This document shows, piece by piece, positions 1 through 64,000 of a stretch of DNA of 64,000 nucleotides. Under the pieces are notes generated by a model. It was not told where the DNA came from. It saw only the letters and a program-made list of their open reading frames with translations, and ran no database searches. This stretch comes from Sipunculus nudus (taxonomy: Eukaryota; Annelida; Sipuncula; Golfingiida; Sipunculidae): the NCBI GenBank assembly GCA_026874595.1, contig CM049306.1, positions 21,445,019 to 21,509,018 of the forward strand. Direction: 5' to 3'. A program made the position numbers and the translations under genes. Every line of letters begins with the position of its first letter. Position 1 is the first letter of the stretch.

Positions 1-79
1 AGACTAGATGGGAAGCCTGGGACAGCTTCCTGGCTCTGCCTTCACTGGAGATAGATCTTAATAATTAAAAATCAGTGAT

Positions 80-1656
80 AATCCAAATAACGACCTCTGA
101 AATGATCCCGACTAACCCTTGACATGTGCTGCATGCAAACCCCGCCAGAATCCACATAACGACCTCTGAAATGATCCCGACCAACCCTTGACATGTGCTG
201 CACGGAAACCCTGCCAGAATCCATATAACGACCTATGAAATGATCCCGACCAACCCTTGACATGTGCTGCACGCAAACCCCGCCAGAATCCACATAACGA
301 CCTCTGAAATGATCCCGATCAACCTTGGACATGTGTCGCATGCAAACCCCACCAGAATCCACATGACGACCTCTGAAATGATCCCGACCAACCCTTGACA
401 TGTGCTGCACGCAAACCCCGCCAGAATCCACATAACGACCTCTGAAATGATCCCGATCAACCTTGGACATGTGTCGCATGCAAACCCCACCAGAATCCAC
501 ATGACGACCTCTGAAATGATCCCGACCAACCCTTGACATGTGCTGCATGCAAACCCCGCCAGAATCCACATAACGGCCTAGGAAATGATCCCGATCAACC
601 TCGGACATTTGCTGCATGCAAACCCCGCCAGAATCCACATAACGACCTCTGAAATGGTCCCGACCAACCCTTGACATGTGCTGCATGCAAACCCCGCCAG
701 AATCCACTTAACGACCTCTGAAATGATCCCGACCAACCCTTGACATGTGCTGCATGCAAACCCCGCCAGAATCCACATAACGACCTCTGAAATGATCCCG
801 ATCAACCTTGGACATGTGTCGCATGCAAACCCCACCAGAATCCACATCACGACCTCTGAAATGATCCCGACCAACCCTTGACATGTGCTGCATGCAAACC
901 CCGCCAGAATCCACATAACGACCTCTGAAATGATCCCGACCAACCCTTGACATGTGCTGCATGCAAACCCCGCCAGAATCTACATAACGACATCTGAAAT
1001 GATCCCGACAGACCCTTGACATGTGCTGCATGCAAACCCCACCAGAATCCACTTAACGACCTCTGAAATGATCCCGACCAACCCTTGACATATGCGGCAT
1101 GCAAACCCCATCAGAATCCACATAACGAACTCTGAAATGATCCCGACCAACCCTTGACATGTGCTGCATGCAAACCCCGCCAGAATCCACTTAACGACCT
1201 ATGAAATGATCCCGATCAACCCTTGACATGTTCTGCATGCAAACCCAGTCTGAGTCCACATAACGACCTGAAATGATCCCAATCAACCCTTGGACATGTT
1301 CTGCATGTAATCCCCGCCAGAATCCACATAACGACCTCTGAAATGTTCCCGATCAACCCTGGACATGTGCTGCATGCAAACCCAGTCTGAATCCACATAC
1401 CGACCTTTGCAATGATCCCGATCAAACCTTGACATATGCTGCATGCAAACTCTGTCAGAAACCACATACCGACCTTTGCAATGATCCCGATCAAACCTTG
1501 ACATATGCTGCATGCAAACTCTGTCAGAAACCACATATCTTCTACTGCAATGATCCCACCAGCCCTTGACTTGTTGTATGATTACAAGCCAAAGTGAGAA
1601 TCCACATAAATATCCTGCAATGATCCTGATCATCCCTCACTATGTGCTGTTTGCAA
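80..1656 (-). repeat. 69-bp minisatellite array, about 23 units
   Basis: Units begin with AATCCACATAACGACC and recur every 69 bp at 80, 149, 218, 287 and so on to 1184. About six more diverged units run to roughly 1656. Because 69 is a multiple of three, the minus strand stays open over long stretches, giving 23-residue periodic ORFs; these are probably a by-product of the repeat and not genes. A variant unit (GATCAACCTTGGACATGTGTCGC) is seen at 287, 425 and 770, each time next to a standard unit, so 138-bp dimers have been amplified. The left edge is abrupt and the right edge decays, as expected for an old array margin. No function is known. Confidence 0.95.
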
Positions 1657-2168
1657 GGTAAGAATAGTATGTGTCCCATTTTCCAGCCTTCCGATCAAAC
1701 CAAAGGGGACCCCGAATACCAAAGAATGACCGAGGTGTATTGATTTATAAATAAATGATTAAAATCCTTTAATGCAAAATCGCATCATTATGAACTAGAT
1801 TACCTTCTTGGGTGTTGTTCATATTTTGACACAGATTCGAGCCATTTCAACTTTTTAGAACAAATAACCAAGCAAATAAAACAACTCCCGGCACAGGCAT
1901 AATAAAAGAACAGTTAACAGACGATTAAAGTGTTGTACGATCGTGGTTCAGCGGTATATCTTAAAAGTTATTAAACGGAAAGAAAGATAAGTGTGTTTTC
2001 TTCGAATATGTTTTTGTACTTGACATCCTGTTACAGGTCTTGCCGTCAATATTGGAACAAGTGACCCAGGGGTCATGACGCTCAGCTGTCTAGAAAGACA
2101 TTCACAAAAGGAATATTATCATCTGAATGCCAAAGTTTGTATAGGGGAAACCAAAATTTAACTGATGC
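1657..2168. other. Unannotated AT-rich stretch
   Basis: Single-copy-looking sequence between the minisatellite and a solo LTR. No gene, repeat or RNA could be recognised. Confidence 0.6.
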
Positions 2169-2172
2169 ATAG

Positions 2173-2932
2173 TGTGTCGGAACCAAATAACAACAGATCA
2201 CGTAATCCTGACGAGCACAATATTGTTACGGAGAAAAAAAAATATCAGATTCCGCAACACAAGGCAGCGGGAAAAGTTTAGAGGAATGAATAAAGAAGTC
2301 AGTGGTTTTTTGTTAACAAATAATTATAATTTATTCTAAGAACAATCCTAACATTACAATACCCTAAAACAATACAATTACACAGTATAAAACAATAATA
2401 AGAAATGTACATCACCAGAGTGTCCGGACCCTAGGCTTTAACATAAGTAATACACGTAAACAGTTCAAATAAATCTTCTCAGAGAATAGTCCGATTTAAT
2501 CTCGAAATCAATCTGTTGTAATCCAAAACAGAAGTTCTGGTAATAATCCCATGGGCAACATGAAGACAGTTTGTATATAAAGTCTGTTGTAAGTTCTGCA
2601 ATTATCGAAAAGGTGCAAAAACACGGACTAGAGAGTCACAATCTTTCGTGTCCGCTGGTATTTTTCTCTCCGCCGGCTCTAAATATAGCCCCCATTTATA
2701 TAGCTTTTTTTACACGTAGTCCGGAAACTTCTATATTCAGGAACATTCCAACACAACAATACACGTGCGACACTGCGCCTGAACAGACCCGAACCATCTA
2801 GAACACAAAGAACGCTGTGTCTCCACGTGTCACACTTCACACGCAAGCCAGAGCCCTATAAGCGCGGCTCCCATAGCAACAAACAGGACCTGCGCCCAAT
2901 ACGTTTCAGAATGTGAACGGATACATGTAACA
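2173..2932 (-). mobile_element. Solo LTR of the window's gypsy family, copy A
   Basis: On the minus strand it starts TGTTACATGTAT and ends GGTTCCGACACA. It shares the U5-side block (GAAGTCAGTGGTTTTTTG on the plus strand near 2298) with the LTRs at 15028, 16807, 40935 and 49871. The flanking bases are ATAG on both sides (2169-2172 and 2933-2936), a 4-bp target duplication that fixes the ends. A TATATAAAT-like box lies near 2693-2703 and a TTTATT (minus-strand AATAAA) near 2330. No internal coding sequence is attached, so this is a solo LTR left by LTR-LTR recombination. Confidence 0.9.
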
Positions 2933-3227
2933 ATAGCTCAAAGGATATGGGTAATAGAGACATAAGTTCAGGAGATTTTTTCAAGGACCTTCCAGGATGT
3001 CAAATTAGAAGATTCTTGGTGAAACGGTTACGATTTGTGCCCTGTTAACTGACGACCGCATCTTTGAAGGATTTAAAAATAAAAAATTTAAGAAAGGCGT
3101 AAAAATTTGGGAAAAAAATCATTTGGCCCCACCAGCCACCAACTCCACCAGTAAATAATCATGGTGATCAATGCTGGAACTGGATACTGGAACTTTTGTA
3201 TAAAATGTTTAATTTTTTTTTTTTTTT

Positions 3228-3241
3228 GGGGGGGGGGGGGG
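3228..3241. repeat. Poly-G run (14), after poly-T
   Basis: A T run passes directly into 14 G within the tandem repeat. Confidence 0.95.
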
Positions 3242-3884
3242 TTACCCAAAGCTCGGAGGATGGGTTACAGCAACCTTATTTAAATTATTCAGGGAGATTT
3301 TTCATGGACCTCCCATGATATTAAGTTAAACGTTTCTTGGTCGAATGGTTACGATTTGTGCCTATTAAACGGAAAACCACATCTTCAAAGGTCTGAAAAT
3401 AGAAAAAAATATGTAAAAAAACAGGTGGCGCCATTAGTCTGCGGGAACTTATGGAACACTCCATAATGAATATGCATGCAAAGAATCATAGTGATCAATG
3501 CATTAGTTGTTCAGATACTTGGGCTTTTGTAGATATTTTTAAAATCATTCTGGTAGCTTCTTTTTAGCCTTATAGCTCGGAGGATATGGGTAACAATTAA
3601 GGGACCTAATTTTTCGATTTCCAATTAGATTTTTCATGTACCTCCCTTTATGTCAATTTAGAGGATTCCAGATCCAATGGTTACGGTCTGTGTCCTGTAA
3701 ATGGACGACCGCGTCTTTAAAGGTCTCAAATGTAGAGAAAAAAGCGTAAAAAAAAACCAGGTTGCATCATCAGTCTGCAGAAAGTGATGAAACACTCAAG
3801 GATTAATATGCATGCAAAGAATCATGGTGATCAATGCATTAGTTGTTCAGATACTGGAGGTTTTGTATCAAATCTAATTATTCC

Positions 3885-3914
3885 GGGGGGGGGGGGGGGG
3901 GAGGGGGGGGGGGG
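3885..3914. repeat. Poly-G run (about 29 of 30)
   Basis: Two G runs of 17 and 12 separated by a single A. The strand has G-quadruplex potential. Confidence 0.95.
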
Positions 3915-4051
3915 TACTTCTGAGCCCCATAGCTCAGAGGATATGGGTAACAGACCTAATTTCAGGTTTCCAAGGAGATTTTTTCATGGATCTCCCTGGA
4001 TGTCAAGTTAAATAGTTCGAAGTCAAGCGGTTACGATTTGTGCCTGGTTAA

Positions 4052-4083
4052 TAGACAGACGGACAGACAGACGGACGACGGAC
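4052..4083. repeat. GACA/GACG microsatellite
   Basis: Short degenerate tetranucleotide repeat, part of the terminal unit of the 330-bp tandem repeat. Confidence 0.85.
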
Positions 4084-4098
4084 AAAAACCGATCACTA

Positions 4099-4129
4099 TA
4101 GCTCAGATGTTTTTCAGTCAGCTGAGCTA
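4099..4129. repeat. Terminal hairpin of the dispersed repeat
   Basis: TAGCTCAG and CTGAGCTA form an 8-bp stem with a 15-nt loop, followed by an A run. This resembles a common mollusc repeat terminus (recalled, not checked). Confidence 0.7.
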
Positions 4130-4131
4130 AA

Positions 4132-5048
4132 AAACATAAATTGCAAAGAGCTGTTTTACGAAAAAAAAGAGCAGGAAACATTACTTTTTTTCTATCGCTG
4201 GTTATTTGCTAAGTTTTAACTGTGTCCTTTGCTTACATTTAAAAGTAATTACCTATATTTACATTTATTACATTCAACGATAAAACGTACTTTTAAAACG
4301 AAATACCCCACTTTGGTTGCCGCAGGTGTTAAGATCCTGTTGTGGTCTGAAATTAAGAGAAATTCTAAAGAGTCGCTCTTCATGTTATAGGCAAAATCTT
4401 AATGGTTTAAAGGTCATTTATATCGAAAGACCATTTTATGAAGAGAATACGTTCATAGCATGAATATCTCTGTATACATCCCATATCTTACTATATACCT
4501 TCACCCACGATTTTTTTTTTATAAAATATTTTAGTATTACTCCTAAGATTAATTTGCAGTCCATTTCATCCAGCGGTTTTAGATAAAACTCCGAACAGTT
4601 ACTTTATTTAGATACTTTTTTACGCAGTCTAATTTACTCATTCTTATATTTACTTTCAATATTAATAAATTACCACCTGGAATTTTCAATTAAGTTTGTA
4701 TGACATATGTTTGTACATACGCGAATGCGTGCTATCAATATTAATGGCATTCTGTGACTGCCTTTTTCCAGATATACAGCCTATACAGTTCCAAAATTGT
4801 ATTTTTCCCTTGTTCTCTTAAATAAACTGATAATGAGTGACATGCATAGAAATTAAATTGATAGAATTTACAAAATTCCAGATATCCGTTGGTGACCTGA
4901 AATAGGGGTAAGCTTAAGATTTATATTTCTGAGACTCTACTGAAATAACACAATTTGGTTTCTAATGGATGCACTGGCGAGGCACAAAGCAGATACCGTT
5001 ATCACCAGTTAAAAGGCTCTTAACTGCTGCAATTATATTTACATTATA
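4132..5048. other. Unannotated AT-rich stretch
   Basis: No ORF, repeat or RNA signal recognised. Confidence 0.6.
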
Positions 5049-5345
5049 TCACGTACGATCCTCCAGCAGTTGCATATACACTGCAGTCGTCAACGATTTC
5101 TTCTCGTGTTTATTTTCTGCTCTGTATATCAAAGGTTCCTGGATCTGAACACCAGGTAACGCACAGAGCAAAGAATTGTAAACAGACACCGAGACACTCG
5201 CTCTCGTCGGTCTGACTTTTGCCGCTTTGCGAGAAACGATGTTATCAGACAATAAGAGTGGGTGTCCCATGGTTGAAAGTTTGAGCTGGATGTACAATGC
5301 TATACCATGCTCCCATTGTTCTGATAACCATTCTTTGCTCACCTC
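5049..5345 (-). repeat. Interspersed repeat, copy 1 of 3
   Basis: Shares the blocks CTGGATCTGAACACCAGG, GCACAGAGCAAAGAA, GAGCTGGATGTACAATGC and ATTCTTTGCTCACC with 52590-52905, and the central block with 51143-51285. The minus-strand ORF of 97 codons here and the one at 52623-52892 are the repeat read through, not independent genes. GAGCAAAGAATTG (about 5165) and the terminal CATTCTTTGCTC-like block are inverted relative to each other, which hints at a small TIR element inside. Class unknown. Confidence 0.75.
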
Positions 5346-6249
5346 CTTTCTGTGCAGCGTTTTCCTTGATCTCTTCGCACCTTAATGTTCAGACCAATAG
5401 AGCACTTTACACTTATATGCAGAGGTAAGCAAACGGTCTTATAACGAACTATTGAAATGGTACCATAATATTTTCAGGAGATAAATCTGTATATTAATGT
5501 ACATTTAACATGCCAGGTATGCGAATAGGTCTTTTGAAGTTACTAAGCAATGTTCTCTCCATAGTTATTGAAGAGGCGAATCCAAAAGTTATTATGAAGG
5601 CTTGAAAAGATATAAAAGTAACAGGTACAATTTGGTTATCCCATTATAGTACTACTGAAATGAATGTACGTATTTTACTATATTTGGACGTTTTTAGTTA
5701 AATTATGAATATTTTCGAAGTTTTAAGGGTTTACAAACCCCTTAGCCCCTCTGAATCAAGCCCAACATTTAGGTATCATGTTATGTTCTTCATCATTTGC
5801 AAATTATGTTCACATAAAAACCAACCACCCTGGTAATTTTTGTATCGATACTTGTCGCGTAATTTCATCGGAGATTTTACCACTCGGAGAGATTTTGTCG
5901 ACCGTTTTAAGTCCTTACGGTGAGGTAAAGATATCTGTTTCAACATGCGATCTTCAGTTGATACCCTAACACAAAAACACGGAAGAAATATCTTAATGAA
6001 AATACCTGATCAAAAGTCAAAAGCAAATGTCTCATGTGACTGATTAAGAAAAACTAGAAATCTGCATTTTAAAGAATGCGAGACTCCGCCATATGGGCAC
6101 CCCTTAATGTGGGGTGCTCCAGAAAATGTGTTTGCATTCTGTTATTCGGTTCATATTCAAAGGTTCATTTATGAATTTACATTTGTGAATATTCCTTGAA
6201 GCCTTTTCTGGACCCGGATAATGAGCCGAGTTGTGTGAATTTTTAAAAT
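5346..6249. other. Unannotated stretch with a small hairpin
   Basis: GCACCCC and GGGGTGC (about 6096-6117) form a 7-bp stem. Otherwise nothing recognised. Confidence 0.5.
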
Positions 6250-7650
6250 TTTTCTGTGCTAAATTTTATCCACTGTTCCTGAAGCCCCAGGTGTTCAAAT
6301 ATGCTTATACCAAAACAGTTACGTCATAATCTGCACTTGAAACAATACCTTTAAATGCACTTGTTGGAAAGCATCAGCAAGGTGAAGTAACATTCTTCCA
6401 TCAGCTATCTCGTGGTTACAGGATGAGATATTCTGGATATAATTGTTGGGTGTTCCATGCAATTCATTGACAATCACAAGAATATCTTTATGCTGGTTAG
6501 CCAACAACTGCATTACTAATAACAACAGATATACACTATGTCATGACGGTTTTGTAGAAACAGTTTCCAGCTAGTGGTTATTGGAGTTGTTTCCTTGACT
6601 CCAGTGTGCGTTATTATGACGTCAGATCCTCGCCCCTTACACTTTCAGACAATCTTCTGAGTAGGTATTCCACATTTTATCCAACTGCTGAATTCCACCC
6701 TGAATGGTAGAAGATATGAAGGGCATAAAATGGTTTGTCAAAGTCAGCATCTTCCTTTGACTGCATTGACAGATATATTTGAGTTATCCAAGAGGCAGAA
6801 GTTTCTGCAAAGAAACTTTCTGATTCTGCTCTTTGACTCAAGTGGTTTTGCAAATGTAGGGACATTGTTCCTCTCAATCGTAACATCAATAGAGCCATTG
6901 GTAAGACGGTCCCTTACATAAGTACTATGGCTCTGACCTTAATTGATTGAGATTTGATCCTTCAAATTTGTGTTATGTCACAAATGATTTGATTCCTTAA
7001 AACATGTGTCAAGCTCTCCCATGCAAACAAGACCCTGCAACACAATATTCATGAAAATGAGCAAGGCCTCCAGAATATGCGATTTAAAAAGATCCCGACT
7101 GAAAGTGGCCTTCAAAAGGTTTCTGGTCTAGCAAAATCTGTTTGAGGTGGAATATGGCTGCTTGGATGATCATACGGGCATCTCATCTCCCACATAAATC
7201 TACTTTCTAACTCAGTCTTGATTGCTTCTCCTTCAGTTTTCAGAATATCATGTTTGAATGCCATATCCTTCAGTTCGTTCAATCGATGTACAACATTTGA
7301 CACTACAATATATGCAGGAAACTTTGCCAAGACAAGTGAATTGAGAACATTATAGAACTGGCCTCACATCTGGAAGCAGAACCAGCTCATTCAACAGACC
7401 TAGCAGTGTTTTGCAGAGAAACATAACACTTACTTTAATAGAAAGCATCCATAGCATGTAAATCCGATGCATGGGCTAGTTTTGCAAGGAGTCAAATGTT
7501 TCTCAATTTTTAAGCCCTAATTTTGAAATTCCGTTCTACAGCATCAGATGAAGCTTTATGGAGAGCCTCTTCCTCAGTCCTTTTATTACATATCTTGCAC
7601 GACAGCATGACTATAGGTAGCATTTAATTTTGATCAAATCTTTTTGGTAT
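6250..7650 (-). pseudogene. Decayed copy of a multi-copy uncharacterised invertebrate protein
   Basis: Read on the minus strand, several separated frames carry motifs in the order of a large uncharacterised family that I recall from molluscs and cnidarians. They are SCKIC then EEALHKASSDAVERNFK (7520-7600), LLAKLAHASDLHAMDAFY (7438-7493), WNTYSEDCLK (6642-6676), TTPITTSWKLFLQN (6550-6591), CNHEIADGRMLLHLADA (6371-6421) and, after a frameshift, DVTVLV (6307-6325). The usual CNHEEADTRM block has lost key residues (EE to EI, DTR to DGR). At least four stops or frameshifts separate the pieces, so it cannot encode a protein. The biochemical role of the family is unknown to me; its copy number suggests a mobile-element origin. 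The 5' limit is uncertain and the 7112-7330 segment is placed by position only. Confidence 0.6.
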
Positions 7651-8341
7651 TTTTTATTACTTTGGTGCTTCACTCATTCTCTTTAGTTTCAGTTCCGCTC
7701 TCTTCGCCATGGCATTATTGTAAACAGTTCAGCTTCTTTAAATAAACAGCTTTCTTTGCAAGCATAGTTTTGGCATCTAACACCTTCATTCCCTCTGGCA
7801 GACATTTAATTTTCAAGGTCTCTGAGAATCAGACTGTCCTCTTTTTCTGTCATCACAAAATTTAAATCTTGATTATCTATGTAAAGGTACATAAAACAAG
7901 TGACAGTAATAACCATTTACTAGTTATACACACCAAATAAGCTCAGAAACAAAAAAAAAACATGTATATATAGTCTAGTAAGGTGAATTGTGCAGATAAC
8001 ATCACCCTAAAATGATACACTACATCTTTTCGAAGTACGAGCTGTTTTATATGCCTCCAGCTTCAGCTATGATACATCAAAACAAACATTCCCCATCTGA
8101 GATTATTATCCAGCAGTATCAAATGAAATGGGTTTTCATGGTTAAGGCAGTCATGTAGAAAAAAAAGTAACTGCAAGTTTACCCCTAGTAAATATCAGTA
8201 CACTTGAATATCATTACCCTAAATGGTTTGGCCACTGGAATACTCGATTTACATTAACTATGTTGTATGTAGAATCCCCTTAGGCTGTGATCGTCATCCA
8301 GATTTTAATTTTTAATTAAATAGAACAAATAATGGAAGGGA
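7651..8341. other. Unannotated AT-rich stretch
   Basis: Possibly contains the 5' part of the pseudogene on the minus strand, but no motif could be recognised. Confidence 0.5.
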
Positions 8342-8549
8342 GAGGGTCAGGGATGGATCCAGGATTCAGGAAAAGGAGGGGTCCAACCCAGAAGACCTAA
8401 TAACAAAACCTTAAAAAGGCTGGAAAAGGGTAAGGGGGTCCCAGGGGGCAAAATTGGAATGAAACCCTTACAAAAGGTTACAGTGGCTGAAAGATGGGAG
8501 TCCAGACCTCCTGAACCCCCCCCCCCCTCCCCCCAGATCCGCTTCTGAG
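8342..8549 (+). repeat. GGATCCAGGATT repeat family, copy 1
   Basis: Begins GGATCCAGGATTCAGG, then AAAAGGAGGGGTCC, AAACCTTAAAAAGG, AAACCCTTACAAAAGG and a C run. The same block order is seen at 29592-29810 and 36010-36172. It is non-coding and the class is unknown. Confidence 0.8.
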
Positions 8550-8712
8550 GGTCTAACCATGAAGAACTAAACAAGGTCTTCTGGTTCTGAAACGAGGGTT
8601 TCCAGGTTGTAAAAGTTTGAAACCCTGAAAAAAAAGGCTGTTGAGCCTCAAAGGGCATGACAACACCTTGTTCAGAATAAAATTAATTTGAGTGTATTTT
8701 GGTGGTAATTAA

Positions 8713-8746
8713 CCTTGACCTTGACCCAGTATAGCTGACCTTGACA
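8713..8746 (-). promoter_or_regulatory. Cluster of AGGTCA-type half-sites
   Basis: TGACCT at 8716, TGACCC at 8722 and TGACCT at 8736 are nuclear-receptor half-site matches on the minus strand. This is a sequence match only; no gene is nearby. Confidence 0.3.
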
Positions 8747-8749
8747 CAA

Positions 8750-11700
8750 TACACCTGCAACACCTTCCCCATTGAACTCAGGATGATACAAAAGCCCTAT
8801 TTTGACATCAAAATCAATTAATTCAAATCACATAATGCAGAAATATGGCATTTTCTCTGTACTGATAGCAGCCATCTTGGATTTAAACAAAATGGCCGCC
8901 AGAAGGCTCGGCGGAAGTGCTTCCATCAATTTTTTTTATTCCTCATGATCTATATTAACACTTGACAAAGAGCCAACATTTTATCCAGAATTGCACTTTT
9001 CTAGCACTTAGGGCTTCCACTATCTACGATATATCACTAACCACTCGGCGGAAGCTACTCGGAGAGAGGTGTTTGTAACAGAGAAGACGGCTGTCCAGTC
9101 ATCAAAAAGTGTCCGAAATGGAGGGGTGTTTGTAATACAGAGGTGGTCGTAATATGAAAGCCGTGAGTATTTAAATATATGATAATCAACGATAGTATTT
9201 CAAGGGACCGTCTCATGGGTAAGCAAGTAGTGCAGATTTCCCGGTACTCACTGTTTCTTTGGTATTTACAAGTACCAAGGCCTTACCTCAGGTTGCATGG
9301 ACTTGTTCGCGTCAGCAGAACAAAAGAAAAAAAAAAAAAAAGCATGTAGAGCAAGATGTTTTTAACGGTTAGCTGCTGGGAATATTTAAATAATAAAGTA
9401 TGCAGGCCCATGGGAAATTACAGCAACAGTACACATAATTGCGCTCTAAATATTTTGACAACTTTTTTTCGCCGATATATTTATGTAGGGCTAATCAATC
9501 AGCTATTCAGCCAGACTGCATGGTAGTCATTTTTACATGCTGTCTTCATGTGAGCTATTCACTAGCTTTTTTATTCCAATTAAACATCCAGTAAAGAAGT
9601 TACAGTATAGTATAGGTTGGGGATATCCAGATTCACGTTGCCTTACAAAAATACCAGGCTGCTGGTTCTTTCAATTAATTCATATTTTTTTAAAACAAAC
9701 GAGTATTCAAAAGCTCGGAGAGAATAAAAGGCACTTGAAACTAGAAATCTGCATCCCCATGGATACCAGCCTCCTCCATAGGAGCACAAGCTTAAAACAC
9801 GCTCTGCGAACACGCTGGACAAAGTCATTCTGAGGTGCCTTAAGCTCGACCGTGACAGGTGACCGAACAGATCACCGGCTCGCAATGCGCAGCGCATTGG
9901 GCTGGACCTTATGTGCATTCACTTATTCTTTTAACAATAGTCCTAGGTTCATATATGCATAAGTGACCGTACATTTGTGAAGATTCCTTGATATCGCTCC
10001 ATTATCCGGAGAACAAACTGGAACAACATCAAAATCTATTCGATTCTTCCTTGGCTCATTTCCATATTCCCTGAAAAAAATCATGACATTTCGTTCACCC
10101 ATACGAACGGGAATGAACGGATACCCTCCTGGCGTAAGCAACTAATGTAAGGTCTGTAACAGAGAGGGGACACAGAGTCAGAGGTGTCCATAATCCATAA
10201 TAAATATTCTATGCATATAGAGAGATTACCTATGATTAGGCGTTGTTTACTTATTCGCTATTGGTAAGTACTTTTGCAGTGAGAGAGGTAAATAGTTTAT
10301 TACCATTTCTTTAGGCCAAAAATATGTATTTCACTGGCACTTTTTGCAGCAAAATTTGCAAAAGGATGTTTTCTTAAACTTTTTATAGGTTTTCGATAAA
10401 TAGAAAATCATCACGACAAACATGATACTAACATAATTAATTTTCTAACAGGTAAAAGGACAACATAAAAAAGGCAATTATATTGAGTTTTTATTTATTT
10501 TTATTTTCTCGAAAGAAAGCGAAAAGAACTCAAAATCAGTGATTTTCTACTGAAAATCAAAATAAATTAGTTGATGCGGGGTCAAAACTGATGTGTGATA
10601 CCGGAGATATATAAAAAAAACTCTTTATTTGGCCTAGGCCTTGCGCTTCTCCTATTTCCGATCGCCTTTAGCAGCTTATTGCACACTCGATCCTGGTAAA
10701 ATAGACATTTGCAGAATGAAAATCGACTAATGTTTTCAAGATGCTCCATTCATAAGGTTGAAATAGTCTTTTGTGCAGAGCTGAGAATTAATCGGGCTGA
10801 GAATTACTCCAGACCGAGCCATGAATTTGAAGATGGGCATTATGGTAGCATGCTGCCCTGGTACCCTGGCAGGAACTCTTTTATGTCAAATACTTTGTAA
10901 CATACTTGGGGAGTGTTCGTGTCACGTATTACCTTAAAAAAAAACATTTTAATGTGGGGTTAGAGAGAAGACCATCAAGGCATGCACTGTTTACCCGTTA
11001 CATGATCTGTGCCCTATCCTCTTCACTGGTGAATCAGAATCCGTAAAACATATTTTGCTGTTAATAATTCATTTCCATAACATTTAAGTTTACGAATTGT
11101 GCTTATCAGTTGCTTATTAATGAGTGGCCACAATATGCTCCCTGTATATTAAAGTTATACATTTAAAATTTGTAATATATTTTGTTAATGGAACTTATAT
11201 TCAATTTCAATTTAATAAGATATTTTTTTAAATGAAACTAATATTCACCTTAACTCATAAGACAATAATAATTTGGAAAATTGCACTTATTTCAGCCATG
11301 GTCAAGATTATGGGTAGGTGACAACAGATAAACATTGAAAGCATGGCCATAGACCATTGAAATTTAAACTAAAGGAAGTAGACCTATCCTTTTTAGGTGG
11401 AACATTCTTCTTAAAAATACTCATATAACATCATTGTTTAATATAGATAAGTGCATTATCTACAGTTAGGGGGGTATTGTGTTTCTTTTGATCCATTTCC
11501 CTTTTTTAAGCATATCCCTTTACTTTTCGCAAAGTAATGAAACCTCATTGCAGGTATGAACCCTTGACAAACTGCTAATAGGTGAGAATCACAAATCTTC
11601 AATCCTTTAGTGCAATACGGTCAACAAAAAACCTGTAAATGGCTCATATTACAACGTTTGAAGCTTACGAGTTAGTGCGTCTGTTTCGTGTCCGGGTACA

Positions 11701-12564
11701 TGATGCGATACTATATGCCCGTAAGGGCTCAGATTGGAAGCCGTTTTTATACGTGCTCAGGCACTTACGGTCTTTGCAGAGCAGTATGGTAGCCATGTCC
11801 ATACATCTCCCCTGTCTCATGAGGATATTTATTTCCATAACGGTCGAGCAACATAGATCTCTGTATCAAATTTTCAGCCACACAATTTAATATGAGGTGA
11901 TTTAGAGGTCGCCCTCAGCGCTAGGGCCGCTGACATCAAAATTATATAAACGGCGTTGACCCAGTCTCGATGTCCAGGGAAAACTAAGTTATGGCCCAAC
12001 TGTTGTAGGTAAAAGTTCATATAGATAGCACATTTATCACGACCTCACTTAAGTCTAACGCAGTCGGCGCAAGTTCAATGTCATTATATCTATAGGTCGA
12101 AAAAGTCATATGAATATTCATTAAGATTATTAAGGGTCAACACAACCCTGAGGTAAATGGTTTGGCTAGATCTGATTGACCGTTAAGTAATTAAATATGC
12201 CCATTCACCTATCTTTTGAAAAAAAATAATAATAATGATTCCTGGCTTCCTTTGTTGTAACAACTCTGACATGACACCTGGATGTATACCTTTTTGAAGT
12301 CATTTTAACATTACTTTTAGACTGTAACAATGAGTCAGGAAAAGGATTATAGTTAATCATCATTCTTTTCATCCATCTCCTGCTTTTATGTATGTGTAAT
12401 GCTATAAAACCACGCCAAGTCAAAGGACACACCTAGGGCGTGGGAGCTTTATTCTTAGGAAATTTGATGACACTGGTTCATATTTATGACTATAATCAAA
12501 GAGAAATCTTCCATTTTGATCAGTTTCAGGACCGATTCAAACGCCAAAGAAAATATTAATCAGA
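8750..12564. other. Unannotated stretch of 3.8 kb
   Basis: Short unrelated ORFs only. A near-palindrome CAATGCGCAGCGCATTG lies at 9883-9899, with an adjacent GGTGA/TCACC pair at about 9858-9876. No host exon was recognised. Confidence 0.5.
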
Positions 12565-13035
12565 AATATGAATCCGGATTTAATTACAGAAACAGGAAAA
12601 ACCTCTAACCCGGATTATCTGTCTTATTGGTGGTAAGTTTTATAACAGGTGGTGTAGGCAGATTTCATAATGGATGCAGACTTTAATCTGACTGTAATTT
12701 CTTAATATTCTCTGACTGGCAATATTAAGCAAACAGGTTTGGAAAGAAAGACTTCGATTGATTCGGCACTATCAGGTTTTTTTTATGTCATAAAATAATA
12801 AAACACGATTAAGTGATAAAAAGTAATATATATTGATTTCCTATCTCCTTACTGATATGGTCTATTAAGAGTAAATTCTTTGGTAATAATTGCTGAACAG
12901 AACCAATCTCCGAAACTAATATTCTACTAATTGGTGTAACCGTTGATCTTAATTTGCTGTCTGATTACCCCGCTGTAAGTTTGAATAAGGGTCCTTTAGA
13001 GACGAGATCCTTGAATTCAATTTATCAAGTATTTG
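12565..13035 (+). repeat. Unnamed dispersed repeat, copy 1 (inverted partner at 21520)
   Basis: 36 of 37 bases at 12980-13016 match the reverse complement of 21544-21580. Weaker similarity continues leftwards through CTATCTCCTTACTG, GATTCGGCAC, TTTCTTAATATTCTCTGACTGG and AATCCGGATTTAATTACA, all with counterparts in the same order at 21580-21970. No ORF or TIR was found. Class unknown. Confidence 0.8.
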
Positions 13036-15027
13036 GTCATAAACAATATTCAAACAAAGCATTAAGAATGATTTTTTATCAGATACTATGAAAGATTTAT
13101 TTTGATATAAGTTCCAACAAGACACGAGAAAGATTTACATATTTATGTACAACCTTGACTTGACATCTTTAAAACAGATTCGTTAATTATGTTTTAATTT
13201 ACATTATTTCTTATTTCAATATATACACAATTTTTTATTTTGTTATATTTTCACTCTGCATGGCAACTGTTGAATATTATATTGAATCGTTAAAAAACAA
13301 CAACCGCCAGACACTGCGGATAAGCACCGAAGTCTATTTATGGTTGGACTGTAGGTCTATCATAACTTATATATCATACCACGGATGATATTCTTTCAGA
13401 CTGTAAGGAAACATGTAATTACAAGACGCAGTTGGCATTTTATTTCTCAAGATTTACGGGGGTTCATCTCAGATGTTTTACTTATGTATGAAGTATGTGA
13501 GTTTGAGCGCGGATGTTTTATGGGCACATCAAGAACTGAACCCGATCATGTGTTGCAGTGTCCTTGTGACATGTTAGTTATGGTCGGATGGTTTACATAT
13601 GGATACCAATTAATGATTTCTGAAGATCTGTCACGTAACCCACAATACATAAGACCTGTCAGATGCTTCTCAAATACCACTGATTCAAAGAGATGATATA
13701 CACCATTGGTTTATAGAGGTGACAATCTTCGAGTTTGTGTGTGTTTTTTTTTTATTTTTATTGCATAAGGAATTTACGTATTTTCCGTTTTTGAATTGTC
13801 GGCAATATGTGACAAAAATAATGATATAATTGTATTATTATAAAGACTCACTCAATATTCGCACGCGTGCCCTAGTAAAATCTCATCTGACTAACTTATC
13901 CTCAATTAATGACGGACACAAGAGCAACAATGCCCTAAACAAGTATTCTTAGACCTGCATTATGAAATAATAAGAGAAAAGAACCGACCTGAACAAGGAA
14001 TTTCTTTATATTCCGCAGAGTCAGTATTTTAGGTCGAAATATGATGAAAACATCATTATAGATATTCAAAAACTATATCGTATCACTGTAGGTTGCAATT
14101 TTGATTATTACCTCACTTTTGCAGCTAACCAATCTCTTAAACGAAGTGGACATAATATCTGAAAAAAAAAAAAAAATATGTCGAGATTGAAGCCCATCTA
14201 ATGCTTTTATCTGTGGTCTTGATTCTGTATTGTCAGTTAACTACATTTTGCCTTATAAAGGCATCCTATTAGGCCAACAAAATAAAATGTATGGTTCTCA
14301 GGATTTTTTTTTCCAGAAAAATCAGTGCGGACCGGGTTTTTTTTTTATTTTCGACCCTTTTCTGTTTATTTCCATAATGTCATATGATCAGGGGAAAGCA
14401 CCACATAAATTGTTTTATTTATCTTCTTGTAAGATAAACAATCAAAATAAAGATTTTTTTATGCTGGCGGGGGGGGGGGGTCTAAGAATCATACCTTTTT
14501 TTTTATTTTTGGCCTTAGACAAGTTCATCACAGTCATTTAATAAAAAAAGCAGTCTTAAATATCGTACCAGCTACAGTATGATTTTAATGAGGTGTATCA
14601 TATATATTTAGATAGTGAATCAAACAATAATATTTTAATGTACAGACTGGAGAAAAAATAGGTCTATAAAAAACATTTACTTTTCGAGAGGAGTTGGTTC
14701 GTCTTTTTTTTTTACACTTAATGCATTTTATGCAATTTAGCATTACAGATGAACCATATGGAAGATGTGTGCTGTAAAACAAAACCACTGCCATCAGTAA
14801 AACAATTAATTGTTATACAACGTGACCTATTTTTTTCGGTCTATCCGATAATTAAGTTTGACATTTTTGATGAATCATTTTTTTTTCTTTCTGCTTTTTG
14901 CGTCTGTTTTCTCGTCAGAGGCTGTGTTTCTTCACACGTAAAGTCTTATTTCATTTATATCTTATACACAGCTTTTTTATGATTTTGTAAGACAAAACAG
15001 CTACCATTATTCATCCAATATGAATAA
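13036..15027. other. Unannotated AT-rich stretch
   Basis: A 12-base G run lies at 14469-14480. The ORFs are short, unrecognised and interrupted by homopolymers. Nothing else supported. Confidence 0.55.
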
Positions 15028-15816
15028 TGTTACGGAACCTAATATAAACAGATCAAATATGCGTGATGAACACAAATTTTGTAATGGAGATGAAAAAATC
15101 AGATTCTGTAACACTAGGCAGCGTGAAATGTATAGGGGAATGAATAAAGAAGTCAGTGGTTTTTTGTTAACAAATAACTATAATTTATTCTTAAAACATC
15201 CTTAACATTACAATACACTAAATCAATACAATAATACAGTAAAACAACGGAATAACAACAAAACAATACAATCACAAAATAAAATTAACAATGTGCACAG
15301 TACCTGGATACCACCACCGTCACAACGATAAGTTCTTTAAAATGGATAAAAAGTCCACACCAATCCTCTCGAAGAATAACATTCCAATGTAAAGCTCTTG
15401 TAACAATCCAGAAAGTAACTTGAATCCAGAATCCCTGAAATTACTGGATAATCGGACAGGTCCCACAAACTGACATACACACGTCTGTGTCCGCTTGAAT
15501 CTTCTCACCCTTCCCTCGGCTCTAAAACACAGCCCCCTATTTATAACTTCTTGCTCCAAGCCGATAATTATCCACTTCTCGAACAGTCTAAGGATCTAAC
15601 ATAATACACAGTAAACACGCGTTACAGGAATCATCTAGAAGAACATCGCTGTGCCTCGACATACCCGGGTCCACACGTGAGCTCGGCCAGGGGAGAAAGC
15701 CCCAAGCTAGCATGACAACGAGAGTTCAACCAGTACGGATTAAACAAAAAGTGCAACAAGCGGCCCGGCGAGGGCGCCCCAACACAAGTTACACAATAAA
15801 AAGAGCACCTGTAACA
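15028..15816 (-). mobile_element. Solo LTR, copy B
   Basis: On the minus strand it runs TGTTACAGGTGC to GGTTCCGTAACA, with TG and CA ends. ATAA flanks both sides (15024-15027 and 15817-15820), consistent with a 4-bp target duplication. A TATAAATA box lies at 15538-15545 (minus), about 350 bp upstream of an AATAAA at 15184-15189 (minus). These are the promoter and polyadenylation signals expected in an LTR. It is the cleanest LTR copy here. No gag or pol is attached. Confidence 0.9.
15538..15545 (-). promoter_or_regulatory. TATA box of LTR copy B
   Basis: TATAAATA on the minus strand, followed by GGGGGC; the block is conserved in the other LTR copies. Confidence 0.6.
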
Positions 15817-16262
15817 ATAAATAAATACTTCATTAAGATAATCAAATACACATTTACATATGTTAATTCATCCTTCTGATACGAGGTCTTGTAAACATTC
15901 GAGATTAATTTTCTCGATCGGGGTTTCTTTATTTCAGATTTTTGTTTATTCCTTCACTCGGAATTTATTATTTTAAAGTCAAATCGGGAAACAATCGTAT
16001 TGTGAAGGGTGTTTATTACCGGACGGACGATGTCCTATTGAAAAATTATTTGTTGATTGTTTTAGTATATCAAGTTAAAATATCTTAACATTTCTGTAGA
16101 CATATTCGGGGAAACTTCAGATCTACAAGTGCTGCCTCGTTTCTGAATATTTTCTAAGTAAAATATTCTGGCCCTTTAACAGCCATTGAAGCTGGCTTTA
16201 ATTCTGAAAGAGTGGGATTATTAAGTGCCTTACCTTTTAAAATCTGCTATTCACCTGCCTTA

Positions 16263-16657
16263 AGCTGTGTTTCCATTCATCCGTAAATTTCGTACGTCTC
16301 GTACGCAAAAAATCGGATCCCTCTTTTTAAGATGAACTGTTTCTATATGTCCGTTTTAACGTGCTCCGCAAAAACGGACAGCATCGAAACGGATCGGTGA
16401 GCGATTCATCCGTTTTACGGATGGCAAAAATGCCTACATTCCCCAACAGTGCCCCGGCGCCAGATGTGATGATCGACACATATTAACCTTTTTCCTGCCT
16501 GTCGTCCTTGCAGTTTCAAAAGATATATATATACGTTAAAGGGTATCCGCAAGAAAAACGTACGTACATATGGAAACAGTTTTTGCGGACTGCGCACTAT
16601 AGAACGTACGTCCGTCTTTTGCGGATACGTTTTTTGCGGATACATGGAAACACAGCT
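16263..16657. mobile_element. MITE with TTA target duplications (Harbinger-like)
   Basis: The ends read AGCTGTGTTTCCAT (16263-16276) and its exact complement at 16644-16657. TTA flanks both sides (16260-16262 and 16658-16660). A 3-bp TWA duplication is the hallmark of PIF/Harbinger. The subterminal parts repeat ATCCG, CGGAT and CGTACG motifs in both orientations. With 395 bp and no transposase, it is non-autonomous. The AGCTG start resembles that of the Harbinger element at 38116. Confidence 0.85.
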
Positions 16658-16806
16658 TTATGTGTATTAATTACACTGTGTACATATTAAATAACTATAT
16701 TTTTTCAACTCTCTGTGACAAATGTATGGGCTTGTTTATCTACAAGCTGTTGCATATACGCTTAACGTTTAATTAGTATTGATTAAGAAAAAGCGATAGG
16801 GCACCT

Positions 16807-16846
16807 TGTTACATCTGTGTATCCTCTGTATCTGAAAAAATAGGCT

Positions 16847-16903
<57 letters not shown>

Positions 16904-17848
16904 GGGCGTCAATTGCTATGCCGTGTATAGACACAGCGCTCGGTGTAATCCGTACTTGGTGAACCCTGGCGTGTAGAAACACAGCGCTCGTGCTAATCTT
17001 GAATTTTCTGGGCTATTCGCGCTCTATGAGCGCGTGTCTTGTATTGTTCTTTGGGTGTATGTGTGTATTATTTGTTGTTGTTTTCTTTGGATTGTTCGTG
17101 AAAGAGAAGTTTCTAGGCTTTGGGGTGAGAAGCTATACATCAGGGGCTGTGTTTAGAGCCCAGGGAGGAGAGAGAGAAATATTCCAGTGAACACAGCGAT
17201 GTTCTTCTAGATGATTCCTGTAACGCGTGTTTACTGTGTATTATGTCAGATCCTTTAGACTGTTTGAGAAGTGGAAAATTCTAGGCTTGTGGTTAGAAGT
17301 TATAAGTAGGGGGCTGTGTTTTAAACCGAGAGAGAGGTGAGAAGATTCCGGCGGGCACAGACGTGTGTATGTCAGTTTGTTGGACCTGTCCGATTATCCA
17401 GTAATTTCATGGATTCTACTATTACTAACTCTATACAATTTAATGCTGCCTGCATCAGGTTTACTTTCTGGATTGTTACAAGAGCTTTACATTGGCTTGT
17501 TATTCTCCGAGAGGATTGGTGTGGACTTGTCATCCGGCATATACATTTAAAAGGACTTATCGTTGTGACGATGGTTGTATCCAGGTACTATGCATATTGT
17601 TGATTTTACTGTGAAATTGTACTGATTTACTGTTATACTGTTTTTATACTGTGTAATTGTATTAATTTAGTGTATTGTAATGTTAGGGTTGTTTGTTATT
17701 TGTTAACAAAAAAAACACTGACTTCTTTATTCATTGCTCTAGACATTTCACGCTGCCTAGTTTTACAGAATCTGATTTATATTTATCTACGTAACAAAAT
17801 TTATGCCCGTCACGACTACGTGATTTGTTGTTATTAGGTTCCGTAACA
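16807..17848 (+). mobile_element. Chimeric LTR, copy C
   Basis: Starts TGTTACATCTGTG and ends GGTTCCGTAACA, but is about 250 bp longer than the other LTRs. Positions 16905-17190 follow copy D (TAATCCGTAC, GCGCTCTATGAGCGCG, TTTAGAGCCC). From about 17192 the sequence follows copy B (CACAGCGATGTTCTTCTAG). Two promoter-like modules therefore lie in tandem, near 17132 and 17301. The AATAAA block present in other copies is deleted near 17690. The flanks (ACCT and TTTT) do not match. A CT/TA microsatellite sits inside. Confidence 0.8.
16848..16903. repeat. (CT)n(TA)n microsatellite
   Basis: About 16 CT units followed by about 11 TA units. Confidence 0.97.
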
Positions 17849-20800
17849 TTTTATATAATATATATATTTTATAAATAAATACACTCAGACGCAATAATTT
17901 ATTTGTATTGTCAGAGTAGTGGTAGTTGTTTTGGTTCACAACATAAATCCCCCATTTTCTCCTTTTTATACACTAATTAATGTGCTAAGATGACCAAATA
18001 TTTTTGTTATAATAGACAAAAGAGATCATGACATCATTTGAATGGAACAGCTGAATTGTTAAGTACTTCATACCATTAAAGGTTTTTTCAAGGTTATAAA
18101 CGTGACTTATGCATGCTAATTGTATTATATAGTGTACAAAATGGAACTGGTGTTGTGTCACATCATTAATCTACTAACTGTTCTTTTGTTACTCGTAGAA
18201 TGTGTCATGAAACCAAGATAAGCTCTGAAAATAACAAGAAAAAGAACGAATTTTTGTAAATGTCACAACGTCAAACAGAAGCGGAATATATGAGATGTAG
18301 TGTGAGAAAGTTATATCAAAATCACTTAACATTGTCTGACTGGAAGTAGTGGTTTTATGTTACATCATTAATCTACTGCACTCTATTATTGTTACTATGT
18401 AGAATGATAATACAAAAATGACATTACAGAAGATAGCATAATTATCAGAAAGAAATACATCAGAATTATTGAGGTCAAAGTATATAGTTAACTGGCAGAG
18501 AGACGCAGATTATTTTAATAGAATCCTCTTTTTTAATAGGTATTTGAGTGGCATGAAGTAACGTTATGAACAAAAAGGCAAATCGGGAACCATTCATCAT
18601 TATGGTTTTAATATTCTACACGTGGTTTCCATCCGTTAACGACAGATAACTGCCGGATATATGCGGAATACATGGACAGTTTTTGTTCCGTTAACCTCAT
18701 TTTATGTTATCAAATACTGCACGTGAAAGATTAGTCCAAAAATAAAGTCCCGGTTGATTTCTGCTTCCATCATGAATTATGTCTCAACACTCTATGCAAA
18801 AAAAAAAAAAAATAATTAAAAATAAAAAAGTTCATGTTGTTCTTACATATGCATTCTACGATTTAAATCACATTTTATTACATCTTTTTTGTCTCGAAGT
18901 ACCGGTATACGTTCAAATATCATCATCTCTCTCCATCTAATCCCTAGGTCCCCGACTCGGCTCGTAGAATAATTATCAGATGTAACATTACTCCCAAGCT
19001 GCCTGTAACTCTTTCGAAGGTCTTAACAAACTGCGCGGACTTTTGGGGTAACGTAAGGCTTACCCACAATCGAATTGGTTTCGACAGATTTCGTTTGCGA
19101 AAAGGACGTACTTCTACAATCCTCAAGAAATTTTGCCTTGCCAAAATGGGCGAATAATAGGCCTGAAGGCATTATCAAGTCGACATAGACGTTCTTTTCT
19201 CGCAAAAAAAAGTTGAAGGATACAATAATAAGATTGAGATCAATTAACATGCTTGGGCAAATTTTCGAATAAACCTATCTGACAAATTACATTTTTAAAC
19301 AAAAACATTGTCTAAACACAATCCTGATAAAAGCCCGAATAAATCACTAATGGGACAACAGAATCCATATAGCAGTGCAGTATTCAATGTAACCTACTCT
19401 AAAGCTTTACTGTGCAGGAAAACTGTTAATTGGTTTTTCTTGAATTCTCCACACGAATTAGATTTTTTTATCCACATTATCCGCATAATTTTTTACCCGC
19501 AAACAATATGGAAAAGGATTGTAGCAGGTGTGGCCATAAATCATGTTTATACACATGACTAAACCCGAGTATTCAACAAGTAAAATCCGAGAAAGATCCA
19601 CCGATGGAGACATCAATTACAGTGTATATTCATCTGTAGATATCAAATTCATGTAACTCTTTATTGGAAAGAAATGCAATACATGTTAAACGTAGATAAA
19701 ACAAATATCAACAATATACATCAATAATGCTTTGCACATGAAAATAAAATGGGCTGTTTGCTCTAATATCTAAAAAATTCAAAGACATTTCATAAAGGAT
19801 GATAAGGCCATAGAAAAAAAGTAATTTGTTCTCGCACCGCCCGTTTCCGTTTATTGTATTTAGGAAATGATGACTAGGTGATCGGCGACGTTGCTAATTT
19901 GTTCTCGTGCATCGAAAAGAGGTCTTAAATTTATGTAAAATGAATTTAAGTTTGTCTCCATGAAATGCACTATTTTAAGTGATCATTTTTATTTTCGTCC
20001 AAGCGTGCAAAATTTCATGAATTGATTCTCCACCACTACATTAAAAAAATCACCCGCTTACACCATAATTTAGGTTTTCAGGGTCCAAAGATTAATTTAT
20101 TTGTTTTATTTGATATAGGCCTATTATGTCAGTGAAAAAAATCTAGGTCTATATTTATAGATCTACCATTGATGACACGACTTCGGTTATCATGTCTCAT
20201 AGGACAGTCTTTAATACTCGATTTGGAAAGCTCGCTTGCAGATCAAAATCATGGATAAAACTGATAAATATGCCTTGAGACCAAATTATTCGTTCTATTT
20301 ATAGGATAATGTGCTCTGAGTTTAAGATATTCATTGACGATGTATACAAGTGAGTAATAAAAACTTCCTCCTGCGAATCATGCACACTAAGTTTTTAAAG
20401 ATTCTAAATATAAGTTTCGTTATTTTACCAAATAAAATTATCGGAATAAATGGAAAGATATTGTTCAAGAGAGCCCTGTTTCTTTAACTAAATACTGTAA
20501 GTAAAATATATTCTGGGAAAAAAAAGGACCGTTTGACATCTGCTTTCATAAAAACAAATCTATCATCAACACCTACCTTGTAATTGGCTGTGACAAGGAC
20601 ACCAAAATGAAATCAGTGTAGGTTTATTCTTGTCTCTGTCGCTAAATCAATATTAGTTTTTCTAGAGATCCCCCCCCCCAAAAAAAAAAAAGATTAAAAA
20701 AAATTTACATTTTGAATACCAGCAAAATATTTGAAAAGGAAACATAAAGATTGACGTCATAATGACATAAGTACAAAGATTAATTTACAAACAGGTATAT

Positions 20801-21519
20801 GCTTCTACGTGTTTAATGTTGAGGTTCTGTTAATCTATAGTGGGCAGATGGTTGATGGTTACTTAAATATCAATTAAAAATTAAATTAAATATATACAAC
20901 AAGATCCAACCAATACAAATATTTGAAAGCAAAAATAAAAAAAAATGATAATAATAAAACATTAATATGTTTATTTGTTGATTTTTCAAATAAATATCCC
21001 CGCTTTACTTAACTTGGTTCATATATAATAAAAACATATGTGAAGAACCGATGAAGAGAAATATTTATTCCCCTGTAAATCTGGAGGAATAATATTGCTA
21101 CTCGCTCTGGAATTAAATATAACCTCATAATCAGAAAGAAAACTAACAATGGTGTATATATATCCGTTATAATAGACTTGAACAGACATTCGTTCTCAGC
21201 GTCTGACTTATTGTAGAGGTTTTCTAGAATTTCATCAATTCAGCATCCTCTGTTTAGTTGAAGAGTGTTCTCTTGAGACAAATTAATAATTTATAATGGA
21301 GTACTGAATTTAGAATAACGTAAAAATAACCAAAATGCATCGTTTAAAAACCATGTCTGGTACAGTTTATTTATCGAAATTAGGTAAATCTTAGTTATTT
21401 GCTGCTTCACGTTTTATCAAAATGCAGCTTCTTCTGTTACTTATTATCAATGCTCCAGCGTTGCGTCGGTGATTGACACGTCCCCCTTGATGATTGGCTG
21501 AAAAAAGAGACATTTTTAT
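17849..21519. other. Unannotated AT-rich stretch with one tandem duplication
   Basis: TACATCATTAATCTACT-type blocks recur at about 18157 and 18361, suggesting a diverged duplication of about 200 bp. Otherwise no gene or repeat was recognised. Confidence 0.5.
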
Positions 21520-21970
21520 GAATAAAAACTTGATGAATTAATTTCAAGGATCTCGTCTCTAAGGGACCCTTATTCAAACTTTTAGACAATTGGACCAGTA
21601 AATAGGATATTATTTCTGCAGATTGGTTCTTACAACATTAATTTCTCTCTTAATAGACCGTTACTGTAGGGAGATAGTGAACCAGCTGCTTGGAATAAAA
21701 AATATTTTTTATTTCAAATTGAAATACCAAGTCGCCTATGTTTATGTTGTAACATTAACCGAAGGGATTGTGCCGAATCAGTCGAGAGTCCTTTTTTTCA
21801 ATCGGCTTGGTTTCTCCAGTCACAGACTATTAAGAAAATATTAATACCGATTTAGATCTGTATGGATTATATAATGCCTTTACTTCCTGCAATGTAAAAA
21901 CCCGCGCCTGGGATGGTTAATGTGTTTTTCTTCCTTGTTATTGTAATTAAATCTGGATTCGAGTGTCTGA
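21520..21970 (-). repeat. Unnamed dispersed repeat, copy 2
   Basis: Inverted partner of 12565-13035. The best conserved core is 21544-21580. Moderately diverged, with indels. Confidence 0.8.
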
Positions 21971-22304
21971 TACAAAAGGCTTCTTGTGAAAAGGAACAAT
22001 TGTCTTTGATTCAGTTAATAAGTAACTTATACATTGTCATCGATATATTGTAAAAAAAAAAACAAATAACAAACATGACAGTATGAAATGATGTAAAGAT
22101 GATTGAAAATGAATGTTGAACCTACCTCTTAATCTTGACTCCCAGTTACAGAAGATGAATTACAGAAGAAAAATGTAGATTCAGTGACAAATGACAAACC
22201 GTATTCTACCAACTGACAATAAGTTATGCATATATTGTAAAAATGTATATAACTCGTCAAATAAATGATACAATAGATTTTTGTTATTTTAAAAGATAAT
22301 AATA

Positions 22305-23880
22305 TCATGTTTGCGGTTGATATTGCCTCTGCTCTTGACTCGATAGATCATGTTTTCTTATTTATTGTACTTGAGAAATCCGGGTTTGGAAATGATTTAA
22401 TTAGATGGATAAAGTTAACGCATAATGGATTAGAGAGCTGAGTAATGTATTGAATAATGGTTTTAATATGGGTCATTTTAAAATGGAAGAAGGAACAAAG
22501 CAAGGCTACCCATACTTATTTTTATTAGTTCTTGAAATAATGGCAATAAAGTTGCGACAACACATTAAGTGAACGGAATCTTGATCGATAATACAGGAAT
22601 ATAACAATGTCTATTTGCAGATGATACTACATTCTTTTTAAGAGATGCTGACTTAATGACTGAAGTAAAACAAATATTCGATAAATTTGCTCAGGTATCA
22701 TCAGTAGAAATAAATTACAATAAATGTGGAGCGACATGGCTGGTTAGTGAAAAGTCCAATCCCGCAGCATTATCGTCTAGAGATATGAAATGGGTGAATT
22801 TACATAAGGATGCAATGAAGATCCTGGGATTATGGTTTACATAAAATGAAACTCTCTCTCAAAAACGCAGTTTAAAAAAGTATATGACAAGATAAAAATT
22901 GCTTTTAATATGTGGGAATAGCGTACTTTAAAAGTCTTTCCCAAAATCTGAAGAATATTATGAATCCAACTCCAGACTTTTTAAAGAAAGTTAGAAATAT
23001 AATGGTAGTTTATATATGTCTTGGACGAAAAACATAGATTAAATATGGGGTACTTGTAAGTGGAAAAGAAAAATAGCGGTATTAATATACCAGATATCAA
23101 TGACACATTGAAAAGTCAAAGAATAATGTGGATGATCCGAATGAAAAAGCTATCAAATGCAAAATGCATAACCATACCTCATATGTATTTGAAAATATCG
23201 ATTAGTAAAAAAAATGGGTACGAATCTTGATTTTTGTAATATGAAAAGAAAAATATGCAAATTTTATTAACACTGTTTTAAAATATGGGATAAATTTGCT
23301 ACCTTATGGCCTGCAAATCCATTACAAGTCTTATTATAATCCATTTTTAATAAAAAAATATCATCAAAATAGCTGCTAAAATAAGTATAAATTAATTTTT
23401 TAAATGCCATTGGAATAAAATATATTCATGATTTATACGACCGAATCGAGATTCAAAGAAAAACTTTCGTTCTGGTATTTCATACAGCATTTAGTACCAA
23501 AGGAGTGGAAATTAATTCTAAAATCGGGGATCATGGGTGATAATTATACGTTAACGACATTTTTTATCTGTTATTTAAGAATCAAGTCCTAGACACAAGA
23601 AAAGTTAATTACCGTAAGGTGTATAATATAGAGATGCATAAGATAGAAAGATGCAATTGATCAGATATACAGTACACTTGGACATGTTTTTGAGGCAATT
23701 TCAGTTTAGAATAATACACAATATATTTTCTATGAGGAAAAGCAACACAGATGGAAAATAACTGATACCAACATGCGTTCATATTGTTACAAAGAAACAG
23801 AATCAGTCTTACATTTATTCCGTGATTGCTACACAGCTAAATCATTTTATAGACAGATCAGTCAACGGCAGAACACGCTG
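22305..23880 (+). pseudogene. LINE (non-LTR retrotransposon) RT remnant
   Basis: Broken frames spell an LINE reverse transcriptase in order: FAVDIASALDSIDHVFL with FGNDLIRWIK (about 22310-22410), a KMEEGTKQGYPYLFLLVLE-like block (about 22480-22545), FADDTTFFLRD carrying the catalytic DD (about 22615-22650), then FDKFAQVSSVEINYNKC (22677-22730). A C-terminal segment with GINIPDINDTLKSQRIMW (about 23080-23130) and a final CYKETESVLHLFRDC zinc-ribbon-like block (about 23785-23830) are typical of L1/Tx1-type LINEs. Numerous stops and frameshifts make it dead. Endonuclease and ORF1 are not seen, so it is 5' truncated. The clade is inference. Confidence 0.75.
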
Positions 23881-23961
23881 GGATAAACATGTTGGTACTG
23901 ACTACACTGCTTATATATATGTTTTTTACATGGATTATATATATAGTTATTATAACTAATT

Positions 23962-24165
23962 GAGGTACTCTCCATGGCTCAAGTGGTGGCGTTCGGTAGT
24001 GTCAAGAGGTGGAAGAAACCGGAGAACCCGGAGAAAACCACCGGCCTTAGACAGGCAACCACAACCCGTACAACCCACTCTCATAGCCACGCCGGGGATC
24101 GGACCCGGCTCGCCAGTGGAAAGAACCGAGTGTTTTACCACTCGACTGTTACAGGGTGTGACAAA
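23962..24165 (-). mobile_element. tRNA-derived SINE
   Basis: On the minus strand the sequence opens with GTCGAGTGGTAAAACACTCG (A-box-like) and then GGGTCCGATCCCC (B box, plus positions 24095-24106), spaced as in a tRNA. A body containing GGTGGTTTTCTCCGGGTTCT, a core like those shared by many metazoan SINEs, follows. The 3' end is an AT-rich tail near 23940. The tRNA-like head would provide an internal pol III promoter. The tRNA fold is incomplete, so this is not a tRNA gene. SINE family name not assigned. Confidence 0.75.
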
Positions 24166-24491
24166 GACCGTGTTTATAAAAGAATGAATGATTTGTTAAT
24201 AATGTTTAATTAATATGTGATATTTAAATATAGAGAATCGGGTTACATTCCGTCTTTTATTGCATATATATCACATGTTAAGAAATTGGAAGGATTTGAA
24301 AGAAGAATATGGCGGAAAAATATAACAAAATGTATTTTCATAAACAAAAGTCGGGTATCCTACTCTATATTTTTAAAGACTGAATAATTTTGATTTATTT
24401 AAGATTCTGCTGTTGAATATACTTTTGAAATGCGTATAAAATGTATATATGAGTATATGTATGAATAGATGTATATATATGTATATGTACG

Positions 24492-24495
<4 letters not shown>

Positions 24496-24537
<42 letters not shown>
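24496..24537. repeat. (TA)n microsatellite
   Basis: About 20 TA units next to GTATGTA variants. Confidence 0.95.
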
Positions 24538-24540
<3 letters not shown>

Positions 24541-24747
24541 ATACATATTTGGATCTGGTAAATATTATGCCGATATTACTAAACCAGTATAAATCTACAA
24601 ATAACATTGCTGTTCTTATCATATTTAATGTTTGTTTCCAATGATATTGAAGACACATAGAAAGAAGGAGATATGGTTATAATTTGCAGTTTACAAATTA
24701 ACTTTCCCTTCACCCACACTCGGTTGGTCTCCTTTGGGCGGGACTAC

Positions 24748-26400
24748 GATTGATTGATTACCTTTATTTCCTTCATGCCTGAAGAGCATCAACACAATAT
24801 TCAAAGGTTTACATGAAAATACAAACTGTGCAATTCACTGTAAATTAGGTGAGAGATAAAGATCGAAATTTTCCTTAGTGCGTAATATTGACAAAACAAT
24901 GTTTATTTACCTATAAATGAACATGGCATACAAACCCACGCAAAACCAATGTTTTGCCACATATAGACATGTAACCACAGTAATTGTCTTAACTCATGCT
25001 CATCCTAAACGATTTCCAAAACATCAGACAGTCCAATGCTGGCGGCCAGAGCGCATCAATGAAATGTCTAACACTGTATAGAAAATCTAAAAACATATTG
25101 TTGAAATATTTTTTTCTCATCTTCTGCCATAAGAGGAATTTTAGCACTGTATAATTTAGAAATGAATGTCAGATCGTCTATATGTAAGTATGTAAGTAAG
25201 AGCTTATTGTACACTAAATGAATTATTTATTTCATTCCATAATATCTCTCTCTCATTTGAAGTCAGGTCACAAGAGATAATCACATGTTATTGAATTATT
25301 TAATATTTCCCCACATAAGTGACATAAACCCGAGAAATGCAAATTTTCATTTAAGTCGAAACATGAAAGAAGAAACACAGCAAATGACTTTGCCCTATTT
25401 ATAGACTCGTAAAGAGCCATGTGGAAGAAGGAAGGAAACAATTACATTTCACAAGGTTAAACATATGAAAGACTGGATTATGCCGGTTTCTTTCCCAATA
25501 TTGGTTTGGTTCATATTCAACCCTATTACTATATTACGACTGACTGCCATAGCCGTTTATTTAGAAAATACTGATTATCTTGTGACCAGAAAAATCCCTC
25601 TAGATTATACTTCTCCAACACTGTACATGTATATGCTTCAACACCAATACTTTAAGTGCGTAGTGAAAAACTGTCTAGTTTTGTTTTTGCTATGTGATAA
25701 GTTGGGGGATTCATGTACTGTGCAGATATTGTGAAGAAACAATAAATAATTCTTTCAATGAATGCACTTATCCAGGGAACCCCTAGTAATGGGAGAGCAA
25801 TGTCGGTACGGGTGCTTATATGGAACCCCTGCATGTGTTTAATAGAGAAAGCAAATCTTTTTGTTACATCGAGCACCAGAATTCAGATCCAAATGATACC
25901 CTCGGGAGAACAACTGTTTTGTAAACCTTTAATGAAGTAAGTGGATTAAAGGCTTGCGGTCGAATACCTAAACCCAATAGTGACAAATATGTACCCCGTC
26001 TACAATGCGACATGCCTGGCCTATTTGGCCTGAAAAAGAAAGGGTCGCCTTAGTTTGCAAGCCCAGGTGCTTATGTTGTCTAACCTGTCCAACTGTTTGG
26101 TTTCCTAATACCCATCGACGTTTTTATGAAATTTATTGGACGCTTTTTGAGATTTCAGAAAAAAAACTAGAACTACAGTATTATATTAGGTATATAAAAC
26201 TAAAATGCCACCTCTGAGAATACGTGTAACAAATATTAAGTATTTCCTCTAGTCCACACGGTGACCATGACATTAATACAACGTCATCTGCTTGTGCAAG
26301 TTACCCCTCAGGGGTTTCTCCTACTTCTGTTCTGTACCCACATTGCCGAAGTTGAACCAAAAGATCATTAATGTATAAAAAAGCGCAACCAAGTAAAAAA
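24748..26400 (-). pseudogene. LINE remnant with intact 3' end
   Basis: On the minus strand, frames in order give LYINDLLVQLRQCG (about 26320-26365), ADDVVLMS carrying the RT catalytic DD (about 26268-26290), GLEEILNICYTYSQRW, VGQVRQHKHLGLQTKA (about 26045-26095), QACRIVDGVHICHYW, VVLPRVSFGSEFWCSM (about 25870-25920), TDIALPLLGVPWISAFIE (about 25755-25815) and CHLCGEILNN (about 25285-25315). The C-terminal part then fades. The end reads GAAATAAAGGTAATCAATCA, a polyadenylation signal followed by the short tandem tail typical of several LINE clades. The element lacks endonuclease and the first RT motifs, so it is 5' truncated. It has many frameshifts and stops. Clade not assigned. Confidence 0.75.
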
Positions 26401-26930
26401 ACACGCAATTTTAACTTTCTTTTGTTAAAACAATTTTGTTTAATCAATTTTCTGTATTTACTTTGTCAGAAAACTTGAATTACTGAATCTAAAATTGGAT
26501 CATGCAACATTGAAAGTGTTCTTGTTTATAAATACAAGATTTGTATAATATATTTTTTTCTTTTCCGGGAGATGTCGATGATAATAAAGAATGGAAGAAA
26601 TAAATATCTGGTGATACTTGGACATAAAAAGAGATAAAAAAATGAAAAGAAGAAAGCGGCAGTTGAACAGTATATAAGTAGAAAGTCCTCATAGAGCACA
26701 TACCTCCGCCGACAGCCGCCTAAAATTTCCCCAATCTATATCCCGACATCCCACATGAATTCCTTGACCCCTTAATTGTAAAGATTAAAAGATATCGATT
26801 GTCAGCATGAAGGTAAATCATAAGGCATGTTTTGAGATTTTGTGTTATGAACAACAGATAAACATGTATGGAGTCGTTTAATGCAAGATCTGGCTGCATG
26901 ATGCTGGATTTAAATAACAGGCGAGTATTA

Positions 26931-26997
<67 letters not shown>

Positions 26998-27329
26998 TAT
27001 ACACTATATATACAGATGTGTGTTTATATTAAATATGATATGACTCAAATATTTTTATAATATAAAAAAAAAATGCACTGTTGCGTCGCAGTTGGTAGGT
27101 AACTCTTTGGGAAAAAAGGTAGATTAGGTGGAAGAGACACACACAATCTTGATGGTCCCTTCAAGGCCGGCAGACATCAGCCTGTCACGACCACGAGACG
27201 TTTCAATTGCGTCACTGCCATGGCTCCCAACTGCTATGACGTTAAAGTTAATGGAAGACGAGGAAAAGTCCCTTATTCACAATAAACTTTGAAGTTAGCC
27301 ATGGTCGTTATAGTGTGCCAGCCAAAGTT
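26401..27329. other. Unannotated AT-rich stretch with (TA)n
   Basis: A (TA)n run of about 60 bases lies at 26935-26998. No gene recognised. Confidence 0.6.
26935..26998. repeat. (TA)n microsatellite
   Basis: Near-pure TA with one TACA interruption. Confidence 0.95.
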
Positions 27330-27645
27330 GATTTTTTTCACTTTTAAGGGCTTTGCTAGTTAACAGCAGGCATCCATGCTAGATCAATCAGCCATAGAGT
27401 GAAGAAAAACGTATAGTTGGATGCCACCTGAAATTTTAATTTCAAGGTCATTTTCAAGGTCAAAATAAAAAATGGGCAAGCCAATGTCTTTTTTCTTTTT
27501 TTTTTTTACTTTTTGGGACACTGCTTGATAATATCAGGATCCATGTCAAATCAACCAACCAAACAGTGATGGAGAAAGTGTAGGATGCCATCCTATATTT
27601 TCAACTTTAAGGTCAATTTCAAGGTCATTTGCAAGGTCAAACCGA
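27330..27645 (+). repeat. AGGTCA-rich repeat, two tandem copies
   Basis: Each copy runs from a GGCATCCATG-like or GGATCCATGTC block through GATCAA-CC, GTTGGATGCCA or AGGATGCCATC, to TTTCAAGGTCATTTTCAAGG. A third copy, inverted, lies at 32360-32530. The AGGTCA half-sites are direct repeats and match TCAAGGTCA, an ERR/SF-1 type consensus. It is a repeat family; any regulatory role is untested. Confidence 0.7.
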
Positions 27646-27848
27646 CGAAAATTGAACCTGAACTTGTACAGTGTTTCTCCATAAATAAAACCAAGGTATA
27701 TTCGGTAACCTTAAGCTTTAAAGATATTTTTGTGCCAAATGCAACGTACCCAAGCCACGTAATAATTAAGTTTATATTTTCTTACACTTTAAAGTATGAG
27801 AAGTACAACTTAAAGTGTGTTTTTGTTTACACAGTAACGTTTTTACTA

Positions 27849-29396
27849 CCGTATTTCCTTGAACAGACGCCCGGGCGTTTATTTTTTTCAGACCCTGCTT
27901 TGACCCGGCGTCTAAACAAGGCCGGCTTTTATTTAAGGCCTGCGTTTATTAAAAATACATTCTCAGTCAGACAAACTAAAAATAGAACACGTCGAAACAA
28001 TGAACCCGCCGGTCATTAATCCCTGACACAATTGAAAACATCGCCGGTACACGGATTGTGTTTGCAAATTTTCCTTAGATGCCACAGGTATATGGGACAC
28101 GTGCATTCTCCACAATCACGCACCATAATAAGAATTAACGGAGAATCACAGCGAGAGATCGCAGTTGTCTTCAAGAATCTGTCCGCGCAAGCCCCTCGAA
28201 ACCAGGTACCCAGGTGTTCTATTTGGCTGTTCCATTTATTTTACACCGCTTGAACTTGGTAACATTGTTTCCCTCTGGACACGGGGTGGCTCTTCCATTT
28301 ACTGTTTTCCACGTACAACTGGTAGCATTTGTTCCATCGAAATACGGGGGTTTGGTCCTTCCACAGGCACAGCGTAATTCATTTCACGAGACTCTTCTCT
28401 CGTTAAATATTTAACTGATTCAGCTCGACACAGCGTAATCAAGCGTTTCTGGCCTTTTATATACTGAATACGGGGTGGCACTTCCATTAACTGTTCACCG
28501 CGTATAACTTGTAATATCGGTTCCATCGAAATACAGGAGGTTGGTTCTTTATAACGGCACAGCGTTGGTCGATTTCATGACGCTTTCATCCCGTCTTTCA
28601 TCTGATTCATCTTGACACAGCGTATTCAAGCGTTTCCAACCTGGTATATACTGGTATATAACATTTACTGCCGTGAATATTACTGAAATTATAGTTGTAC
28701 ATTATATTTTTAACTTTAAAGATTATCTAAGAAGCGTGGTTTTGGTTACAGTGGGGACGCATTTAAAAGCTCTAAAAGTGAAAGCAAGGAGCGTAATTTG
28801 GCTTGACAGTAGCTACAAATTGTACCGATCTACACCATCATTTGGTGTCTGCATGCTACAGAAGAAATGTGTGCCAAAACGTATTTGAACAGTTCTGTTC
28901 AACCTCCATGAGGTAGACTTTCACCGTACCATGTTTAACCGCTTGTTTCAAGCGGTACTATTTTCATCTTGCTTGATAGCAGTGATAGTGTTAGCCTTCT
29001 CACTGTGACGAATTTGTGTATCGTTTATTAGGATCGGTGATCGGATTTAATCATAATGGACGAATCGGGAATATATGGGGTCCCTCATAGAAACAAGCAT
29101 ACACGTAAGATAAAAGAATGATTTATAGACCAAGAGGAATTAAACATATTATCAATACAACACAAACCGAAATTCATACAATAATCTATGGTCATTTTGA
29201 CCAGTTAATACACCAATTATAATGAAGGGAAAAGACATCTGGTGTCAAACATGGAAACTAATCTGACACCAGGCCTGTGAACAAGATCGGCGTATATTTA
29301 AGGCCGGCGTTTATTTTTCTGGGACAATGTTTTGCCCCGGCGACTAAATAAGGCAGGCGACTATTTAAGGTCCGGCGTCTGTTCAAGGAAATACGG
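27849..29396. mobile_element. Non-autonomous TIR element flanked by TA
   Basis: 23 bases at 27849-27871 (beginning CCGTATTTCCTTGAAC) are the exact reverse complement of 29374-29396. TA stands immediately outside both ends (27847-27848 and 29397-29398), as expected for a Tc1/mariner-type target duplication. Both subterminal regions carry several copies of GGCGTYTAT, AAGGCCGGC and TATTTAAGG motifs, possible transposase sites. The 1.5-kb body has no transposase-like ORF; the 144-codon ORF at 27585-28019 runs across the left TIR and is chance. A tandem duplication lies inside. Confidence 0.85.
28276..28660. repeat. Tandem duplication of about 190 bp inside the TIR element
   Basis: ACGGGGTGGCTCTTCCATTT and ACGGGGTGGCACTTCCATTA begin two copies. 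Both continue through GTTCCATCGAAATAC, GACACAGCGTA and TCAAGCGTTTC to TATATACTG. Confidence 0.85.
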
Positions 29397-29591
29397 TACT
29401 CTGAATCAAGACATATGTAAGCTGAGTAATGGGGTATTTTTAATGTGTTCCTATAAGTGTTTTTTACACACTTTAAATGATAACAGAATAAAACATGGCC
29501 GCATTTGTAAAATGCAGGATGAAAGGTCCATGAATAACGGATATTTGTCTATGATAATGTTGTTTTGGAAGCAAGTTTCCGTATCAGAACA

Positions 29592-29810
29592 GGGGCGGAT
29601 CAAGGATTTAGGAAAAGGAGGGGTCCGACTCAGGAGTACTAATGATAAAATCTGAAAAAAGGTCATCAGGTCCGGAAAAGGGGGGGGGGGGTCGGGGCGC
29701 AATAATTGGTCTGAACCCCTTAAAAAAGGTTGCAGAAGGTGAACAGTGGGGGGGGGGGGGATCCAAAAACCGCTTGACCCCTCCTTCTGCAGAAGACCCT
29801 GGATGTTTCA
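29592..29810 (+). repeat. GGATCCAGGATT repeat family, copy 2
   Basis: Starts GGGCGGATCAAGGATTTAGG and follows the block order of 8342-8549: AAAAGGAGGGGTCCG, then a G run, AACCCCTTAAAAAAGG and a second G run. Non-coding. Confidence 0.8.
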
Positions 29811-32359
29811 CATTTTTAGTTAAAACGCATACTGAAACATTCAGAATGGCACGAAAAATAGCTGCCTCAATGACGTAAAAGGCGATTTCTAGCACAAGCT
29901 CTACAGGCACCCACACGAATATTGTAACTGAAACAATGATCAATTCATGTTTAACGTAAGCGAGTTTGACACAATATGAGACGGTAAGATGATGAGACGG
30001 AGACACTTTATATGCCACCATACATGCATTCGGAACTCGAGAAAAACCAATCATTGGAAGCCAGAATAATTTGAAAAATAATAATTGACCTGTTAAATCC
30101 GAGATGGTAGGCAATATACCCATTATATATAGTAAAAGCAAGATATATAATTAAATACAGTGAAGCGATATTTACCAGATTTGACGTTTAATGTCAGTGT
30201 GTTTTGGCTTTTATAATCATACTGCTGAATCGGTATGCGTTAAAAGATACATACTTTGTCAAAATTATCTAACACTATGAAATGATTTAGATCTGTTCTT
30301 GTAGAATAAGCTAATCTACAATAATTTCCGACATTTGTATTAGATGGCTTTAATAATTAAGATTGATTCATATATGATAAATCTGTAAAAAATACTTCTT
30401 TTGATAATGACTTCAACTGAGATACACACAGCGGAAATGTACTCCAAATCAAGTACACAGTCAAATGTGCTTTATCTTATTAGCACTTCATCAGTTAGAC
30501 GTGGATTTTCGTGGTGGTATCTTCAGATTTAAGTAACTTTCTCAATGCCATTTTCAAGGTAAAACGGAACAAAATAGGAATGGTGACAAAGCATTTACCA
30601 TATTTTATAAACTTCAAAGTAGAACACCACATATAAAACTGTCCTTTAAAACAACATAGTACACATTGTTACACATCCCAAATGTATGTTGTACAATACT
30701 GTTGAACAATAGGTCACTCATTCAGTTGAACAAAAAATTACATCTCTTGGTTGCAGAAAAACAAACAAACACTGAAACAATGTAGGAGGAAGCATGTGTA
30801 TAGGCCTACCGTAAATGACTATATAACTTCTGTTGGTAACTAGTTGAAACGGCAGATTATAAGTTTTGTACTAATCCTTGCCTGAAGTATAAGCTCCATC
30901 ACACTATGCCAAGTTCTCACCATGTACAATGAGGACAATAAGGACACAGGTCCCGACCTCTGTCTCCCGGCTCCTATATGTCTGTTTAGCCGACTTATTA
31001 TGTACCCTTTTTTATTTCCTAATTATGGCACGTCAATATTGCTTTCAAAAGGATTTAATGGCTTAAAGCAATCGACGGGTCCTAGCCTTTCATGTAAGTG
31101 ATTATAATGTACCTTACCTGGCCCAAGTGTCATTATATATGAACAGGTAAAATTATCGAGAAAAAAAAATCTTTCATCTGCCACGGCCTCCGCCCTATAA
31201 TATTTATTCTACAATTTGAACAGCTAAAGAGAAGAATTAAATTGACATAAAATAATAGAATATTTAAAAAAATATGTCCGAGTTAAGAATTTGTATAACA
31301 TCTCTAGATCTACCATAAAAAAGCTACAAATAGCAGCACCAAGGGTTGTATCTCAAGATTTAAACAGCCTATATGAGGACTGTTTAACTCAAATCAACAC
31401 ATCTTATATAAACAGCATACAGGTCGACTATTAATCAAGGTAAAACAATAGTGAATAGTATATTACCAAACCAGATAGATGATTTATTTGAACTAACTAC
31501 AATCTAATAAAAGATATATAGCTCTAGAGAGCAATAACAGTCAAATTACCAAATAATTATTATTGTTATTTGTCATTATTACTGTCATCATATTCCCATA
31601 TGACTTAAATGGTTTCAAACACCTTGGACTTTCATTCATGTATGTAATCGATCAATAAGTCGTAGATATTCAATAACAGAATTTTTTATTGATACACATT
31701 ATGTCAGGATATTTTGATATGATTCTATTCTTAACAGTATAGTCGTCATAGTAGCATGTACATGTTAGTGGTTTCAGGATTCTCTCTCAGGCTCTGAATA
31801 TAAATAGAACTAGTTGACAAAAAGATAAAATGATTATATACCAGTAAGAACTAACATAAATGAAATATTGAAGAATGCGTCCATTTAAGACTTGATCTGC
31901 TTCTTGACAATTAGAAACAATAAAAAAATTTATAACATTGCCATGGAAGGAGTTAAAAACTGAATATTATTTTAGAAACTGCTGTCAAATTGTCAATACA
32001 TGTTAACACACAGAATAAACTGACATTTATAACAAAACAAAATTTAGCCGTGTCAAAGTCGCCAGCGACCCCCGGTGGCCACAGTCGTATTGCAAACAAT
32101 AGTTTGCTAATATGGCCCATGCATGAAAAAATTACTAAGTTTTAAGTCTATGCATTCAGACGTCTCAGGGGTGAGTAAGAGACAAACATACAAACCAACG
32201 GACAGGACGATTATACTAGGTACAGTGCAAACACACGGTTACAAATTCAGTGAAACCACATATTTTCTTTTGCAATCAACAAAACAAGGTTATATTATGG
32301 ACATCTTAAATGAAAAAGCGGCCAATATTACACAAAACAAGGATAACACGATATTTTAT
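29811..32359. other. Unannotated AT-rich stretch
   Basis: A minus-strand ORF of 177 codons (29608-30141) starts in unrecognised hydrophobic sequence and runs into the repeat at 29592-29810, so it is probably chance. No other signal. Confidence 0.5.
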
Positions 32360-32530
32360 ACCTTGTGACCTTGATGACCTTCAAAATGACCTTGAAATTC
32401 AAATTTCGCGATGGCATCCAACACATCTTTTTAACCCCCTATCACTGGTCAGATCCTACAATGATGCCCACTGTTAATATGCGTTGCCGTTAAAAATAAT
32501 TTTATACGACTTTTCAGAGTTTGGCTGGCC
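32360..32530 (-). repeat. AGGTCA-rich repeat, copy 3
   Basis: TGACCTTCAAAATGACCTTG followed by GGCATCCAACA and later TTTGGCTGGCC is the reverse complement of the 27330-27480 block order. Confidence 0.65.
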
Positions 32531-34082
32531 AAAGGTCTTAATTGATTATAATAAAAATTTACGCAAAAACGGACAATAGAATAAGTAGGAAGTGGTTAAA
32601 ATTGTGGTCGAAACAATTTTAAGTATAAGATGTACGGCATACGCAGCAGGCGTAAAGGGGAGAATATGATTGAATCTATATCAAATTCCAACGATCCGTT
32701 CGTAAATCAATGTTTTTGTTCTTTCGCCCATGGCCAATCGTTACCAAATATTTCCTCGCAATCTTCAAGAAATTTCGAAGATATATCCCGGACACACACG
32801 CACACACACAAATATCACCTTAATCTCCTACCTCCTTACTTGGCGGAGGTAAAAAACATATTTATTACATGAGTTTGAATTTAATTTATGTTTATTATTA
32901 TGGAAAAAAACACTCATTTGCATTTTTTCGTTTGAAGATGAACAGACCAGCTCTTAATTTAATTGAAAATACAAACGCATAATTTCTTGTGGCTGTGCGT
33001 TTAAATGCAAATGCATATTAAAATTTTAAAGATATATTTTCTTTGAATTCAAGCAAAATCGCATAAAAGTAATTTCTAAACGCAATGGCACATTTAGGAT
33101 TAACGAATATCTAAACAATTTCATACGAAGCAAATTAACCAAAAAATTGGAAAAGAATCCTACTTAAACAAATTTTTATTTTAATTTCAAAATAACTGAA
33201 CAAAACTATTACAACCGAACAACAAGAATACTTCATTCTTAAAACAGTTCGGCCTGTTCTATAATATAAATTGTTTCATACTTCAATATTGTACATCCTC
33301 AGAGTGAAAAGTCTGTTGTGATAACGATTTGCAATGTCTTCCATTTTTTTCGTAGACATCTTATAATCTGTATAAGTAGGTCTTATGGCATTGACTTAAC
33401 GATGCTGCGTCATTTCTTGTTATTTTAATTGTTTCTTTTCATATTCTTGCCGAGGGCAGCCGTTCTCTCTGCCAGTCTCTTTGGGTGACGTTAATCCTGA
33501 TATAGTAGATTATCTATAGTTGCATTATTATTATTACCATTTAAGTTATCATATGGTAGTTATTTTATAAAAGCTTATTATAATTTTAAATTTTGTCCAG
33601 CAATGTTCACGGTTCCGGATTTTATAATTCTATGCCTGAACGATTGTTTCAAAATATCCTGACTTTTCCTTGGCATCATTATAATGCTGTAAAGTCAATC
33701 ATTTTTTTCAATTTTTCAAAGCTGATAGTACATGGAATTGATAGAGTATGTTCTTGGGCTCCTGGGAATACGCTAAATATCGGTTAAGAACAGTCGGACT
33801 TTTGTTACCCTCATGATACAGTAACAGTATCGGGCAGACAGTCGCTGTGGCCGGACACCTTCAATTGATTACATTCGTGCGAATAAACAACGCAACATTC
33901 AATCATGTTCCAGTGATACTTAAAATGGAATCTTCAAAAGAGCATCAGTTGCATTAGACCGGATGAGAAGTCCCGTTCAGCGTTTAATGGATGTATATTA
34001 AGCTGAACCTTTCATCTTAAAACTGCCTTCACATATGGCTCACTTATCAATAGGGGAGTTCCCTAATGGTTTTGATGTCACA

Positions 34083-34095
34083 AGGTCAAAGGTCA
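34083..34095 (+). promoter_or_regulatory. Perfect DR1 nuclear-receptor site
   Basis: AGGTCA-A-AGGTCA, the consensus DR1 bound by RXR/HNF4-type receptors. There is no adjacent promoter or gene, so function is unknown. Confidence 0.3.
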
Positions 34096-35075
34096 ACGCC
34101 ACGAACCATTTTGTGCAATAGATTTTTACGCATTTATCCAAAACTTACCATCTTTCATATTTTGGTCATCTATCAACAGAGTAGGATTCCAATGAATTGA
34201 AAATCACAGTTTAAAGTCAGGATCACAGGGTCTACTTCATTAAAAAGCGTGTGGAATGACTTATCCTTGCTGAATGGTAGTAATATCAGCACTTACATTT
34301 TTTTTAACATACCACCAATACCTCCTCATAGACGAATTCAGATCAATAGAACTGTTTGTGTCAGTTCCGGTTGTGAAGTTTCTGAATAATAAAAATGATT
34401 TACATGGTATATCATATCAAATCTTTCAGGTCAATGTGGTTCATTTGACTCTGTTCAATTGCAATGGACTTTTTTTGGGTTAAAATATATAAAAACATAT
34501 TTAATTTGCCGATTTAGTCAAAATGTAAATGTTATGAATCTATCACATTAATTTGCATTTAAATGAGCAGTTACATGAAACGCGCATTTGCATACATTAA
34601 TTTACATTGGCGTTTGTGTTTATACACAACAGAGCTTGAAATATTTGATTTTCAAATACATGTGCACCTGAAGTACAAACGTGCTATAAATCATTGAGAA
34701 TCCTGTAATATATTTTCATTGATAAATTCTACCATTTAAGGCTCTTCCAGAAAACGTCACTTATTTCTACAATTCACACATAAAAATAAAGTCAGAGTGT
34801 ACATTGATTTCCAAGTGCATCAAAATTTGCATTTTTATTTTGCATTATATGATGTTAAATTGTATTTGCATCTGTTTTTTATACAATTATGTTTACATTT
34901 AAATTAGCTGTGTCCAATTAGAACCACACCCTGGTAGGGAGGCTGATATCTGGATTGAGTAATAACTGTTACATCCTGTTTTATCCACCTGCATGAAGAG
35001 CATTGTGATTAAAAATTAAAACCTCAATCGTTTCTTATAACAGAAATACCTACCTTTATTCATCTCATAGCGGTT

Positions 35076-35285
35076 CTAATAGAAACAAATAACAATATCT
35101 TTATGTAAGATGTATGTACCACGCCTACATACTGGTACTCCAGCACCTTTCTTCTGTTGTAGATCAAAGTCTAGTACCAGGTTCTCCCTGTATTTCGACA
35201 GCAGTTTTTCATGAACACGGTGATTAATTTGCTTGCCAGCAAGATACACAGATGTATCTTCTGCAGATACTTTAACCGCCGACAT
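35076..35285 (-). other. Unidentified 69-codon ORF, weak candidate exon
   Basis: The translation is hydrophilic and charge-balanced (MSAVKVSAEDTSVYLAGKQ at the start, KLLSKYRENLVLDFDLQQKK later). It is the only non-repeat ORF here that reads like normal protein. It matches no family I recognise. The end is rich in V, C, R and I and stops at 35076. No splice structure could be assigned. It may be an exon or an old transposon fragment. Confidence 0.18.
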
Positions 35286-36009
35286 CGGCAGCTGGTTAAT
35301 TATTGGCCCTCCTCCGGCTGTTCTCGAGGTTTACTCACACAGGGTTTCTTTAACCAACAACTGTCTGTACCACTCACAGCAGCAGTTCATTATACCACCG
35401 GCATTGGTTTTATTCCACCTGTTCCAGGTAATGTTGTAATTTATGTGAAGAAAGTTCATATTAGGCGATCGATTTATGTAGGTTTACACGTATCCATTAT
35501 TGTGTTTACATGACGCCTGTTGCTTACGACATTACAAATGTCAACCATCTTGAAAGGTGTATAAATGTTCATAGATGTAATGTTGACACTAAATAAGACG
35601 CATTGTAGAAATTCGAGGGCTTTGTTCGTGTTGTGAATAATAGTCATAAAAAAATAATGAAATAAAAATTAGGACCTCCAGACTGCACTTTGGTGATCAG
35701 TATTTAATTGGTATGCAACTATTCAAAAGATACCGAGCCGATGCGTCGCGAGAAACATGTTAGTAAACATAAATAAATCACTAAACGTCAATCCTCTTGT
35801 TACTCAGTGTTTCTCAATCGCGTTCCCCACTTAAAATCCTCCTTCGATGAAATGTTTAAGGAATGGACAGATTTTTTTTTTTGGCTTTCATATTGGTCCA
35901 GTGGAAAATGTTTGCTCTCACGATGACAGTGATCTGGGTTTTGAAACACAGTACACCTCACCTCTCATGGAAACAATATCTTCACTTACGTTTACATGAA
36001 AAGCCAACA

Positions 36010-36172
36010 TTTTAGATTCCAGGAAAGGAAGCCTAATGAGAAAACCTTGAAAAGGTCCTAAGGTCTGGAAAGGAAGATCAGGCACCAAAAACAGGGTGGA
36101 ACTCTTTAAAGGGTTGCGGCGGTTAAAAAGAAAATAATGGGTTGTAGAAACAACGACTCAACCACCCACCTT
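36010..36172 (+). repeat. GGATCCAGGATT repeat family, copy 3
   Basis: GATTCCAGGAAAGGAAG, AAAACCTTGAAAAGGTCC, GGTCTGGAAAGG and CTCTTTAAAGGGTTGC follow the block order of copies 1 and 2, without the G runs. Confidence 0.6.
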
Positions 36173-37500
36173 CGCGCATATACCTGATCGCAGCCTGGAT
36201 GCAGGTCTCCCTCCTCATGTAGTTGCTGGGTCCAATATCAGATAAGGTTTTTTTTTTATTTTATTGTTTGGTCAAGCTAGGAGCTACAAGATCAATTGAC
36301 TTACAAACTGAAAACAGATGTTAAAATTATACATTTGAACTTATTTTCAGCCAAGTAATCCAGTCTGTAAATCGTAGACGCAAGGGTGCTGATAGAATCA
36401 AAATGAACCGTGTAGCCGTTTCATAAAGATTATGGCAGACAGCTTCAGGGTTTCGTGCAAAATGTTATGGAAGGCATCAATCTTATTTAATTAGGTTAAT
36501 TTGTAAGATTTAACACTGAATGAAGCCTTTCTTTTAGGCTGAATACTCTGTATGCTTTAAATGAAAGTATGGACTAAACTAAAGTTGCTGATTTGGCTTG
36601 TTACTTCCACCATTGTCAGCAGGAATCTGTTTGAAAAGGCTGAGGTTTGTTGACTGTCACACAGAACGATACAGATGATTCTAATAATGATCGATGTACT
36701 AAGTTGATATTTCCTAGGTCCGAAAAAAAAACGCAGTCAACAATCATTTCGTCATACTTCATCAACATTGGTGCAGCTCTGTCATTATAATGATCATAGT
36801 GTTGACAAACTTATATTAAAAAATACTTCTTATAATTATAATTGGCCGTTTCCTAAGATGTTAAAACAAATATTCTTCTACCACCCCTTTTAGAATGGCA
36901 CAAAACTGAAGTGGCAGGACAGGTATTATATTGGCAGCTTAAATATGTCGCATCTTTGGTATTATTTATAACAGTCTTCAAAATTTATCTGGAACAAAGA
37001 TTTTGTCAGCCAATGTTGGTCCCATTGAAATGGAACCGTACTTTCTTTCAACACAAATAACACACTTTAAGCAACTATGAAGGGAGAGGCCATTATACAA
37101 TAAAGTTCCACGATAGCAGAGAGCCCATTAGTGTCAAAGTAGTCCGTGGCTGTAATTAAGAGAGCTACCTCCTCTAAATGCTTCTCTGAAGGTGACGTCT
37201 GGAAACTGGAGAAACGAAAGTGAAACCCGTATTGGCTTCACCGCAGAGTGAGGGTGTTAAGTGTGATCACAAAGCATTTTTTAAACTTGTACTCCGATGG
37301 CGGAGACATTTATCCATTGGGATGCAGTTTTCTAGTTGGATGTATGTTGTGCAGAATGACGCTTGTTTGGATACTGTAAGGCTATAAAAAAAATTATTCA
37401 AACATTCCGAGCCAGGATATTACAATTTTTATGAAAGATATTTTTGAAAAAGTATTTCGAAAATCCTCCTCAACCAATTAAGCAATAAAAAATAAAAAAG

Positions 37501-37545
<45 letters not shown>

Positions 37546-38115
37546 AGATGTATGTTATATATATATAATATAATATATATTATATAAAATACATAATATA
37601 AGATATATTATATTAATTTTATAATATAAAATATATAATATATATAAATCTGAGCTTTATCAGGACGTATTGTCTTCGTTATTGGGTTGTTGCACATAAC
37701 ACATATGTTCACTTCTGCTTTCAGGTGTAGTAGGACCCTTATTCATGTGTGAACGTGAGAACATTTAATATATAAAAAACTAAACTTTCATTCCCATTAA
37801 ATCACACCACGATGAATTGGCAATGAACAATGGCATATATCGGACCGAAATGCCTCACATGTCGCTTAGAAGACTCCCAGGTGTAAGCTACAGCCTAAGG
37901 TTTATTTCAGGACCCATGCAAGAAGAGGATAATGAGGCGTTTTCGTGACACCATGTGTTCATGCACCAATTCTGCGGTGGGAATTCCTTAACCTATGCAT
38001 GGGGATACGGGGTAATAATGAAGAAAGTGCCTAACACGACGCCAAAAAATCCTTAACATGAAATCCCTGGATTTTGTTGTGACCCTAAAAATCAGAGTAG
38101 GGGGTCTTGGTCTTA
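36173..38115. other. Unannotated stretch with AT-rich tract
   Basis: A (TA)n run lies at 37503-37542, followed by about 110 bp of imperfect TATA palindromes to 37650. No gene recognised. Confidence 0.55.
37503..37650. repeat. (TA)n and AT-rich inverted repeats
   Basis: About 20 TA units, then TATAATATAATATATATTATATA-type palindromic sequence with cruciform potential. Confidence 0.9.
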
Positions 38116-38562
38116 AGCTGCTCTCACACTTTCACGAGTAAAAAGCCGATAGGCGCCGAGTGCGGCGGCCTTCAGACTCGGTGTCACTCGGCAAAGTTTT
38201 TTCCCCGAGTTTAATTACTAATGTTTTGCAAGAGTGTGACGATGTCAGCCGAGTCATATACGAGCGCTGTACGAATGTCATACGAGGTGCGCCGAGATGC
38301 TACAGAGTTAACACCGAGTTGGACCGAGTACTGTACGACTATTGCCGATTACCATAAGAGTCTATCCGACCCTTGTAAGAGTTGTCTCGAGTAACAACGA
38401 GTTTCAAGGAATATCTAACGAGTTTACACGAGTGCCGTACGAGGTTTCTCGGACTCCTTCCGAGCTACCTACGAGAGTCCACGAGTACGAGGCAAGTCAG
38501 GCGTCGGTTCCGGGAATGTCCATATAAACTTGTCAGCAACATCTTTTTCTCAACTTATCATC

Positions 38563-39136
38563 ATGAATCGCACAGATGTTGCAACGCCCTACCTCCTGCT
38601 TCTTGGCGAATCCCTACTTTTAGCAGGTGTTGCATTTATTTACGTTACCAGGAGTGAAGAGAAAAAGAAGAAGAATCAAGTATTAAAGACGCTTCTGAGC
38701 AAGGCCTTGGCTTATTCCCAAGCCATAATATGGCCAGTACGAGAGGCTAATGGCAAAGCTGGCCAGGGAGGATTCGCCAGGTTTCAAAAACTTTCAGCGT
38801 GTGGATCCTGACCTTATTCAGGAGCTACTTAACCGTGTGGGATCGAGGATCGAGAAGTAGGACACCTTCATGCGCAAAGCCCTCGAACCAGGATTACGGC
38901 TTGCGTTGACGTTACATTACCTGGCAAAACGGGATCCTTACAAGAGTATTGAGTACGGCTTCCGCGTGTTGAACAATGCCATTTCTACTATATTCCCAGA
39001 AACTTGCGAAGCCATCATAGCGGAGTTAGCGGAGGAGGTTCTCGATTATCCAAATTTACCTGAAGAGTGGATGGTGATGAGCCTGAACTTCTCCGGGCAG
39101 TGGAACTTTCACAACACTATTGGGGCCTTGGATATA
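38563..39136 (+). pseudogene. Harbinger (HARBI1-type) transposase, N-terminal part
   Basis: A DDE nuclease that would cut and paste the element. From the ATG at 38563 the first residues include a hydrophobic run (YLLLLGESLLLAGVAFIYV), then KKKK. A +1 frameshift near 38730 leads into QYERLMAKLARED, FKNFQRVDPDLIQELL, an in-frame TAG (38858-38860), TFMRKALEPGLRLALTLHYL, then SIEYGFRVLNNAIS and WNFHNTIGALD. This is the order of HARBI1-type proteins up to the GALD motif, whose Asp (39131-39133) is the first catalytic residue. The second Asp and the Glu are gone: the next bases are the ACTCGG array. The piece is dead and cannot act as a transposase. Myb-like partner not found. Confidence 0.8.
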
Positions 39137-39444
39137 ACTCGACATACACTCGGCACTACTCCTTGGGCAATCGGACTTAATCGTCGGAGCTCGGTTTAAC
39201 TCTTACTGAGCTCGGCTCAATAAGACGTTAACTCGCAGGAAACTCGTACTCATGTCGGCTTCAATTCATACGCAACTCCGAAATACTCGGTGTGACTCGG
39301 GACCTAACGGGCGTTACTCGGCTGAGCTCGGGATAACTCGGCTTTTTATTCGAGACCGCGAGCAACGCCGATCTGTGCCGAGTGAGTCCCGAGTGACTCC
39401 GAGCTCCATCCGAGGGCCCCACGAATCACGTCGATCTCTTAACT

Positions 39445-39484
39445 CGGAATGAAATTTTTGAACATGTTCAAAAATTTTATTCCG
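39445..39484. repeat. 40-bp near-perfect palindrome
   Basis: Centred on GAACATGTTC. 19 of 20 base pairs match, the exception being 39451 with 39478. It lies within the right subterminal array of the Harbinger element. Confidence 0.92.
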
Positions 39485-39628
39485 GGCTCCACGAGCTCAC
39501 TGAATGACACCGACTTGTGCAGAGTTTTCACGAGCATGAAGCCGAGTGTATCCCGATTTCTGACCGAGTAATCCCGAGTTCCAACTCAGAATTACTCGGC
39601 CTCAAACTCTGAAGGTATGAGAGCTGCT

Positions 39629-40186
39629 TGAGAAGCGACCTTGGCATTCGTCAACTCTGAGTTCGGCCCGGCGGTACTGGGGTGGTGGCGGCGGCGCGAT
39701 AGAAAATAAATGCAGCTTAAATCCAGACAACGTTCATCATTTCTTTGCAAGAAATTATGCGACGGCATGTAGTATTTAGAATTTAACCTCTTTAGAAATG
39801 TTTAAACGCACACACTGGATGACACCATTCTCGTCATGGTTTCAAATCCGATATATATTCGCGAAAATGAAATCCTCGTGAATAAGACGCATGAAAACAT
39901 GTGAGCAGCGACGTATGGTGTCCGCGATGGCGTACATGATGTATATACAAATTATAAGCTAAGTGGTTTTAATAATAACGTATTTGTGCTCGCTTAGTGA
40001 AATCATTGAAAATTGTTGCAGAAAATAATTGATAATAGCAGAAAAGTTGATCTCAACAACAAAGCCAACCACAGTATCAGCAGAAAAAAATTCTTCCGAC
40101 TGTCCTATAGTGGGCGCTTCAGGTTCATTGATATAACAGATATATCATATTCTCAGCCACACCATACTATTGAGGCTAATTGGGTT
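39629..40186. other. Unannotated stretch
   Basis: GGCGGTACTGGGGTGGTGGCGG at about 39670 is a short GC-rich patch. Nothing else recognised. Confidence 0.5.
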
Positions 40187-40411
40187 GCATGTGTTATCAC
40201 GGTAAAGAAAATGTAAAGAGACGAGTTAGGGTAGACTGGCTCAGTCGATGCAACGGTTAAAACATAATTCCTAGCTCCTACTAACAGAGCTTATCAAGCT
40301 GCATGTGTTATCACGGTAAAGAAAATGTAAAGAGAGGAGTTAGGGTAGACTGGCTCAGTCGATGCAATGATTAAAACATAATTCCTCCCACTAATAGAGC
40401 CGTCAAACTTA
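40187..40411 (+). repeat. Tandem duplication, 114-bp period
   Basis: GCATGTGTTATCACGGTAAA begins copies at 40187 and 40301. The copies are nearly identical through GAGTTAGGGTAGACTGGCTC and AAAACATAATTCCT, differing by a few bases and a small indel, so the event is recent. Confidence 0.93.
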
Positions 40412-40934
40412 TGTTGCTGTGTCGCTAAGCTTAGAGCAGGTACTTCCACCTCGTTGCAAATGATATAACTAAAGAACAGCTCTCTAGCCGACAATCAGTA
40501 CATGGATTCATATTTACCTAAGCATTATAGTAATAAAAATACATACTTAAGCCCTGGCAGGGCTGGAGTTAAGATGAATCTGCTTTATAAACCATTAAAA
40601 ATAAAACTGTTTGAGCACAAGCAATCTCCATAAATAAATTCCATATATAAACTGTTTACGTAACGTAAAATATGCGATTATTTAAAAAAAAACTTAACTT
40701 CCAATGGACACGTCCACTGCACGGTACATACCAGTATCCCGAACTCGTTAATGATTCATATTGTGTGTAAGCTTTTTCAGTATATAACCCGGGTGTTAAG
40801 AAAAGAATCAGAACATTTCATGATCACCAACAGACATTATTATCAGTTGATGTTATATGAAAGAGATTGGCCATATGCAATCTATAGAGACTATAGAGGG
40901 AAAAGACTTTTGGATAAGACATGGCTATTTCAGT

Positions 40935-41773
40935 TATTACGAAACCTAAAACAATAGATCACCTAGTCGTGACGAGCATAAATTTTGTTACAAAGATAAA
41001 TAAAATCAGACCCTGTAACACTAGGCAGCGTAAAATGCAAAAGGGAATGAATAAAGAAGTCAGTGTTTTTTTTAACACATAATTTTAATTTATTCTTTAA
41101 ACAACCCTAATATTACAATACACAAAATCAATACAATTACACAGTATAACAACAGTATAAAGTAAATCAGTACAATTACACAGTATAATAAATAAAGTGT
41201 ACATTACCAGTGTGTCCGGATCCTAGGATTTTCTGGATACCATCACCGTCACAGCTCAACAAGTCCTTTAAAACATATAATCCAGATGAACAGTTCACGT
41301 AAATTTTCTCAGAGAATAATAGTCCAATTTTATTCTGAAATCAATCTGTTGTAATCCAAAAGTGAAGTTCTGGTAATAGTCCCAAAGGCAACCTGAAGAC
41401 TATATAAAATCCATTACAAATTTCGAAGAAAATCTATAAATTCTGCAATTATCGTCCACAAACTGACTCACACTCTTCCGTGTCCGCTGGAATTTTTCTC
41501 TCTCCCCCTTCGGCTCTAAACACAGCCCCTTTTTATAACTTTTTACCTCAAGCCCTCAAACTTTCAACTTTCACGAACAATCTTAAGAACACAACAAGAC
41601 ACACGCGCTCATAGAGCGCGAACAGCCAAGAAAATTCCAGATTAGCACGAACGTGTCTTTACACGCCAGGTCAACCAGTACGGATTACACCGAGCGCTGT
41701 GTCTCTACACGCCATGGCAGCGCCCAGGGCTAGAGGCTAACACGAATCACAATGTCAACAGACACCTGTAACA
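40935..41773 (-). mobile_element. Solo LTR, copy D
   Basis: On the minus strand it runs TGTTACAGGTGTCTG to GGTTTCGTAATA, with the right-hand CA mutated to TA. CAGT flanks both sides (40931-40934 and 41774-41777), a 4-bp target duplication. A TATAAAAAG box lies near 41533-41541 and AATAAA (minus) near 41090. It is a distinct U3 subtype, with GCGCTCTATGAGCGCG, which also supplies the first half of copy C and resembles the 5' LTR fragment at 45309. No internal coding sequence. Confidence 0.88.
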
Positions 41774-44700
41774 CAGTACACATGTAACAAATATACCGAG
41801 ATCCATACAATTAAAAATATAAAGAAAAAAATAATTGAAACTTTTGATGAAAACTTAAAAAAATCAATCGATTTTTGTCTAAATTTTAACTCCCGAGGAA
41901 TTAATCTGTTGATGGAAGCAGCTCCGACAGTAGGTGCAAGAACAATTATATTCTTAGTTGGATTATAATTATTCACAGTACATGACTTGTTCCAAAATTG
42001 GAATACCGCATTTGAATGTAGATTCGTGAGTTTTTTTTTTGTTTTTTTTGGGGGGGGGGGGGGGCAATGAGATATGCCGTCCCGGGGCCAGGGAGGGATC
42101 CCGACGCCGCTGGCCTACTGCATCTCGACCCCGATAGGTTGGCCAATATGTTGTTTATCTAAGTTAATCGAAGATATACTTGAAAAAATATAAATATAAT
42201 CTAATAAAAATCTGAAACCCAATGCATTTTCAGCTGAGTATTACAAAAGCATCTCAGTCAGCGCAGTACGGTTTGCAGAACAGAGTCAGTCCGCCTTTGC
42301 TTAAACATACATTGTTAATATTTCAGTAATGTTGATGTCAGTTTAGTGGGCTGTAACATGTCTGAAATTATTGTTTTCGCAAAAAAACCTTGCTCATTTA
42401 GCTATTTGGTTGGGCGGTAAGAAAATTAAGTATGGGTGGTTACAATCTGTTTAAGATGTCACATTAGCTTTCCTCTAATTTTTCATTAAATACCTATGGT
42501 ATTTAGTTATTAATCAGCAAACATTTATACAGGGTGTCATAATGAGGCATGGTCGTATCTTTCATAAGGCCCTGTTTAAAATGGTAACATTTAAAATAAC
42601 ATTTCAAAATATGAAATGAGTAAAAGTGAGTACATGCGTGCACCAATGTAACGAATCATATGTACAATATCAGATTATTTAAAAAGAAATTCTTAATGTC
42701 ACATGTCTGCTAGTAGTCCTCTTAAAACCAAGTGCTTGGGGCGTTCTTAAATGTATATAAGGAAGGGGCTTCTTTAGTTTCTGTTGGTAGACTATTCTAC
42801 AAAATGGGGCCCATGGATTTGAATGAATTAATAAAAAGTCTGTCCGGGTCTTCGGTACTGAGTATTCGATTAGTATGGGAACAGCGTGACTATGTGAATT
42901 GGTCAGTCATCTATGACGCACTGAATGCAATACAAAATGCGTTCACGGAACTGCACTTTAGGAGTTATTCCGGTAAATATAATTAAGCATCTTGTAAGGG
43001 GTTCACTTAATCTCTTAAGATTTTACGGCGTACCTTCATATATCACTATAAAAAGACAGTTGGGATGTAGGACTATTCTTTGTGCGGGTATGCGCCCTAA
43101 ATGCACGAAAGACTAGGACTCATAAAGCTTTATAGATGGAAAGTTTCCTTTTTTCCTCAGACACGTACGTATATTGAACAAGCTTATTATGTCTGCAGTA
43201 ATAAAATATTCTTAAAAACAACAACGTTATATATACGCATGCACGCCGTGTTAAACATGGCTCTGTAAGCTCCATTTCTTGCCTTCTCAGATGTTGCTCA
43301 TTTCACTCCTGGGTCTCGCCTGTCACTTTTTATTAATTTCCTCAATGCCTCTACGGCGCCGCATGCGGTTCAAAAGCACGCAGATAAACCTGTCGGGATA
43401 CTGGTTATATATTAGCTCCCCTCATGTTAACACCTGATAAACATACTGTTTGATTACTTTTGTACCTGTACACACGCTCTGTATAACTGGTTTGGTGTAT
43501 ACTTCTTATGACATCCCATTTCTGCGAATCGTAAAATTTGATACAAAATTACATGTTTTCCTGTTCATCTTCACAGAAAGAATAACATGTATATTTCCTA
43601 TTACAAAGTCAAAAATAATTATTGATTAAAACTTAATATATTGGCATTTTAGGATTAGCATTTACTACAATATGAGTACAATTGTAGTACGATTTTTTGT
43701 TATTTCGCAAAAAGTCCTGTATTTATGGCATTTTATTAAACATTTTTCCCAGGTTCATTCTTTTTTTAAATATTTTGACCACTTGCAATTCATTTTGTAA
43801 AATTTCATCAGCTAGGTTTACGGGTAAACTCATTGAAAATTTGTGTCAAGTATTCCACAGGTCAGGCAATTCACGTGTATCGAAAAGGTTGACAAAATAT
43901 TCATGAAAATAAGACTTTTTTTAATAACCTTTGGCCAAATTGTATTCTAATTTTCGGTTGTGGAACTGGGTTAAAATAACTTTTGAAGAATTTGTTTCCA
44001 GTCTCTTCCTGTACGATTCAAAACATGTAGAAATGTAGAGAATGTCTGAAGGAATTGAAAAACAAAATCAGTTGATAGAACCACTATGTTTTTTTCTCTA
44101 AACAATCTGAAGTAATCTTATGTGACTTTGATAAAATTTTGGATGGTTTGGATATCACGATTATGTATACAACATTTAAACAAAGGTAAGTATTTATTTT
44201 GTGATTTTTGCATAAGGAAAAACATTCTGACAGTGGTAAAATTCAAATAAATGATGATCGCGGAAAGAACAATATACACGGCAGCAGGGGTTGTTTTTTT
44301 ACCGTTAACAATGGCCAGGTGTAAATGGATTGTCACAGGAACACAAACCACTCACGATCCTTTTAGAGACCCAAAAGAGAATTCAGTGGATACATATGGC
44401 AACAACCCTCTTTCATAACCATACGCTCGTGTTCATGACACATATTGCCAAACTTTACTTGATTAGCTCCAGAATATTAAATAAAAGAAAACTGATTGAA
44501 CATTTTTTTCTTTCCAGAAGTAGAAATGAGGAAATTAAAAAAAAAAAAGATTGTTATTTCAGTTGAAGAGAGATGATTAGTAACAGAGAATAGAAAATAT
44601 TTTTCGCCATCTGAATTATATGTGAGAACGTGATCTATCTTTGGAATAATAGATTTTGTAATAAACTACCAAATAATTTATGAGTCTTTAAATGAAGCAT

Positions 44701-45308
44701 CCAAGTATAGGACAAAAGACAATAACATACTGTTCTGTGGAGGATTATAATTCTCAGCATTAGCCGCAAGACAATAGAGTGAAAAGAACAGAAGATATTT
44801 TAATCATAACTAACATAAATACCAATCAGCCGATATTGTTACCCTCTACATAATAATGAAGAAACATTTTTCAGAAATTGTGCTTTCAGGGATTTGTGGG
44901 AATCATTAGCTGTCCAAATCAGAGACGATAAATTACCCTGCAAAGATTCCTATTACAACCAATAAAGAGATAAGGAGGTAAACATTATTTTGGTTTGGAA
45001 TACATATTATAAACAATTCTGTGATCCCGTAATCGTAAATATATTCAGATGTGTAAAAGAAACAGAAATTTATATTTGTCATAATATGATTGACGCCGTT
45101 TCTGGTTTATCAGAATCATTGATGTAATCACACAAAACCAAATTTGAAGAGCTGTCAATAGGTATAAAAAACGGTAAAACCAAAATGATGGTCTAATCTT
45201 AGAAAATGAACAAGATGTTAATTTTATTGCAAAAATATCCTGCATAATATTGCCCCCTTATTGCATGATAAATGAATGATAAATTCTTAGGGTTTAAATT
45301 CATGAAAT
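41774..45308. other. Unannotated stretch of 3.5 kb
   Basis: A T run followed by 15 G lies at 42031-42064. ORFs at 42732-42986 (plus, 84 codons) and 44118-44351 (minus, 77 codons, hydrophobic) match nothing I recognise. No repeat was seen. Confidence 0.5.
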
Positions 45309-45425
45309 TGTTACAGATGTCTGTTACATGTGTTTTTGACACTTGATTTGTGTGGCGCGGGCGTGGCTCGTTGCTGTAGTAACCTCGCCTGGCCGGGTGT
45401 TGCAAGCTCGGTGTAATCCGCATTG
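45309..45425 (+). mobile_element. 5' LTR remnant
   Basis: TGTTACAGATGTCTGTTACA matches the start of copy D. CTCGGTGTAATCCG near 45408 matches its U3. The sequence then jumps to mid-gag, so most of the LTR, the PBS and the gag start are lost. Confidence 0.65.
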
Positions 45426-45439
45426 GTTGAGAAATTTAT

Positions 45440-46197
45440 ACAGAGCTCTCAGTAGAAGCTGCTGCTGACTATGACCTGGTTAAAGGGTAATCCTAAAAGG
45501 TTATGAGTAAGTTCCAGAGGCTTACCTCCAGAAATTCAGAAATTGGGAAAAGCGCCAAGAACAGACCTACGTCGAATTTGCTAGGACAAAAGAGCACTTA
45601 TGTGATCGCTGGTGTAGTTCTAAAAATGTAATGAACGATTATGACAATTTGCGCCAGTTGATTTTGCTTGAAGAATTTAAGCACTGTATTAACGCAGTTG
45701 TTAAAACTTTTCTTGATGAGAAAAGTCCTGAAACACTTTACATTGTTGCTCAGTTAGCTGATGATTATTCATTAACACACAAAATATCCTTTACTAGGAA
45801 ATCAAACCAGTCATTCACAAACAAGGATGTAAATCAGTATGGTCAAAAGAAGTTTAAACCGCAGTCACCCAGTACTAGTAGTCCTGATAGTTCAACAAAG
45901 TCCATTGCTACACCTCAGCCCACGTCCACGGTGTCAAAGTCCAACAAAGACCAGTCATTTGCGAAGAAAATCTGTAATTACTGCAAGAAGGAAGGTCATC
46001 TAATATCTGACTGCTGGAAACTTGTGAATAAACCAAATAGCAAACCTTCTGGTTTTGATTCAAAATCGATGCATAGCATAGTACAAGAGCCAGGCTCTTT
46101 TCATGTAAATAAGTGGTACAACTCCTTTATTGACTCTAATAAAGGGTTGATGCTACGGAGGCCCACGTGCCGTCTGAATCCAAAGAAGAATCCGTAG
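45440..46197 (+). pseudogene. Retrotransposon gag with CCHC knuckle
   Basis: Structural protein that would form the particle and bind RNA. The first part, in shifted frames with an in-frame TAA near 45508, contains GYE-VPEAYLQKF and FRNWEKRQEQTYVEFARTK, typical of the SCAN-like capsid region of these elements. The longest open piece (45631-46197, 188 codons) begins inside the capsid region. A basic, Ser/Pro/Thr-rich linker follows, then a zinc knuckle CNYCKKEGHLISDC (CX2CX4HX4C) at 45973-46014. The N-terminal capsid half is deleted. 46200-46450 continues as a broken tail with repeated DSCEE-type acidic units. Confidence 0.75.
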
Positions 46198-46509
46198 CTT
46201 GCGGGGTAAATACCTCAGTTGATTCCTGCTAGGAATTTAATAAGGCTAGGTCCTTTCAAGACTCCTGTGAGGAGTATTCTCTAAATAAGGCTAAGTACAT
46301 TTATGACTCTTGCGAGAGTATTTCAAATGAGGCCAGGCCCTCTTATGACAAACAGAAGTTTGTTTCTGCTGAGGAAAATTCCTCTGTTGACTCCCATGAG
46401 GAGTTTGATTGTAATCAGAATGCAGATTCCTTTAAAGACTCTGAAAAGAGTCTATGACTGACACTGTCAATGTCAGTTCTTTGTTTGACGAAGCAGAGTT
46501 AGTAGATTC

Positions 46510-46900
46510 CTCTCCTGACTCTGAAATGGAGTTATTTGAGCCATTCATACATGATGGTTTTGATCACTTTCAAGTGATTTTTTTCAGACTGTACCCCTAT
46601 AAGAATTTTGAGGGACACTCTCAGGCCAGATTCTCACGTTGGCAAACACTTTGCCATTTTATAATAGGTCCTTTACTGGTGCACATGCACTTGTTAATGG
46701 TGTGAAGCACACTTCAGTTCAGCTTCACAGTATACTTTTAAAGTCAGATTTGATTTCTGGGAATATTACTGTGGGCATTAGAACTACTTTACCTTCTAAG
46801 GAAATTCAGTTGCTACTAGGCAATGATGTTGCAGGTGACAGGGTAAAGCCTGTACCAATAGTGACAGAAAAGCCGTCACTTGATCAGGACACTAATCCGG
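46510..46900 (+). pseudogene. Retrotransposon aspartic protease
   Basis: Would cleave the gag-pol polyprotein. FEPFIHDGF (46529-46555), IRILRDT (46599-46619) and, in another frame, HALVNGVK, LLKSDLISG, VGIRTTLPSKE and LLGNDVAGDRV (up to about 46845) fit the order of proteases from this group. The catalytic DTG motif reads D-T-L (46614-46622), and a frameshift follows before 46639. It would be inactive even if in frame. Downstream the frame stays open to 47217 and leads into integrase. Confidence 0.7.
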
Positions 46901-47029
46901 AAAGTCAAGAAATTCCGTGTTTGTATCCTTCATGTGCTGTAACTAAATCTATGACCAAGAAAAACACACATGAGGAAAATGGTCCAGATAATAACACTCT
47001 GGGAGCCACTAGTGACTCGTCTAACGCCT

Positions 47030-48187
47030 CGCCCGTACAGGATGCAGCATTTTCAAGGTCAGAGCTTATCGCGGAACAGCATAAATGGCGACCATCTGAT
47101 GTATGCGCTGATGATGAGTGGGCCATCAAACATGAAATAGTAATGCCCAAAAGCTTTCGCAATGAAATTCTAAGCATGGCACATGCGGCTCCTTTAGGCA
47201 TTAATAAAACTTTTTAGAAAGTTAGTACACACTTCTATTGGCCTAACCTCAGGAAAGATGTTGTACAATATTGTAAATCATGCCATACATACCAGATGGT
47301 AGGCAAGCCCAATCAGAATCCTCCTAAGGCCCCACTTATGCCTATTCATGCTTTCGAGGAACTATTCAGTAGGATTATTGTTGATTATGTTGGACCACTG
47401 CCAAAATCTAAATCTGGACATGAATACTTGCTGACAATTATGTGCGCATCTACCAGGTTCCCTGAGGCAATACCATTGCGCAAAATTAATGCCAACAGTG
47501 TTGTCAAAGCTCTGACCAAGTTTATTTACAACGTTTGGATTACCAAAATCCGTCAGGTCTGACCAAGGGTCTAATTTTATGTCTGGCTTATTCCAGCGAG
47601 TTAGGTATAAAACAGTACAGCTCTTCGCCATACCACCATGGAAGTCAGGGCGCCCTCGAGCGTTTTCACCAGACATTAAAAAACATGATTAGGACCTATT
47701 GCTGTGACACACAGAAAGACTGGGATGAAGGAATCCACCTATAGCTGTTTGCTCTCAGAGAATCCTTTCAAGATTCCTTGAATTTCAGTTCCTATGAACA
47801 AGTTTTTGGACACTCAGTTCGAAGTCCATTAAAACTGCTTTAAGAAAAACTCTTGTGTGAAAATCCTGATTCTCTTAGTTTACTGCAGTATGTCTCAGAC
47901 TTTTGCACTAAACTACACAATGTTTGTGAGATTGCAAAGTCAAATCTAAAATCTGCACAAAGTAAAATGAAAAGAAAGTATGCCAAGCACAGTGTAAGTA
48001 GGACGTTTGAGCCTGGTGAAAAGGTCCTTGATTAACTTCCCATTCCTGGCAGACTTCTGCAAGCTAGGTATTTTGGTCCTTAGATTGTTGACAAGAAAGT
48101 CAGTGATTTAAATTACATACTGTTGACACCAGATAGGCTTAAGAAGAAACAACTGTGTCATGTTAACATGTTTTAACCATATTATGA
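47030..48187 (+). pseudogene. Retrotransposon integrase
   Basis: Would insert the cDNA into the host chromosome. An upstream segment has KWRPSDVCADDEW. The N-terminal zinc-binding domain is damaged (AHAAPLGINKTF lacks the usual GH), a TAG at 47215-47217 interrupts it, and CKSCH survives. The DDE core has Asp in IIVDYVG (47383-47385), Asp in RSDQGSNF (47561-47563) after a frameshift, and Glu in GALERFHQ (47658-47660). All three catalytic residues are present across frames. The C-terminal part reads YFGP-IVDKK, YILLTPDRLKK and CHVNM, a GPY/F-type module with a stop at the aromatic position. It lies upstream of RT. Confidence 0.8.
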
Positions 48188-48189
48188 CA

Positions 48190-48330
48190 GAAATAGCGCA
48201 TCAGATGTTGTACATAATGTTACTGCTGTAAATTGTTTAAACACTGACCTGACCCAGTTAAAGTAGATACTGATTGTAAGTGTGATGTAGACATTCAGTG
48301 TCGAGCAGTGCCACTAAAAATCTATGACGT
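48190..48330. other. Spacer between integrase and RT
   Basis: About 140 bp linking the end of integrase to RT. No LTR or terminal motif is present, so the order is not explained by a junction of two elements here. Confidence 0.55.
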
Positions 48331-49290
48331 GCTTAACAACCTGGATGCCAAATTATCCCACCTTACCGCACATCAACAACAAGACCTCAAGAACCTGCTG
48401 CGGAATTATGAACATTTCTTTAGTGACATTCCAACGCGAACAAGCATGTTGAACCATGACGTCGATGTTGGCGAGGCAAGCGCAGTCAAGCAGCATCCGT
48501 ATAGACTGAATCCAGTTATCTACAGGATGAGATTCAATATTTGCTGGACAATGATTTTATTGAACCGAGTAACAGTAACTGTAGTTCACCATGTATTCTT
48601 GTGCCAAAACCTGATGGAAGTTACCGTATGTGCACAGATGATCGAAAACTGAACTCTGTCACCAAGACTAACACTTTCCCGATTCCGAGGATTGATGATT
48701 GTATTGATAGAGTCGGTAGCTCCAGATACGGCTCCAAGTTTGATTTGTTAAAAGGATTCTGGCAAGATCAGCTAACAGAACGAGCGAAAGAAGTGTCCGC
48801 ATTTGTGACGCCTTAAGGACTGTACCAGTATAAAGTTATGCCGTTTGGCATGAAAAACTCGCCAGCCACGTTCCAGCGCCTTAAGGACTGTACCAGTATA
48901 AAGTTATGCCGTTTGGCATGAAAAACTCGCCAGCCATGTGGTTGTCAAGGACATTCAGGACTGCGACGCATATATTGATGACCGCAACGTGTACAGCGAC
49001 ACCTGGGAGAAACATCTGCAAATTCTTCGCGACCTCTTCGAAAGACTCAGTGAAGCACGTCTTATCGTCAACTTAGTTAAATCTGAGTTTTGTCATGCAC
49101 AAGTAACAATTTTGGGTCATCTTGTAGGGCAGGGTCAGGTAAAACCTGTTGATGCTAAGATAAGTGCTATTTCTGCATTTCCTAGACCAGAGAACAAAAA
49201 GCAAATAATGCGTTTCTTGGTATGGTTGGATACTACAGGAAGTTTTGTCCAAATTTTTCTGCTGTAGCTGAACCTTTGACTAATGTGTTG
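48330..49290 (+). pseudogene. Retrotransposon reverse transcriptase
   Basis: Copies the RNA to DNA. HLTAHQQQDLKNLLRNY and HPYRLNP open the domain. After a frameshift near 48525 come NCSSPCILVPKPDGSYRMC (48562-48625), KFDLLKGFW with the first catalytic Asp (48742-48744), a stop at 48814-48816, VMPFGMKNSPATF, and AYIDD with the catalytic pair (48977-48982), then FLVWLD with a frameshift near 49218. A tandem duplication (48810-48868 copied at 48878-48936, offset 68 bp) shifts the frame between the PFGMKNSPATF and YIDD motifs. The domain is dead. Confidence 0.82.
48810..48936 (+). repeat. Tandem duplication within RT, 68-bp offset
   Basis: 59 bases beginning GCCTTAAGGACTGTACCAGT occur at 48810 and again at 48878, without mismatch to the end of the block. 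The identity implies a recent event. Confidence 0.95.
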
Positions 49291-49765
49291 AAGAAGAAAC
49301 AAAAGTTTGTATGGAACGTTCAGTGTGAAAATGCATTTCAGAATTTGAAAGCAATTCTGCAAAGTTCACCAGTTTTGGTAACTCCAGACTTTTCTGAACC
49401 TGTTAAATTAGCTGTAGATACTAGTGATAGTGCTGGTGGTGCTATGTTGTTACAAGAAGGCAATAATGACATAGATTATCCAATTGACTATTTTTCAAGA
49501 AAGTTTAATGCAAACCAGAAAAACTACTCCACTATTGAAAAAGAATGTTTGGCTTTGATTTTGGCATTGCAACATTTTGAAATTTATGCTTCATCAATCA
49601 AGCCTATCATTGTCTCCAGTGATCACAATCCCCTCACGTTCATGAACAAGTTGAAGTGTAAAAATCAAAGATTGTTGCGATAGAGTTTGTTCCTACAAGA
49701 TCACAACCTTGAAATCAAACACATTAAAGGGAAAGACATTGTACTTGCTGATTGCTAATCGAGAT
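49222..49765 (+). pseudogene. RT connection and RNase H domain
   Basis: Degrades the RNA strand of the hybrid. The 153-codon open frame runs from VGYYRKFCPNF through FVWNVQCENAFQNLKAIL to the RNase H catalytic residues: Asp in KLAVDTSDS (49417-49419), Glu in IEKECLALILAL (49543-49545) and Asp in VSSDHNPL (49621-49623). A TAG at 49681 breaks the last part, which continues as QDHNLEIKHIKGKD. After that there is only about 100 bp to the polypurine tract and no second integrase. The best preserved domain of the element. Confidence 0.82.
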
Positions 49766-49858
49766 GTTTATGAAATGTTGATGATTTTTGAGATGTTGTA
49801 AAAATTTAGTGATTGTGATCGCAAAAAGAAAGTTTAGAGAAAACTTTCTTTTTTCTTA

Positions 49859-49870
49859 CAGGAGGGGGAG
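49859..49870 (+). promoter_or_regulatory. Polypurine tract
   Basis: CAGGAGGGGGAG lies immediately before the 3' LTR, where plus-strand DNA synthesis would be primed. It confirms the 3' LTR start. Confidence 0.8.
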
Positions 49871-50640
49871 TTTTACAGGTGCCCCTTTTTATTGTGTGCA
49901 GCGGTCTTACAGATGATTGTTTTATTATGATTTATTATGCCGGGCCGGGCTGGCCAACGTGTGAACCCTGACACGGCGTTCCCGTTCTAGTATGTTCTTT
50001 GAGCGTGTGTACTGTGTATTATGGATTGTTCGTGAAAGGGAATTTTCTAGAGTTTTCGGAGCAAAGGTTATAAATTTAGACCGTGTTTTAGAGCCGGGAG
50101 AGAGGTGAGAGAATATTCCAGCGGACACAGAAGCGTGTAAGTCAGTTCGTGGGACCTATTCCGATAAGTGCGGCACGTATAGATTCTCTTCAGATTTTCT
50201 TCTATATTTGTGACGAATCTTATTTGGTCTTCAGTTTACTTTCGGTATTGTTACAAGAGCTTTACATAGGACTGTTATTCTCCGAGAGAATTTGTGTGAA
50301 CTGTTCGTCCGGTTTATACATTTTAAAGGACTAATCGCTGTGACAGTGGTGGTATCCAGGTACTGAGCACTTTGTTTTTTTTACTGTGTGATTGAATTGA
50401 TTTGTTGTTATACTGCTGTTATACTGTGTAATGATATTGATTTAGTGTATTGTAATGTTAGGGTTGTTTTAAGAATAAATTATAATTATTTGTAAACAAA
50501 AAAAAAAACACTGACTTCTTTATTCCTTCCCCCAGACATTTCCCGCTGCCTAGTGTTACAGAATTTGATTTTTTTTATATCCTTGACAAAATTTATGTTC
50601 ATCACGCATACGTGATCTGTTGATATTAGTTTCCGTAACA
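49871..50640 (+). mobile_element. 3' LTR
   Basis: TTTTACAGGTGCCCC (expected TGTTACAGG) to TTTCCGTAACA. TATAAAT lies at 50069-50075 and AATAAA at 50474-50479. GAAGTCAGTGTTTTT-type U5 sequence (50498-50522) is shared with the other LTRs. It differs from the 5' remnant, whose U3 is closer to copy D. Confidence 0.9.
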
Positions 50641-51142
50641 TCGTATACTCTCTAGAGGAAAAGCGAACCGGCAGGTGGGCGGGGGGGGGGGGGGGGGGTC
50701 TGGCTTTTTAGCTGCAGCTAAGAGAACGACTATCTATGAAAGAGATTTATAACATAAATTTGGAGGAAAGTCATGATTGAAGATTAATATTATACTAAAG
50801 TTTTCACTAGCTGCTAAACAAAACGCTGTGACGTTGTTACAGTCTGTTTTTATTGATTGTAGCTTGGTGAGCAACTGGTAAAGGTTTTTTTTCAACGAAA
50901 TATTCCATGCATTCTGTGATCAGTTGACCCCAACATTACCAGAAAGTCCAATGTAACATGTTTTATGGTAACAAATTCTGGGAATTCACATTTCATATGA
51001 AAGGACTGTCTGTTTGAATCGGGCAATTATGAGGTACGGTTCTTTTACCTACACTTTACCCCAGTTGGGATTACATATCTCGGTTTCTCACGTATATTGC
51101 ATGAAAACGTGCCGCCACAAAAATGCCCGAAACTTCCCGTTA

Positions 51143-51285
51143 TTTAAAGGTTCCTCACGCAGCGGTTTTTCACTGCAGTTGCCCCAGACCTCTTTTCGTG
51201 AAACCGTTGCTTTGTATACCAAGAATCTCTGGGTTTGACCACCAGGGTGGGCACAGAACAAAGACCAATGAGAGCGTGTTATCGC
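51143..51285 (-). repeat. Interspersed repeat, copy 2 (fragment)
   Basis: Shares TTCCTCACGCAGCGG, CTGGGTTTGACCACCAGG and GCACAGAACAAAG with 52600-52710 and with 5140-5170. Confidence 0.65.
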
Positions 51286-52315
51286 AAAAATTTAGGTGGA
51301 CAAGGGTTGTGATAATAAGTAAACACTTCATTGTCCCATAAACCACCTCTCCTAATAACTAGCGTTACCCATATCTATTTTATAGTTTTGGACAGACAGC
51401 CAAACAACTAGACAAATGAACTGACGAACAGGGTGAAAACATTACTGCTGCTAATTTTTATTGTCAAAGTTGAAAAAAAAATGAAACACTTTTGTTAGTC
51501 ACACAACTCTTGGGTATAAACTGTCTTTGACAGGAATGCAAATACAAGGGAAGAGACACGTGTATAAGGTATCTTTACAGAACCGAATTAGAAATCGGAC
51601 CCGTGGAATTAATTACACAACACAAAACAAAGGTTACCACAAAACGGGCATACTTTAATTATCAGGGTTTCAAAGTTTAATGTCAAACTGCTATCCATCT
51701 AGAAGAGTATTGAGAATATAACCCGTAACGCATTAGAAATGTAAACTATTAGAGCTTCAGTTTATTAAGCATTTTTATCCGATTATCACACCTTCTCTTA
51801 ATACATAAATTAGACAGTTATGAGATAAAGAGTGGCTGCGTTGACATTTCATGTGTAGTTGTAATTAACAGTGAGAAATCCAATTACAGAAATGCGGACT
51901 CGGGGGTGTTGGATCGGTGCTGAGGCCTCAGTTGGTTCTGTTTTTCATTAAATCTTTACTACAGGGACCAATTTGTTAACTAATGTTGTTCTGTTGATTA
52001 GACTACAGTCGGCCACATTAGGCGTACAGTCAGCCCTAAGTCACGGTTCAGCCACGGAAAGCCATTACGTGGAATCGTCGGGAATAGTGCAGGGGCAAAG
52101 AACCATACCTGCAAAACTGGTCCCGGATATTAAACTATCATACTATACATATATATGCTCCTTAGTTATATATGCAGGGTTTCTTGAAAACTTTTGTTAG
52201 ACATTTCACTGTTCATATTCAAGATGAATATTTATGGCATCATTTTGATTATATAATTATCGGGACTACTATTTATAATTGACCGGCCAAACCCTAAAAT
52301 GTGCTTAGGAAAAAA

Positions 52316-52356
52316 AGCGGCATTTGACATTAAAGGTCAAATTTGAAGGTCAAAAG
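52316..52356 (+). promoter_or_regulatory. AGGTCA half-site group
   Basis: AAAGGTCAAATTTGAAGGTC then AAAAGGTTAA: two AGGTCA half-sites and a degenerate third. Context is repeat-like. Confidence 0.25.
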
Positions 52357-52589
52357 GTTAACTCTCCATCAAATTCATCCTCTTGTTTTTTTTGATAAAT
52401 TTGGTCTTTCATTGGAATTTTAGCAACAGGAGTCTCAGCTTCTGAATTCTGAACATATATCTGATGGTCACCTTTTGTGCCCTCAAATATAACAAGTAAT
52501 AATGTTTAAAAATTTAAAGTATTACAGGTGGCGCCACCAGTCTTCTGTAGCAGTTAATGTCCAGTAAGATAAAAAAGCCAGTACATGTC

Positions 52590-52905
52590 AGCGTGTGAAA
52601 TGTTACGCTCCTCACGCAGAGGTTAAACACTGTAGTCGTTCCAGTCGTTTTCAAGTAACCGCTGCTTTGTACAGCAAGATTCCCTGGGTCTGAGCACCAG
52701 GGTGCGCACAGAGCAAAGAACACACTGCTCAGAAAGGTGAGCAAAAAATTGATTTTGGCCCTGTACCAGAAATGGTGAAATGCGACCAACTAGAGCGAGA
52801 GTCGCAGGTTTAAGATTTTGAGCTGGATGCACAATGCGATACCGTACCCTCATTGGTCTGATCACAATTCTTTGCTCACCAGAGTTTGCCACCGCAAATC
52901 AGTTC
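52590..52905 (-). repeat. Interspersed repeat, copy 3
   Basis: The most complete copy. Shares the opening GCTCCTCACGCAGAGG with 51143-51285, and GAGCTGGATGCACAATGC and ATTCTTTGCTCACC with 5049-5345. Contains the small TIR element at 52736-52880. Confidence 0.75.
52736..52880. mobile_element. Possible 145-bp TIR element
   Basis: GGTGAGCAAAAAATTG (52736-52751) is inverted at 52865-52880 with one mismatch. No clear target duplication was found. Confidence 0.45.
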
Positions 52906-54526
52906 CATCAATGTTGCAAAGAGGTGCACATTTATGTACAAAGGGCCACGTTTTGTCCCGTTCTCTTTGAACGTGGGCCCCTCACGACCATCCACGTGCA
53001 CACACGGTTCGAAGGCTTCGTCCTCCCAAGTCCTTCCACGACCTTCATGAACGTGGTGAACCGTAGACAGAACATGTTGATGAGAGCTATAGGCTTAAGC
53101 GATAGATCATTAACAAAAGTATAGCGTTATATATCGAGGGAAATGAAAATACCGATTATCTAAAAGAGACTATCGGTAAAAGAGAAGAAAATTCCAATTG
53201 AGTTTAAAAAATCTATTTGAAAAAAAGCAGCGGGTTAAGAAGTGACAAAGTACGCGATGGATAGGAGAACAAACGAAAGGGCTGCAATGATGCAAATGCT
53301 TTGAACGAACATTTATATATAGTTTGGTTTCCGTGTGATGTATAAGATTTATTTTATTTCAAATCAACTTTTCCAGAGGCGTCTAGTGTATCACATTTCT
53401 TGTCAGAGCTCTCGATTATCATATTGATTTTTGTACCGATAATCATATGAAAGATAAAGAAGCGTGCTTTTCAGATTTTAGTGCAAAACATGTAGAAGAT
53501 TATACAGCTGTTTTGTATAAATAATTATTTTGAAACAGGAAGTCACCTGATGTATACAACACACAAGCTATTTACCACACCATGCAAGGGGCCGGCCGGC
53601 GGCTGTATTAGATAAAGAACCTTTGGAGGGTTGATCTGATAGGCGCAGGACGTGTATAACATGACAGGCACGAGTAATAGGAACTCAATACCGATACAGA
53701 ACAAAGAAACAAAAGGAAACCTGACCAGGGAAATGTACATTAGCATAAACACACGTTTCAAGACAAAACGTATATTAGCATAGACGCTTCAGATCAACAT
53801 GTGTATAAGCATATAGGCACTGTTTACAAGAAACTCAAGTTATGCCTTAGAAAGTTATGAAATGTTTGATATTTATATATTATATACAGAATCCTTATCT
53901 GGTAATACAATAATCATCAATAATCAGGTAAAAACAACATAATTTGGATTTTGGATTAATTATCATAAAGGTTTATATGTATAAACACCTGTAAAGTTAA
54001 CTACTTGAAAAAAGGTGTGCTTCAACGGTCTATTTTATGCAATTATAAACTGTTAGTTTTATATATGTTGTAAATAAACAATCTGGACGTTCCTACAAAA
54101 TCACTGTTATGCTAAAATTGAATATGTTTACAATATCATAATGCTAACATTAATATACATTAATATATTAAAATATATGTATATGAATAAATAATATAGA
54201 TAAATTTAATTAAGATATAGTTATAGTGTCAGAATCGGTTAACGAATATCCCCAGGTTTCTGTTTTCATCAACTATCAACAAAAATTTAACCCGATAAAA
54301 CCCACTTGTTTTGTTTCTTTTAAAGCACATAATAATTCTTTTGTCATGGTAAATTTATGAAAATTTGTTGTTTTTTATCACATTTTTATTCATAAAGCTT
54401 ATCAAGCGTCCATGATATAAAGTAAAAATGTTTTTTTGTAAATCTGACTTCGAGATTCAAACACCCAAGCAAAACTATATCGCCGAGCGATCGCAAGTGA
54501 AGGCTCCTTCGTTCCCCTCCCCCCCT

Positions 54527-54545
54527 CCCCCCCCCCCCCCCCCCC
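54527..54545. repeat. Poly-C run (19)
   Basis: Preceded by CCCCTCCCCCCTC; a polypyrimidine patch of about 30 bases. Confidence 0.95.
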
Positions 54546-55265
54546 ATCACCTTATGGCCCGGCCTCCCCATATACCCACAAATTGAGCAGTAATAGGGAT
54601 AACTCAGACAAGTCATGTTGCTTGAAAAAAAAAACAGGTAAATTTAATAACTGTGGCTATCAGTCCTATACGTATATATATGACTAGCAAGATGGGGATA
54701 CACATACGACCTCGTAAAAATAAAGGTGTAGGTCAAAATAAATAGCTGGTGTGGAGGTCGGTTATATTTGACATCAAACAGGGGCAGGGGTGGTTGAAAA
54801 TGAAGATCCACCACGGAGTGTACGGCCTTCGCAATAAAATAAATATCAGGAGCTACTTTGCAACTTAAGATCGATCGGTTTGTAACCAAAAGAGACACGA
54901 GAAAGTTCGGCCGAACTTTTTTTTTATTCAAATATGGATATAGAAATAAACTCATCAACCCCTATAGGCCTCCCTCCCCGCGGGAAGTGCCTAAATCTTA
55001 AATTGTGTTTGTAAAATGATATCCTCGGAGGCCCCAGTCTCAACACACCTTTCATATTTACATCCTGGTCTTTCTGGCATGTTCGCTCATTCACCTTTTA
55101 CGATCCCAAGCAAGAGTATTCGTTAGTGCTGCCTGGAGATTTTTCGTCCTACATTTTTAGTAATGTAACCAAGGGCGTCAGTACAGGGGAGTTACAACCC
55201 GCCTCCCCCCCCCCCCCCCCAATTTTTAGCAAGGGGAGTGGATGGGGTGGGGTTGATCAATGTAA

Positions 55266-55790
55266 TCATCCCCTGCTATTCGGAGAATAATGTTTATATA
55301 TTGGAAATGAAATATATGAATAATTAGAACTATAGACGTTGGTTCCTTTTCTGAATTTACTATGAAATGTGTATTTGAATTGTGTCACAGACACACACAC
55401 ATACACACATGTATATATATGTATACTTTGATTTCTCTGATTATATATACATTGATTACCCTTCCATGATTGCGAGTCATACCCCAACCCTTGCAGATAA
55501 ATTGACGCCACTGAATTAACCAATACGTCTTTGATGATGAAGTCGCGCTCCTGTTGTATAACTCTTGGCCGGGGGTCACTTTGGAGAAAGATTCTAAACA
55601 TGCACCACAAGGAAGTCGATCTAAATTCACCATTTTTTCTTTTATCATGGGACAGAGAGAATAAAAATACTAGATGCTTATATCGCGACTGTGTTAATTT
55701 AAGATAGAAAGTATCTTTCCGCTCGGACCCCTGTGGCTGATTTCCTTGAGTAAAACAATTCAAAAGGAACCAGGTTTGCACATATGTCAA
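55266..55790 (-). other. Unidentified ORF, 174 codons, probably chance
   Basis: One of the longer unbroken frames outside recognised elements. The translation begins TYVQTWFLLNCFTQGNQPQG and ends in a low-complexity tract rich in Y, I and S that comes from a TA/CA-rich microsatellite. No domain, signal peptide or homology was recognised. An overlapping minus frame is open as well. It may contain an exon, but nothing supports that. Confidence 0.12.
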
Positions 55791-58700
55791 TAAAATGTCA
55801 CATTTTCTATCCCTGAAGCTGTATAAATTTTAGGTATTGGAAACTAGAATCAGGCGTTTCCGACTGAATCATACTTTAGTGCTACAGGGGTCTGCTCCCA
55901 GTGCAGTTCTGGACAATCTTTCTTTAAGTCCATAGCATTTACAACATAATATCTCTGTATGTTTATTGATCCGTCAGCTGTTACTGTGTGGGTATTATGT
56001 GTGCATTGCGTGACATATGAACGCGGTCAGTAAAGCTTTAAATAAGGTTTTCCATTATCTATTCAGTCCGGGGAAAAACAAATATCGGAATGTCTATAGA
56101 CAAATATCCAGCCAAGAGCAGAATTAACGCATGTTCATACCTTGGTCTTGCAAATGGGCCTTTTCTCAATAGACATTTCGGGAAATATTAGGAATTTTTT
56201 TAATTAACTTTAAAACTCTTTGCGACGGTATTATCATATTCTATTTTTTACTTTATTCAAGACGTGAAAATACTTCAGAGACCAGGCACACTTGTCATGA
56301 TTTCTATCTGTAGTTTTGACTTTGCTGGCACTCTGGTATGTAACCGAAATCAAAAGTAACCTTTTCATAAATCTTTTTTTTTATAAAAAATCTTTGAATG
56401 CTTTTCTTAAAGTCAAAACAAGTATATATTAACAATGTGACCCTAAACAAGCAATCATCAGCTCTTAAATGTAATTTTTATTGAATGTTGCATATGACCT
56501 TGACCTTCATAAAAAGGACTGGGATGGTGTGACAAAATATCTGATATATTTTTCCCCACAATAATCTGCTAAGATACCCTATATAGTTTTCCTGTCCAGA
56601 AGAAAAAAAAACAACAACAACTGCATGATTCTCAAGCTTGTCATGTAGCTGTGACATAGCTTTCGTGCTTCGATTTGTCTCTTGGACAGTAGCTGAACAT
56701 TTGTATGTGGGATGGTTTCAAGTTATTGACCTAAATATTTAAGGTGGGACGGGCCTATTATGTCATGGGCTCTATAAATTTCACTCTCCTAACATTACAC
56801 ACATTTATGTTGCTTATTTCTCACTTTATATTGTATGACCGAGCCAGACTTCATTTACAGCAGTGTTTTAAGCAATTAGGAGAACATTTGTGGTATTGTG
56901 TCGTGTATAAATACCGTAAAAGCAGAATGGTTTCATTTTTGGACCAAGCCACTTTGCACAAACATTGATCTGTTTTCTCGTCTTATGATATAAGGTAATG
57001 TCAGACATTACTGGTCTTGAGCAATAGCGGCTGAATATATTGTAAGGTGCAAATACTTAGGGACCCCTAATATGTTAAAAGTAAACCTCTATTAACCAAT
57101 GATCCTCTAGGCTAGTTTAGTGCTTTACTTGGGTATAACCCTGGTGAGACTATGGTCTTCTGTCTGAATTTATAAAGACTTTATGTAACATACGACTCAT
57201 ATACTTTTTTTCTGTAAACAGGTTGTCATTATAAACTGACTCTGCGTCTGGTGGTCTTGGTATAACTCAAATGTGTACAAGTATATAACTATTGTCCCTG
57301 CCTGCAGAAATAATACGCTTCAGTGGGAATGATAAGCAAAATATGTGTTAATGCAAAATCATAAAATATTTTAACATTAAAACATAATAATAAGCGATAT
57401 AGTAATATACATGATTTCCAGCTCATTAAGTGCAACGTAAAATATATATTCTGTCCCAATAGACTATGGCATGGACGGGCCCGACAGGTAAATCTTGACT
57501 CACTGACGTCCATGTTTTCGGATTTGGGAAGAATAAATAATTTTTTATTACTATCTTGCTTTCTATTTTAGGATTCCTCTATTATTCATTAAAATGCTGA
57601 CGGTGAAACCATGGCAATGATTTAAATGCAAATATTCAGACCACAAGGTCTCATATATGTACTGAGTCAAAATCATTCATAAGCCTTTAATAGACTGATG
57701 TATAAGGTATGAACGAACTATGTGGACGATGTCCCCCGAGCATTGCCTCCAGAACTACTGGGCTTTAATTAAAATATCTGTGTCTTGTACCAACCCCGCT
57801 TCTGTTGTATGGTAATAAAATTTATTAAGGTATTTACCTTATAGAAATGAGTGATTTATCTACTGATATGTGGTTACATACAACTTTGATACGTTTTCAT
57901 TCACGATTCATAAGCACCTGTCTGATGAAAGGTGTATACATGCCAGATTTACTTATCCTATTCAAGTGGGACAGAATGTAGATGCTTTGCAGCACGTTCA
58001 CTCAGCAAGTGCTCATTGCATATGCTTTTTGTAGATATTTCGTTCAAATATGATCACGCAAGTTTGACTCTAAAGATTCCGAGAGATAGGCCTAATATAG
58101 AATGTAAACCCTCATGAATGACAACATCAAAAATTCTATTTTATTATTCGGGTTCTTCCAGAATCTTCTTGGAAGCCTTATTGTGATAGTAATACATTTG
58201 TAGCATAATTATGACATAAAACTTCCTGTTATCAGCTTTGTAATGTTATAAATATATTTTTCATTCAGATTTTAAATTTATAGCACTTCTTAATTTGTTT
58301 TCAAGGGATCAGTCGAGTTAACTATTCGCCTCTCTGGCTTATTCCTGCATTGCAGCTGACTTTTTGGATTGATCTGTCAATTTATGACGTATTTCCAAAT
58401 ATAAATTTGACGCCCAATGTTGATCAAACTTTAATATCAATTCATAGTTTAATCTATATATCCCATTACGACAATCAGACTGATTTAGTTTTATATACCA
58501 TTCATGAGTTGGTATGCGTCATTCAGCGGTTTCAGTGGAACGAAAATAAATGGCTGTGTGGTATCAGAGACATATAGCAATAATTCTTCACCGAGTCAAC
58601 GCTTTTATTAATTCCAGATTGTATTACATATCTGCAGTAATATTAAACAATTTTGAAACAATTTTGAAGAATTCACTTGGCAGGGATATTTACAATGAAA

Positions 58701-59300
58701 TGAAATATACAAGGTATGAAATCAATACCACTGAGCCTGGGAAAACAATTACTCGGTGAAGGGTCAAAACCAGCTGTGACACTGAAACTAACAAGGCACG
58801 ATATGTTGATTTCTGGTTCCTGACATAACTGCATGCACGTTTTAAAATATCTCACGTGTAGAATATTCGAAATATACCTGGTGTTCCAGTTATATTTCGT
58901 AGAGTTACGCCAATAGCAATGTTTATTTTCGCTCCATAGTTGATATTGTTTTTGTCTTCTACTTCAGCAGTCTTTACATTAGGCGGTTGATTAAAAACCT
59001 ACATCTGAAAACAAGAGGTAAAGTTTACTACCTGCATATGGAAGTGTACAATAAAGTAACAGGCCCAGTCCATCTTGGGTACAGTAGAAAAATAGTCACA
59101 TATATAATTTATATGCATGTCAGAACTAGAATTTTCAAAACGATTTCCAAGTTTTAGTCCTGCATCGCTGTGTGTAGAAACTAGCATAAAACACACATGA
59201 TAATCGCAAATTTCCAGTTTAAATTCCTTTTAATAAGGAGACTTGTATTGGACTAGGACATGAACTTATACTCGGTTTTCAAATGACTGGAACTTGAAAA

Positions 59301-59385
59301 GTGGGGTGTGGACTCGAAACTCAAGGACTCGGACTGGACTCGGGTGGCCCGGACTCGGACTTGCACTCAGACTCGGAAAGTGTGA
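59301..59385. repeat. Short ACTCGG repeat
   Basis: GGACTCGGACTGGACTCGGG and further GACTCGGAC and CACTCAGACTCGG units within about 80 bp. It uses the same hexamer as the Harbinger subterminal arrays. Confidence 0.7.
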
Positions 59386-61597
59386 ACACGACAACATCAT
59401 TGCTTTCCGCAGATATTCATCACGAGATAAGAGTTATCAAACTTAATCATTATCCGTGCTGTCATGTACAGACGAACCTCTATAGTGTGTGTTATAACAT
59501 ATCAGTAGACATAACCTGCAAGCATTGATCCTGTTATTTAAATCTTTCTAATATTTTGATTAGTTACTCAATGCATCCTTAAATATATCATACTGTTCTA
59601 CAAATTTCTTCTAAGACAAGCCACTCTCGTAAACTTTGAACAGGTACAATGTTAGGGCTATGCTTAACTTTTATATTTCATTTTATAAGTGGCCAGTAAG
59701 AGTGAATATGACACAGAATGCACGCTAATGATCAGTGTTCGGTGTTAATCATTAAGTTGAACTGCCAAGTAAACATTGCACTGGGTCAGGGAGTTTTATA
59801 TATATATATTTTATTGCTGGAAAATCATACAATACACATGTCACACAAAATTGTACACAATCGCATCAAATATAGAATTTACAAAGTACATTGCCTGGAT
59901 GTCATTCCAACTATACTTCAAATTTTCAGTCCTTGTAATTTGTACATGCAGTATATACATATATTCTAGTGGTCTTGGTAGAAAACATTTACCCCTTTGC
60001 TTTTTCTTTCAATACTAAAACTGCAATGCTACTGTATGTTAAAATGCTTCCTTATTTTTTTCCATTTTTTAATGTGCAGTAATCTTATATTTCTGTTTTG
60101 CTATAATATGTCCAATTTTCTCTTTATATTTCAATCTCCTTAAAAAATGGAATTAAATTGCTTGTGTTCTAACTATATTCCTTTCTACTTTGATATACAC
60201 ACATTTTAAATTTATAAGGTTATTCTTAATTGGAAACATTCCATACAATACTGTGTTCAAGGTTAAAGTGGCATTATCACTCCATTTGATTTCATCCTAT
60301 CCACAATTCTAAAATACAGATATTTTTTGTTACAAAATATTCATAAAAAATGTGTTCCTTGGTCTCTAATTCTATGAAGCATTAAGAACATCGGTAACTT
60401 TCAACTAATTCATTTGTAAACTATTAGTTGGTAAATAGTTATGGAGTATTTTAAATAAGAATTCCCATGAGTACATATCCAATGAGATTTTTTGGATGGT
60501 TCCAAAGTAGCTCTCTCAGTTGATATTATCATCCTGTATTGTATGTCTTAACTTGACCAATGATGAGGGTGAAGTTGATTTTTGTTCCACCAAAATATCA
60601 TAAACTCGTCATTCTCCAAAAAAACGTACAAACTTGAGTTACTCTAAAAAATATAAACATTTCATCATTTTGAATATGTTAATAATCAATATTATCCTAA
60701 ATTATGACAAAACTACTTAATTAAATGTGAAAAGATGAACTAGCTTCTAATTTAATAAAATACTTTCTACATAAAAAGATGCAAAATGTACAGTTACCTA
60801 ATGTTACTCTCCTGTGGTTCCATTACTCCATCTCAATTTACTTAAAAGTTTTGAATTTTGAAATAAAAATGTCAGTGTTTATTGATTAATGTAATTGCAA
60901 GGAATACAACAGATTAATAATGGAAGGTTTGTTGCATTGTTTGACATAGATTTCATGGGTATTTCATTGTCACTGATTTTTTCTGTCAGTGGTGTTACTT
61001 GAGACAAAAAGGAATACAATCCTAATAATTGATCCTTATAGCTTCATTTTTTCAACACTAGGGGGGCCTTTTAAACATAACTAAAGCAGAACCTGAGCAG
61101 AATGGTGAGTATTATTTTACAGTTTATTCACAATTAAGACATTATCCCTAAATTTCCTATGCATGTTTTATTCATAGTCAGTGGTGTTCTCATTTTTCTT
61201 GTTAAGTGGGTTAAATTATTAAAAATCGACTACAGAGAACTAATAATAAATGTTAACCTAGTAGCCACAAAGACTAAATTTTGAAGAACAATGCTTGTTA
61301 GAATGGGCAAGTTATTATTCAAAATAATTTTTCAGTGGTGTGACTGGTCAGTAGTGTTACAGTTTCCTTGATAACCCCACTGACCCATAGAAACACTACT
61401 GACTTTTGTAGCTGATTTTAGACAAGTTTGTTTGTTTTAACAAATGATCCACTCCTAAAATTTTCTGCTGTGTTAATTTGTATCTATATTTGCATTTGAG
61501 ATAAAATAACAAAACAGTCAGCTTAAGAAAAACAAAGATTGTACATTGTGGGAACAGATCAGGTTCCACTGAGTAGGACACTAAGTGTTGAGAAAAA

Positions 61598-61625
61598 GAA
61601 AAATAAATAAATAAATAAATAAAAA
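61598..61625. repeat. (AAAT)n microsatellite
   Basis: About six AAAT units followed by an A run. Confidence 0.95.
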
Positions 61626-63744
61626 AATAAGTCTGGGAAGAGGAAAAGAATAAAGGATATTTAGAGGGAGACCAATAAAAGACAATAAAGAAAAGAATGT
61701 GGGAAGTACAGGTGAGCTTCAAGCAATGCTAATGGCTTCCCACGACTACTCTACTCGCCCTTTTCGGAAATTGACAATTTCCTCAACAAGGGTACAATTT
61801 AACTGCTGTGTTTTAATCTCTCTGGTATCCTTTCTTTAAATGTCAATTTTTCTTTGTGGGTTTAATTATGTTCCACATACTAAAAATATATTTTACTGCA
61901 TGGATTATCGACTTCCTCGGATGAAATCAGCATTCGCTTATTGTCATATACGTAGAGATGTATAATGTCAACCAGAAGAATTTTAATCTTGCCGTGGCAG
62001 GGGTTCTTGTAGATTTCCATCCTGCAGAATGCTCTTTATTTTACCACAATGAATCAATTAGATTAAATTAGTTCGTATACATATAGTTGTTTCTTACAAA
62101 CAACAATATATATATACACAAAGACTTTTATCTGTTTTTAAATGAGATTAATACTCTAGTCATTCTGATATATTTTGTACATGTATCTGTTTGTTTAATC
62201 CTTGTTTATTTTCTTGTTTATACTGAAGAAGCCGCCCTCTATAGCTTTATAATGCTACTAATTCGATCCAGCTGAAATAAATATGCTTTCTATGAAAATT
62301 AAAGTACAATCATATGTTTCCCTAATACTAATGAATAAAGACAGTATCGTCCGCCTTATTTCAGAATAGTGAAGCAAGTTTTAAATGAAAATATCATTTG
62401 GTAGTCCAGGTAAACTCTATAAAAGATTTGGATTGCTCGTTCTTGCTCTGATCATAATTTCATTAAAGCCCGTCCATAACTTTTTATACAGACGAATCAT
62501 CAAATGCCGATAAATGAATAATAAATGTTGCATGGCGGAGGTATAATTAACTTACTAAATAAAGGCTTCTGTAGAGCAAGTAGTAAGAATGGGGAATTCA
62601 GAGCAAACGAATGAAATGATCTTGGCTTTGATTTTTTATATCAACCAGTTTATAAATAAGATATGGATATGTCAATGATCTCTTTTCAAGGTAATGTATA
62701 GAGATAAACACGGGAATTGAGCACAAGTGTCCAACGACGTAAACATGTTTCCTTATTTATTCTAAAATAAAAGATCAGTCATAAAATGAAGACACAGATA
62801 CATACAAACTTTCAAATGCATTATACAACATTGAGAAAGGCAAATGAATAACTCATTATCGGACATTTTTCTCGAACTTCTCTGTTGAATTTTAGATATT
62901 ACTCACCAGCGTTCAATTTGTAATGAATGATTGGTAACTTAAATTACTTGTCCATGTGTGCAGATGCTTTTTTTAACTATAACTTACTTTTATACGTTCA
63001 ATTGTACGATCACTTTCATGTATACGTCTTGACGTATTATAACATGCATTTTCCCGTTTAAATTATCGTATTTATCTGGTAATTTATATATACATTTGAC
63101 TTGTTATCGATAATAAATCATTCATGAAACGATGCTGTTGGTATTAAATATTGTCAGTTTACTAGTTTCTTGTACCGATTTGACATTTGTATCTTTTAAA
63201 CGGCGGTAAGGACAAATGATTTCAAAACCGATTCGGAATATATCAAGCCAAAATCCGAATCCACAATTTATGTTATGTATGACGAGGCAATATTTTTCCT
63301 CTGCCCGTAATAAAAATCAAAGACCATGAAAGTATATTCACAAACTATTTATTATTTTTTTAATGAACCATAATATATTTACGTTTATTTGAAAAGATTA
63401 ATGGATAATAATCTAGGATAAAACGAGGTAAGAAGGACTCGTTTCAAAATTAAATGCTTAATCATTCATGTTCACAAGCAAGATGTCAACACCTAAAGCT
63501 GGAACATTGCTTAAGAAATGCTTGAGAAAATTCACGGTAAAGAAATCATGTAGATTTAAAGTTCTAAAGTTCCAATGTAAAATGCCCAACTAATTATTTT
63601 TTTAAATACAAAAAAGATAATCATAGTACAGATACACGCGTTTCTCCTAACGACTCATTGGGCTTCATGGTTTTTTTGAAAGAGTGATAATTGTTTGACG
63701 GCAACTGAAAATAATGAAAAAATTAATATTATCTGATAAAAATG

Positions 63745-63830
63745 GTAACAATGCCTCGAGCTTCGGGAGGAGGGGGGGGGGGCTTCAGCCCCCAAAGCTC
63801 TCCCTTTGGATCCGCCGCTGGACTGTAGGC
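63745..63830 (-). repeat. GGCGGATCC-type repeat fragment with G run
   Basis: On the minus strand it starts CCAGCGGCGGATCCAAAGGG, followed by a self-complementary GGGGGCTGAAGCCCCC. Similar openings (GGCGGATCMA) begin the family at 29592 and 8342, but the rest differs. Confidence 0.5.
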
Positions 63831-64000
63831 ACGTTAAAGACGTCTTATTAGTATGAATGTATCCAATGCTTAGCCTTGTGCCAAGAGGGCTATTATAATG
63901 ATTATGCAATTAGACAGTAATACACCTCACCTTTGTTCATCTGTTTGATCCTTAATCGTTGATAGTTGAAGTATAAATATTTGATAATTAACAATTATTC

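Follow-up and report, generated by a model that had tools for sequence, protein, structure and literature searches.

A decayed LTR retrotransposon with integrase upstream of reverse transcriptase, very probably a copy of a multi-copy Gmr1-like family

The element at positions 45309-50640 of the window (the whole stretch of 64,000 nucleotides that was analysed) very probably belongs to a multi-copy family of Gmr1-like LTR retrotransposons, of which it is a decayed member. As proposed in the initial annotation, Ty3/gypsy-type proteins are arranged in the Ty1/copia order, i.e., gag, protease (PR), integrase (IN), reverse transcriptase (RT) and RNase H (RH); this is borne out by the domain matches and by the order common to the copies of the family. 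The gag-PR-IN-RT-RH order is a family trait, common to the copies sampled.

Components of the element and related LTRs

The features of the element and the LTRs of the same family found in the window are collected in Table 1.

Table 1. Positions (in the window), strand and supporting evidence of the element, its parts and the related LTRs
Feature	Positions	Strand	Evidence or remark
Decayed LTR retrotransposon	45309-50640	+	gag, protease-like, integrase, RT, RNase H, polypurine tract, 3' LTR
5' LTR remnant, start TGTTACAG	45309..45440	+	local alignment scores with LTRs A and C, each higher than in any of 200 shuffles
gag, SCAN-type capsid domain	45514..45783	+	PF02023, E 2.2e-12, 47.1 bits vs. 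cut-off 27
gag, CCHC zinc knuckle	45970..46014	+	PF13696 E 0.0024 and PF00098 E 0.0074, both below cut-off; motif CNYCKKEGHLISDC
Protease-like region (candidate)	46612..46870	+	position and LLGND motif; no Pfam match
Integrase: H2C2 zinc domain, DDE core, C-terminal module	47133..48180	+	PF17921 E 2.1e-9; PDB; frames by eye
RT, YIDD at 48971-48982, at least 2 frames	48250..49264	+	RVT_1 on two pieces, E 3e-8 and 2e-8
68-bp tandem duplication within RT	48809..48936	+	Tandem Repeats Finder, 1.9 copies, 100% matches; also a second repeat search
RNase H and pol end	49312..49758	+	PF17919 (RT_RNaseH_2) 7.2e-31, PF17917 7.2e-27; PDB Ty3 RT/RNase H 3.6e-18
Polypurine tract AGGAGGGGGAG	49860..49870	+	sequence; directly 5' of 3' LTR
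3' LTR, 770 bp, end CCGTAACA	49871..50640	+	matches LTRs A, B, C and D of the window
Solo LTR A, same family	15028..15816	-	87% identity to 3' LTR, 700 aligned positions
LTR B, same family, partly rearranged	16807..17848	+	84% over 630 aligned positions
Solo LTR C, same family	40935..41773	-	83% over 645 aligned positions
Partial LTR D, same family	2173..2760	-	81%, 552 aligned positions; high end is the alignment limit

The Pfam profile search was run on the 8 open pieces of the element. Five of them gave matches, in the order SCAN, Integrase_H2C2, RVT_1, RVT_1, RT_RNaseH_2. The other three, including the protease-like piece and the piece bearing the integrase Glu, had no Pfam match, and the integrase core model rve matched none of the 8. 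The catalytic residues are those claimed in the initial annotation (D 47383, D 47561 and E 47658, 48977 being the first D of YIDD); integrase indeed lies upstream of RT and RNase H, with the polypurine tract and then an LTR 3' of RNase H. The D-D and D-E distances are 178 nt and 97 nt, neither divisible by 3, and the element is disrupted by stops and frameshifts. The integrase core matches in PDB the integrases of PFV (foamy virus, 1.3e-10) and Ty3 (9.7e-5), the motifs being read by eye. The C-terminal module has, by eye, what we take to be a GPY/F-like motif, and through this module the integrase continues into the N-terminal stretch of RT (by eye).

Gypsy-type RT, RNase H and H2C2 integrase are thus all present (Pfam and PDB matches). 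The order alone would suit a copia element, a reading of negligible probability: the pieces match RVT_1, Integrase_H2C2 and RT_RNaseH, none of them matches a copia-type RT at E 0.01 (Pfam), and in PDB RNase H is best matched by Ty3, and integrase by PFV followed by Ty3.

The SCAN match of the family comes from a single copy, i.e., this element. Against PDB, gag matches no SCAN entry at E 1 and gives weak zinc-knuckle matches only. Position and motif hint at a candidate protease between gag and integrase; a stretch similar to this region is present in two other family copies (L027 and L035).

The 5' remnant (about 120 nt) scores 66 against LTR C and 57 against LTR A, vs. 55 and 45, respectively, for the best of 200 shuffles. 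It is unlike LTRs B and D, and scores 34 against its own 3' LTR vs. a shuffle mean of 31. The remainder of the 5' LTR and the start of gag were not seen in the element, and no matching target-site duplication flanks it (by eye). LTR A may be flanked by a 4-bp target duplication, TTAT, chance being also plausible in AT-rich DNA. Internal pieces of the family were found nowhere else within the window. The window has no Rfam or tRNA match. Ten of its open frames, nine of which lie outside the element, yielded two Pfam matches, each weak and below cut-off.

The domain order is common to the family copies sampled

Thirty same-family RNase H loci of the genome, the element included, were inspected over 1.5 kb on each side. 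Integrase pieces are upstream in 25/30 and downstream in 0/30; an LTR is downstream of RNase H in 27/30. Five loci (L023, L026, L027, L030 and L040) have no integrase within 1.5 kb upstream. The best 150 RNase H rows were also crossed with the best 150 integrase rows: among the matches listed, all 26 pairs within 10 kb (the element included) have integrase first and on the same strand, with a median distance of 2062 nt (up to 3.0 kb in 24 pairs, 3.2 and 6.8 kb in the remaining two). A family copy with integrase after RNase H, named in the initial annotation as a case against its reading, was encountered neither among the 30 loci nor among the 26 listed pairs, all judged on broken copies. Intact copies with the same order, which it proposed to look for elsewhere in the genome, were not seen among the best 150 RNase H matches, where the longest open frame is 630 aa, too short for such a Pol.

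The order recurs in the sampled sister copies and is thus a family feature, not a local accident. That integrase precedes RT in this one copy of an ordinary gypsy element only, through rearrangement or nesting at the junction, is very improbable. The heavy damage to the copy and the mismatch between its 5' LTR remnant and its 3' LTR would suit such a junction; however, (i) integrase is upstream in 24/29 other family loci and downstream in none (1.5 kb); (ii) 25/25 other IN-RH pairs agree, among the matches listed; (iii) by eye, integrase continues through its C-terminal module into RT, as described above.

The order is different in the canonical gypsy elements of this genome: 15/15 other gypsy loci examined (L007-L021) have RT-RH-IN, whereas the family has integrase upstream of RT. 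They share homologous RT, RNase H and integrase with the family, at 22-50% identity over the aligned pieces. These 15 loci were drawn from the best 150 rows, 3 by rank and 12 by hand for their long open frames; several are near-copies of one another, thus fewer lineages are represented.

In the RH tree (floor of 120 aligned residues, 45/45 loci kept), 30 family and 15 canonical rows are split at 100/99, the bootstrap being not fully settled. In the IN tree, 3 family and 14 canonical rows are split at 98/98, with a long-branch warning; rows below 80 residues (L031) were dropped and L012 had no match. All the rows of both trees come from the same genome. A conflict between the integrase and RT lineages, considered in the initial annotation, does not appear between the RH and IN trees, a comparison confined to this genome.

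Relatives were also sought outside the genome. In viral contigs, the RH, RT and IN pieces matched the search pattern in 1, 9 and 12 stretches, respectively, none of which encoded a relative, and a degenerate RT motif gave 0 matches. The same motif matched 1 stretch of the genome contigs (L001, MAG Candidatus Desulfolinea nitratireducens); the listed ORFs of at least 60 aa around it are unlike RT (by eye) and the match was taken as chance.

Assignment to Gmr1 and host range

Gmr1-like elements are known from fish and a sea squirt. Gmr1 from cod (2001) is reportedly a Ty3/gypsy element, and the Gmr1 clade is said to have been described by Goodwin and Poulter in 2002, the IN-before-RT order reportedly being in print since 2001-2002. 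Like the present family, this clade has gypsy-type proteins, integrase upstream of RT and, according to later papers, a SCAN-type gag. Integrase upstream of RT and the SCAN-type gag, rather than a tree joining the family to Gmr1, support its assignment as Gmr1-like.

In frog LTR elements, SCAN is reported in Gmr elements only, in over 50% of them (PMC4131045), and the SCAN domain is described as derived from Gmr1-like gag (PMC4592553, PMC3424704). The SCAN fold is reported as common to Ty3 and HIV capsids in general (PMC6525542), thus the pointer to Gmr1 is the sequence match and not the fold. For zebrafish, elements in which SCAN occupies the gag position are reported, and the name Gmr1 is not used for them (PMC8672886). 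In the same genome, Pfam gave no SCAN match in 10 pieces lying 5' of RT in nine canonical gypsy loci (L007-L009, L016, L017 and L021 left out). This control is modest: Retrotrans_gag or PNMA was matched in 5/9 loci, 2 above cut-off, and in at least L010 and L012 the scanned pieces may start too late for the capsid.

It is unlikely, if less so than the two alternatives above, that the family is a gypsy lineage outside Gmr1 in which integrase moved independently. In both trees (RH and IN), whose rows all come from this genome, the family forms a separate branch, and a mollusc survey of 2018 gives 16 new Gypsy clades in its RT/RNaseH tree (PMC6238403). Against this, Gmr1-like elements are reported to have a SCAN-type gag, and SCAN was not matched in the nine canonical loci. 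Of the interpretation given in the initial annotation, the copia-type order and the Gmr1-like reading are retained (family order, SCAN gag); the mollusc host is kept as a conjecture, and the restriction to deuterostomes is dropped.

That restriction is out of date. The crustacean elements GyRex4, Gychoro2, GyMaja1 and GyLiva4, likened to the family by description, were called in 2013 the first Gmr1-like elements of protostomes (PMC3587641). LGF3, likewise likened by description, was reported in 2021 as a Gmr1 family of an annelid, the deep-sea worm Lamellibrachia luymesi, with bootstraps of 95, 99 and 100 in three domain trees (PMC8220671); a later annelid survey states that this clade was not found in its own analysis (PMC8556966). 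The table of the 2018 mollusc survey names no Gmr1 clade (PMC6238403); if the host is a mollusc, the family would be an addition to that survey. Mollusc haemocyanin (PF14830) gave 0 matches in a search whose controls were silent as well, a result that is uninformative on the host. The widening of the range suggested in the initial annotation is thus weakened, Gmr1-like elements being already in print for crustaceans and an annelid.

The life cycle proposed is modelled on known LTR elements; what is directly seen here is the parts, their order and the sharing of this order by the sampled copies. RNA driven by the LTR would be translated into Gag, with its SCAN-type capsid, and Pol, in which integrase precedes RT and RNase H; the protease would separate the Gag and Pol products; RT would copy the RNA, using the polypurine tract; integrase would insert the new copy.

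The order itself (2001-2002) and Gmr1-like elements in protostomes (2013, PMC3587641) were already known. What is seen here is gag-PR-IN-RT-RH as a stable, multi-copy family trait beside canonical gypsy elements in one genome. Tentatively, and at slightly less than an even chance, the host may be a mollusc or some other protostome so far unrecorded for the clade, harbouring a multi-copy Gmr1-like family whose capsid is of the SCAN type. If so, the Gmr1 clade would gain a new phylum, and this would suggest that the SCAN-type gag, which bears on the origin of the SCAN domain of vertebrate transcription factors, either predates the vertebrates whose transcription factors later adopted SCAN or has spread between phyla.

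Domain order of the element

A single broken LTR retrotransposon occupies the region detailed in the table. Eight of its open pieces were scanned with Pfam, five giving matches and three none. The order of these matches agrees with the initial annotation, i.e., gypsy-type proteins with the integrase upstream of RT and RNase H; the positions proposed there for the integrase catalytic residues (47383, 47561 and 47658) and the RT YIDD motif (48977) are correct on re-reading. The polypurine tract and LTR announced after RNase H are also found, and they come right after it, thus leaving no space for an integrase in the canonical downstream position. Ty3 is the best PDB relative of the RNase H; for the integrase it is foamy virus, then Ty3. 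The proteins are therefore gypsy-type, not copia-type.

Features of the window, with position or rank in the element
Feature	Position	Strand	Remarks
Minisatellite	80-1574		69-bp units, 21.7 copies, 89% matches
LTR D (solo/partial)	2173-2760	-
LTR A (solo/partial)	15028-15816	-
LTR B (solo/partial)	16807-17848	+
Open frame	38861-39196		112 aa
LTR C (solo/partial)	40935-41773	-
Whole element	45309-50640	+
5' LTR remnant	45309-45440	+	only ~120 nt recognised
Gag, SCAN domain	first in order	+	Pfam E 2.2e-12
Gag, zinc knuckle	after SCAN	+	Pfam, sub-cut-off
Integrase H2C2 zinc domain	after gag, ahead of RT	+	Pfam 2.1e-9
RT, two pieces	after integrase	+	Pfam 3e-8, 2e-8
RNase H	last coding domain, ends near 49758	+	Pfam 7.2e-31
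Polypurine tract	49860-49870	+	3' of RNase H
3' LTR	49871-50640	+	770 bp, after polypurine tract

Order in the family and in canonical gypsy loci

The RNase H piece was compared with the 1.43-Gb host genome. Among the best 150 scored matches of 6968 first-look candidates, identity outside the window's own row is 77-85% and the longest open frame listed is 630 aa. Thirty of these loci, window copy included, were examined with 1.5 kb on each side. The order described in the initial annotation recurs in these copies: integrase pieces lie upstream of RNase H in 25 of 30 and downstream in none, and an LTR lies downstream in 27. In the fifteen canonical loci described below the integrase starts at most ~1.1 kb from RNase H, thus a 1.5-kb flank would have revealed it. 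The integrase piece was also compared with the genome (best 150 scored matches). Crossing the best-scored matches gives at least 26 integrase-RNase H pairs within 10 kb (median 2062 nt), all on the same strand with integrase upstream; none of these pairs has integrase downstream or on the opposite strand. The pair at 6.8 kb may combine pieces of two copies. Since both match tables hold best-scored rows only, these counts are samples and not totals. The order is not a local accident of the window copy, as shown by the 25/30 loci and by all 26 sampled pairs (window copy included in both).

Fifteen canonical loci (L007-L021, other gypsy elements of the genome) were taken from a Pfam integrase search, three by rank and twelve hand-picked for long open frames. 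All have the order RT-RNase H-integrase, several being near-copies of one another. In the RNase H tree, the 30 family rows split from the 15 canonical rows (support 100/99, the bootstrap being unsettled according to the program). In the integrase tree, 3 family rows split from 14 canonical rows (98/98, with a program warning of long branches). In neither tree, both built from rows of this genome with no Gmr1 reference, does the family fall inside a sampled canonical lineage.

Decay, LTRs and other features

The coding pieces fall in different frames, the spacings between catalytic codons of the integrase are not divisible by 3, and a 68-bp tandem duplication lies in RT. The 5' LTR remnant is similar to LTRs A and C, and unlike the element's own 3' LTR. 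The start of the latter (49871-50020) is of a different type, common to family copies L030 and L033. One element thus carries two U3 types, perhaps through recombination between subfamilies. The 3' LTR and the four solo or partial family LTRs elsewhere in the window, five in all, have pairwise identities of 80-89% (aligned positions, gaps left out). LTRs A and B are in inverted orientation, ~1 kb apart.

As the length of the minisatellite unit is divisible by 3, the repeat can be crossed by long open frames. The 112-aa frame, which we take to resemble a piece of Harbinger-type transposase, has no Pfam match at E 0.05. Elsewhere in the genome, five equal-scoring gypsy integrase matches, ~6.7 kb apart on one strand (G000:C9:74615841-74642943, the first being canonical locus L016), look like a head-to-tail array; three others are ~7.65 kb apart (C12:1555059-1570649). 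The small contigs C106 (L002) and C110 (L003) carry IS3-family transposases (E 5.8e-87 and 6.1e-92) and are probably bacterial, from associated bacteria or contamination. Of contigs C106, C110, C118, C128 and C135, the transposase test covered the first two.

Likeness to the Gmr1 clade

Members of the Gmr1 clade are reported to have the integrase before RT (PMC6238403, PMC8220671, PMC2774666) and a SCAN-type gag (PMC4131045, PMC4592553, PMC3424704). The window copy has both; at family level the likeness is integrase ahead of RT, SCAN having been scanned in the window copy only. Ten control pieces, taken 5' of RT at nine canonical loci, gave no SCAN match; those from L010 and L012 at least may start past the capsid. 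Retrotrans_gag or PNMA matched in 5 of these nine, above cut-off in two (L018, L020). The SCAN fold is reported as common to Ty3 and HIV capsids (PMC6525542), thus the Gmr1 argument rests on the sequence match.

Gmr1-like elements are reported from cod and a tunicate (PMC8220671), pufferfish and kin (PMC11117352) and frogs (PMC4131045). The lineage had been presented as a deuterostome exception; this is out of date, since four such elements from crustaceans, which that paper calls the first of protostomes (PMC3587641), and one from an annelid (PMC8220671) are already in print. An annelid study of 2021 includes Gmr1 in a set of five clades present in several phyla, and did not recover it in its own survey (PMC8556966). 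The initial annotation took the host to be a mollusc; a genome search for mollusc haemocyanin gave no match, and its controls gave none either. For molluscs, a 2018 survey of 56 species lists 21 Gypsy clades, its table naming no Gmr1 clade (PMC6238403), and the passages and word count consulted for a 2023 bivalve survey contain no mention of Gmr (PMC10294476). By title, only the 2018 survey concerns mollusc retrotransposons among the Gmr1 matches listed, and none of the papers matched for SCAN domain and mollusc retrotransposons deals with such an element by title, subscription journals being mostly outside both searches.

By analogy with known LTR retrotransposons, the LTR would drive the element RNA, Gag would form particles, the protease would cleave Pol, reverse transcription would finish from the polypurine tract and the integrase would insert the new copy. 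Once the protease has cut the domains apart, the way they act need not depend on their arrangement in Pol.
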